DNA from: Bacteroidales bacterium
GTDB taxonomy: Bacteria; Bacteroidota; Bacteroidia; Bacteroidales; UBA932
Length of the DNA stretch: 44,627 nucleotides
Direction of reading: 5' to 3'
NCBI GenBank assembly: GCA_015060445.1
Contig: SUYL01000044.1
Span: 1-44,627, forward strand
Under the pieces are notes generated by a model. The model had not been told where the DNA came from, ran no database searches, and saw only the letters and a list, made by a program, of their open reading frames with translations. A program made the translations under genes and the position numbers. How positions within the stretch are numbered: the stretch's first letter is position 1; each line of letters starts with the position of its first letter. This document shows positions 1-44,627 of the stretch, one piece after another.

Positions 1-44
1 CGCCGATGGTACTGCTATACCAAGTGGGAGAGTAGGTAGCCGCC
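1..44 (+). rRNA. rrf: 5S ribosomal RNA, 3' end (partial)
   Basis: The first bases contain the typical 3' strand of 5S rRNA, including GGGAGAGTAGGT followed by a GCCGCC closing segment, and an intrinsic terminator follows at once. Only the 3' part lies in the window. The exact mature 3' end is estimated. It marks the end of an rRNA operon transcribed on the plus strand. Confidence 0.85.
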
Positions 45-51
45 AACTTTG

Positions 52-85
52 AGAGCATCTGGAAGAATCCGGGTGCTCTTTTTTT
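52..85 (+). terminator. Intrinsic terminator of the rRNA operon
   Basis: AGAGCATCTGG pairs with CCGGGTGCTCT over 11 bp (with two G-T pairs) around the loop AAGAAT, followed by a run of seven T. It directly follows the 5S rRNA. Confidence 0.85.
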
Positions 86-128
86 GTATACTGATAATCA
101 GTCTTTTGTACAAAATCACGTCGTGATT
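86..128. promoter_or_regulatory. Cluster of adjacent palindromes upstream of the porin gene
   Basis: Three perfect dyads lie side by side: ACTGATAATCAGT (90-102), TTTTGTACAAAA (104-115) and AATCACGTCGTGATT (114-128), with GTATAC at 86-91 in front. They sit between the rRNA terminator and the porin promoter box, a position suited to operator sites. The regulator is unknown. Confidence 0.5.
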
Positions 129-142
129 ATAGGTATTTTGCT

Positions 143-150
143 TATATTTG
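143..150 (+). promoter_or_regulatory. Putative -7 promoter box for the porin gene
   Basis: TATATTTG matches the Bacteroidetes -7 consensus TAnnTTTG and lies 17 bases before the chosen ATG. No convincing -33 TTTG is seen at the usual spacing, which may fit a promoter that needs an activator. Confidence 0.45.
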
Positions 151-167
151 TGTTAAATTTTTATGTT

Positions 168-1241
168 ATGAAAAAGAGTATTTTATCAATTTTAGCATGT
201 GCATTGCTTTTGGCTGCACCTTTGTTTGTGCAGGCTCAGGAGGGTGTTTCATACAAGTTAACCAATAAGGGAGTTATGAGGAATACCGTTCAGGATGGAA
301 AGCAGGAGAGTATGAATGTCCTTAAACCTATCCTTATTCTCAAAACCCGTTATGAGATCGATATCGAGGAGGGATATTCGAGATTTTCTGTAAAGAATGC
401 CCGTCTTGGAGTTCAGGGAGACCTTTCAAAGATCTTTTCCTATAAGTTTATGGTTGATTTTTCTGCAGAAAACAAATTGAGTGTCCTTGATTTGTATGCG
501 GTTTTGAAACCTTCAAACAGGTTGTCTTTCACTTTGGGCCAGCAGGGGCTTTCTCTTTTCAATTCTTGGACTGTTTCACCCAATTCTCTTGATTATGTAA
601 ACAGACCTTTCATTGGAAAATATTTCATCTCAAGCCGTGATATTGGAGTTGCAATGAAATATGCCCTCAAGAACCAGGGATTCCCTATCAATGCTGAGTT
701 GGGTGTATATAACGGTACAGGAATAAATAACCCTACATGGAACAAATCAGTTGCAGTAGGAGGTAGACTTGAGTTCGGTTCTACAAAGAAAGGTTTCAGA
801 ACCTCTGCAAAGTTCTATAATCTTAAGAATGCAGATGGCCTTACCGATACCTATTGGGGTGCAGATGCAAGATATGCCGGCAGCGATTTTAAGATTGAGG
901 CAGAGTATATGACCAAGAATATGAATGACAGGGAGCCTGGTGCACTTAATGCAGCATATATTCAAGGTATGTACAAGATTAAAGTGAATAATCCATCCAT
1001 AAGCAGAGTTGAACCTGTTCTCAGATGGGATGGTATGGGTTATGACATTACAGACAGGGGACTTGGTGTAAACAGGGTTACTGTAGGTGCAAATATGGTT
1101 TTCAAAACTACATCGTTTACAAGCATGCTCAGATTGAACTATGAGCACTACTTCAACAACAGTATGGATCTTTCTGCCTTGTTCAAGACTCCAATGTACA
1201 ACACAGACAAACTTTCGTTGGAATACCTTCTGTATTTCTAA
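168..1241 (+). CDS. Outer-membrane porin, phosphate-selective porin O/P (OprO/OprP)-like
   Basis: The 357-residue product should be an outer-membrane beta-barrel passing small solutes. Residues 1-23 form a signal peptide with a likely cut after AQA. The rest alternates polar and aromatic residues as barrel strands do and ends in Phe. The region from about 70 to 160 (SRFSVKNARLGVQGDL, then GQQGLSLFNSW and RDIGVAMKY) resembles the phosphate-selective porin O/P family of Bacteroidetes. The frame is open upstream, but the ATG at 168 starts the signal peptide and follows the promoter box, so I chose it. The gene stands alone between the rRNA operon and convergent genes. The substrate cannot be told from sequence; phosphate selectivity is only a family name. 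Confidence 0.8.
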   Translation: MKKSILSILACALLLAAPLFVQAQEGVSYKLTNKGVMRNTVQDGKQESMNVLKPILILKTRYEIDIEEGYSRFSVKNARLGVQGDLSKIFSYKFMVDFSAENKLSVLDLYAVLKPSNRLSFTLGQQGLSLFNSWTVSPNSLDYVNRPFIGKYFISSRDIGVAMKYALKNQGFPINAELGVYNGTGINNPTWNKSVAVGGRLEFGSTKKGFRTSAKFYNLKNADGLTDTYWGADARYAGSDFKIEAEYMTKNMNDREPGALNAAYIQGMYKIKVNNPSISRVEPVLRWDGMGYDITDRGLGVNRVTVGANMVFKTTSFTSMLRLNYEHYFNNSMDLSALFKTPMYNTDKLSLEYLLYF

Positions 1242-1262
1242 ACAGAGGAATGCACAAATATA

Positions 1263-1290
1263 AAAAAGGTGACCGTAAGGCCACCTTTTT
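1263..1290. terminator. Bidirectional terminator between convergent genes
   Basis: AAAAAGGTGACC pairs with GGCCACCTTTTT (one mismatch) around GTAA. The flanking A and T runs let it work in both directions, ending the porin gene (+) and the DUF1015 gene (-). Confidence 0.75.
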
Positions 1291-1307
1291 CTGTTATATA
1301 TGGAAAA

Positions 1308-2555
1308 TTATCTTTCCAATTTGTGGATTGCAAGACCACTCTGGAGTTTAGGCTCAAACCAGGTAGTCTTTGGTGGCATGATATTGCCTGTGTCTGCAAT
1401 GTCAATCAACTGTTTCATTGAAACAGGGTACAATGCGAATGCTGCAACCATCTCACCTGAATCAACCCTCTTCTTCAACTCTCCAAGACCGCGGATACCG
1501 CCAACGAAGTCTATTCTCTTTGAAGTTCTTAGGTCTTTTATATCCAGAAGTTTGTCAAATACAAGATTTGAGCATACTGTTACATCCAATACACCAATTG
1601 GGTCTGAATCGTCGTATGTGCCCTCTTTTGCCTGCAATGAATACCATTCACCTGCAATGTACATTGAGAAGTTGTGTAATCCCGACGGAGTATAGATTTC
1701 GGTACCTTTTTTCTCAACAACGAAATCCTCACCCAATTTCTCAATGAACTGCTCGGTAGTCATGCCGTTAAGGTCTTTAACCACGCGGTTGTAGTCAATG
1801 ATCTTGAGGTGGCTCTCAGGGAATACCACAGCCATAAAGTAGTTGTACTCCTCTTCACCTGTATGGTTAGGGTTGTTGCGTTTTTTCTCCTCACCTACAA
1901 GGGCTGCAGCGGCAGTTCTGTGGTGACCGTCGGCAACATAGAACGCAGGGATTCCGGCAAAGATATTTGTGATTGCCGCAATGTCCTCCTCGTTGTCAAT
2001 TACCCAGAATTTGTGTCCGAAACCATCTACAGGGGCTATGTAATCGTACTCAATCTCTTTTGTTTTGATGGTTCTTTCAACTATCTCATTTATCTGTGCA
2101 TTGTCGGGATACGCAAAGAAAACAGGCTCGAGGTTTGCATTCTGATTCCTTACGTGAATCATTCTGTCCTCTTCCTTGTCTTTACGGGTAAGTTCATGTT
2201 TCTTGATCTTGCCAGTCATGTAGTCCTCTACGTTTGCGCAAACAACAAGACCGTACTGGGTTCTGCCCTCCATTGTCTGTGCATATACGTAATAGTTCTC
2301 TTTAGGGTCCTGTACAAGCCAGCCCCTTTCCTGCCATAGCTTGAAGTTCTCAACAGCCTTGTCGTATGCTGCCTGGCCGTGCTCGTCTGCTATAGGATCA
2401 AAGTCAATCTCAGGTTTGATTATATGTAGAAGCGATTTCTCCCCTGCCTCAGCCTTTGCTTCAACAGAGTTGAGTACGTCGTATGGGCGTGATGCTACCT
2501 CGGCTGCAATTGCTTTTGGCGGGCGGATGGCTGCAAAAGGTTTTACTTTTACCAT
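1308..2555 (-). CDS. DUF1015 family protein, linked to serine biosynthesis genes
   Basis: This 415-residue protein matches the DUF1015 family from end to end. It has the N-terminal PYDV motif (24-27), a central region with YVADGHHRTAAA (206-217), and a C-terminal RIDFVGGIRGLGEL segment. The ADGHHR motif is the family hallmark and resembles a nucleotide or phosphate-handling site. Function is not established. It is the last gene of a serC-serA-DUF1015 cluster, only 25 bases after serA, a linkage I recall from many Bacteroidetes and clostridia, which suggests a role in serine or phosphoserine metabolism. That role is an inference from context. No signal peptide is seen, so it should be cytoplasmic. 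Confidence 0.85.
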   Translation of the reverse strand: MVKVKPFAAIRPPKAIAAEVASRPYDVLNSVEAKAEAGEKSLLHIIKPEIDFDPIADEHGQAAYDKAVENFKLWQERGWLVQDPKENYYVYAQTMEGRTQYGLVVCANVEDYMTGKIKKHELTRKDKEEDRMIHVRNQNANLEPVFFAYPDNAQINEIVERTIKTKEIEYDYIAPVDGFGHKFWVIDNEEDIAAITNIFAGIPAFYVADGHHRTAAAALVGEEKKRNNPNHTGEEEYNYFMAVVFPESHLKIIDYNRVVKDLNGMTTEQFIEKLGEDFVVEKKGTEIYTPSGLHNFSMYIAGEWYSLQAKEGTYDDSDPIGVLDVTVCSNLVFDKLLDIKDLRTSKRIDFVGGIRGLGELKKRVDSGEMVAAFALYPVSMKQLIDIADTGNIMPPKTTWFEPKLQSGLAIHKLER

Positions 2556-2580
2556 AGTTTTTCAGTTTTAAATGTTTCTG

Positions 2581-3501
2581 TTATTTGTTAACCTGGAATC
2601 TTTTGTTTCCTGTTGTAAAGAAATCTACAATCTGGTTTGCTGCTGCAAGACCTGCATTTACGTTAGCCTCTGCTGTCTCGGCTCCCATCTTCTTAGGTGT
2701 GCCGTATACACGTTTGCCAAACTCCTCTGCTATTGCTGCGTGGTTTGCTGTTGCAACGTCTGTGATGTATTTAAGATCCTCTCTCTCCCTGAGGACTTTA
2801 ATGAGTTCCTCCTCGTTGATAACCTCTTTTCTGGCGGTGTTTACAAGACATCCGCCTTTAGGCATTCTTGAAAGGAGGTTGTATCCAATAGAGTTCTTTG
2901 TCTGCTCGGTTGCAGGGATATGCAATGATACAAAGTGTGAGTTCTCATAAAGATCTTCCAAAGATTTTGCTACAACAACACCCTCTTTCTCCATTGCCTC
3001 TGCAGGAACAAACGGGTCAAATGCCATGATATTCATGCCAAATCCTCTTGCGTGGTCTGCTACAAGACGGCCTACGTTTCCGTATGCCTGGATTCCCAAA
3101 GTCTTTCCTTTAAGTTCAGAGCCTGTACCTGGAGTAAGTTGGTTTCTGCTCATATAGATCATAAAGCATATAGCCAACTCTGCAACTGCATTGGAGTTCT
3201 GGCCAGGGGTATTCATTGCAACAATACCTTTTGCTGTACATGCTGCCAAATCCAGGTTGTCGAACCCGGCACCTGCCCTTACAACAATCTTGAGGTTCTT
3301 TGCTGCCTCAACAACTTCTGCGGTAACTTTGTCTGAGCGTACGATGAGTGCATCAACATCTGCTACTGCAGCAAGAAGTTCATCTGGAGAGGTGTATTTC
3401 TCAAGGGTTGCAAACTCATATCCTGCCCCCTCAACTATTTTTCTGATACCGTCAACTGCCACTTTTGAGAATGGCTTCTCGGTTGCTACCAATACTTTCA
3501 T
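2581..3501 (-). CDS. serA: D-3-phosphoglycerate dehydrogenase, short form without ACT domain
   Basis: The enzyme oxidises 3-phosphoglycerate with NAD to 3-phosphohydroxypyruvate, the first step of serine synthesis. At 306 residues it holds the substrate and nucleotide domains of the D-2-hydroxyacid dehydrogenase family but lacks the C-terminal ACT domain that gives serine feedback in E. coli SerA. The nucleotide site GIQAYGNVG (136-144), the substrate segment VRAGAGFDNLDL (74-85) and the catalytic arginine in NTARKE (R224) are visible. The usual catalytic histidine of the TPH motif is replaced: the motif reads GTPKKMGAETAEAN, with lysine 270 or 271. A Lys variant is known for the Entamoeba histolytica enzyme, which is related to those of Bacteroidales. 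The next gene (serC, upstream) supplies the following step. Confidence 0.9.
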   Translation of the reverse strand: MKVLVATEKPFSKVAVDGIRKIVEGAGYEFATLEKYTSPDELLAAVADVDALIVRSDKVTAEVVEAAKNLKIVVRAGAGFDNLDLAACTAKGIVAMNTPGQNSNAVAELAICFMIYMSRNQLTPGTGSELKGKTLGIQAYGNVGRLVADHARGFGMNIMAFDPFVPAEAMEKEGVVVAKSLEDLYENSHFVSLHIPATEQTKNSIGYNLLSRMPKGGCLVNTARKEVINEEELIKVLREREDLKYITDVATANHAAIAEEFGKRVYGTPKKMGAETAEANVNAGLAAANQIVDFFTTGNKRFQVNK

Positions 3502-3530
3502 AATATGTTTTTATTTTAAGTGTTTCCAAT

Positions 3531-3571
3531 AAAAAATTATGGGGTGCCTGCATGCTGCAGACACTCCCATA
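3531..3571 (-). terminator. Terminator-like hairpin between serC and serA
   Basis: Read on the minus strand, TATGGG and the bases after it pair with a matching half ending in CCCATA: about 14 bp with one mismatch and one bulge around a 3-base loop. A T-rich run follows (A run at 3531-3536 on the plus strand). It should stop part of the transcription from serC into serA, so serA may be expressed less or be controlled here. Confidence 0.65.
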
Positions 3572-3584
3572 TTAAAGTGGCCAA

Positions 3585-4667
3585 TTATTTGTGCAACTGC
3601 TCAAACTCCTGCATGCAAGCTACAAGAGCCTCAACAGCCTCTTTTGGACATGCATTGTAGATAGATGCCCTGAAACCGCCTACTGAACGGTGTCCTTTTA
3701 TACCTACCATACCGCGCTCTTTTGCAAATTTGAAGAACTCATCCTGCAGTTCCTCTTTGCCAGGAGCCATTACAAAACATACGTTCATAAGTGAACGGTC
3801 CTCTTTTGCTGCAGTTCCCACGAACAATGGGTTTCTGTCAATCTCATTGTAAAGCATTTCTGCTTTCTCTTTGTTGATCTTGTACATTGCCTCTACACCA
3901 CCTTGCTCTTTAACCCACTTCAATGTCTCGTGCATTACAAAGATAGGGAATACAGGAGGGGTGTTGAACATTGACCTGTTCTTTGCCTCATCTGTATAGT
4001 GTGTACGGTAGTCAACCATTGTCTGGATAGGACGGCCGGTATTGCCGAGAAGGTCTCTGCGTACAATAACGAATGTAACACCTGCAGGGCCTACGTTTTT
4101 CTGTGCACCACCGTAAATCATGCCGTATTTCTTAACGTCAACAGGACGGCTCATGATGTCTGAAGACATGTCGGCAACCAATGTTACAGGAGAGTCAATG
4201 TCCTCATGAATCTCTGTTCCGTAGATTGTGTTGTTTGTTGTAATGTGGAAATAGTCAACATCTGTAGGGATTGTATATCCTTTTGGAATATATGAGTAAG
4301 TCTTGTCCTCAGATGAAGCAACTATCTCAACCTCACCGTAGAATTTTGCCTCTTTTGCAGCTTTTTTAGCCCAAACACCTGTCTGAAGGTATGCAGCCTT
4401 TGTTTTCATAAGGTTTGCAGGAACTTCAAAGAACTGTGTTGATGCACCACCGCCAAGGAACATTACAGCGTAATCTTCAGGAATGTTCAGCAACTCTCTC
4501 CAAAGTTGTTCGGTCTCAGCCATAATTCTCTCCCAACCTGGAGTACGGTGTGAAATCTCAAGGATACCGATACCTGTGTTGTCAAAGTCTCTGATGGCCT
4601 CAATGGCAGACTCAATGGCCTGTTTTGGAAGAACGCAAGGGCCTGCGTTAAAGTTATATGCTTTCAT
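3585..4667 (-). CDS. serC: Phosphoserine aminotransferase
   Basis: The enzyme transfers the amino group of glutamate to 3-phosphohydroxypyruvate, giving phosphoserine, with pyridoxal phosphate as cofactor. The 360-residue length is normal for SerC. The N-terminal FNAGPCVLP and EISHRTPGW motifs are family signatures. The cofactor lysine is K190 in [11 protein letters not shown], and the C-terminal [16 protein letters not shown] segment carries the phosphate-binding arginines and the His-Arg pair typical of the family. It is the first gene of the serC-serA-DUF1015 cluster and has its own promoter box 44 bases upstream of the start. Confidence 0.97.
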
Positions 4668-4710
4668 GATGCGTATTTTTTGATTTTTAAATAAATTCTA
4701 AACGTAAATT

Positions 4711-4718
4711 CAAAGATA
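4711..4718 (-). promoter_or_regulatory. Putative -7 promoter box for serC
   Basis: On the minus strand the bases read TATCTTTG, a full match to TAnnTTTG, in an A/T-rich gap and 44 bases before the serC start. The -33 element is weak. Confidence 0.55.
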
Positions 4719-4750
4719 CAAAAAAATAGTTATGAATTGTAATAATAACA

Positions 4751-5224
4751 CTAATTTTCTGTTATAATCTTTAAATTGTCAGAACCTGTATTTTTCTCGC
4801 AGTAACGGCAATGGAGTTTAAGCACTCCGTTTTCGTATCCGGTTTTGAATTTTGTGGTTATAGGCTGGTGATTTGTAATGCATTTGGGATTGGCGCATTT
4901 TACAATACCTACAATTTCGTCGGGAACATGGAGAACCTTTTTCTCTATAACTTCAAAATCCTTTATGATGTTGATTTTGGCATCAGGGGCAACCAGTGCC
5001 ACCCTGTTGATTTCAGCCTCTTCAAAGAATCTGTCTGCCACCTTTATGATGGCCTTTTTGCCCAGCAGTTTGCTGTCGAGGTTTGTTCCAAATGTAATCT
5101 GGTTGGCGCAATCCTTGAGGCCAAGGATACTTATTACTTTAAAAAGTTGGTTAGCCGGTATATGGTCAAGTACTGTACCGTTCTTTATGGCACTCACTTT
5201 CAATTCTTTTCCACCTTTTTCCAT
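4751..5224 (-). CDS. pyrI: Aspartate carbamoyltransferase regulatory subunit
   Basis: PyrI binds the effectors ATP and CTP and joins catalytic trimers of PyrB into the allosteric dodecamer. At 157 residues it is full length. The N-terminal allosteric domain begins with KELKVSAIKNGTVLDHIPA, close to the E. coli effector-site segment, and the C-terminal domain has the four zinc cysteines C110, C115, C139 and C142. It lies 26 bases after pyrB in the same operon. Its presence means the aspartate transcarbamoylase here is probably of the regulated class B type. Confidence 0.95.
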   Translation of the reverse strand: MEKGGKELKVSAIKNGTVLDHIPANQLFKVISILGLKDCANQITFGTNLDSKLLGKKAIIKVADRFFEEAEINRVALVAPDAKINIIKDFEVIEKKVLHVPDEIVGIVKCANPKCITNHQPITTKFKTGYENGVLKLHCRYCEKNTGSDNLKIITEN

Positions 5225-5250
5225 ATTGTTAATTTTTTTAATCCCGATAA

Positions 5251-6156
5251 TTATTTATAACCCAATAGGTAGGCAATGATTGCCATTCTGGCGTAAACAC
5301 CGTTCTCCGCCTGTTTGAAATAATATGCATGTTTGGTATCATCTACATCCTGGGCAATTTCTGTTACCCTTGGAAGAGGATGGAGGATCTTCATGTTCTC
5401 CTTGGCACCGCTGAGCATGGAGGCGGTAAGGTTGTATGTATTCTTTACCTTCTCATATTCCATAGGGTCTGTAAACCTCTCCTGCTGCACACGGGTCATG
5501 TAGAGGATATCGCAGTCGTTGATGCTCCCTTCCAGGTCTTTGGTCTCCCTGTATGGGATTCCTTTTGCATTGAGGAAATCCTTGTACTCCTGTGGCATCT
5601 TGAGTTCGTCGGGAGCAGTGAAGGTGAAATGAGGGTTGAAGTGGGACATTGCCTGAAGCAGTGAGTGCACTGTACGGCCGTATTTGAGGTCTCCAACCAT
5701 ATTTATGTTTATGTCTGTAAGTCTTCCCTGCGTTTGCCTTATGGTATAGAGGTCGAGCATGGTCTGTGAAGGGTGCTGGTTTGCACCGTCGCCGGCATTT
5801 ATCACAGGAACTGATGCAACCTCAGAGGCATATCTTGCAGCACCTTCCAGAGGGTGTCTCATTACAATAAGGTCTACATAATTGGATACCATCTTAATGG
5901 TGTCCTTGAGTGTCTCACCTTTGCTTACACTGGTGTTTCCGGCATCAGAGAATCCAATAACCCTTGCGCCCAGTCTGTTTGAAGCGGTCTCAAAACTCAG
6001 GCGGGTTCTTGTGGAAGGTTCAAAGAACAGTGTTGCTATAACCTTGTCATGCAGGAGTGTCTGAACCTTGTTCTTTTCAAACTCCTGTGCCACATCCAAT
6101 ACATGCAGCATCTCTTCCTTTGTGAAGTCGTGGATGGAAATTAGACTTTTAGGCAT
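5251..6156 (-). CDS. pyrB: Aspartate carbamoyltransferase catalytic subunit
   Basis: The enzyme joins carbamoyl phosphate and aspartate, the committed step of pyrimidine synthesis. The 301-residue protein carries the carbamoyl-phosphate motif [11 protein letters not shown] (46-56), the SVSKGETL loop around residues 77-83, the [10 protein letters not shown] segment, the [10 protein letters not shown] motif (122-131), and HPLPR (259-263) near the C-terminus. It is followed by pyrI and preceded by yigZ with a gap of only 15 bases, so the three genes are probably one transcript. No pyrimidine attenuator is evident. Confidence 0.97.
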
Positions 6157-6171
6157 AATCGTAAATATTTG

Positions 6172-6825
6172 TTAGATGTTTTCTTCTCCATTTGTCTGTT
6201 GCGGTTCAATCTTCTCAATTCTGCACCCCTCAAGTTTCCCGAAACTTTCCATGAATGTGTCAATCAGGGCGAGCCGCACATCTACCCTCAGGGAGCAGTT
6301 AAGGTCGAACTGCTGGTTTATGGGGGTGAGCCCCAGATCCTTGAGCCGTTTCATTACTGCATTCATCTGCAGATAATCAAAAATTATGTTGAATGGCTCA
6401 GTTGCAATCTTTTCAATGATTGTTGCATTTGCAATGGCATCTGCCGTTGATGTCTTGTAGGCCCGTATAAGCCCCGGTACACCCAGTTTTATACCGCCGA
6501 AATATCTTACAACTACAACAAGGATATCGCTCAACTGGGCAGAAAGGATTTGCCCGTATATGGGTCTCCCTGCTGTGGAAGAGGGTTCCCCGTCGTCATT
6601 CATTCTCCAGGTGGCACCAGTATGGCCCAGACGGTATGCATAGCAGTGATGCCGTGCATCGTAATACTCCTTCTTCAGTTCCTGGATTATAGATTTTATC
6701 TCCTCTTCTGAGGTTACCGGATACGCAAAAGCCAGAAACTTGCTTCCATTGTCCTTGAACAGGCCAGTTGAAAGCCCTGAAATGCTTTTGAAACAATCTG
6801 AGACTTGTGTTTTATTAGTATCCAT
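6172..6825 (-). CDS. YigZ/IMPACT family protein
   Basis: This 217-residue protein belongs to the YigZ/IMPACT family, whose N-terminal domain is related to ribosomal protein S5 domain 2 folds. The hallmark region is visible at about 53-110: YDARHHCYAYRLG, then NDDGEPSSTAGRPI and VVVVRYFGGIKLG. The C-terminal part (about 145-205) fits the smaller domain often found after it (DUF1949). Eukaryotic IMPACT regulates a translation-factor kinase; the bacterial role is unsettled. It is the first gene of the yigZ-pyrB-pyrI run. A near-consensus -7 box (TATCTTTA, 6835-6842 on the minus strand) lies so close to the ATG that the message would be almost leaderless. Confidence 0.88.
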   Translation of the reverse strand: MDTNKTQVSDCFKSISGLSTGLFKDNGSKFLAFAYPVTSEEEIKSIIQELKKEYYDARHHCYAYRLGHTGATWRMNDDGEPSSTAGRPIYGQILSAQLSDILVVVVRYFGGIKLGVPGLIRAYKTSTADAIANATIIEKIATEPFNIIFDYLQMNAVMKRLKDLGLTPINQQFDLNCSLRVDVRLALIDTFMESFGKLEGCRIEKIEPQQTNGEENI

Positions 6826-6889
6826 ACTAAAGCGTAAAGATAGCGAAAAAAATGGTTAATCTCCCCAATATTATTCAAAAAAAATATTG

Positions 6890-6897
6890 TAACTTTG
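6890..6897 (+). promoter_or_regulatory. Putative -7 promoter box before the pRiA4b ORF-3-like gene
   Basis: TAACTTTG matches TAnnTTTG. It overlaps the most upstream possible start codons of the next frame, which argues that translation begins further down, at the ATG at 6949. Confidence 0.5.
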
Positions 6898-6948
6898 ATG
6901 TTGCACGAGGGTGCGCAGGAAAGGAAGTTTTACCTTATATATAATGTT

Positions 6949-7437
6949 ATGATATACAAGTATAAAGCATCAATACCCGGGAGTAAGGTCTTTATGAGGG
7001 AGTATGAAATCAAAGGGGAGACATCTCTATACAAACTGCATGATTTCCTGCAGAATGACTTTGATTTTGCACCAGACCAGATGGTTGCTTTTAGAGGTCT
7101 GGATGAGAAAGGTAAATTCAGGAGTGAATACGGCCTGTTTGATATGGGAGACGGTTCAATGGATATGATAACTGTTGAAAAAACCATCTCAAAGGGTGAA
7201 ATTACATTGTCGTATGTATTTGACTTGAGGAAAGAGAGGGTGATAAACCTTACCCTCATGGGAGAAGTTGAACTTTCACCAAGGGCTTCATACCCCAGGC
7301 TGGTGGCGGAAAAAGGGCGTAATCCGGAGCAGTTTGCAAACGGATATGATGATCAGGACCAATATGCCGAACCTTCTGAAGAGGGTGCAGAGGAATCGCT
7401 GTTCCTGGATGAAGAACTTCCTGAGGGAGAGGAGTAG
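6949..7437 (+). CDS. Plasmid pRiA4b ORF-3-like family protein
   Basis: The 162-residue product resembles the PRiA4_ORF3 family (also called IS1096 passenger-like), small proteins of unknown biochemical role. The conserved core is MIYKYKASIPGSKVFMREYE at the N-terminus, then SLYKLHDFLQNDFDF and ITLSYVFDL with MGEVE. The C-terminal 40 residues are acidic (many Glu and Asp) and look disordered. I chose the ATG at 6949 because the family homology starts there and because the promoter box covers the earlier candidates. It sits 3 bases before miaA and is likely cotranscribed with it. Despite the family name, nothing here looks mobile. Confidence 0.78.
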   Translation: MIYKYKASIPGSKVFMREYEIKGETSLYKLHDFLQNDFDFAPDQMVAFRGLDEKGKFRSEYGLFDMGDGSMDMITVEKTISKGEITLSYVFDLRKERVINLTLMGEVELSPRASYPRLVAEKGRNPEQFANGYDDQDQYAEPSEEGAEESLFLDEELPEGEE

Positions 7438-7440
7438 CCG

Positions 7441-8298
7441 ATGCAGAAGGAACTCACAATCATATTGGGACCCACCGGTGTGGGAAAGACAGATTATTCC
7501 ATAGAACTTGCATTGGAATACGGTTCTCCAATAATTAATTGTGACTCCCGACAAATTTACAAGGAGATGGATATAGGTACCGCATCCCCTACAGCAGAAC
7601 AGCTGGAGAGGGTGCGGCATTATTTTATACACACACACAGCGTTACCCAATATTACACCGCGGGACTCTATGAACTTGAGGCCATGGCACTGCTTGAAGA
7701 ACTGTTCAGGACCCATGACCGCCTGGTAATGGTTGGAGGAAGCGGCATGTACATAGATGCCCTATGCAACGGTCTGGACGATTTTCCACCGGCTGACATG
7801 ACATTACGCAATGCCCTTATGGAGAGGTTGGCGGCAGAGGGGATTGAGAGCCTGAGAAATGAACTGAGGGTTCTGGACCGTGCCTCGTATGACACAATAG
7901 ATATTGCCAATCCGCAGAGGGTTGTAAGGGCTCTGGAAGTAACCCTGCAGACCGGGCGCAAATTCTCGGACTGGAAAAGTGCCCCCAAAAAGGTGCGTCC
8001 GTTTGCCATAAGGAAAATTGGAATAAACAGGGACAGGGGAGAACTCTACAACAGGATAAACCGCAGGGTGGACCTTATGATGGAGCAGGGGCTGCTCAAA
8101 GAGGTTGAGGGACTTGTGCAATACAAAAATCTCCCTGCACTCAAGACGGTAGGTTACAGGGAGATATTCGATTATTTAGATGGAAAGCACTCTCTTGAAA
8201 CTGCTGTTGAACTCATAAAACGCAACTCCCGCCACTATGCCAAAAAGCAGTTGACCTACTGGGGCCGGGACAGGGAGATACAGTGGCTGATGTTCTAG
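7441..8298 (+). CDS. miaA: tRNA dimethylallyltransferase
   Basis: MiaA adds a dimethylallyl group to the exocyclic amine of adenosine 37 in tRNAs that read codons starting with U. The P-loop GPTGVGKT is at residues 10-17 and NCDSRQIY at 33-40 is the conserved catalytic and substrate region. GGSGMYIDAL and the PQRVVRALEV segment follow. At 285 residues it is a little shorter than most family members. Its stop codon overlaps the stop of the convergent metallophosphatase gene in the shared bases CTAG. Confidence 0.96.
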   Translation: MQKELTIILGPTGVGKTDYSIELALEYGSPIINCDSRQIYKEMDIGTASPTAEQLERVRHYFIHTHSVTQYYTAGLYELEAMALLEELFRTHDRLVMVGGSGMYIDALCNGLDDFPPADMTLRNALMERLAAEGIESLRNELRVLDRASYDTIDIANPQRVVRALEVTLQTGRKFSDWKSAPKKVRPFAIRKIGINRDRGELYNRINRRVDLMMEQGLLKEVEGLVQYKNLPALKTVGYREIFDYLDGKHSLETAVELIKRNSRHYAKKQLTYWGRDREIQWLMF

Positions 8299-9782
8299 TA
8301 TTTCAATTTTAGAGTAACATAAGGCTCAATGGATGTCCCGTAAGGATCAATTACTTTGAATTCCACTGCTGTTGCATCTGGCGCAGGTTTTACTTTAAAG
8401 AAGAAATAAACATTGTCAACAGGTTTGGTACCCTTTCCTTCCTTCCCTTTATTGAAAATATACTCTTTTTGCAAATAGTTGGAATAATCCGGATCTGCCA
8501 TACTGGTTTGTATTACTTCTACATCTTTCCAAGTATAATTGCCATCTTTCTTAAAGCACTGGCGTGCCCTTACCTGCCATCTGGAGTCCCAATTCCATAT
8601 TTTCAATATTATATCATCCGGATATCCGTAAACTGTCCCAGGATTGTAAACTTTTGCCTGGAATACTTTGTCATGGCCAATTGATTTGTAATAATTTACC
8701 CTTTTATTGCCATCGTATTCAAATACCTGATAGCCCAGCGGGGTACCGTCCCTGCTTGTCTTGCAGTCCCAAAGCCACCAGGCTCCACCAATTGATGCAA
8801 TATTGTATTCCCTGATATTTTCCCTCAACTGGAAATTCCCCTGTATGTGGGAGTGTCCGGTGAGTACGGTCACTTCATAACCATTGAATGCGTCCAGAAG
8901 GGCATCAGAGTTTACCATATTGTAATTTCCTCTGTAATAGTGTATCTGGGCATGCATTGCCAGGTAGATGTGTGATCCCTCAGGCACATATTTCAGATAC
9001 TCCTTTACCCACTTGATCTGCTCTTTGCTTATCCCTTCCTTATATTTCTTGTCCCCCTCGTAGAGGATGTTGTCCAGGACGATAAAATAGTCGTTACCGG
9101 CGTTGAATGCATAATTTGAAGGGCCGAAGAACTGTTCGTATATGTGGGCGCTGGTAATGTCATCTGCAACTTTGTAATCATGGTCGTGATTGCCTATTAC
9201 AGGATACACCGGATGTCCAATACCCTTTATCATCTGTTTCATCCTTGGATATTGGTCAAGATTGTCCCATAAGATGTCACCCAGGAACAACGACAATACA
9301 GGCGCCCCATTCTTGGTGTAAAAATAATTGTCCCAATCCGCAGGACTGGCCATGATGATGTTTCCGTATTCTTTAAGTTCGCTGAATGCTTCCTTCTCAA
9401 GCCTTTCAAAGGCAGCTTCTCCGCGTGGCTGCGGGTCTGCAACGGCAAATAGGGTGTAGCGTCCGCCTGGGATTCCCCATCTGAACAGTTCAAAGTTGAA
9501 ATCCTTCTCATCCACACCCCTGTAAAAATGTGGTGTGCCGGAATCGCATGATGTTACGTATCCCGACGGGGTTACAATGAATACATGTCTTGCATCCTTG
9601 TGGGTGTTGATGGTAAAATTGCCCTCCTTGTCGGTGAGGGTAAAATTTTTACCATCAGACACAACTACATTTGCAATACCTTTTTTGTTGTGGTGTACCC
9701 TTCCGGTAATCTCTTTTGCATCCAATACAGATGCGGCAGCCAGAAACAGTATGGCTGCCGTCAATATCTTTTTCATATTCAT
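8295..9782 (-). CDS. Secreted calcineurin-like metallophosphoesterase
   Basis: The 495-residue protein has a signal peptide (about residues 1-22). A small beta-rich domain follows (about 23-100, MetallophosN-like), then a calcineurin-like phosphoesterase domain (about 108-335) and a beta-rich C-terminal domain (about 345-495, MetallophosC-like). Metal ligands are visible as D116 in ADPQ, D169 in GDILWD, N198-H199 in GNHDHD, H277, and H310/H312 in GHSHIQG. The product should act in the periplasm or at the surface on an unknown phosphoester. It lies 10 bases after recQ on the same strand, so the two are probably cotranscribed. The second Met (codon 3) is an equally possible start. Confidence 0.88.
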   Translation of the reverse strand: MNMKKILTAAILFLAAASVLDAKEITGRVHHNKKGIANVVVSDGKNFTLTDKEGNFTINTHKDARHVFIVTPSGYVTSCDSGTPHFYRGVDEKDFNFELFRWGIPGGRYTLFAVADPQPRGEAAFERLEKEAFSELKEYGNIIMASPADWDNYFYTKNGAPVLSLFLGDILWDNLDQYPRMKQMIKGIGHPVYPVIGNHDHDYKVADDITSAHIYEQFFGPSNYAFNAGNDYFIVLDNILYEGDKKYKEGISKEQIKWVKEYLKYVPEGSHIYLAMHAQIHYYRGNYNMVNSDALLDAFNGYEVTVLTGHSHIQGNFQLRENIREYNIASIGGAWWLWDCKTSRDGTPLGYQVFEYDGNKRVNYYKSIGHDKVFQAKVYNPGTVYGYPDDIILKIWNWDSRWQVRARQCFKKDGNYTWKDVEVIQTSMADPDYSNYLQKEYIFNKGKEGKGTKPVDNVYFFFKVKPAPDATAVEFKVIDPYGTSIEPYVTLKLKY

Positions 9783-9792
9783 ATGATTAAAA

Positions 9793-11994
9793 TCAGTTGC
9801 CCAGTTCTGAGAGGAATTTTATCCTTATAAGCCTTACTTCTTCTTCTGTATAGTCTGGCCCAAGTGCCTTCATGGCCTCGTTCACGGAGTCTGAAGTGGC
9901 CTCTTCCTTAAAATATTCATAAATGTCATCCACTTTGTCATCATCTATGATCATGCGGATGTAGTAGTCTATGTTTATTTTTGTGCCGGCCCCTACGATT
10001 GCATCCAGTTCATCATATACCTGTTCCAGTTCAAGGTTTTTGGCATCTGCAATCTCATCAAGCGGAATCTTCTTGTCTACACTTTGAATGATATATACCT
10101 TGTTGAGGGATTTGTTGGCTACAGATTTTACAACAAGGTCTGTAGGCCTTTCAATCTCATTCTCCTCTACATATTTTGCAATGAGACTTATGAATTCCTT
10201 TCCAAATTTCCTGGCCTTACCTTCTCCAACACCCTGGCAGTTCTTGAGTTCTTCAAGGGTTGTAGGGTACATTATTGACATGTCTTCAAGTGAAGGATCT
10301 CCAAAGATTACAAATGACGGGAGTTTGAGTTTCTTTGAAAGGGAATGCCTGATATCCTTGAGCATAGCCAGTAGGGTAGGGTCTCCGCCCCCTCCCTGAT
10401 GCTTGCCGCTGCCTATGGCTACAATATCATCATCTTCATCTGTACTTACAAATTCCCTGTCTTCTGTAAGCATTACGGAGTATGGTTCTGAAAGGAACTG
10501 TATTCCCTTTTCAGTTGCAGATACAAGTCCGTATTTCTCTACATCCTTATACAGGAACTGCATTACTATTGCCTGACGGATTACCGCCAGCCAGAACTTG
10601 CTCTCCTTGCCCGGAATGATTCCAAACCACTCAAGTTCGTTGTGGTTGTATGATTTTATAATGGAGTTGTTCACTCCGCCAAGTATATTTGCAAGGTGGT
10701 CTGCCTTAAAGTTCTCCTTTATTCCTGTAACCAGTTCCAGCACTGTGGCAAGATACTCTTTACCCTCAAACTGCTTCTTTGGGTAGAGACAGTTGTCGCA
10801 GTTGCCGCAATTGTCCTGGGTGTATTGTTCTCCAAAATAGTTGAGGAGCGTTTTCCTGCGGCACTGGTTTGATTCGGCGTATGCAATTGTGTCATTAATC
10901 AACTGTTTCCCAATCTCCTGTTCCGCAAGAGGCTTGCTCTGCATGAACTTCTCCAGTTTCTGTATATCCTTGTAACTGTAGAATGTGATGCACTGTCCTT
11001 CTCCGCCATCCCTTCCGGCTCTTCCGGTCTCCTGATAATAACCTTCAAGGCTCTTTGGGATGTTGTAGTGGATTACAAACCTTACATCAGGCTTGTCTAT
11101 ACCCATACCGAATGCTATTGTTGCCACAATCACATCTATCTCCTCCATAAGGAAGAGGTCCTGGTTGGCAGATCTTGTGGCAGCATCAAGTCCTGCATGG
11201 TAAGGACGGGCCTTTATGCCGTTTACATTGAGCAGTTCCGCAAGTTCTTCAACCTTTTTGCGGCTAAGACAATATATGATGCCGGATTTACCCGGATTAC
11301 CCTTTATGAATTTTATTATCTCTTTCTCTGTATTTACCTTAGGCCTCATTTCATAATACAGGTTGGCCCTGTTGAATGAGGACTTGAACACCTTTGCATC
11401 CTGCATCCCAAGGTTCTTCTGGATGTCGGACTGCACTTTTGGTGTTGCAGTTGCGGTAAGGGCAATTATTGGAGCCTTTCCTATCTCATTTACTATAGGT
11501 TGTATCTTGCGGTATTCCGGACGGAAATCGTGCCCCCACTCTGAAATGCAGTGTGCTTCATCTACAGCGTAGAACGAGATGTGGCACTGCCTGAGCAGTT
11601 GTATGTTGTCCTCTTTGGTAAGGGATTCAGGAGCAACGTACAGCAACTTGGTAACCCCCTTGAGCAGGTCGTCCTTAACCTCCTGCAACTGTGTCTTGTT
11701 GAGTGAAGAGTTGAGGAAGTGGGCAATGCCGTCCCTGTTGGCCACAAATCCCCTGATTGCATCCACCTGGTTCTTCATAAGGGCAATCAGCGGGGAGATT
11801 ACAATGGCTGTACCGGGCATTACAAGGGCTGGCAACTGGTAGCATAGCGACTTGCCGCCTCCTGTAGGCATGAGCACAAATGTGTTGTTGCCTTCAATCA
11901 AGTGTGATATAATGGCTTCCTGGTCTCCCTTAAAGGAATCAAAACCGAAAAATTCTTTGAGTTTCCCGTGTAAGATTTCCGATGTTACCTTCAT
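9793..11994 (-). CDS. recQ: ATP-dependent DNA helicase RecQ
   Basis: RecQ unwinds DNA in the 3' to 5' direction in repair and recombination. The 733-residue protein has Walker A MPTGGGKS (42-49), the DEAH box (145-148) followed by CISEWGHDFRPEYR, and motif VI in YYQETGRAGRDG. The zinc-binding region contains CRRKTLLNYFGE and CGNCDNC. A winged-helix region and an HRDC-like domain (LEELKNCQGVGEGKARKFG) follow. The C-terminal extension of over 100 residues past the HRDC is a common feature in Bacteroidetes. It is transcribed away from kdsD and is followed by the metallophosphatase gene. Confidence 0.96.
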   Translation of the reverse strand: MKVTSEILHGKLKEFFGFDSFKGDQEAIISHLIEGNNTFVLMPTGGGKSLCYQLPALVMPGTAIVISPLIALMKNQVDAIRGFVANRDGIAHFLNSSLNKTQLQEVKDDLLKGVTKLLYVAPESLTKEDNIQLLRQCHISFYAVDEAHCISEWGHDFRPEYRKIQPIVNEIGKAPIIALTATATPKVQSDIQKNLGMQDAKVFKSSFNRANLYYEMRPKVNTEKEIIKFIKGNPGKSGIIYCLSRKKVEELAELLNVNGIKARPYHAGLDAATRSANQDLFLMEEIDVIVATIAFGMGIDKPDVRFVIHYNIPKSLEGYYQETGRAGRDGGEGQCITFYSYKDIQKLEKFMQSKPLAEQEIGKQLINDTIAYAESNQCRRKTLLNYFGEQYTQDNCGNCDNCLYPKKQFEGKEYLATVLELVTGIKENFKADHLANILGGVNNSIIKSYNHNELEWFGIIPGKESKFWLAVIRQAIVMQFLYKDVEKYGLVSATEKGIQFLSEPYSVMLTEDREFVSTDEDDDIVAIGSGKHQGGGGDPTLLAMLKDIRHSLSKKLKLPSFVIFGDPSLEDMSIMYPTTLEELKNCQGVGEGKARKFGKEFISLIAKYVEENEIERPTDLVVKSVANKSLNKVYIIQSVDKKIPLDEIADAKNLELEQVYDELDAIVGAGTKINIDYYIRMIIDDDKVDDIYEYFKEEATSDSVNEAMKALGPDYTEEEVRLIRIKFLSELGN

Positions 11995-12035
11995 ACAATT
12001 AATAAAAATAAATAGGGTGAAGTCTCTTTTTTCTT

Positions 12036-12043
12036 TACCTTTG
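12036..12043 (+). promoter_or_regulatory. Putative -7 promoter box for the kdsD-like gene
   Basis: TACCTTTG matches TAnnTTTG and lies 43 bases before the kdsD ATG in the divergent gap with recQ. Confidence 0.5.
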
Positions 12044-12086
12044 TGGCTCTAAGTTACCGATTAGTTTATTTTCTGCAAAATTTTTT

Positions 12087-13058
12087 ATGGAAAAAATGCA
12101 AATGAATTTGAAGGATTTGGCTGTAAGCGTCATTGACAAGGAGGCCAGGGCAGTTGAAAAATTGAAGCCGTACATTAATGACGAATTTGTTGCCATACTG
12201 AATCTTATATACAGTTCAAAGGGTAGGCTTATCATTACCGGCATAGGAAAAAGTGCAATTATCGGGAACAAAATTGTTGCAACCCTCAATTCTACGGGGA
12301 CCCCTTCAATTTTCATGCACGCAGCAGATGCCATACATGGGGATTTGGGTATTGTGCAGCAGGATGATGTGGTGCTGTGCATATCAAAAAGCGGCAACAC
12401 TCCGGAGATTAAGGTACTGGTGCCGCTCATAAGGAGGATGGGGAACAAACTTATTGCAATGGTCTCCAATACTGAGTCGTATCTTGCCCTCCATTCAGAT
12501 TATGTGATAAGGGCTACTGTAGATGAGGAGGCGTGCCCTAACAATCTGGCACCAACTTCAAGTACCACAACACAACTGGTTATGGGGGATGCGCTTGCCG
12601 TGTGCCTTCTTAAGATGAGGGGATTTTCCCCTGAGGATTTTGCAAAGTATCATCCGGGAGGGTCGTTGGGCAAGAGACTCTACCTTACAGTTGATGATGT
12701 GTACGACAAGGAACTGCGCCCTTGGGTGTCGCCGGATGAGACAATACAGAATACAATTATAAACATTTCGCAGAACAGGTTGGGGGCAACCGTTGTTCTT
12801 GACAAAGATGAAAAACTTCTGGGCATTATTACCGACGGTGATGTGAGAAGGATGGTTGAGAAGGGTAAACCGCTTGATTCCCTTGTGGCTATGGATATAA
12901 TGAGCCGCAATCCCAAGGTAGTGGAGAAGAAGGAACTGGCGGTGAATGCATTCAGCATAATGGAAAAGAACAAGATAACCTCTGTAATTGTGCTGGATGA
13001 AGGTAAATATGTGGGTCTTATCCATATACATGATGTTTTGAGGGAGGGGATAGTTTAA
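12087..13058 (+). CDS. kdsD: KpsF/GutQ/KdsD family arabinose-5-phosphate isomerase
   Basis: This 323-residue enzyme probably converts ribulose 5-phosphate to arabinose 5-phosphate, the precursor of Kdo in lipopolysaccharide. An N-terminal SIS sugar-isomerase domain (about 35-170) has TGIGKSAIIGNKI and CISKSGNTPEI. Two CBS domains follow (about 205-260 and 270-323), with ITDGDVRR and the closing GLIHIHDVLREG. This SIS-CBS-CBS layout is the standard KdsD/KpsF one. The LAPTSSTTTQLVMGDALA segment supplies conserved active-site residues. The symbol is assigned by architecture; other family members act on related sugar phosphates. Confidence 0.9.
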   Translation: MEKMQMNLKDLAVSVIDKEARAVEKLKPYINDEFVAILNLIYSSKGRLIITGIGKSAIIGNKIVATLNSTGTPSIFMHAADAIHGDLGIVQQDDVVLCISKSGNTPEIKVLVPLIRRMGNKLIAMVSNTESYLALHSDYVIRATVDEEACPNNLAPTSSTTTQLVMGDALAVCLLKMRGFSPEDFAKYHPGGSLGKRLYLTVDDVYDKELRPWVSPDETIQNTIINISQNRLGATVVLDKDEKLLGIITDGDVRRMVEKGKPLDSLVAMDIMSRNPKVVEKKELAVNAFSIMEKNKITSVIVLDEGKYVGLIHIHDVLREGIV

Positions 13059-13073
13059 GCGAGGTATTTTTAC

Positions 13074-13081
13074 TATATTTG
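13074..13081 (+). promoter_or_regulatory. Putative -7 promoter box for nhaA
   Basis: TATATTTG, a full consensus match, lies in the 52-base gap after kdsD and 29 bases before the nhaA start. Confidence 0.55.
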
Positions 13082-13110
13082 CCGTTTTTGGAACAAATTG
13101 ATTTTTAAAT

Positions 13111-14457
13111 ATGATAGTAAAGAACAGTTTTATAACAAGGGGGCTGGCAGTAAGGAATTTTCTGAACACATTTCTGAGCAATCAGTCAATTGGAGGTGCA
13201 ATTCTTATGGTTTGTGCCGTGATTGCCCTCATGTGCGCCAATATTCCGCAACTCAGTTTCATTCATGAGATTTGGCATACCAGTCTTGGTATAAATATAG
13301 GTTCCTTCTCCCTTGAGATGACATTGGAGCAATGGATAAACGACGCTCTTATGGCGGTGTTCTTTTTTGTAGTGGGACTGGAGATAAAGAGGGAGATGAT
13401 GGTTGGAGAACTCTCTTCATTCAAGCATGCCTCCCTTCCTATTCTGGCAGCACTTGGCGGAATGGTTGTCCCTGCAATCATTTATGCAGTATTCAACCAC
13501 TCTCATCCCGAAAGTTTTTCGGGCTGGGGAATCCCTATGGCAACAGACATTGCGTTTGCATTGGGAGTGCTTTCCCTTCTGGGCAACAGGGCTCCTCTGG
13601 GATTGAAGGTGTTCCTTACAGCGCTGGCAATTGTGGATGACCTTGGAGCAATAGTTGTATTGGCCATTTTTTACCCTACACACAGCCTCCATTTCGACAT
13701 GCTTCTCTATGCGGCAATAATAGTGCTCTTCCTGTTTGCACTCAACAGATACAAGGTGAATAGGCCGTTGCTGTACATGATACCGGGAGTGTTCCTGTGG
13801 TATTTCATTTTCAGGTCGGGAATACATGCTACCATATCGGGAGTGATATTGGCCCTTACAATACCTTCAAAGACAGTGATAAATGAGGTGAGATTTGCCG
13901 TAAGCATGAAATACTGGATAGAGAAGTTCAAGAGTGTGAGCAATAGTGAGGTTGAGGTGCTTGCAAATTCAGAGCAGCAGCATATCATACATCAGATAAG
14001 CAAGAATGCAAAGAATATATGTCCACTCATGCACAAGTTTGAGTACGGGTTGCATCCATGGGTGACATTCTTCATTATGCCTGTGTTTGCATTGGCCAAT
14101 GCAGGTGTGGAGATTACAGGTGACCTTTTCTCGTGGCCGGTATCTCCTGTTGTTCCCGGAATCTTCTTGGGACTTTTCCTTGGGAAGCCTATAGGAATTA
14201 CGTTGTTCAGTTTTATTGCGGTAAAATGCGGTATTGCAGAGTTGCCGGTGGGGACAAAATGGAAACAGATTTTTGCGTTGGGCATAATAGCCGGAATAGG
14301 CTTTACAATGTCAATTTTTGTAGACGGTCTTGCTTTTGACAGCCAGGAACTTGTAAACATTGGTAAGGCAACAATCCTTGGTACCTCTGTGGTAGCGGCA
14401 ATGGTGGGTTGTGCGGCGGTTTACATTACATCAGATAAAAAAGACAATAACAAATAA
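13111..14457 (+). CDS. nhaA: Na+/H+ antiporter NhaA
   Basis: NhaA exports sodium in exchange for protons across the inner membrane. The 448-residue protein is rich in hydrophobic helices. The family segments are visible: NDALMAVFFFVVGLEIKRE, GWGIPMATDIAFALGVLSLL, and FLTALAIVDDLGAIVVLAIF, where the paired aspartates (IVDD) correspond to the ion-binding pair. Near the C-terminus LGIIAGIGFTMSIFVDGLAF is conserved. A hydrophilic insertion of about 50 residues around 265-315 makes it longer than E. coli NhaA. It is followed closely by the FKBP gene. Confidence 0.95.
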   Translation: MIVKNSFITRGLAVRNFLNTFLSNQSIGGAILMVCAVIALMCANIPQLSFIHEIWHTSLGINIGSFSLEMTLEQWINDALMAVFFFVVGLEIKREMMVGELSSFKHASLPILAALGGMVVPAIIYAVFNHSHPESFSGWGIPMATDIAFALGVLSLLGNRAPLGLKVFLTALAIVDDLGAIVVLAIFYPTHSLHFDMLLYAAIIVLFLFALNRYKVNRPLLYMIPGVFLWYFIFRSGIHATISGVILALTIPSKTVINEVRFAVSMKYWIEKFKSVSNSEVEVLANSEQQHIIHQISKNAKNICPLMHKFEYGLHPWVTFFIMPVFALANAGVEITGDLFSWPVSPVVPGIFLGLFLGKPIGITLFSFIAVKCGIAELPVGTKWKQIFALGIIAGIGFTMSIFVDGLAFDSQELVNIGKATILGTSVVAAMVGCAAVYITSDKKDNNK

Positions 14458-14474
14458 CATTAAATTTTAAAGAG

Positions 14475-15191
14475 ATGAAAGTACTTAAATTTTTGGCAGC
14501 AGGAATGATGGCTGCATTGGTGATGGCTTCATGCGGTGGCTCACAGCCAAGTTTGGAGGGTGTATCTAAAGGTGAGGTTGATTCAGCCAGTTATGCGGTG
14601 GGATTGACATTCGGAAGAATGATTACAGATGCAAATATTGTAGGATTGGATTATGCAGTGGTTGAGAAGGCCATGAAAGATGTAATCAACGGCAAGGCAC
14701 CAAAGATGGAGCCTATGGAGGCCAACAATATTGTAAATAACTACATTCAGAAATGCCAGGTTGCTGTAGGCAAGATGAAGGAGAAGGAGGAGGCAGAGTT
14801 CCTGGCAAAGAACAAGAAGAATGAGGGTGTTGAGGAGAGTGCAAGCGGTCTCCAGTACAAGATTGAAAATCCGGGCAATGAGTTGAGGGCAACTGCAACC
14901 GATACAGTTGAGGTTCATTACAAAGGCACTTTGCTTAACGGAAAGGTATTTGATTCTTCATACGACAGGGGTGAGACAGTGAAGTTCCCTCTAAACAGAG
15001 TGATTGCAGGCTGGACAGAGGGTATGCAGTTGGTAGGTGAAGGTGGCAAAATTACCTTGTGGGTACCTTTCAACCTCGGTTACGGTGGAAGACCAATGAG
15101 CGAGGACCTTCCTGCTTACTCTACACTTGTATTTGATGTTGAACTTGTGAAGATTTACAAGGAAGAGAAAAAAGAGAATAACAAGAAATAG
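14475..15191 (+). CDS. FKBP-type peptidyl-prolyl isomerase lipoprotein
   Basis: The product isomerises peptidyl-proline bonds and probably helps fold envelope proteins. A lipoprotein signal ends at C20 (LVMASC). Residues about 35-125 match the FKBP N-terminal dimerisation domain. Residues about 145-235 form the FKBP domain, with VEVHYKGTLLNGKVFDSSYDR starting just before its core and then VIAGWTEGMQLV and LGYGGRP. The protein is 238 residues and ends in a lysine-rich tail. The gene lies 17 bases after nhaA and 2 bases before the DUF3127 gene. Confidence 0.93.
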   Translation: MKVLKFLAAGMMAALVMASCGGSQPSLEGVSKGEVDSASYAVGLTFGRMITDANIVGLDYAVVEKAMKDVINGKAPKMEPMEANNIVNNYIQKCQVAVGKMKEKEEAEFLAKNKKNEGVEESASGLQYKIENPGNELRATATDTVEVHYKGTLLNGKVFDSSYDRGETVKFPLNRVIAGWTEGMQLVGEGGKITLWVPFNLGYGGRPMSEDLPAYSTLVFDVELVKIYKEEKKENNKK

Positions 15192-15193
15192 AG

Positions 15194-15562
15194 ATGGCTG
15201 TTGAGATAAAATGCAAACTGCTGGACAAACTGGCAGTACAGAGCGGAACGAGTGCAAGGGGGCCTTGGAGCAAACAGGACTTTATTGTTGAGACCATAGA
15301 GCAGTATCCAAGGAAGATATGCATGAATGTGTGGGGGCAGGATAAAGTGAATGAACTTGCCCAGTATAATGCAGGGGAGATGCTTACAGTTTCTGTAAAC
15401 ATTGAGTCGAGGGAGTTCAACGGCAGATGGTACACAGATGTGAGGGCATGGCGTATCCAGAGGGAGGCTCAGGAGAAGGCGCAGATGCCTGAGCAGGGAG
15501 ATCCGTTCATGAACGTTTCTGCCATGGATGCAGAAGACGACGGTGGCGATTTGCCATTCTAA
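15194..15562 (+). CDS. DUF3127 domain protein, OB-fold-like
   Basis: This 122-residue protein matches the DUF3127 family of Bacteroidetes, predicted to have an OB fold resembling single-stranded DNA-binding proteins. The conserved core covers residues 1-95, including WSKQDFIVETIEQYPRKICM and NIESREFNGRWYTDVRAWRI. The acidic tail ending DDGGDLPF strongly resembles the C-terminal tip by which SSB proteins bind partners, which supports a nucleic-acid role. That function is inferred. It starts 2 bases after the FKBP stop and ends the run before a large hairpin. Confidence 0.85.
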   Translation: MAVEIKCKLLDKLAVQSGTSARGPWSKQDFIVETIEQYPRKICMNVWGQDKVNELAQYNAGEMLTVSVNIESREFNGRWYTDVRAWRIQREAQEKAQMPEQGDPFMNVSAMDAEDDGGDLPF

Positions 15563-15585
15563 AAAAAGAGACCAATTGGATTTAC

Positions 15586-15632
15586 AGGCCGGTTTCCGTT
15601 TTGGGTTTTACCCAAAATTTGGAGACCGGCCT
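15586..15632 (+). terminator. Large hairpin after the DUF3127 gene, probable terminator
   Basis: AGGCCGGT (15586-15593) pairs with ACCGGCCT (15625-15632). Inside it TTCC pairs with GGAG (one G-T pair) and TTTTGGG pairs with CCCAAAA around a 5-base loop. The stem is strong but is followed by TATATTTTC rather than a clean T run, so termination may be incomplete. Confidence 0.6.
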
Positions 15633-15650
15633 ATATTTTCACTATATTTG
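15618..15650 (+). promoter_or_regulatory. Promoter for the 15674 gene run (-33 and -7 boxes)
   Basis: TTTG at 15618-15621 and TATATTTG at 15643-15650 are separated by 21 bases, close to the Bacteroidetes -33/-7 arrangement. The -33 box lies inside the 3' half of the preceding hairpin. The start codon is 23 bases downstream. Confidence 0.6.
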
Positions 15651-15673
15651 CATTCTACAAAGTTGAATGATTG

Positions 15674-17968
15674 ATGAACAATAATAGAAAGTTTCTGTTG
15701 TGGGGTAGCATAGCGGTGATATTACTCGCCGCTTTAATTGTGTTTCTTTTCGTAAACCTCTCTTCAGATGGCGGCAAAGGAGATTTTGTGCTTGCAAAAG
15801 AGGAAGTTACAGTGTATAACGCCATTCCTGGAGATGCCGTTGTAATTGTGGACCTTAAGAGTTTTGGGGAGTATGCCTCCATGGTGGGGGATACCCTTTC
15901 TTTTCTGTATGGTCTCCCTTATAAAGATGACGGCCTGGCTCTTTTCCAGCAAAAACTGCTGGCTATGGAGGGCACGGCTGCTGTTCCAGTGGCGTTTTCG
16001 CTGCATTACTCTGCCAAAAACAGTGTGTCATTCCTTCAGATTATGCAGTTGAAGGGGGATGAGTGCAGGGCGCAGGTGCATGGATTTCTTGAAAGGAACG
16101 GAAAATCCAGGAAGAGGTATAATGGTGCTGTAATTTATTCTTTGGATGGAGGAATCTCTGCAGCCATACACAGCAACATTATGATGGCGAGTTCTTCATT
16201 GCATGTGCTTGAGAGTTCCATAAGACATATGGAAAACAGCACTTCAATCCTTGACAGAGTTGAGTTTGAGAGGCTGTTGACCAAACATGGAATGGCATCA
16301 TGCGTGTATGTGAACCATAACCAGATTGGAAAACTATTCTCAGGGATGGTTGAACGGGGATTCCTGGGCTATTCAGACTACATAATGGATTTTGCCAAAT
16401 GGAGTTGCCTTGAGGTTCACTCCGGAGCGGGAAGGCTCACTCTGAAAGGGGTTCTGGATAATGCCTCAGATGAGTCTGTTTTTGCAAATGTGCTTGGCAG
16501 CCAGGATGCAAGGAGGAGTTTTATGGGGAGGGTATTGCCCGCTTCAACAATGTTTGCCGTTTCGTTGCCGGTTTCAAGCATGCACGAGTATTTGAAATCG
16601 CATAATCTGTATCTGGAGATGCAGAAGAAGGCAGGACAGTTTGCATACAGGCAGAAGAGTGCCCAGGGGGAGATGAAGATTACCCCAAAGGAGTGGGTTG
16701 ATTCGCTTGCCATGGAGGAACTTGTTGCGGCATATTGCAAGTTTGGGGAGAAATGTGAGTGGGTTACTGCTTTCAGGGGTAAGCCCCAGTTTGGGCTGGA
16801 TCATGTAATTTCAGCAGTGGTGGACAGGGAAAAGATAGAGTTGCCGGAACCTTTTGTGTATAAGGGATACATCTCATCTGTATTTGGAGAACTGTTTTCC
16901 CATTGCAATGAGGAGTATATCTGTAAAATAGGGCCATGGACAGTTATAGGGTCCAAAACTGCATTGGACAATTTTGCCAATGGAAGTACGTCTGCCTTTA
17001 CCCTTGAGGATTATATTCAGCAGACACCGGTGAACGGGTATCTCAACGGGGAGGCAGCCCTAAAGATGGTTGCCAATCTTAAGGAATCTGGTGATTCCCT
17101 TATTCAGATACTCAAGCCGTATTACAGGGGAGCATTTGCCAATGCCATGGAAAAGGATAATTTTGCCTTCTTTACCATGGATATCCTGAATGTGGATGGG
17201 GAGCAGATTGCCAGGGCAGACTTCTATGGTGCCAACCTTGCCCAGTTGCCTAAGCCTGAGGAGAAGGAGGGGGCTGAACAGATGGCATTTGCCGTTGACA
17301 GTACAATAACTCTTCACCAGGGACCTTTTGAGGTAAAGGATGTTGCAAAGAAGGCCGCAGCATACCTTGAGCAACTCCCTAACATGAGGCTCAGATATAT
17401 GGATGCGAACAAGAAGGGTGTTTGGGCCATTCCGTTTGAGACTCCAATCTGCGGATATGTGGAGCAGATAGACCTCTATGGAAATGGAAGGCTCCAGATG
17501 CTGTTTGCATCACAGGATAAACTTTATCTTCTCGACAGGTTGGGCCGCTTTGTTAACGGCTATCCAAAAAAACTCGCCAAGAAGGTTGTTATGGGGCCAA
17601 AACTTGTAAGGAATGTAAATGGTATAAAATATTCAATTCTTGTTCTGAATGAAGACAATACTGTGTCGTGGTACGATATTTCCGGAAAACCGGTTGAGGG
17701 GTGGAGTGATATTGTGGCTCCAGAGTTCATTAAGGAGTTGCCGCAGTTCCTCAAACTGGGAGGGGTGAGATACTGGACCATAAAGGCACCTTCCCAACTG
17801 CTCCTCTATACCATAGACGGCAAGAGGGTTGAGATGCAGGACAAGAGGAAGAGGATTGACAGGGAATCTGAAATTACCTTTGTACAGGATGGAATATTGA
17901 AGGTAAAATGTACAGACGGTAAAGAATATACTTGGAATCTTGCCACCGGCAAAACAAAAAAATTGTAA
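15674..17968 (+). CDS. Large membrane-anchored protein of unknown function
   Basis: I do not recognise a family for this 764-residue protein. Residues about 8-29 form a single membrane helix after a short basic N-terminus, so most of the protein should face the periplasm. Residues 30-560 form a long mixed region. From about 590 to the end there are repeated strand-like units such as GNGRLQMLFASQDKLYLLDRLGRFVNGYP and later YSILVLNEDNTVSWYDISGKPVEGW, which look like beta-propeller blades that read out a value, a label and a displayed text. The gene starts the run 15674-24728, and the ABC transporter starts 3 bases after its stop, so they may work together in the envelope. A TTG directly before the ATG is possible but less likely as a start. 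Confidence 0.75.
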   Translation: MNNNRKFLLWGSIAVILLAALIVFLFVNLSSDGGKGDFVLAKEEVTVYNAIPGDAVVIVDLKSFGEYASMVGDTLSFLYGLPYKDDGLALFQQKLLAMEGTAAVPVAFSLHYSAKNSVSFLQIMQLKGDECRAQVHGFLERNGKSRKRYNGAVIYSLDGGISAAIHSNIMMASSSLHVLESSIRHMENSTSILDRVEFERLLTKHGMASCVYVNHNQIGKLFSGMVERGFLGYSDYIMDFAKWSCLEVHSGAGRLTLKGVLDNASDESVFANVLGSQDARRSFMGRVLPASTMFAVSLPVSSMHEYLKSHNLYLEMQKKAGQFAYRQKSAQGEMKITPKEWVDSLAMEELVAAYCKFGEKCEWVTAFRGKPQFGLDHVISAVVDREKIELPEPFVYKGYISSVFGELFSHCNEEYICKIGPWTVIGSKTALDNFANGSTSAFTLEDYIQQTPVNGYLNGEAALKMVANLKESGDSLIQILKPYYRGAFANAMEKDNFAFFTMDILNVDGEQIARADFYGANLAQLPKPEEKEGAEQMAFAVDSTITLHQGPFEVKDVAKKAAAYLEQLPNMRLRYMDANKKGVWAIPFETPICGYVEQIDLYGNGRLQMLFASQDKLYLLDRLGRFVNGYPKKLAKKVVMGPKLVRNVNGIKYSILVLNEDNTVSWYDISGKPVEGWSDIVAPEFIKELPQFLKLGGVRYWTIKAPSQLLLYTIDGKRVEMQDKRKRIDRESEITFVQDGILKVKCTDGKEYTWNLATGKTKKL

Positions 17969-17971
17969 TTG

Positions 17972-19798
17972 ATGGAAGACTTTAAAAGATTGTTGGCGTA
18001 TGCCAAACCATACAGGAGATTCTGGCCGGGATATCTGGTTCTCTCCATATTGTCTGTAATTTTTGGTGTAGTGAACTATGCCCTTATTGATCCTCTCCTT
18101 ACGGTGCTGTTCCAGCCCGAGACAATAGAAGCCCAGATTGCAAAACCTGCGTTTGCACTGGATCCGGCATATTTTGAGGCAATCTTTTCATATTATCTTA
18201 CTAAAGTGATGCACTCCAGCGGCATGCTCAAGGGGCTTATGTTCGTTTGTGCATTCTTTGTTGTGGCCTCACTGCTCTCCAACATTACAAGGTACTTGTC
18301 GCAGAGGATTCTGGTGAATATGAGAACCTACATCATGCAGAATATAAGGAGGGACCTGTTCAGAAAGATTTCAGATCTGAATGTGGGTTATTTCCATGAC
18401 CAGAAAAAGGGTGACATACTCTCTTCAATTTCAAATGATGTTACCGAGGTGCAGAATGGTGTTGCAAACAGTTTCCATGTTTTGTTCAGGGAGCCTCTCC
18501 TCATTTTGGGATTCCTGGCAGGACTTTTCTACATGTCGCCTAAACTTACCATGGTTACCCTTCTTACCCTTCCGTTCTCGGCTCTTGTCATTGGTAGGAT
18601 AAGCCGTTCGCTCAAGAGGAAGGCTGCAGATACACAATCTCTGATGGGAAGGATTGTGAGCCATTTTGAGGAGGCTATCTCGGGTATAAGGATAATTAGG
18701 GCATTCAATGCCAAGAAATATGTGAGGGAGAGTTTTGAGGAGACAAATACCAGACATAAGGTGAGCAGCAGGAACATGTTCAACAAACAGGAGATGGCTT
18801 CTCCACTCTCTGAGTTTCTGGGTATTACTGTTGCGGCTGCAGTGCTGTTTTATGGAGGATGGCTGCAGTTGAACGGGGAACTGGGGATGGATATGCCGGC
18901 ATTTGTGGTGTATATAGGTTTCTACTGGAGGGTGCTTGAACCTGCAAAGGCAATGTCAAATGCATATGCAAGCATTCAGAGGGGTATGGTGTCGGGAAGA
19001 AGGCTTTTTGCCATTCTGGATGTTGAGAATCCTATTAAGGAGAAGGAGAATGCTGAGGAACTCAATGGTTTCAATGACAGGATTGAGTTCAGGAATGTGA
19101 ATTTTGCGTACGGGCAGGAGCCGGTGCTCAAAAATATAAATCTTGAGATACCTAAGGGGAAGATGGTGGCAATTGTAGGACCGTCGGGAGGAGGAAAGTC
19201 TACTATGGCAGATCTTTTGCCGAGGTTTTATGATATTGCAGATGGGGAGATCCTTCTTGACGGGAAGAATATAAAGGACTATAAACTTGACAGCCTTATC
19301 TCTGTTATGGGTATTGTTACCCAGGAGGCCATCCTGTTCAATGATACTGTTTACAACAATATTGCATTTGGTATGGAGAATGTTACCAGGGAGGATGTTG
19401 AGAGGGCTGCAAGGATTGCCAATGCTCATGATTTCATTATACAGATGGAGCAGGGATACCAGACAAATATTGGTGACAGGGGGGCAAAATTGTCGGGAGG
19501 ACAGAGACAGAGGTTGTCCATTGCCCGTGCGGTATTGAAGAATCCTCCTATCCTTATTCTCGACGAGGCAACTTCTGCCCTGGATACCGAGAGTGAAAGG
19601 CTTGTTCAGGATGCCCTTACAAACCTTATGAAGAACAGAACTTCCATTGTGATTGCCCACAGGCTTTCAACAATAAGGAATGCTGATGAGATTGTTGTCC
19701 TGAAGGAGGGTGAGATTATTGAGAGGGGAACACATGATACACTGATTGGGACCGGTGGAATGTATTCACACCTGTGCCAGTTGCAGAATTACAAGTAG
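17972..19798 (+). CDS. ABC transporter, fused permease and ATPase (MsbA-like exporter)
   Basis: The 608-residue protein is a half-transporter that would dimerise in the inner membrane. Residues about 15-335 form the six-helix exporter membrane domain. The ATPase follows with Walker A GPSGGGKST (403-411), a Q-loop near 451, signature LSGGQ (507-511), Walker B ILILDE (527-532) and an H-loop in IVIAHRLST. This layout and the absence of peptidase domains fit the MsbA/lipid exporter branch, but the substrate cannot be read from sequence. It begins 3 bases after the large membrane protein and is followed by the acyl-CoA ligase-like gene. Confidence 0.93.
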   Translation: MEDFKRLLAYAKPYRRFWPGYLVLSILSVIFGVVNYALIDPLLTVLFQPETIEAQIAKPAFALDPAYFEAIFSYYLTKVMHSSGMLKGLMFVCAFFVVASLLSNITRYLSQRILVNMRTYIMQNIRRDLFRKISDLNVGYFHDQKKGDILSSISNDVTEVQNGVANSFHVLFREPLLILGFLAGLFYMSPKLTMVTLLTLPFSALVIGRISRSLKRKAADTQSLMGRIVSHFEEAISGIRIIRAFNAKKYVRESFEETNTRHKVSSRNMFNKQEMASPLSEFLGITVAAAVLFYGGWLQLNGELGMDMPAFVVYIGFYWRVLEPAKAMSNAYASIQRGMVSGRRLFAILDVENPIKEKENAEELNGFNDRIEFRNVNFAYGQEPVLKNINLEIPKGKMVAIVGPSGGGKSTMADLLPRFYDIADGEILLDGKNIKDYKLDSLISVMGIVTQEAILFNDTVYNNIAFGMENVTREDVERAARIANAHDFIIQMEQGYQTNIGDRGAKLSGGQRQRLSIARAVLKNPPILILDEATSALDTESERLVQDALTNLMKNRTSIVIAHRLSTIRNADEIVVLKEGEIIERGTHDTLIGTGGMYSHLCQLQNYK

Positions 19799-19822
19799 TA
19801 ATCAATAAAACCTTATAATATT

Positions 19823-21484
19823 ATGGAAAGATCTTTAAATAAAATGCTTGAGGAGAGTTTCAGGAAGAATTGGGATTGTGCGGCTCTCTCCGATTTTAAG
19901 GGTATAACATTGCATTACAGGGATGTAGCCAGGAGAATTGAGAAACTTCATATCATTTTTAATATTTGCGGGGTGGAAAAAGGGGACAGGATTGCAATCT
20001 GTTCCAGAAACCAGGCCAACTGGGGAGTTGTATTCCTGGCTTGCCTAACTTATGGGGCGGTTCCAGTGCCTATTCTGCATGAGTTCAAGCCAGGTAATGT
20101 GCATCATATTGTAAACCACTCAGACTCAAGGGTGCTGTTTGTGGGGGATGTTGTATGGGAGAACCTTTCAGAGAGTGAAATGCCGAATCTTGAGGCAATA
20201 ATCCTTATAAATGATTTCTCGTTGCTTACATCCAAGAGGGAGCAGATTACAGAGACCAGGGAGAGGCTGAATGAGATGTTCGGGAAGAAATATCCCAAGA
20301 GTTTTGGCCCTTCCGACATAAACTACCATAAGGAGGAGAGCGGTGAGGAGTTGGCAATGATAAACTATACCAGCGGTACTTCAGGTTTCTCAAAGGGTGT
20401 TATGATCCCTTATAGGGCACTCCTTTCAAATGTCCTTTTTGCTCATGAGGTTGTACCTAATATCAACAATAAGTCCAATATAGTTTCAATGCTTCCTACA
20501 GCCCATATGTATGGAATGATGTTTGAGTTCCTTTTTGAGATGACAGTGGGCGCACATGTGCATTTCCTTACAAGAATACCAAGTCCGAGGATTATTATGG
20601 AGGCTTTTGCAACCATAAAACCTGATGTTATAATTTCTGTTCCCCTTATCATTGAGAAGATTTATAAGCAGAAACTCCAGCCAATCCTAAACAAGACAAG
20701 CATGAAGGTGCTGCTCAAGTTGCCTGTAATTGACCAGTTGCTGCAGGCTAAAATAAAGGATGAACTTGTACGTACATTTGGAGGCAATTTCTATGAGATA
20801 ATTGTTGGTGGTGCAGCATTTAACAAGGAGGCTGATGAGTTCTTCAACAAGATACAGTTCCCATATACTGTAGGATATGGTATGACCGAGTGTGCTCCAA
20901 TCATCTCCTATGCTGCATGGGATAAGGCCAAACTCTTCTCTTGCGGAAAACCTGCTCCAAGGATGGAGATAAGGATTGCATCTTCTGATCCGGGCAGGAT
21001 TCCTGGTGAGATTCAGGTAAAAGGTGCAAATGTTATGCTCGGATATTACAAGAATGAGGAGGCTACTGCAGAGTCGTTTACCACAGACGGATGGATGAGA
21101 ACCGGAGATATGGGTATAATTGACGAGGATGGGTATCTGTTCATAAAGGGAAGGTGCAAGAGCATGATTCTTGGGCCGTCTGGACAGAACATATATCCTG
21201 AGGAGATTGAGAGTGTGATTAACAATATGCCTTATGTTATTGAATCTTTGGTTATTGATGCTGCAGGAAAACTTGTTGCACTTGTTTATCCCGACATGGA
21301 ACTTGCAGGAAAAGACGGTCTTGACAAAGCTGCCCTGTTGAGCAAGATGGAGGAGAATATTGCAGCGGTTAATGCCGATATGCCAAATTATTCAAAGATA
21401 GCCGGAGTAAGGCTTGTTCCTGAGGAGTTTGAGAAGACCCCTAAGAAGAGTATCAAGAGATATATGTACCAGCAAAACGGTTAG
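19823..21484 (+). CDS. AMP-binding enzyme, long-chain acyl-CoA ligase-like
   Basis: The protein belongs to the adenylate-forming family, which activates a carboxylate with ATP and usually passes it to CoA. The phosphate-binding motif YTSGTSGFSKG is at 182-192, VGYGMTECAPI near 345-355 is the A5 motif, and GRCKSMI with the TGDMGIIDEDGYLFIKG segment marks the hinge. The C-terminal lysine lies in KTPKKSIKRY. At 553 residues it is full length. The fatty-acid substrate is inferred from overall similarity to FadD-like enzymes of Bacteroidetes. It lies after the ABC exporter and 2 bases before the dCMP deaminase. Confidence 0.9.
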   Translation: MERSLNKMLEESFRKNWDCAALSDFKGITLHYRDVARRIEKLHIIFNICGVEKGDRIAICSRNQANWGVVFLACLTYGAVPVPILHEFKPGNVHHIVNHSDSRVLFVGDVVWENLSESEMPNLEAIILINDFSLLTSKREQITETRERLNEMFGKKYPKSFGPSDINYHKEESGEELAMINYTSGTSGFSKGVMIPYRALLSNVLFAHEVVPNINNKSNIVSMLPTAHMYGMMFEFLFEMTVGAHVHFLTRIPSPRIIMEAFATIKPDVIISVPLIIEKIYKQKLQPILNKTSMKVLLKLPVIDQLLQAKIKDELVRTFGGNFYEIIVGGAAFNKEADEFFNKIQFPYTVGYGMTECAPIISYAAWDKAKLFSCGKPAPRMEIRIASSDPGRIPGEIQVKGANVMLGYYKNEEATAESFTTDGWMRTGDMGIIDEDGYLFIKGRCKSMILGPSGQNIYPEEIESVINNMPYVIESLVIDAAGKLVALVYPDMELAGKDGLDKAALLSKMEENIAAVNADMPNYSKIAGVRLVPEEFEKTPKKSIKRYMYQQNG

Positions 21485-21486
21485 CG

Positions 21487-21930
21487 ATGGATTCCAAACA
21501 GTTGCAGTTTGACAAGAGTTATCTGAAGATGGCCGGCATATGGGCACGCAATTCTTATTGTGTGCGCAGGCAGGTTGGAGCCCTTATTGTAAAGGACAGG
21601 AGTATAATATCCGACGGATATAATGGTACCCCATGCGGTTTTGAGAATGTGTGTGAGGATGAGCAGGGGTGTACAAAACCGTATGTACTGCATGCAGAGG
21701 CCAATGCCATTACAAAAATGGCCAAGTCCAACAACAGCAGTGCCGGTGCTACCCTTTATGTAACTGCTGCTCCTTGCATGGAGTGTGCGAAACTTATTAT
21801 ACAGTCTGGTATTGTGAGGGTGGTTTACAGGGATTCATACAGGCTTACAGACGGTATAGAACTGCTTGAGAGGGCAGGGGTGATTGTAGAACAGATAGAT
21901 GCCTCCCAACTGGAGGAGGATAATTTATAA
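21487..21930 (+). CDS. Deoxycytidylate (dCMP) deaminase family protein
   Basis: The enzyme probably deaminates dCMP to dUMP, feeding thymidylate synthesis. The zinc site is clear: HAE (69-71, with Glu as proton carrier) and PCMEC with C97 and C100. The SDGYNGTPCGFENVCEDE segment is typical of dCMP deaminase and of ComEB-type proteins. The protein has 147 residues. In Bacteroidetes this gene commonly precedes an S41 peptidase gene, as here, where the next start is 5 bases on. Confidence 0.92.
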   Translation: MDSKQLQFDKSYLKMAGIWARNSYCVRRQVGALIVKDRSIISDGYNGTPCGFENVCEDEQGCTKPYVLHAEANAITKMAKSNNSSAGATLYVTAAPCMECAKLIIQSGIVRVVYRDSYRLTDGIELLERAGVIVEQIDASQLEEDNL

Positions 21931-21935
21931 AAGTG

Positions 21936-23528
21936 ATGGATGACAGAAAAAGGGGGCGGCTGAGCCTGGCGTTATGGTTGTTCATGCTGCTGCTCATTTG
22001 CAGCATGTATGTTGGAAAATGCAGCAGAGGGCGCAAGGAACTGGCTGTTGATGACCATAAGTGGAGCAAACTGCTTCTTGTACTTGACCAGATAGAGAAG
22101 AATTATGTAGATACCATAGACTATAAGGATATGGTGGAGAAACTGTTGCCTCAGGTGATGGAGAAACTGGATCCCCATTCGGTGTATCTCCCTCCTGTGG
22201 AACTGGAGGCTGCGGATGAGTCTCTTGTGGGAAACTTCAGCGGTATAGGTATCCAGTTCAATGTGCCGGCAGATACGGCAATTGTGATAAGTGTTATCCA
22301 GGGCGGTCCGTCGGAAAAGGCAGGACTGCTGTCGGGAGACAGGATAATTAAGGTGGATGGAAAAATGGTGGCAGGGGTGAAGATGAACCAGGATTCACTG
22401 GTTAAGATGCTCAAGGGACCGCGTGGAACCAAGGTGCATCTTGAGGTGAAGAGGGACAATCTGGATGAACTGCTCCCATTTGAGATAGTGAGGGACAAGA
22501 TTCCTGTGAAGAGTGTGGATGTGGCCTTTATGCTCAGCGACAGTTTGGGTTATGTGAAACTCTCCAAGTTCAGCAGGACAAGTTATGTGGAGTTTATGGA
22601 GGCGGTGTTGCCTCTGGTGGAGCAGGGTATGAAGGAACTGGTGTTTGACCTGAGGGACAATACCGGAGGGTATCTTGACCAGGCACTCAGACTTTCCAAT
22701 GAATTTCTGGATGAGGGGGAACTGATTGTGTACATGGAGGGGGCCAACAGGGCAAGGGAGGATTACAAGGCTTCCGGAAAAGGGCTGCTCAGGGATATGA
22801 AACTGTATGTACTCATAAATGAGAGTTCCGCTTCATCTTCCGAGATTTTTGCAGGTGCTATACAGGACAATGACAGGGGAACAATCCTGGGACGCCGCTC
22901 ATACGGCAAGGGACTTGTTCAGGAACCGGTATATTTTACAGACAAGTCTGGAATAAGGCTTACCGTTGCCCGTTTCTATACCCCTACCGGAAGGTGTATC
23001 CAGAAGCCGTACGATGAGAATTACCAGATGGATATAATAGAGAGGTACAGGCATGGGGAGATGATCTCCGCAGACAGTATAAGGAGGGTGGATTCCCTAA
23101 AATATACAACACCTGGAGGAAAGGTGGTGTATGGTGGTGGTGGCATTATTCCCGACATATTTGTACCTATAGATACCACTGGTGTTACAGATTTCCTTAT
23201 TGCCTGCAACCGCAAGAGTCTGATAGTGAAATTCAGCAATATATTGGCCGACAAATACAGGAAGGAATTGAGGAAAGTGGAGACATTTGAAGACCTTGAA
23301 AGGCTTGTGGCAACCATAGATATTGGAGGGGAGTTTCTGGAGTATGCCCGCAGGAATGGTGTTGTGCCCGGTAAGGGAGAATGGAAGGAGAGCAGGGAGA
23401 TTGTGGAACTGCAGTTGTGCGGCCTGATGGGGCGTTATACGGTATTGGATGACAACGCCTTTTATCCGTATATCCTGAGGCTCGACAATGTTATAGATAA
23501 AGTTAAGGAAGTTAGAAACGAGTACTAA
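21936..23528 (+). CDS. S41 family C-terminal processing peptidase
   Basis: The product is a serine protease that should be anchored in the membrane with its catalytic part in the periplasm. It has a membrane segment at about 9-27, a PDZ domain at about 85-175 and an S41 domain after it. By alignment with the CtpA/Prc motifs the catalytic residues are S300 in NESSASSSEIFAG and K325 in SYGKG, with Q329 as the third residue. The 530-residue length is normal. I chose the ATG at 21936 over an overlapping upstream GTG. Confidence 0.93.
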   Translation: MDDRKRGRLSLALWLFMLLLICSMYVGKCSRGRKELAVDDHKWSKLLLVLDQIEKNYVDTIDYKDMVEKLLPQVMEKLDPHSVYLPPVELEAADESLVGNFSGIGIQFNVPADTAIVISVIQGGPSEKAGLLSGDRIIKVDGKMVAGVKMNQDSLVKMLKGPRGTKVHLEVKRDNLDELLPFEIVRDKIPVKSVDVAFMLSDSLGYVKLSKFSRTSYVEFMEAVLPLVEQGMKELVFDLRDNTGGYLDQALRLSNEFLDEGELIVYMEGANRAREDYKASGKGLLRDMKLYVLINESSASSSEIFAGAIQDNDRGTILGRRSYGKGLVQEPVYFTDKSGIRLTVARFYTPTGRCIQKPYDENYQMDIIERYRHGEMISADSIRRVDSLKYTTPGGKVVYGGGGIIPDIFVPIDTTGVTDFLIACNRKSLIVKFSNILADKYRKELRKVETFEDLERLVATIDIGGEFLEYARRNGVVPGKGEWKESREIVELQLCGLMGRYTVLDDNAFYPYILRLDNVIDKVKEVRNEY

Positions 23529-23548
23529 TACAATAAACTGTTTACATT

Positions 23549-23986
23549 ATGGCAAAACTTATTGGAATGGCTGCAGACCATGCAGGTTATGAATTGAAGG
23601 AGGCATTGAAACCCCTTTTGAACGAGTTGGGTTTTGAGGTTAAGGATTTTGGCACTCACTCAACTGAGAGTATGGATTATCCTGATGTTGCACACCCTCT
23701 TGCAGAGGCAATAGAGAAGGGTGAGGTTTGTGGCGGTGTTGCTATGTGCGGTTCTGCAAACGGAATTACCATGACTTTGAACAAGCATCAGGGGGTAAGG
23801 GCTGCAATATGCTGGGAACCGGAACTTGCTTCGCTGGCAAGGCAGCACAATGATGCAAATGTACTTTCACTCCCTGCACGTTTCATATCCGTTGAAAAGG
23901 CACAGGAAATTGTGAAGGCTTACCTTGCAGCGGAGTTTGAGGGTGGAAGACATCTGAGGAGAGTGGAGAAAATTGCTTGCAAATAG
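23549..23986 (+). CDS. rpiB: Ribose-5-phosphate isomerase B
   Basis: RpiB interconverts ribose 5-phosphate and ribulose 5-phosphate in the pentose phosphate pathway. The 145-residue protein begins with the AADHAGYELK phosphate-binding motif (D10 and H11). It has the active-site cysteine C67 in AMCGSANG. The usual Gly-rich loop reads GSANG, with Ala at a place that is often Gly. HNDANVLSLPARF is the C-terminal signature. The truB start lies 5 bases after its stop codon. Confidence 0.95.
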   Translation: MAKLIGMAADHAGYELKEALKPLLNELGFEVKDFGTHSTESMDYPDVAHPLAEAIEKGEVCGGVAMCGSANGITMTLNKHQGVRAAICWEPELASLARQHNDANVLSLPARFISVEKAQEIVKAYLAAEFEGGRHLRRVEKIACK

Positions 23987-23990
23987 GCAG

Positions 23991-24728
23991 ATGAATACTT
24001 TTTATACAGTTGACAAGGATAACCTTTCTCCATTGCTGGAGAATATTGACGACTATCCGCAGGGGATTGTGATACCTGTAGACAAACCATACAGGTGGAC
24101 CTCTGCAGATGTTGTAAGGAAGGTGAAGTTCATTGCCCAGAAACATTTCCACAGAAGGAACCTGAAGGTGGGGCATGCCGGTACGCTGGATCCCCTGGCT
24201 ACAGGAGTGCTGCTGGTGTGCCTTGGAAAGGCAACCAAACAGGCAGAGGCTCTCCAGGCCCAGCAGAAGGAGTACCTTGCCCAGATAGAACTGGGAGCCA
24301 CCACTCCATGCTTTGATATGGAGAAGGAGATAGACCAGAGGTATCCTTATGAGCATATAACAAGGGAAATGGTAGAGGAGGCTGTTGCCGGCTTCATAGG
24401 AGAGCAGGAGCAGATACCTCCAATATTTTCTGCCAAACTCATAGACGGTACAAGGGCATATGAAATGGCAAGGGCAGGAGAGGAGGTAGTTATGAAACCT
24501 GCCAGAATTGTAATTTATGAGATGGAGATTGTGGAGTTTGAATTGCCACGGCTTGTACTTAGGATAAAGTGCAGCAAGGGGACCTACATCCGCTCAATTG
24601 CCAGGGACATGGGTGTTTCCCTGGGCAGCGGAGGATATCTCAGCGGTCTGGTCAGGACTTCGTCGGGAGGATTCCATGTAGGAAAGGCTCTGGGGATGGA
24701 AGAAGTTGCGGCTGTGATGAAAAAATAA
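23991..24728 (+). CDS. truB: tRNA pseudouridine synthase B
   Basis: TruB makes pseudouridine 55 in the T-arm of tRNAs. The 245-residue protein has the catalytic aspartate D67 in GHAGTLDPLATGVL, the GIVIPVDKPYRWTSADV motif near the N-terminus, and the RIKCSKGTYIRSIARDMG motif. The frame is open to 23973, inside rpiB, but the ATG at 23991 avoids that overlap and fits the family N-terminus. It is the last gene of the run before a terminator. Confidence 0.95.
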   Translation: MNTFYTVDKDNLSPLLENIDDYPQGIVIPVDKPYRWTSADVVRKVKFIAQKHFHRRNLKVGHAGTLDPLATGVLLVCLGKATKQAEALQAQQKEYLAQIELGATTPCFDMEKEIDQRYPYEHITREMVEEAVAGFIGEQEQIPPIFSAKLIDGTRAYEMARAGEEVVMKPARIVIYEMEIVEFELPRLVLRIKCSKGTYIRSIARDMGVSLGSGGYLSGLVRTSSGGFHVGKALGMEEVAAVMKK

Positions 24729-24733
24729 AAAAT

Positions 24734-24764
24734 GGGGAAAAGTGAAACTTTCCCTGTTTTTTTT
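24734..24764 (+). terminator. Intrinsic terminator after truB
   Basis: GGGGAAAAGT pairs with ACTTTCCC (one bulged A) around GAA, and a run of eight T follows. Confidence 0.8.
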
Positions 24765-24775
24765 CGTATAATGAA

Positions 24776-24783
24776 TACTTTTG
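24776..24783 (+). promoter_or_regulatory. Putative -7 promoter box for queA
   Basis: TACTTTTG matches TAnnTTTG. It lies after the truB terminator and 21 bases before the queA start. Confidence 0.5.
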
Positions 24784-24804
24784 ACTTTTTAAAGCATATA
24801 TATA

Positions 24805-25854
24805 ATGAAATTATCACAATTTAATTTTCCCCTTACAGTTGAGCAGATAGCCAAGTATCCTGCAAAATTCAGGGACGAATCAAGAATGCTGGTATTGCAC
24901 AAGGATACTGGAGAGATTGAGCACAAGCAGTTTAAGGATATAATCAACTATATGTCTGCCGGGGATACTTTTGTATTCAACGATACAAGGGTTTTCAAGG
25001 CAAGGCTTTATGGAAACAAGGAGAAGACAGGTGCTGAGATTGAGGTGTTCCTGCTCAGGGAACTCAACAGGGAACAGAGGCTTTGGGATGTGCTTGTAGA
25101 CCCTGCCAGAAAGATTAGGATTGGGAACAAACTTTATTTTGGAGAAGATGATTCTCTTGTGGCAGAGGTAATAGACAATACAACATCCAGGGGAAGGACA
25201 CTGAGGTTCCTTTATGACGGCAGTTACGAGGAGTTCCGCGAAGCCCTTTTTGCTGTAGGCGAACTTCCTATACCAAAATGGATAAGGACAAAACCTGAGG
25301 AGATAGACAACGAGAGATTCCACACAATATATGCGAAGAATGAGGGGGCGGTAGCCACACCTGCTGCAGGACTGCATTTCAGCAGGGAACTCTTCAAGAG
25401 AATGGAGATAAGGGATGTGAACGCAACTTTCCTCACCCTTCATATGGGTCTGGGCCACTTCAGGAAAGTGGATGTTGAGGATCTTTCAAAACACAAGATG
25501 GATTCTGAGCAGATGACAATAACAGAAGAGACTGCAAAACTGATAAATGCCACCAAGGCTGCAGGCCACAAGGTATTTGCTGTAGGAATTACCGTAAGCA
25601 GGGCATTGGAAACCCCAGTAACCACCAGAGGGGAGGTAAAACCATACGTGGGATGGACAAACAAATTCATATTCCCTCCATACCAGTTCTCTGTGGCAGA
25701 TGCACTTGTAACCAACTTCCACATGCCATTCTCAACCATGCTCATGTCTGTTGCCGCATTCGGTGGCTATGACAATGTAATGAATGCATACAAGGTTGCA
25801 CTTGCCGAGGGGTACCAGTTCGGCACCTACGGAGATGCAATGCTGATTATCTGA
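24805..25854 (+). CDS. queA: S-adenosylmethionine:tRNA ribosyltransferase-isomerase
   Basis: QueA transfers the ribosyl part of S-adenosylmethionine to preQ1 in tRNA to form epoxyqueuosine. The 349-residue protein is full length, with [24 protein letters not shown] and the conserved [10 protein letters not shown] segment, followed by the C-terminal [19 protein letters not shown] motif. It follows truB, an arrangement common in Bacteroidetes, and is the last housekeeping gene before the accessory region. Confidence 0.96.
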
Positions 25855-25880
25855 TAACATTACCTATGTGGGATATATAG

Positions 25881-25917
25881 GCCGGCCCGCGTTCAAGTAA
25901 CGCAGACCGGCTTTTTT
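25881..25917 (+). terminator. Intrinsic terminator after queA
   Basis: GCCGG pairs with CCGGC and GCGTT pairs with AACGC inside it, with a small internal loop, followed by a run of six T. Confidence 0.85.
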
Positions 25918-25947
25918 ATGTGTAGCAGCTCCGGCTCCAATGCAGGA

Positions 25948-26289
25948 TTTGTCCCGGATTGGGGGTGCTTTTGGGGAGGAGATGCATTTCTTTGGTGGGG
26001 CTGGGAGGGTTTGTCCCGGAATGGGGCCGGTTTCGGGGAGAATGAGCCTTTCTGGGGGAGTTTGTCCCCGAATGGGGTCGGTTTTGGGGAGGAAATGCAT
26101 TTCTTTGGTGGAGCTGGGAGGGTTTGTCCCGGATTGGGGTTGGTTTCGGGGAGGAAGTGCATTTCTTTGGTGGAGCTGGGAGGGTTTGTCCCGGATTTGG
26201 GTCGGTTTCGGGGAGGAAATGCATTTCTTTGGGGATTTGTCCCGGAATGGGGCCGGTTTCGGGGAGGAAATGCATTTCTTGGGGGGAAG
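25948..26289 (+). repeat. Tandem G-rich repeat array, copy A (six units)
   Basis: Six units begin with TTTGTCCCSGAWTKGGG-type sequence at 25948, 26010, 26061, 26123, 26185 and 26236. Their lengths are 62, 51, 62, 62, 51 and about 54 bases. The 62-base form carries an extra GGTGGAGCTGGGAGGG-like end. The middle of most units holds the palindrome GAAATGCATTTC or a one-base variant; the second unit instead has the AGCCTTTC type found in copy B. There are no spacers, so this is not a CRISPR. Several reading frames are open on both strands because the units lack stop codons, but none looks like a real protein. The whole gap 25855-26806 has no gene. Confidence 0.85.
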
Positions 26290-26355
26290 TTGTTCCGGCC
26301 CGGGGCACAGAGCTGCTGGAGCAGCCTTTAGGCTGAGCTGCGGAGGTTGCTCTGA

Positions 26356-26383
26356 GCGGCTGGCTGGCGCATTTGCCAGCCGC
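26356..26383 (+). repeat. Hairpin element, copy A, after the tandem array
   Basis: GCGGCTGGC (26356-26364) pairs perfectly with GCCAGCCGC (26375-26383) around TGGCGCATTT. Bases 26361-26383 are identical to 40948-40970. A weaker outer stem, GCTGC (26337-26341) with GCAGC (26392-26396), encloses it, and six T follow at 26399-26404. Confidence 0.75.
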
Positions 26384-26404
26384 GTTGCCTTGCAGCACTT
26401 TTTT

Positions 26405-26806
26405 CAGATTAATATTACAACCTGATTCGCTTCCGCGCACACCACCCCCCGCGGAGATGGGCCCGGGGAGGCGCAGAGCCACGCCGATGCGAACAAGAAT
26501 CGGCCCTGCATGGCACTGCAGTGTACGCATCGGTTAGCAGGTATATCCCGATGCGTACATCAATCCCTCTCACACGCCATGAAATGCATATTCATGTTCT
26601 TATCGGCTTGGCAATCCGCCGTCCTCCAGCCCGCCGCCTGCCGCTCTCACGCGCACTTCCCGCTGCCGCCCGCTGCTCCCTAGCCCAACCGCCGCCTACC
26701 CTCCGATCCTGTCCTACTTCTGGCCTGTAGTCACTAATCTCCTGCATAATACAGATAAACTTATTGTATATTAATTGTTTATTAGTAACAGTTAAATAGA
26801 TGTAAG
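26405..26806. other. Gene-free, partly GC-rich stretch before the recombinase gene
   Basis: No credible gene is seen. Positions about 26430-26720 are rich in G and C, unlike the surrounding genes. They hold a 12-bp perfect inverted repeat, TGTACGCATCGG at 26522-26533 and its complement at 26548-26559, with a 14-base loop. A further CCGATGCG occurs at 26484-26491. The last 70 bases become very A/T-rich and should contain the recombinase promoter, but no consensus -7 box is seen there. Confidence 0.6.
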
Positions 26807-27403
26807 ATGATTATAGCATATTTAAGAGTAAGTACCGAAAAACAGAATTTGGAGAACCAGAAAGAGGAGATAAGAAAATTTTCAGAGGCAAGAGGCATTG
26901 TAATAGACAAGTGGACAGAGGAGATTGTAAGTGGGACTACAAACAAGAAGAACAGGAAATTGGGAGGCGTGCTCAGGAGAATGAAAAAGGGCGATATCCT
27001 TGTTGTAACCGAAATCTCCCGACTAAGCAGGACTCTTACAGAAATTATGACAATAATGGGGGAGTGTTTGGGGAAGGGTGTATCTATCTACACTACAAAA
27101 GAAAAGTATGTCATAGATGATTCCATTAACAGTAAAGTGCTCTGTTTTGCATTTGGCCTTGTAGCGGAAATAGAGAGGAATCTTATCTCTATGCGTACAA
27201 AGGAGGCGTTGGCTGTGAAAAAATCTGAAGGTGTGGTGCTTGGACGGAGAAAAGGGAGTTGTACCAAGATTTCTTATTTGCAGGAGCATAAGGATGATAT
27301 TAGGATGATGCTTGAAGACGGTTATTCTGTAACCATGCTGTGCAAAGAATTGAGAGTCTCCCGAGAGACATATTACCGGTATCTGAAAATGGAGAGTGTA
27401 TAA
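26807..27403 (+). CDS. Serine recombinase, Mpi/DNA-invertase type
   Basis: This 198-residue site-specific recombinase of the resolvase/invertase family has the nucleophile S9 in AYLRVSTEKQ, the catalytic arginines R7, R72 and R75 (EISRLSR), and the dimer/E-helix segment AEIERNLISMRTKEAL (120-135). A helix-turn-helix at about 165-195 (YSVTMLCKELRVSRETYYRYL) binds the site. Size and organisation match the Bacteroides fragilis global invertase Mpi, which flips promoters of surface loci; closeness to Mpi is from memory, not from an alignment. It sits directly before an inverted-repeat-bounded promoter segment and a fimbrial operon, so flipping that segment is its likely job. It may also act elsewhere in the genome. 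Confidence 0.9.
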   Translation: MIIAYLRVSTEKQNLENQKEEIRKFSEARGIVIDKWTEEIVSGTTNKKNRKLGGVLRRMKKGDILVVTEISRLSRTLTEIMTIMGECLGKGVSIYTTKEKYVIDDSINSKVLCFAFGLVAEIERNLISMRTKEALAVKKSEGVVLGRRKGSCTKISYLQEHKDDIRMMLEDGYSVTMLCKELRVSRETYYRYLKMESV

Positions 27404-27426
27404 AAAAATAAGGGCTGAAGGCCCCT
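27402..27426 (-). terminator. Minus-strand terminator between the recombinase gene and the switch
   Basis: On the minus strand AGGGGC pairs with GCCCTT (one G-T pair) around CTTCA, followed by TATTTTTTTA. It has no T run on the plus strand. It would stop transcripts leaving the switch leftward before they run antisense into the recombinase gene. Confidence 0.6.
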
Positions 27427-27429
27427 GTT

Positions 27430-27453
27430 GTCCGTTTAAACGTTGGATTAAAA
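27430..27453 (+). repeat. Left arm of the invertible segment
   Basis: This 24-base arm matches the reverse complement of the right arm (27553-27576) at 20 of 24 positions, with the inner 13 (CGTTGGATTAAAA, 27441-27453) perfect. Its ends TTTAA and TTAAA flank the central bases as a partial dyad, as expected of a serine-recombinase crossover site. Confidence 0.8.
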
Positions 27454-27471
27454 GTATATATGTTACGTCTG

Positions 27472-27479
27472 CAAATATA
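27472..27479 (-). promoter_or_regulatory. -7 box inside the invertible segment, facing left
   Basis: Reads TATATTTG on the minus strand, identical to the boxes before the porin, nhaA and the 15674 gene. The flanking A-tract on its upstream side is typical of strong promoters. Confidence 0.6.
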
Positions 27480-27552
27480 ATTATTTTTTTTCAATTAACT
27501 CCCTATTTTCTAAAATTTTGCATTTACGGCAAATATGTGCGTGGGATTGTCT

Positions 27553-27576
27553 TTTTAATCCAACGATAAAATAGAC
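27553..27576 (-). repeat. Right arm of the invertible segment
   Basis: TTTTAATCCAACG (27553-27565) is the exact complement of the left core, with imperfect matching continuing to 27576. It ends 6 bases before the first gene of the fimbrial operon. Confidence 0.8.
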
Positions 27577-27582
27577 AGCCTG

Positions 27583-28827
27583 TTGAAACGCATATCTTAC
27601 ATATTGCTGTTATCTTTTATCATACTGTTGTGTTTGCCTTACACGGCTTACTCTCAGTGTGTTAAGGATTCTGTAAGTGTGTATTATCCCAAAGGTAGTT
27701 CCAAACTCAATCTCAAGTTCAGGGACAATGGGGTGCGTATGAAGCAATTTATAGAGAGGACCGGCAAATATGCCGAGGACTCTTCATATTTTGTTTTAAG
27801 GGTAGATTTCTATTCGCAGGCCTCACCGGAGGGGAAAGTGAGTTTGAACAAGCGTCTGTCTTATGAAAGGGGTAAAGAGATAACATCTTTCCTTACTCAA
27901 TTCGTCAGTTTCGTAGATTCAGTAGTTTTTGTTACAAGTTTGGATGAGGATTGGGCATTCCTTCGCCGGGAGGTGCGGGAAGCCCATAACTTCCCTTGTA
28001 AGGAGGAAGTTGTTTCAATTATGGAATCTTCTCTTCCCGACGATGAAAAGGAGAAACAGTTGAAAAAGGTGGGGGGAGGCAAACCATGGAGTTTGATGTT
28101 GCAGAAGTTCTTCCCTCAAATGAGACGTGCAGATGTGGTAATCACATTGGGAATAGTGGAACCTTATACAAATGTGGAGATAGCACAATTGCAGGAAGAA
28201 GAGATTTTTATAGAAGATGATCATTTGCATTTCAATATGCCCGAGTTACGGGTTGATACCCTCCCACTCCCCCGGAAAGTGAGCCGAAATTGGTATCTGA
28301 AGACCAATGTGGCCGGCCTTGGTATGCTTGTAGCCAATCTTGCAGGGGAGGTGGATTTGGGTAGAGGATTCTCATTTGCCCTTCCGGTATATTACAGTGC
28401 ATGGAACTATTTTACTGAGGATGTAAAATTCAGGACATTTACAATCCAACCGGAATTGAGATATTGGTTTGTCGGGAAGAGTAAAGGTTTGTATGGAGGA
28501 ATTCATGCAGGCCTGGGCTGGTTTAATGTTGCAACAGGAGGGCAGTGGAGGAAGCAGGATAAGGATGGGAAGACTCCTGCCATTGGAGGAGGAGTATCTG
28601 CCGGTTACAGGATGCCGCTGGGTAAGGGAAACTCAAGGTGGATGATGGAATTCTCGGCGGGTGCAGGTATTTACTCTGTAGAGTATGATGTGTTCCATAA
28701 CTACAGCAACGGAACCCTTAACAGGACCGAAAAGAAGACATACATAGGATTGGACCAGTTGGCGGTGAATCTTATATATAAACTGCCCTATACAAAAAGG
28801 GGAAATAAAGGGAGGGGCAGCAAATGA
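27583..28827 (+). CDS. DUF3575 outer-membrane protein with OmpA-like N-terminal part
   Basis: The first gene of the fimbrial operon encodes a 414-residue protein with a signal peptide (about 1-25, cut after AYS). Residues about 60-105 (FVLRVDFYSQASPEGKVSLNKRLSYERGKEI) resemble OmpA-type peptidoglycan-binding domains. Residues about 235-405 (NWYLKTNVAGLGMLVANLAGEVDL and following) match DUF3575, a predicted beta-barrel-like domain found in Bacteroidetes fimbrial loci. It may form an outer-membrane base or secretion partner for the fimbriae; that is inference. The only start consistent with the signal peptide is TTG at 27583: an in-frame stop lies at 27556 and no ATG lies between. The next gene overlaps its stop by ATGA. 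Confidence 0.85.
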   Translation: MKRISYILLLSFIILLCLPYTAYSQCVKDSVSVYYPKGSSKLNLKFRDNGVRMKQFIERTGKYAEDSSYFVLRVDFYSQASPEGKVSLNKRLSYERGKEITSFLTQFVSFVDSVVFVTSLDEDWAFLRREVREAHNFPCKEEVVSIMESSLPDDEKEKQLKKVGGGKPWSLMLQKFFPQMRRADVVITLGIVEPYTNVEIAQLQEEEIFIEDDHLHFNMPELRVDTLPLPRKVSRNWYLKTNVAGLGMLVANLAGEVDLGRGFSFALPVYYSAWNYFTEDVKFRTFTIQPELRYWFVGKSKGLYGGIHAGLGWFNVATGGQWRKQDKDGKTPAIGGGVSAGYRMPLGKGNSRWMMEFSAGAGIYSVEYDVFHNYSNGTLNRTEKKTYIGLDQLAVNLIYKLPYTKRGNKGRGSK

Positions 28828-29888
28828 ATACAATAAATAAATGGAGGCTTTCTCTCTCTGCCGTTGTGTTGATTATTTGTCTGGTTCTGGGCGGATGTGA
28901 TGTACATGAGTTCCCCCAGTTGGGAGAACCGGCACCGCTCAAACTGAAACTGAACTTCAATACGGAACTTCCTCCGTTCCTTACAGTAAACTATGGGACC
29001 AAACAGGAAGACATTCCAAGCCTGTATGATATAAGATACCAGATAAAGGCGTATCTGATTACCAAAAATGATGAATATGACCGTCTTGAAACGGCGTCGT
29101 TTACCTATACAGCACCTGTTACAGACAATCTCAACTATGAAACAACACTCACTTTGCCATCTGGCGAGTTTATGTTTAAAGTTTGGGCAGACTATGTAAG
29201 AAAAGGTACCCAGGAGGATTTGTATCATAACACAGAGAATTTCAACAATATAAAACTTACTGAGCCGCATACTGCCAATACAGATTTCAGGGACGGATTC
29301 TGTGGAAGCAAGGTTATAAAGGTGGAGAACACCAAAATAGACGGTGTGGTATCTGAAGATGTTATAGAGATGGAGAGGCCGCTGGCAAAATTTATATTCA
29401 TAACAACAGATCTTAAGGAGTTCATAGACAAGGAGACAAAAACAAAACTTAAGGAACTGATGAAAGCCGGGCGTACATCTACATGGGCAGAAGATTCAAC
29501 AAAAGCGGTAGAGGTAAAACCGGAAGACTACTATCTGGTATTCAAATACCCAATCTATATGCCGTGTGCATACAGCATTTTTGAAGACAGACCGGTGAAT
29601 TCAAAGCCGGGTGTTGAGTTCAAATCTGTAATGGTTCCGCTTTCCGGAAATGAGGCGACACTCGGATTTGACTACGTATTGGTGAACGGAAAAGAGTCCA
29701 GTGCACAGGTTGCGGTGGAACTGTACAATAAAAAAGGGGAAATACTCTCAAACTCCGGAACCATAGATGTACCTCTAAAGAGGAGCAAACTTACTGAGGT
29801 GCGTGGAGCATTCCTTACCCTGGAGACAGGAGGAGGAGTGGGCATTAACCCGGATTTTAACGGAGACCATAACATATTTATACCATAA
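28824..29888 (+). CDS. FimB/Mfa2 family fimbrial anchor lipoprotein
   Basis: This 354-residue lipoprotein (lipobox LGGC, C25) resembles the Mfa2/FimB family, which anchors fimbriae to the outer membrane and limits their length in Porphyromonas gingivalis. Two beta-sandwich domains are expected, at about 35-180 and 185-350. Segments such as RYQIKAYLITKNDEYDRLE, LPSGEFMFKVWADYV, NTDFRDGFCGSKV and MERPLAKFIFITTDL are typical. It lacks the Lys/Arg-Ala trimming motif of the subunits downstream, as expected for an anchor. The gene overlaps the DUF3575 gene by 4 bases and precedes the five subunit-like genes. Confidence 0.85.
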   Translation: MNTINKWRLSLSAVVLIICLVLGGCDVHEFPQLGEPAPLKLKLNFNTELPPFLTVNYGTKQEDIPSLYDIRYQIKAYLITKNDEYDRLETASFTYTAPVTDNLNYETTLTLPSGEFMFKVWADYVRKGTQEDLYHNTENFNNIKLTEPHTANTDFRDGFCGSKVIKVENTKIDGVVSEDVIEMERPLAKFIFITTDLKEFIDKETKTKLKELMKAGRTSTWAEDSTKAVEVKPEDYYLVFKYPIYMPCAYSIFEDRPVNSKPGVEFKSVMVPLSGNEATLGFDYVLVNGKESSAQVAVELYNKKGEILSNSGTIDVPLKRSKLTEVRGAFLTLETGGGVGINPDFNGDHNIFIP

Positions 29889-29899
29889 CGTTGCTGCAA

Positions 29900-32545
29900 A
29901 TGAAAAACACACTATACATATTGCTTTTGCTGCTTTGCCCAGTACTCTTTGTGCAGTGCCAGAAAGATGAAACTGCGGGTGTTGGTGAAGAGGTTGACGT
30001 AACCTTTACCGCCCGCATCTCTGATGTGCAGTTCTCTACAAAGGCTATGGGTGACGGAAGCAAGGTGGATAAATTATCTGTTGGGCTGTTTGATAAGCAG
30101 GGAAATTTAGTATGGAGGAATAAAGATGATATTCAGATAAGTGTCTCTTCACCGGCAACTGTAAAGGTGCCAATGTTCAAAGGCCGTGAATATGATGTTG
30201 TATTTTGGGCCCAATCTTCTGAATGCACTTCATATAATACAGATAACCTTAAAGCAATATCAATAACTTATGGGAGTGGTAGTATTAATGACTATGCTAC
30301 CATAGAGCAACTGGATGCATTCCATTGCTTGAAAACCGGAGTTTCACACAATACTGCAGATAAAACCATTACTCTTACAAGACCTTTTACCCAATTGAAT
30401 ATGGGTGTACCCGTTTCGGTTCTTGAAGAACTTGAAAGTTCCGGATACAGCATAGGTTCAGTAAAACTTACAGTTGGTGGAGTTGCAGATGAATTCAATG
30501 CACTTACGGGTGTGAAATCTGGTGATAAAACTTTCACCTTTACATTCAATACTCTTCCCGACGGTAGTGTGAAAGTTAAAAATGATAAAGGCGAGGAAAT
30601 AGAATACAAATACCTGGCTACAACATACCTATTTGCCAGTGAAGACAAAGTAAGTGCCACTTTGGAAGTATTCAATGGAAATGAAACAGAGCCGTTCTCA
30701 ACAGTGTCGTATGAAGATACACCTGCAGAACCAAATGAGCGGACAAGCATTTTTGGAAATATTGAGACTCTAATTCTTAAATGGGATGGGAATATTGATA
30801 AAGATGGTGTTGAGTTTGAAGGTTCAAAATGTACAATAAAAACACCTCAAGGCTTGGCGTGGCTTAGTGAATACCCAACAGATTCCCGAGTCTTAGATTG
30901 TGATGAATTTATCCTTGAAAAGAGTATGGATATGGGGGCAAAATCTGAAACTCCATTGACTCTTTTGTCCATTGAGTTACCAGTAGAGACTGTTTTTGAT
31001 GGAAACGGAAAGAAATTGCAGAATATAAATATTAACGGAAATTCATTATTTGCGGATGCAAGCAAACTTACTGTAAAAAACCTGACAGTTACCAATATTA
31101 CTGTAGATAAAACATCAGCAACAGAGGTGACCCATGTAGGTTCACTTGTAAATATACTAAAAGGAGGAGGGACTTTCAGCAACGTAACTGTAAAGGATGC
31201 CGTAGTAACTACTGGTAACGGTGCTGCAGGAGGGCTAGTGGGTTATGTATGCCCTGAGTCTGATGGGAGTGCCAGTGAAGTGATTTTTTATAATTCTCAT
31301 GTAAATAATTCAACTGTTAAAGGAACAAGGAGTGAAGGCCATTTTGTGGGATTGTTGAGAGGATTCAATAATACAGAAAAATTGATATTTAACACCAATT
31401 GTACATCAGAGTCAACACAAACTTCAAGTGTGTCAGGTGGCTTTGTGTCACCTTATAGAGAAGGTAATGAAGGTAGATGGCTTGCTGGGAATGATTACAC
31501 AAAATTTAATGGTTGGTTGGGTGATGAGGAGAAATATCGTGGAACTGTAATATATGGTGTAAACCGTTTTATCCCTTGTTGGGATGGAAGTACTGAAGTT
31601 ACGCCATTAACAGAAGGTACCACTAAACTAATATATTCTGCTTATGACCTGGCATCACTACAAGGTACTGCTGCCGGCAATATTAAGTTAATGGAAAATG
31701 TGGATATGGAGTATGATCTTGATGGCGCTTCAAAAGATGGTGTGCGTAATCATATTTTCACAGCATTGAGTACACTTGCAAAACTTGAAGGCAATGGTAA
31801 GACAATATACAATATCTCCATTAGAGACAATTATTATGGCGGTTTTGTAAAAAATGAAAGTTGTGCTACAACTTTCGAAAATGTAACATTTGATGGTGCA
31901 GATATTCGGGTAACCCATGATACAGAAGAAGGTAATGCTTATGTTGGGACATTACGTGGATTTGCTTATGCTACTACGACTATCAATAATGTTCACGTTA
32001 AGAATGGTTACTTAAATGGTGTGTGCAAGATGGGCGGTTTGTGTGGTGGAATCTTTGCAAAAATTACTTGCTCCAACAGTTCTGTACAAAATTATAAATT
32101 TGAGAATTATGATTCGGAGATAATTAATAAAGGGTTCAAAGCGAACGGTGAAATAGGAGGCTTAATTGGCTATATTACAGTACTCGATGCATCAACCGTT
32201 AATGAAATCTCTACTTGCTCAGTGCAGAATAACTCCTTCAATTGTGTTACCTATAGTGCGTCACTTTGGGATAGAAGTGTTGCTCCATTTATAGGAGATA
32301 TAAGGACCCAGCAAGCTGGTGTTGTCAGAATCGGGAATTGTGAAATATTGGGCGTTAATACTTATACAAATGCAGAAACTGGAAAAACTGCCGATTTTGA
32401 TCAACATAGAAAACAAACTGGAGGATCGTGGTTGAGACCAACTTATGCTTATTATCCATTAGTAGGGCAATGTTATGCTGTATCTATTTTGGGAATGGGA
32501 GATAAAAAAGGGACGGTTTATATAGGCGATACTCAAATATTCTAA
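29900..32545 (+). CDS. Fimbrillin-like lipoprotein 1, with long repeat-rich C-terminal region
   Basis: The 881-residue protein is exported as a lipoprotein (FVQC, C20). Its first 300 residues match the fimbrillin-like domain annotated as DUF6562 in Bacteroidetes: STKAMGDG (46-53) with K48, VVFWAQ, RPFTQLNMG and NERTSIFGN. The rest, from about 320, is made of short strand repeats with GLUG-like motifs (AGGLVGYV, GEIGGLIGYI) and SNVTVKDAVV-type turns, which suggests a right-handed beta-helix adhesin. In the second half arginine is often coded CGT/CGG while neighbours prefer AGG/AGA, and the DNA is more A/T-rich, hinting at a different origin for that part. It starts 11 bases after the anchor gene. 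Confidence 0.8.
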   Translation: MKNTLYILLLLLCPVLFVQCQKDETAGVGEEVDVTFTARISDVQFSTKAMGDGSKVDKLSVGLFDKQGNLVWRNKDDIQISVSSPATVKVPMFKGREYDVVFWAQSSECTSYNTDNLKAISITYGSGSINDYATIEQLDAFHCLKTGVSHNTADKTITLTRPFTQLNMGVPVSVLEELESSGYSIGSVKLTVGGVADEFNALTGVKSGDKTFTFTFNTLPDGSVKVKNDKGEEIEYKYLATTYLFASEDKVSATLEVFNGNETEPFSTVSYEDTPAEPNERTSIFGNIETLILKWDGNIDKDGVEFEGSKCTIKTPQGLAWLSEYPTDSRVLDCDEFILEKSMDMGAKSETPLTLLSIELPVETVFDGNGKKLQNININGNSLFADASKLTVKNLTVTNITVDKTSATEVTHVGSLVNILKGGGTFSNVTVKDAVVTTGNGAAGGLVGYVCPESDGSASEVIFYNSHVNNSTVKGTRSEGHFVGLLRGFNNTEKLIFNTNCTSESTQTSSVSGGFVSPYREGNEGRWLAGNDYTKFNGWLGDEEKYRGTVIYGVNRFIPCWDGSTEVTPLTEGTTKLIYSAYDLASLQGTAAGNIKLMENVDMEYDLDGASKDGVRNHIFTALSTLAKLEGNGKTIYNISIRDNYYGGFVKNESCATTFENVTFDGADIRVTHDTEEGNAYVGTLRGFAYATTTINNVHVKNGYLNGVCKMGGLCGGIFAKITCSNSSVQNYKFENYDSEIINKGFKANGEIGGLIGYITVLDASTVNEISTCSVQNNSFNCVTYSASLWDRSVAPFIGDIRTQQAGVVRIGNCEILGVNTYTNAETGKTADFDQHRKQTGGSWLRPTYAYYPLVGQCYAVSILGMGDKKGTVYIGDTQIF

Positions 32546-32573
32546 ATGGTATAAATAATAAATTAAAATCAAT

Positions 32574-33569
32574 ATGAAAAAACTTTTTCAATTGTTTGCT
32601 GCTGCAGTGGTTGTTCTGTTTGCTGCAGCATGTGAGAAGAGTTCTGTGGGAGAAACCGGTGAGGAGGTGCAGGTTTCGTATGCAGTTAATTTGGGGAGCG
32701 TAACCAAGGCTGTGGGAGATGCTTCTAAAGTGAATGTTGTGGCTTGTGCTGTGTATAAGGTTAATAAAAATGAGAATGGTGTAGAGACCTATTCTTTAAT
32801 TCAGAGCACAAAGAAAAATGTTTTTATCAAAAATGGTTCTGCCACATACTCTCCAATTTTGATAAAAGGACAGAAATACAGGATTGCTTTTTTTGCATAT
32901 CATCAGAAAGATGCACAAGAGGGAAATTGTGAGTACGACGCAGGAAATGCTGCTTATAATATTACAGATCTTACTGCAGTAAAAGTGAATACATATTTGA
33001 ACAATAGTGAGAATCTTGATGCTTTTGCTAAATATGAGGATTTGACAGTTGGTTCAAATGTGAATCCTAGTGTTACGCTTGTGCGTCCTGTTGCACAGTT
33101 GAATATTGGAGTAACACAGACAGATTGGAATAATGCTGTTGCTTTGGGCGAAACTCCAACTTCCTCAGAGATAAAAATTTCTGTGCCGGTTAATGAATAT
33201 AATGCGGTAACAGGGAAGGTTAATTCTTTGAACTCAAATGTTGATTTGCAGTACGATAGACAAACACTGGTTAGTGGCTCTTTTAATCCAAAGGAGAGTG
33301 GAACTCAAGAAGATATAGATTATAAATATTTGTCTCTTACTTATGTTTTTGCAACATCTGAAAGCGATGCATCTACACAAGCAGATTTGGCGTTAACAGT
33401 ATATAACGGGAATGGAGCAAAGATGTTTGAGACATCGCAGTTGACCAATATTCCACTCAAGGCAAATCATAAGACAAATATCTATGGAACTCTTATGACT
33501 GGGGCTGTGAATTATAATATTTCTCTTAGTAAAGGGTTTGCACCTGAGGAGAATAATGTGCAGAAGTAA
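32574..33569 (+). CDS. Fimbrillin-like lipoprotein 2 (short)
   Basis: This 331-residue protein consists of a lipoprotein signal (AAAC, C20) and the fimbrillin-like domain only. The trimming motif is VTKAVGDA (43-50, K45). The RPVAQLNIG and NHKTNIYGTL motifs are present, but the WAQ motif reads FFAYHQ, so the central region departs from the others. It lacks a beta-helix extension, so it is a candidate main shaft subunit. It ends 51 bases before the next subunit gene, with no terminator seen. Confidence 0.8.
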   Translation: MKKLFQLFAAAVVVLFAAACEKSSVGETGEEVQVSYAVNLGSVTKAVGDASKVNVVACAVYKVNKNENGVETYSLIQSTKKNVFIKNGSATYSPILIKGQKYRIAFFAYHQKDAQEGNCEYDAGNAAYNITDLTAVKVNTYLNNSENLDAFAKYEDLTVGSNVNPSVTLVRPVAQLNIGVTQTDWNNAVALGETPTSSEIKISVPVNEYNAVTGKVNSLNSNVDLQYDRQTLVSGSFNPKESGTQEDIDYKYLSLTYVFATSESDASTQADLALTVYNGNGAKMFETSQLTNIPLKANHKTNIYGTLMTGAVNYNISLSKGFAPEENNVQK

Positions 33570-33620
33570 ACTACTTTGAATTAACATTATAAAAATCAAT
33601 ATTAACTAAATTTAAGAACC

Positions 33621-36600
33621 ATGAAGAAATTATTTAATCTTCTAAGCGTGCTTTCAATCATTGCATTGGTAGCCGTATCATGCTCAAAAGATGAAGGTCT
33701 TATTGAGCCGGTGAGTGAGCAGTCACAAGTTAGTTTTAGTGTGAATGTACCTACAGGTCTCCAGACTAGGGCTATTGGTGATGGCAACACCGTTAATGAA
33801 CTTCATTATGAGGTTTATTATGATGGAGCAACTACACCTATTATTGATGATGTAGTTTCCCAGTCTACAGCAGGTGTAAACCCTGGTGAGGGAAGAATAT
33901 TTACTGTTTCATTCCCTTTGGTTAAACAACAGGAATATACAATCCTATTCTGGGCTCAAAACAGCAATAATGGTGTGTATGATCCTGCTAACCTTACTCA
34001 AGTAAAGGTTGATTATACTAAAACTGTTGCAAACAAAGAGAATTTGGATGCTTTCTATGCTGCTAAAACTTTTGTTGTTGAAAGTGAGAATCTTAACCAG
34101 ACTATTACATTAACACGTCCTTTTGGACAGTTGAACCTAGGTACTTCTAAGGAGAGTACAATAGAGGCTGCCAGATTAGGGGTTTCTGCTTCTAAAACTA
34201 AAATTATTGTAAGTTCATTACCAACTTGCTTTAATGTTGCTAATGGTGCTGCAACACAGCCTGCTGAGAATGTAGAGTTTGTATTCAATACTTTGCCAGA
34301 AGAGAAAAATATTACTGTAGAATTAAGTGGTAACGATGTTACATTTGATTACTTGTCATTCAACTATCTTCTTCTTGAGGCAACTCAAGAGAATATTCTA
34401 GTTGATTTAAATGCTCAGATTGAATTGAATGATGGCAATATCATTGAGCATAAAATTTCAGCTCTTCCTGTGCAGAGAAACTATAGAACAAATATTGTAG
34501 GTAACTTGCTTACAAGCAATACAAATTTCAAGATTGTTGTTGATAATAGATTTAATGAGCCAGCAAAAGCGGTTACTATATGGGATGGCAAAACTGTAGT
34601 TGAACCATCAGTTGTTGATGGTAAATACATCATTACCAATTCTGCTGAATTTGCATGGTTGCAGGCTCCAAGAGTATTGGCATATGACATAGAATTGGCA
34701 TCAACCATAGATATGGGTGGTTATCCTGTAAAAGGCATTCTGTCTAATGGCAAAACGCTTGACGGAAAGGGCTATACAATTCAAAATGTAACTTTTGATT
34801 ACACATCATCACAACCTTGGTCTTCTTTGTTTGTAACAGGTGGTGGTAACGGTAACAATTCCAAAGTTAATGTTAAGAACCTGACTCTTTACAAGGCTAA
34901 ATCTGTTGGCGGTAAGAATGATAATGGCAATTCAGCAATTATTGCATCTTATGTTGAAAACGTTTGCAATATTGAAAATGTTTTGATTAAAGAGTGTGAG
35001 ATTCAGGGTACACAATCTTTAGGAGCCTTCATTGGACATGTAACTGCTAGTGGTAATGCAACAATCAAAGATTCTAAGGTTGAAGATGTAACAGTTACAA
35101 CATTTGATGTAACAGATGAGTCTGGTAATGCAGGTACAGTTGTTGGAAGGGTAACCGGACAACTTACTATGGAAAATACATCTGTGGACGGAGGAGTAAT
35201 AAATGCATATGTGAACAGAGCAAATGATGAGCGTACAATATCCAAATATATTGGTAACTTCTACGGATCAGGTGCATCAATCAAGGTTATAAATGGCTCT
35301 ACAAAGAATGTTACAATTAATGCTTTGAACACATTGGCAGAAACAGAACAATGTAAATATACAGATTACCTGGGTGGTTGGAGAAAAGATGGCGGTACAG
35401 TTGAAATTAACGGAGTTAATTTGACCAAAGGTTCATCAATTCAGCCTGACAATACTTTAGCACCAGTTAATGGCGTTTATGAAATTAACGACATTAATGA
35501 TATGTTGGCACTTTCAGGTATCAATTTGACTCAAGAATCAACAATTAATATCAATAACGATATTGATATGTTGAATATGGAGTTCAAAGGCATTTCGGCA
35601 CATTATACAAAAGTTACCGTTAATGGAAATGGCAAGACCATTAAGAATGTAAATGTGGTGGAGAATGCACATAATAATGGAACTGATGCTGCTTCAATAT
35701 TCTTTGCTTCAGTTAACTCTGAACTGAATGTGTCTGATCTTACTTTTGACAACATCAATGTCATAGCTCCAATTGGAGGATATGGTTATGCAGGTGTATT
35801 GGTTGGCTATAATCAGGGTGCAACTACCGTTAAAAATGTAGTTGTTAAAAATTCAAGCGTATACGGTGAGAAATCTTGCGGTGGAATTATTGGTTTTGCA
35901 GAGCATTCAGGTTCTGTAGTTCTAGAGAATTGTAGAGTGGAAAATACAACTGTAGAAGCTAAAGAAGACAGAACAGGTGCATGGATTGGTAGAGTATACA
36001 GCCCTACCACAATCACAAACTGTACAGTAGGTGAAGGATTCGTTTCTATAGCACCAGACGGTGATGCAAACAAATTTATTGGTCAAAGATACGTTGGCGT
36101 ATCGTCTTGTACAGTTGATGGGGCTGAATATTTTGACAAAAATACTCAGACGGAACTTGCTACATATTTGAAAAATGTCAATGCTACCTCAATTAAAGTT
36201 GTATTGGGAACCAATGTTGACTGTTATTTGAATGATGGTGTTGGTGGAGCAAACACAACTGAAATCAGCATTTCTGCATTGGATAAAAAATACATACTGA
36301 ACATTACATGTCCAAGTGCTTCATATAATGGGTCATATTGTACATTCAGAGCTGTTAATCCTACAACTATAATGAAGTTCAATAATATCACATTGAATAA
36401 AACTGCGTGGACTGCTGAAACATGGAATACATATAACATGGAGTTCTATACAGATGTTGAATTGGATAATTGTGTAATTGAGCATCCTATAACTGTTTGT
36501 ACTAAAGCATCAATCAAAAATTCTACTATCAATGGCTTTAGAGGTACTGCAGATCATTATGCAATTTGGCAACAGGCCAATGGTACTGATTTGAGCCTTG

Positions 36601-36878
36601 AGAATTGTGTAGTTAACGGAACAAGAGGTATTAAAATTTCTATGGAGTATATTACACCTTTGGAAACATCATTATCTGTTTCAAATACTAAGTTTGTTAC
36701 ATCAGGAAGCAAAGGTGCTATTCTTGTAGAAACATCTGCAGCAACAAATATCAATCTAAGCAGAGTTGATATTTCAAATGTGGTAGCGGATAAAGTTAAT
36801 CCTGTTTGGGTTGATGCTGATGCTGCAGCATATTTCAACTTGGTAAATGTTTCAGGTGGATCAAAAATCCAGGAGTAA
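33621..36878 (+). CDS. Fimbrillin-like lipoprotein 3, giant form with beta-helix
   Basis: At 1085 residues this is the largest subunit-like protein. It has lipobox VAVSC (C21), trimming motif QTRAIGDG (48-55, R50), ILFWAQNS, RPFGQLNLG and NYRTNIVGNLL, which together define the fimbrillin-like domain (about 1-310). The remaining 770 residues are strand repeats with GLUG-like motifs (GYAGVLVGYN, CGGIIGFAEH, LGAFIGHV) and many N-x-T/S turns, expected to form parallel beta-helices. It would be an adhesive tip or stalk. The gene is clearly more A/T-rich than its neighbours, which points to separate acquisition or exchange of this gene. Confidence 0.82.
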   Translation: MKKLFNLLSVLSIIALVAVSCSKDEGLIEPVSEQSQVSFSVNVPTGLQTRAIGDGNTVNELHYEVYYDGATTPIIDDVVSQSTAGVNPGEGRIFTVSFPLVKQQEYTILFWAQNSNNGVYDPANLTQVKVDYTKTVANKENLDAFYAAKTFVVESENLNQTITLTRPFGQLNLGTSKESTIEAARLGVSASKTKIIVSSLPTCFNVANGAATQPAENVEFVFNTLPEEKNITVELSGNDVTFDYLSFNYLLLEATQENILVDLNAQIELNDGNIIEHKISALPVQRNYRTNIVGNLLTSNTNFKIVVDNRFNEPAKAVTIWDGKTVVEPSVVDGKYIITNSAEFAWLQAPRVLAYDIELASTIDMGGYPVKGILSNGKTLDGKGYTIQNVTFDYTSSQPWSSLFVTGGGNGNNSKVNVKNLTLYKAKSVGGKNDNGNSAIIASYVENVCNIENVLIKECEIQGTQSLGAFIGHVTASGNATIKDSKVEDVTVTTFDVTDESGNAGTVVGRVTGQLTMENTSVDGGVINAYVNRANDERTISKYIGNFYGSGASIKVINGSTKNVTINALNTLAETEQCKYTDYLGGWRKDGGTVEINGVNLTKGSSIQPDNTLAPVNGVYEINDINDMLALSGINLTQESTININNDIDMLNMEFKGISAHYTKVTVNGNGKTIKNVNVVENAHNNGTDAASIFFASVNSELNVSDLTFDNINVIAPIGGYGYAGVLVGYNQGATTVKNVVVKNSSVYGEKSCGGIIGFAEHSGSVVLENCRVENTTVEAKEDRTGAWIGRVYSPTTITNCTVGEGFVSIAPDGDANKFIGQRYVGVSSCTVDGAEYFDKNTQTELATYLKNVNATSIKVVLGTNVDCYLNDGVGGANTTEISISALDKKYILNITCPSASYNGSYCTFRAVNPTTIMKFNNITLNKTAWTAETWNTYNMEFYTDVELDNCVIEHPITVCTKASIKNSTINGFRGTADHYAIWQQANGTDLSLENCVVNGTRGIKISMEYITPLETSLSVSNTKFVTSGSKGAILVETSAATNINLSRVDISNVVADKVNPVWVDADAAAYFNLVNVSGGSKIQE

Positions 36879-36906
36879 TCTCTTCCAACTAAAATGTTAA
36901 ATATTC

Positions 36907-36934
36907 CTCAGGGTGTTCTTTGTGGCACCCTGAG
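36907..36934 (+). other. Perfect 9-bp hairpin between subunit genes
   Basis: CTCAGGGTG (36907-36915) pairs with CACCCTGAG (36926-36934) around a 10-base loop. No T run follows, so it is not a normal terminator. It ends 12 bases before the next ATG and could affect translation start, mRNA ends or partial stop of transcription. Confidence 0.55.
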
Positions 36935-36946
36935 TTATTCCAACAA

Positions 36947-37906
36947 ATGAAACTGATTACAAACATAATTCTCCTGGTTGTGGCGGCCGGGTGCGCGCTT
37001 GGAATTTCCGGGTGCAGCAAGGAGGTGTCGCAACTGGAGCAGATAGGGAGCAAGTCTGAGGTGGCCTTTACGGCCGTTGTACCTCAGGAGTTGGCTACGC
37101 GTGCCATTTCAGATGGGAGCGGTGCCACGGCTTTGAAGTATTCGGTTTATGACGGGGACGGGACCCTTATTCCAGGTCTCAGCGGTACGGCTACCATGGT
37201 TGGTGGCTCGGCCAATATTAATATGACTCTGGTAAAGAATATGAAGTATAAAATCATATTCTGGGCCCAGAATCCAAATTGTGCGGCGTATAACACTTCA
37301 GATCTTACCGCAATTAAGGTCAATTACAGTGGTATTGCCAATGATGAGGGGAGAGATGCGTTTTATGCAGTAAAGGAGATTTTCGTAGATGGCGGTTTTT
37401 CTCAGGAGGTGATTCTGCGCCGTCCTTTTGCCCAGATCAATTTTGGTACTGCCGATATTGAGGGGTTTGAGGATTATGGTCCCCTTCTCCAGAGTACCAT
37501 TGAGGTGGATGGTCTTCCTGATGTATTCCACCCTTTTGAGAATGGTACGCCACAGTTGTTCCCCCCATTGGGGAGTATGATATCGGGAAGCATATCATCT
37601 TCATTCTCCATGACGGAGTTCCCTGGTGCCCCTGCATATCTTTATGTAGAAGGGTACAGGTACAGATATGTTTCCATGAATTATATTCTTGCTCCAAAAG
37701 GGTTGGGGATGCTGGATAAGGTTGTTGCCAAATTCAAACTCAAAAGCGGAAAGCAAGTTGCCTTAACGGTTTCAAATGTGCCGGTGCAGGCAAATTACCG
37801 TACCAATATTGTGGGGAACCTCTTCACCGATATTGTTAATGTAAGGGTTGTTGTGGATGCAGATTTTCTTAATCCCGACAATAATGAGCCGTTTCCACAA
37901 AAATAG
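36947..37906 (+). CDS. Fimbrillin-like lipoprotein 4 (short)
   Basis: The 319-residue protein has lipobox cysteine C23 (ISGC; a second Cys at 16 is less likely), trimming motif ATRAISDG (50-57, R52), IIFWAQNPN, RPFAQINFG and NYRTNIVGNLF. It lacks a long C-terminal extension. The ATG at 36947 starts the signal peptide; a TTG upstream would begin inside the hairpin. It is the second short subunit and is more like fimbrillin 5 than fimbrillin 2 in its motifs. Confidence 0.8.
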   Translation: MKLITNIILLVVAAGCALGISGCSKEVSQLEQIGSKSEVAFTAVVPQELATRAISDGSGATALKYSVYDGDGTLIPGLSGTATMVGGSANINMTLVKNMKYKIIFWAQNPNCAAYNTSDLTAIKVNYSGIANDEGRDAFYAVKEIFVDGGFSQEVILRRPFAQINFGTADIEGFEDYGPLLQSTIEVDGLPDVFHPFENGTPQLFPPLGSMISGSISSSFSMTEFPGAPAYLYVEGYRYRYVSMNYILAPKGLGMLDKVVAKFKLKSGKQVALTVSNVPVQANYRTNIVGNLFTDIVNVRVVVDADFLNPDNNEPFPQK

Positions 37907-37930
37907 AATAAAAATTAATACCCATTTCTT

Positions 37931-40720
37931 ATGAAGAAACTATTCAATTTGTTTGCGCTGGCTGTTGCACTGGTTCTTGCAGTGGCTTGTTCAAAGGATG
38001 AGGGTACAGGCCAGATTCCTCAGGATGGGGATTTGGTGGATGTAACCTTTACCGCCCAGTTGCCTGGCGGGCCTGCTACCAAAGCAATTAGCGATGGTGC
38101 CAAGGCCGTGGATCTCTATTTTGAGGTTTACGATGAGCAGCAGGTAAAGATTGCTGCCTTGAGGCAGGTGAAGAAGAATGCTTTCAGTAATCTGGAGGCA
38201 ACTGTAACTGTTCAGTTGGTTAAGGGTCAGACATATAATTTTATATTCTGGGCCCAGAATCCAAAGTGTACAGCGTACAATGTTGAGAATCTGAACAAGA
38301 TTACAATTGATTATAATGGTATAAAAAGCCAGGATGAAACCAGAGATGCTTTTTATGCTGTAGAGAAAGGCTTTAAAGTTACCGGACCTTTCAGCAAGCC
38401 TGTTGTCCTGAACAGACCTTTTGCCCAGTTGAATATGGGTACTGCAGATGCTGCTGCAGCCGAGGCTGCCGGCGTTAAGGTTGAGCAGACCAAAGTTGTT
38501 GTAGAGGAGGTTGCTACTGTTCTGTATCCTTTTACTGGTGCAGTGTCAGACAAGAAGACTGTAGAGTTTGCTTTGGCAGACATCATTAAGGATGAGCCGT
38601 TGGTAGTTATTACCAAAGATGCAAAAGATAATGAGGTTTCCAACAGTTACCAGTGGCTGTCTATGAACTATCTGCTTGTTTCTACCCCTTCTGCAGATGG
38701 CGCAGCAAAAGACCTGGTAAAGGTTACCGCTACCATTAAACACAATAAGGGTGAGATTCCGTTGGTTGCATCTAATGTCCCTGTACAGAGGAACTGGAGA
38801 ACAAATCTTGTTGGAAATCTGCTTACCGAGACAGGTGAGTTTAAGGTTGTTATTGACAAAGATTACATTAATGACCATAACTATGATGAGTTCCTTCTTG
38901 CATTGCAGAATGGCGGCAAGGTAACCCTTACAAAAGACATAGAATTGCCTACACCTGGCATGACAACTGCAGAACTGGTTGACAAACTTACAGTTGCTGC
39001 CGGCAAGTCTGTAATGATAGACCTTAACGGCCATACCATCAAATATACAGGTAGCGATGCCATTATGTTCCGTGTTAACGGTGATCTCATTATTGAGGGC
39101 AATGGCGGAAAGATGGAAGGTACTGCATATTTTGCATCTGCCAATGCCGGTGGTACCATTACTGTAAACGGCGGTGATTATGTAACCGACAGTTATACCT
39201 GTTTCCAGTCTAACGGTGGTAAAGTTTATATCAACGGCGGTAACTACGAGGCTAAAGCATACACTGCAGTTTATCCTTTGGGCAGATATACCATCAATAT
39301 GATTGACAACAGCAATGGCGTAATTGAGATTAAAGGTGGAGTGTTCAAGAACTTTAACCCTGCAGATGTTTTATCTGAGCCAACCAGACCGTTGAGTTTT
39401 GTTGCAAAAGGTTACAAGTCTGTTCTTGTAAACGGTTCTACAACAGACTATGAGGTTGTTGAGATGAATGTTGTTGAGAAGGGTTTCCTTAACGGAATGT
39501 CGGGAGTAATAGATCTTACAGAGGATATTGAACTTAATGTTCCTGCCGCAGTTGGCGGTTCATTTGAGTATGCTGCACTTGAAGTTCCTGCGGGAAAAAC
39601 CATTACCATTAATCTTAACGGCAACAAGATTACCTCTGCAAATGACTATATGTTGTTCAGGGTATTTGGAGAACTTGTAATCAATGGCGGTAATGGCGGC
39701 GAAATAGCAATTGAAAGAACCAATTTTGTATCTGCTACTATGGGATGTTATATTGCCCAGGCCAAAGATGGCGGTAAAATTACTGTAAATGGCGGTAAAT
39801 ACAGTTCTGTAGGAGAGTGCATGTTCCAGGCCAATAAAGGCAAGATCTATATTAAAGGCGGTGAATTCAATGCCGAAAATGGAGCATCATTCACATTGAA
39901 CCATATTGACCCAAGTTATGCTGCCGGCCTCATAGAGGTTACAGGTGGTAAATTCCACGGATTCAACCCTGCCGACAACCTTTCTGAGGGCCCCGGTACA
40001 GATTATGTACCAGAGGGTTATGATGTAACAAATGTGGGTACTGCAGCAGCTCCTGTATATGAGGTAGTAGTTGCCCAATCAGTAGGCGCTGGCCAGACTG
40101 TAGTTTTGCCAGGGGATGGCACATTGTCTTCTACCATAAAAGTGGATGGCGGTATCCTTGATGGAGGAAACAACACCCTTGAAGTATCGGACAATCCGGC
40201 AACCAACTTCCTAGTTCAGACCACTGGCAACAGTATTGTAAGGAACCTTACAATAGAGGGCAACAACCAGAAATTTGGAACAAAGAGCACCAGAGCCATT
40301 TACACTGAAAATCCTGGTGACCTTACAATTGCAAATGTGAACATAAGCGGAGTAGGATATGCACTCAATGTGAACACCTCCAAACCTGCAGGCAAACTGT
40401 TGGTACAGAACAGTACCCTTGTAGGATGGACATCATTCTCAGGTGTATTTACCGAGGCTTTATTCAAGAATGTTAACTTTGGAAGAGGAAACTATTTCGA
40501 CGGCACTACATTTGCCAACGGCCTTTTCCGCCCTTACCAGAGTGTAGTACTGGAAAACTGTACATTTGAGAGCGGCTTTACCATTTCTCTTGTAAGTTTG
40601 CCAACCGGTGGAAAGATAACATTCAAAAACTGCAAAGTAGGAACCCAAACCTTGACCGAAACCAACATTGCTACTTTGTTAGTGGTTGAGGGAACATCAA
40701 CAGGGAAGATTGCTTTTTAA
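37931..40720 (+). CDS. Fimbrillin-like lipoprotein 5, with two tandem beta-helix modules
   Basis: The 929-residue protein has lipobox VAC (C20), trimming motif ATKAISDG (49-56, K51), FIFWAQNPK, RPFAQLNMG and NWRTNLVGNLL in the fimbrillin-like domain (1-310). Two similar modules follow, residues about 321-511 and 516-713. Both have DIEL, LNG near residue 366 or 563, FRVxG, ITVNGG, ING/IKGG and FNPAD-LSE landmarks in the same order. A third, different strand-repeat region runs from 720 to 929. It looks like a large adhesin tip. It is the last gene of the operon, followed by a terminator. Confidence 0.83.
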   Translation: MKKLFNLFALAVALVLAVACSKDEGTGQIPQDGDLVDVTFTAQLPGGPATKAISDGAKAVDLYFEVYDEQQVKIAALRQVKKNAFSNLEATVTVQLVKGQTYNFIFWAQNPKCTAYNVENLNKITIDYNGIKSQDETRDAFYAVEKGFKVTGPFSKPVVLNRPFAQLNMGTADAAAAEAAGVKVEQTKVVVEEVATVLYPFTGAVSDKKTVEFALADIIKDEPLVVITKDAKDNEVSNSYQWLSMNYLLVSTPSADGAAKDLVKVTATIKHNKGEIPLVASNVPVQRNWRTNLVGNLLTETGEFKVVIDKDYINDHNYDEFLLALQNGGKVTLTKDIELPTPGMTTAELVDKLTVAAGKSVMIDLNGHTIKYTGSDAIMFRVNGDLIIEGNGGKMEGTAYFASANAGGTITVNGGDYVTDSYTCFQSNGGKVYINGGNYEAKAYTAVYPLGRYTINMIDNSNGVIEIKGGVFKNFNPADVLSEPTRPLSFVAKGYKSVLVNGSTTDYEVVEMNVVEKGFLNGMSGVIDLTEDIELNVPAAVGGSFEYAALEVPAGKTITINLNGNKITSANDYMLFRVFGELVINGGNGGEIAIERTNFVSATMGCYIAQAKDGGKITVNGGKYSSVGECMFQANKGKIYIKGGEFNAENGASFTLNHIDPSYAAGLIEVTGGKFHGFNPADNLSEGPGTDYVPEGYDVTNVGTAAAPVYEVVVAQSVGAGQTVVLPGDGTLSSTIKVDGGILDGGNNTLEVSDNPATNFLVQTTGNSIVRNLTIEGNNQKFGTKSTRAIYTENPGDLTIANVNISGVGYALNVNTSKPAGKLLVQNSTLVGWTSFSGVFTEALFKNVNFGRGNYFDGTTFANGLFRPYQSVVLENCTFESGFTISLVSLPTGGKITFKNCKVGTQTLTETNIATLLVVEGTSTGKIAF

Positions 40721-40751
40721 GCATTTTTCAATACCATAACTGTTTTTGAGG

Positions 40752-40784
40752 TGGCCGGAGATTTTTCCCGGCCATCTCTTTTTT
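40752..40784 (+). terminator. Intrinsic terminator of the fimbrial operon
   Basis: TGGCCGG (40752-40758) pairs with CCGGCCA (40768-40774) around a 9-base loop, followed by TCTCTTTTTT. Confidence 0.8.
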
Positions 40785-40792
40785 GTAACTAA

Positions 40793-40947
40793 CTTCTCCC
40801 GGAATGAGGTTACTTTTGGGGAGAAAATGTATTTCTTGGGGGGATTTGTCCCGGATTGGGGTCGGTTTCGGGGAGAAAGAGCCTTTCTGGGGGGAGTTTG
40901 TCCCGGATTTGGGTGACTTTCGGGGAGAAAGAGCCTTTCTGGGCGGT
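40793..40947 (+). repeat. Tandem G-rich repeat array, copy B (three units)
   Basis: Three units start at about 40793 (diverged), 40845 and 40897, each 51-52 bases, with the same TTTGTCCCGG start and TTTCGGGGAG middle as copy A. Units two and three carry GAAAGAGCCTTTC in place of GAAATGCATTTC: different bases, same dyad. The array lies after the fimbrial operon terminator and in the same orientation as copy A, so the two form a direct repeat around the recombinase and fimbrial locus. No gene is seen in the gap 40721-41132. Confidence 0.85.
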
Positions 40948-40972
40948 TGGCTGGCGCATTTGCCAGCCGCCC
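40941..40972 (+). repeat. Hairpin element, copy B
   Basis: GGGCGGTTGGC (40941-40951) pairs with GCCAGCCGCCC (40962-40972) over 11 bp with one T-G pair, around the loop TGGCGCATTT. Where copy A has a C-G pair this copy has T-G, so pairing is kept despite the change. Confidence 0.75.
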
Positions 40973-41132
40973 CACCCACAATAAATGCTTTGTTTGGGAA
41001 CAATTCCTGCCAATGCAGGGAGGGGCGCGGGAGATTTTTTTAAGAAAAGCAAATTCTTTTTGTGTAGGGAAGGTTTTTCTTTTTTTGGCCTGCTCCAAAT
41101 GTGGAAATGCCTATTTTGCGCAAAAAAAAAGT
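40973..41132 (+). other. Leader region of dprA
   Basis: No gene is seen. The stretch contains a small hairpin (CCTGC CAAT GCAGG) near 41006 and several T runs, and becomes A-rich just before the dprA ATG. The promoter of dprA should lie here, but no full -7 consensus box is evident. Confidence 0.4.
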
Positions 41133-42269
41133 ATGGAGGAAGAGATTGTATTGAGGTGCGCTATGGCAAGGGAGTTCCTGTACAGACCCCAGGTGGCTGT
41201 GCAACTTCTGCAGAGGTTTGGCAGCGCTGCGTGTGTGATGGAGAGCCAGGGGGATGAGGATAACGCATTTGTGGTGGAGAGTCTCTCCAGGGCCTTTTCT
41301 TCCCATAGCCTCAAGTGGGCGGCGGAGGAGGTGGAGTGGTGTGCCAAAAAGGGGATAAGGCTCTTTTTTTATGGTGAACAGGAGTATCCTCCCCTGTTGG
41401 CTGAGTGTGATGATGCACCTTTCATGCTTTATTATAAGGGGAGTGACGGTTATAATTACAAGGGGAGTACCGGTTACAAAGGGAATGCTGGGCTCTGCAA
41501 TCCCAGGTGTGTCTCTATGGTGGGGACGCGTCTGGCTTCGGTGTACGGGAGGGAGGCCTGCAGTATTGTTGTTGGGGATATTGCCAAATTTTCACCTCTT
41601 GTTGTGAGCGGTCTGGCGTACGGGATTGATATTGCATCCCACAGGGCGGCTCTGGAGAATGGCCTGGAGACTGTTGCGGTGCTCCCCAATGGCCTGGATA
41701 TGATTTATCCTGCCCGGCATAGGGATGATGCTGTAAGGATTGTGGGGCAAGGGGGACTCCTTACGGAGTTTCCCAGGGGTGTAAAGCCCCAGAAGGTGAA
41801 TTTTGTGAAGCGCAACAGAATTATTGCTGCCATTTCTCAGGCCCTGGTGGTTGTGGAGAGCAGGGTGAAGGGGGGCTCCATGATTACTGCCGAGTTTGCC
41901 TGCAACTATAACAGGGATATTTTTGCGGTGCCGGGGAGGGTGTCCGACCCTAATTCTTTTGGGTGCAATTATCTTATTGCCAAGAATGTGGCGGCCATTT
42001 ACAATTCTGCTACAGCAATCCCTTCCGCGCTTGGTTGGGATGCTTCCCCAATGCCGGATCCGGCACTGCAGCCCAAATTATTTTCATTTGATATTGAGAA
42101 TAAGGAGAAAATATTGCTAACTTTAAAGTTTGATAAGCCTACGGGCATTGAGCGTATATGTGCAGCAACAGGATTGGAATGGGGCGCTGTGGCATCTATG
42201 CTCCTGGAACTTGAACTGGAGGGGAGGATAAAGGGGGTAGGGAATACTGATTATTGTTTGAGACGATGA
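41133..42269 (+). CDS. dprA: DNA-processing protein DprA
   Basis: DprA loads RecA onto incoming single-stranded DNA during natural transformation and is widespread also in non-transformable bacteria. The 378-residue protein has an N-terminal helical region, the Rossmann-like core with SMVGTRLASVYG, VVSGLAYGIDIASHRAAL and GGLLTEFPRG, and a C-terminal winged-helix-like part. An unusual insert with YKGSDGY, NYKGSTGY and KGNAG lies just before the core, coded by near-repeats at about 41432-41483. The frame is open far upstream, but the ATG at 41133 gives the normal length and avoids the repeat element. The tatD start overlaps the stop by ATGA. Confidence 0.93.
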   Translation: MEEEIVLRCAMAREFLYRPQVAVQLLQRFGSAACVMESQGDEDNAFVVESLSRAFSSHSLKWAAEEVEWCAKKGIRLFFYGEQEYPPLLAECDDAPFMLYYKGSDGYNYKGSTGYKGNAGLCNPRCVSMVGTRLASVYGREACSIVVGDIAKFSPLVVSGLAYGIDIASHRAALENGLETVAVLPNGLDMIYPARHRDDAVRIVGQGGLLTEFPRGVKPQKVNFVKRNRIIAAISQALVVVESRVKGGSMITAEFACNYNRDIFAVPGRVSDPNSFGCNYLIAKNVAAIYNSATAIPSALGWDASPMPDPALQPKLFSFDIENKEKILLTLKFDKPTGIERICAATGLEWGAVASMLLELELEGRIKGVGNTDYCLRR

Positions 42270-43039
42270 TTGAATTTGTAGATACTCACGCCCATCTTTA
42301 TGATGAGGCTTTTGACGCAGATTTTGAGCAGACCATTGCCCGCATTAAGGAGCATGGGGTGGTAAAATGCATTTTTCCTGCAATTGATTCCACTTCATAT
42401 TCCCGACAGACAGATGCTGCTGCTCTGTGCGGAGATTTTGTTTCCCAGGCAATGGGGCTGCATCCTACATCTGTAGCCGGCAATTGGAGGGATGAACTCC
42501 AGTTTGCCCTTGATGCCCTCAGCAGGGGAGGGTATGTTGCTGTGGGGGAGATAGGTATTGACGGCTACTGGAGCAAGGAGTTCATCCAGGAGCAGAAAGA
42601 GGTGTTCAGGGTGCAACTGGAGGAGGCATACAAGAGAAACCTGCCGGTGATAATCCATGCCAGGGAGGCCACGGAGGAGATATTCCAGGTGCTTGAATCT
42701 CTCGGGAAGAGGGTTCCACGGGGAGTATTCCATGCTTTCAGCGGCAGTTATGAGACTTATGAAAGGATTTGCAAGTATGGGGATTTTATGGTGGGGATAG
42801 GCGGTGTTGTAACATATAAGAATGCCGGGGTTGCAAAAAGCATTGGGAGGATACCCCTGGAGAGGATAGTGCTTGAGACAGACAGCCCGTACCTTACACC
42901 CGTACCTTACCGGGGGAAGAGGAATGAGAGCAGTTACCTGGTGCATATAGCGGATAAGATTGCACAGGTGAAGGGGTGCACGGTGGAGGAGGTTGCCGCA
43001 AAGACTACCGGAAACGCATTTGCATTGTTTGGATTATAA
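42266..43039 (+). CDS. tatD: TatD family metal-dependent hydrolase
   Basis: The 257-residue protein is a TIM-barrel hydrolase of the TatD family, members of which are Mg-dependent deoxyribonucleases. Metal ligands are visible in DTHAHLYDE (H8 and H10), GEIGIDGYW (Glu), VIIHARE, VFHAFSGS and ETDSPYLTP (Asp). It overlaps dprA by 4 bases and is followed by ansA after 11 bases. The exact substrate is not settled by sequence. Confidence 0.92.
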   Translation: MIEFVDTHAHLYDEAFDADFEQTIARIKEHGVVKCIFPAIDSTSYSRQTDAAALCGDFVSQAMGLHPTSVAGNWRDELQFALDALSRGGYVAVGEIGIDGYWSKEFIQEQKEVFRVQLEEAYKRNLPVIIHAREATEEIFQVLESLGKRVPRGVFHAFSGSYETYERICKYGDFMVGIGGVVTYKNAGVAKSIGRIPLERIVLETDSPYLTPVPYRGKRNESSYLVHIADKIAQVKGCTVEEVAAKTTGNAFALFGL

Positions 43040-43050
43040 TTATATAGTAT

Positions 43051-44082
43051 ATGGCCGGAAAGATATTGCTCATTTACACAGGTGGAACAATAGGCATGAA
43101 GCAGGACCCCGAGACGCTGGCCCTCAAGCCTTTCAACTTTAACCAGATTCTGGAGGAGGTTCCGGAGTTGAAGAAGTTCGGGTGTGAGATAGACACCTAT
43201 TCTTTTGACCCGGTTATTGATTCTTCAGATGTGCAGCCAGGGTTCTGGATTACATTGGCCGAGTTCATACAGAAGAACTATAGTGCCTATGACGGTTTTG
43301 TGGTGCTCCACGGAACAGATACAATGTCATACACCGCCTCCGCATTGAGTTTCATGTTTGAGAATCTCTCCAAACCTGTGGTCCTTACCGGGAGCCAACT
43401 CCCTATTGGGATGCTCCGTACAGACGGTAAGGAGAATCTCATTTCATCCATTGAGATAGCCTCGGCAACCGATTCCCAGGGGCATCCTATGGTGCCTGAA
43501 GTGTGCATATACTTTGATACCCACCTGTATAGGGGAAACCGCACCACAAAATACAATGCAGAGAATTTCAGGGCATTCCGTTCTGCAAATTACCCGGTAC
43601 TTGCAGATGTGGGGATACATATAAAGTACAATACTGCAAATATCCGTACTCCCGACAACTATACAAATTTCCTCAAGGTCTCCAAAAATCTGGACACCAG
43701 GGTTGCAGTCCTGAAGATTTTCCCTGGCATAACACCCCAGGTGATGGATGCTGTGCTTGGTATGGAAGGACTGCGTGGAGTAGTCCTTGAGACTTTCGGT
43801 TCGGGTAATGCCCCTACGGCAGACTGGTTTGTCTCAAGGATAAAGGATGCTGTGCGCAGGGGGGTAGTTGTACTGAATGTTACACAGTGCCATGCCGGTA
43901 AGGTGGATATGGATGCCTATGCCACAGGAATTGCCCTAAAGAATGAGGGGGTTATAAGCGGATACGACAGCACAACTGAGGCGGCCCTTACAAAAATGTT
44001 TTATGTATTGGGACAAAGTGATGATTTGTCTATAATTAAAGAGTTGCTAAACAGTAACTTAAGGGGTGAAGTACTAAATTAG
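43051..44082 (+). CDS. ansA: Type I (cytoplasmic) L-asparaginase
   Basis: The enzyme hydrolyses asparagine to aspartate and ammonia. The 343-residue protein lacks a signal peptide, so it belongs to the cytoplasmic type I form. The two active-site threonine segments are YTGGTIGM (9-16) and the later HGTDTMSYTASALSF. The SQLPIGMLRTDGKENL segment is also conserved. It follows tatD by 11 bases, probably in one transcript. Confidence 0.93.
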   Translation: MAGKILLIYTGGTIGMKQDPETLALKPFNFNQILEEVPELKKFGCEIDTYSFDPVIDSSDVQPGFWITLAEFIQKNYSAYDGFVVLHGTDTMSYTASALSFMFENLSKPVVLTGSQLPIGMLRTDGKENLISSIEIASATDSQGHPMVPEVCIYFDTHLYRGNRTTKYNAENFRAFRSANYPVLADVGIHIKYNTANIRTPDNYTNFLKVSKNLDTRVAVLKIFPGITPQVMDAVLGMEGLRGVVLETFGSGNAPTADWFVSRIKDAVRRGVVVLNVTQCHAGKVDMDAYATGIALKNEGVISGYDSTTEAALTKMFYVLGQSDDLSIIKELLNSNLRGEVLN

Positions 44083-44201
44083 TGGCAATTTGGTTGCTGT
44101 AGTTTGGAAAATTTTGCCTAAATTGCGCGGAAATTATAGTGTAAACACATAACTATAACTATTTAAATACATTGTTTAATTAAAAATTTTCAAAAAAAAT
44201 T

Positions 44202-44627
44202 ATGAAAAAATTTTTCATGTTTTTGGCAGTTATCGGCTTCGTAGCTCTAGCTGCTAATGATGTAGTTGCTCAGACTAATGATGCTGCTGCTCAGGAACTT
44301 CTTGCAGGTGCTGCTTCAGAGGCACCAGTTTACCAGCAGATCAAAGCAAAATTCATCGACGGTGGTGTAGGCTTTATGGCTGCAGTACTTCTTTGTCTTA
44401 TCCTTGGTCTTGCAGTTGCAATTGAGAGAATCATTTATCTTTCACTTTCAACCACAAACACTTCAAAACTTATTGCTAAAGTAGAGGATGCTCTTAATAA
44501 CGGTGGCGTAGAGGCTGCTCTTGAGGTTTGCCGCAACACAAGAGGTCCAGTTGCTTCAATTTTCTACCAGGGTCTTAGCAGAATGGATCAGGGTCTTGAG
44601 GCTGTTGAGAAATCAGTAGTTTCTTAC
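44202..44627 (+). CDS. exbB: MotA/TolQ/ExbB proton channel family protein (partial)
   Basis: The gene starts at the ATG at 44202 and runs off the window after 142 codons with no stop. An N-terminal hydrophobic signal or helix (MKKFFMFLAVIGFVALAA) and a short linker precede the first channel helix, GGVGFMAAVLLCLILGLAVAIERIIYL. The cytoplasmic part follows with LEVCRNTRGPVASIFYQGL, a typical ExbB/TolQ segment. ExbB and its partners power TonB-dependent import with the proton gradient. The assignment to ExbB rather than TolQ is from order downstream of ansA in Bacteroidales. Confidence 0.88.
   Translation, partial: MKKFFMFLAVIGFVALAANDVVAQTNDAAAQELLAGAASEAPVYQQIKAKFIDGGVGFMAAVLLCLILGLAVAIERIIYLSLSTTNTSKLIAKVEDALNNGGVEAALEVCRNTRGPVASIFYQGLSRMDQGLEAVEKSVVSY

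Follow-up and report, generated by a model that had tools for sequence, protein, structure and literature searches.

A putative invertible promoter between a serine recombinase gene and a type V fimbrial operon in a Bacteroidales bacterium

That promoters are inverted in Bacteroides, both by the serine recombinase Mpi and by tyrosine recombinases, is established, as four reports bear out (PMC12632263, PMC4747536, PMC5903667, PMC3090145) and as the first-pass annotation of the DNA studied here had stated for Mpi. Mpi-controlled invertible promoters are known from the Bacteroides fragilis capsule loci (PMC12632263, PMC4747536, PMC5903667), where a single enzyme serves 13 scattered regions. Fimbriae are also known as targets of inversion: fimbrillin genes are enriched near certain inverton groups of gut bacteria, and the enriched invertases are described there as tyrosine-type enzymes and site-specific integrases (PMC11892184). 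In the type 1 fim switch of Escherichia coli, named in one of these reports (PMC5903667), promoter inversion turns fimbriae on and off.

The locus described here lies in a window of 44,627 nucleotides, by which we mean the whole stretch of DNA analysed, and consists of a serine recombinase gene, an A/T-rich segment between inverted arms and a fimbrial operon (Table 1). We consider it highly probable that positions 27429–27577 are an invertible promoter flipped by the adjacent recombinase (26807–27403), that the sequenced state of the operon is OFF, and that one cassette comprises recombinase, switch and operon. The likeness to the E. coli fim switch is one of outcome, as that switch is made of unrelated parts, namely the tyrosine recombinases FimB and FimE and pili of the chaperone-usher type. 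The likeness to the Mpi system as reported for B. fragilis is closer: the shared plan is that of short promoter segments, bounded by inverted repeats, which a serine recombinase turns over to switch a surface structure, with TANNTTTG as the −7 consensus. Unlike the reported Mpi system, the window's enzyme adjoins its putative target, scores below the Mpi cut-off and faces a fimbrial operon rather than capsule genes. It also differs from the fimbrillin invertons of PMC11892184, since a serine recombinase adjoins the switch. Among the matches listed in a literature search of titles and abstracts, we found no account of the window's switch. The proposed switch looks like a new example that works like the known Mpi and tyrosine-recombinase promoter switches. 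Being compact and open to testing, and served by what appears to be its own dedicated recombinase, it enlarges the set of fimbrial phase switches by one from a lineage that, by its gene families, is probably Bacteroidales. Of more interest are the cassette and the apparent exchange of switch types between operons.

Arms, segment and promoter box

Table 1. Coordinates of the switch, its recombinase, the operon and the flanking repeats within the window
Feature	Position	Strand	Basis
Tandem repeat array, 62-bp unit, left edge of putative cassette	25944..26287	.	
Serine recombinase, resolvase/invertase type	26807..27403	+	PF00239 E 2.1e-34, HTH_7 6.8e-07
Terminator-like hairpin and T run, leftward	27410..27426	-	6-pair stem, tail ATTTTTTTAT
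Left arm of inverted repeat	27429..27453	+	repeat search
Putative invertible segment, 99 nt, 72% A+T	27454..27552	.	arm pair and shuffle test
Candidate -7 box TATATTTG (next base C), directed away from operon, 18 nt off left arm	27472..27479	-	consensus match only
Right arm of inverted repeat	27553..27577	-	repeat search
DUF3575 protein, first gene of operon, TTG start	27583..28827	+	PF12099 3.8e-32
DUF6562 lipoprotein, type V pilin-like fold	28824..29888	+	PF20200 3.9e-77; model pLDDT 72
Mfa2-domain large fimbrial protein	29891..32545	+	PF08842 1.2e-09
Pilin-like lipoprotein	32574..33569	+	PF20200 2.3e-10; model pLDDT 68
Large protein, DUF6562-like part N-terminal	33621..36878	+	PF20200 1.6e-12
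DUF6562-like lipoprotein	36920..37906	+	PF20200 2.6e-07
Large protein, DUF6562-like part N-terminal, last gene of operon	37931..40720	+	PF20200 3.9e-08
Copies of same repeat, 52-bp period, right edge of putative cassette	40797..40943	.	

The recombinase gene and the operon are separated by a gap of 179 nt (27404–27582). The arms annotated earlier in this gap (27430–27453 and 27553–27576, inverted and matching at 20 of 24 positions, 13 of them in one perfect run, around 99 A/T-rich nucleotides) were recovered at the same positions, and one more base per side extends the match to 21 of 25. The inner 13 positions are perfect, and the outer 12 match at 8 only. In dinucleotide shuffles of the gap, the score of the pair was reached in none of 3000 when a mismatch cost −1 (score 17) and in 4 of 3000 when it cost −2 (score 13). 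The arm pair is beyond chance, and inverted repeats of this kind around an intergenic segment are a mark of invertons. The right arm ends at 27577, which leaves five nucleotides before the TTG start at 27583.

The spacer contains TATATTTGC pointing away from the operon at 27583, in agreement with the earlier annotation; read on the minus strand, TATATTTG and the C that follows it fit the Bacteroides −7 consensus TANNTTTGY as given in PMC12632263. Taken alone, the box is weak evidence for a promoter, because TANNTTTG turns up on one strand or the other in 22% of shuffled spacers (for the minus strand, the figure is 6.6%). No convincing −33 element was seen by eye at the usual spacing. By its consensus, the segment does hold a candidate promoter that inversion would orient to the operon, and the position of this box relative to the arm is common to nine segments upstream of such operons, three of them by a relaxed pattern (see below).

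Could the segment be invertible and the sequenced state nevertheless be ON? A weaker rightward promoter (27488–27516, TTTTCA-17-TAAAAT, or the TAAAATTTTG stretch) would then drive the operon and the leftward box would be incidental. The plus strand does carry TAAAATTTTGC and a sigma-70-like pair, but such pairs occur in the region at chance level (5 found versus 4.9 expected), the perfect TANNTTTGY box faces left and stands 18 nt from the arm, in the manner of the relatives, and a leftward terminator-like hairpin lies beyond it. We therefore judge an ON state to be quite improbable.

With the operon OFF as sequenced, which we infer from the direction of the box, transcription would start at TATATTTG, and the box (27479–27472, minus strand) would fire left, toward the hairpin at 27426–27410. 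This hairpin could stop transcripts of the OFF promoter before they enter the recombinase gene in antisense, a suggestion that we take as a hint only because such sites are not rare (3 terminator-like sites found in the 2.2-kb region versus 1.7 expected). The recombinase would pair the two arms and invert the 99 nt between them, thus placing the box at 27527–27534 on the plus strand, 48 nt before the TTG at 27583, and turning the operon (27583–40720) ON. By flipping the segment, the bacterium could switch surface fibres on or off.

The fimbrial operon and its adjoining recombinase

All seven frames of the operon are open. The predicted structure of the second product (28824–29888) matches Mfa2, Mfa3, FimA and relatives, and that of the fourth (32574–33569) matches type V pilins. 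Judged by these predicted folds, the operon encodes the pilin-fold lipoproteins expected of a type V pilus operon, and the Mfa2 domain and the pilin-like folds together support a fimbrial nature of its products.

The recombinase carries PF00239 and PF02796 above cut-off, that is, the resolvase N-terminal domain and the C-terminal HTH of a small serine recombinase, and R7, S9, R72, R75 and E123 are invariant across 8 aligned recombinase sequences. Its reading frame looks intact, with no visible damage. The first-pass annotation had called it an Mpi-type serine recombinase: the family stands, and the strict Mpi assignment does not. The enzyme scores 267.2 bits against the NCBIfam Mpi model (NF009949), below the curated cut-off of 272, so that by score it is not a strict Mpi, whereas two Mpi equivalogs elsewhere in the same genome (contigs C18 and C50) reach 333 and 339 bits. 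In the recombinase tree, the window's enzyme falls in a clade apart from these two. A survey of 39 genus genomes, with the window's own among them, gave two relatives at 68% identity, in G012 (66–68%) and G018; in the G018 assembly, the relative does not adjoin the operon.

The state of these genes also bears on whether the arms are the relic of a former switch, with a segment that has ceased to flip and an operon locked OFF. The weak match of the outer arm positions (8 of 12) and the single orientation at hand would fit such a relic, but the arms match perfectly over their inner 13 nt, the recombinase looks intact and the seven operon frames are open, and we hold a relic to be highly unlikely.

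Which enzyme acts on an active switch? Because no other exact copy of the arms' inner 13-mer is present in the 87%-complete assembly, in contrast to the 13 scattered regions reported for B. fragilis Mpi, the window's recombinase looks dedicated and local rather than a global "master" enzyme; one copy with a single mismatch lies inside an operon gene, at 33281. Another recombinase, either one of the Mpi equivalogs on C18 and C50 or a tyrosine-type enzyme, might invert the segment while the adjacent gene acts elsewhere. B. fragilis Mpi is reported to work in trans on 13 regions (PMC4747536, PMC5903667), and some homologous operons have switches that adjoin tyrosine recombinases. Yet two genomes have the window's type of recombinase and operon side by side, each at its own site, and the candidate arms by the C18 and C50 enzymes differ in sequence from those of the window, which makes an outside enzyme a most doubtful candidate. 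The adjacent recombinase probably flips the segment.

Three observations were made at other recombinase loci. The two Mpi equivalogs (L026 and L032 in G000:C18 and C50) are each immediately preceded by a candidate arm pair, ATAATGTTTGTT with a spacer of 107 and ATATTTGTCGGGAAAAAGAA with a spacer of 104. A contig end lies within 500 nt downstream of the recombinase gene in 8 of the 30 loci examined out of 36 matches (L050, L051, L052, L055, L058, L062, L063 and L065) and upstream in none of the 30; mixed orientations could be the cause of these assembly breaks. In G012:C52 (L025/L031), a recombinase gene is part of an inverted duplication, perfect over 291 nt, that probably arose in assembly.

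A cassette at two chromosomal sites

In the window, about 15 kb with the recombinase gene, its switch and the operon separate queA (24805–25854) from dprA (match from 40986). In 33 of 38 genus relatives, no more than 680 nt separate the two genes; the remaining five have them on different contigs or lack dprA. In G012 the distance between them is 152 nt, and the homologous cassette is found elsewhere, beside a serine hydroxymethyltransferase gene. Since the recombinase adjoins the operon at both of these chromosomal sites, a working link between them is supported, and the three parts appear to have moved as a unit, as would be expected if recombinase, switch and operon travel jointly as a single cassette. 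Both edges of the cassette are lined by copies of one repeat (Table 1). A 17-mer of this repeat, tested with at most one mismatch, was found at eight places in the genome, all within the two edge arrays, and two mismatches brought in six more places on other contigs. The 52–62-bp repeat may have helped insertion of the cassette or may simply mark it.

The G012 locus (L036) shows the same order as the window: recombinase, arms, segment, DUF3575 and DUF6562 genes, with TATCTTTG facing away from the operon. Its arms, TGTTTGGAAAAACGGT and ACCGTTTTTTCATACA, enclose 82 nt, and 14 or 43 of 3000 shuffles reach the pair, depending on the score. By eye, the arm letters differ from those of the window except for a TGT...AACG skeleton. 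When the segments of the window and of G012 were compared directly, no signal of a shared orientation emerged (211 and 132 of 500 shuffles score equally high). The G012 operon is shorter, with the DUF3575 gene, the DUF6562 gene and one protein of ~700 aa, and it may be partly decayed, because the DUF3575 frame is short (261 aa versus 422) and its alignment crosses one TGA.

When the G012 segment is flipped by script (L036/L091, G012:C40), an in-frame ATG comes to lie immediately ahead of the right arm; in the sequenced orientation, no usual start codon occurs before a TTG that stands 16 codons into the frame. The G012 switch may carry a start codon as well as a promoter, which could be chance.

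Switch types and orientation at homologous operons

Relatives of the first operon gene occur in 18 of 398 genomes of the family, own included. Two of these 18 genes (window and G012) have the serine-type layout, 6 have a TCTCTT-type pair and 10 have no clear pair; as far as their upstream regions tell, the switch is absent from many operons of the family. The second type is a TCTCTT...AGAGA inverted repeat of 14–16 nt upstream of L035, L038, L075, L077, L078 and L080, which share the operon family and the box-to-arm geometry of the window and differ from it in their arms. At L041, from a more distant relative within the genus, the arms are different again. By Pfam search, carried out for these three only, the ORFs upstream of L038, L075 and L078 are tyrosine recombinases; the upstream ORF of L080 has a C-terminal end in common with that of L078.

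A natural inversion was seen between L078 (genome G081) and L080 (G168), which is a homologous operon with TCTCTT-type arms and an adjoining tyrosine recombinase rather than the window's serine type. A 125-nt segment is identical at 125 of 125 positions only if one copy is inverted, versus 58 of 147 columns otherwise, and it is flanked by 320 of 324 identical positions upstream (1158 of 1333 over the wider upstream region) and by 2694 of 2760 identical columns downstream. Because the segment is inverted between near-identical flanks, the putative promoter region of this operon family exists in nature in both orientations, another mark of an inverton. Among the other TCTCTT-arm pairs, no orientation signal exceeded 200 shuffles; L035 against L078 or L080 was marginal (33 versus shuffle maxima of 30 and 31).

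Box geometry was compared in nine segments, namely the window, G012 and seven others, eight of them independent as G081 and G168 share one. An exact TANNTTTG lies at most 40 nt from the left arm and faces it in 6 of the 9, versus 0.46 expected from dinucleotide shuffles. With the relaxed pattern TANNTTT[AG], a box faces the left arm in 7 of 9 (0.95 expected), which would be OFF as sequenced, and in the remaining two, L080 and L038 (0.62 expected), it stands at the right arm and faces the operon, which would be ON. Each relaxed box lies 8–30 nt from an arm and points at that arm. The exact count of 6 in 9 is the fairer one, the relaxed pattern having been adopted after L078 and L080 were seen. 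The nine segments had been chosen after pair scores were seen in 20 loci. Within the nine, L077 also has an opposite-facing box at the left arm, and G012 has a second relaxed box. By this geometry, a box that stands 18 nt from the left arm, as in the window, is typical of the OFF state. The earlier claims of an invertible promoter, of its target operon and of an OFF state are thus supported by the same box-to-arm geometry at homologous operons and by the opposite orientations in G081 and G168, and inversion of the window's own segment is what we infer from them.

Eleven loci were left out of the nine: L083, with an imperfect pair far upstream and a single TCTCTTATGAAGAGA beside a rightward box; L040, a self-palindromic 14-mer; L044, with a score of 11; L086, where no frame was found; and L037, L076, L079, L081, L082, L084 and L085, for want of a pair. 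In eight more distant loci (L039, L042, L043 and L045–L049), the pair score was 12 in L043 and 11 in L045. An ordinary rightward box precedes the gene in L042, L043, L047 and L048, as well as in L044 and L081, and these operons therefore probably have a fixed promoter.

The search of related genomes for the same arms, which the first-pass annotation had proposed, returned the own genome alone: the window's exact inner 13-mers at 84–114 nt spacing occur in 1 of 398 family genomes, and no contig in IMG/VR holds them. Some homologous operons carry a switch with other arms, and they seem to have exchanged one recombinase family for another. On a broader reading, for which we hold the balance to be even, the phase switch can be replaced as a part: among homologous operons for type V fimbriae, some would bear a tyrosine switch with TCTCTT arms and others a serine switch, the promoter-to-arm geometry being alike in both, and the recombinase would move between sites along with switch and operon as a self-switching cassette. 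This suggests that the switch itself, beside the fimbriae, is exchanged between lineages, the layout being kept while the recombinase family changes. A comparison of switch-bearing and switchless operons of the family could show when fimbriae come under a flip switch.

At two loci, L037 (G010) and L049 (G018), a long ORF precedes the DUF3575 homologue, in a place where no recombinase was seen. The ORF of L037, the one tested, encodes 491 aa with many repeated HTH motifs.
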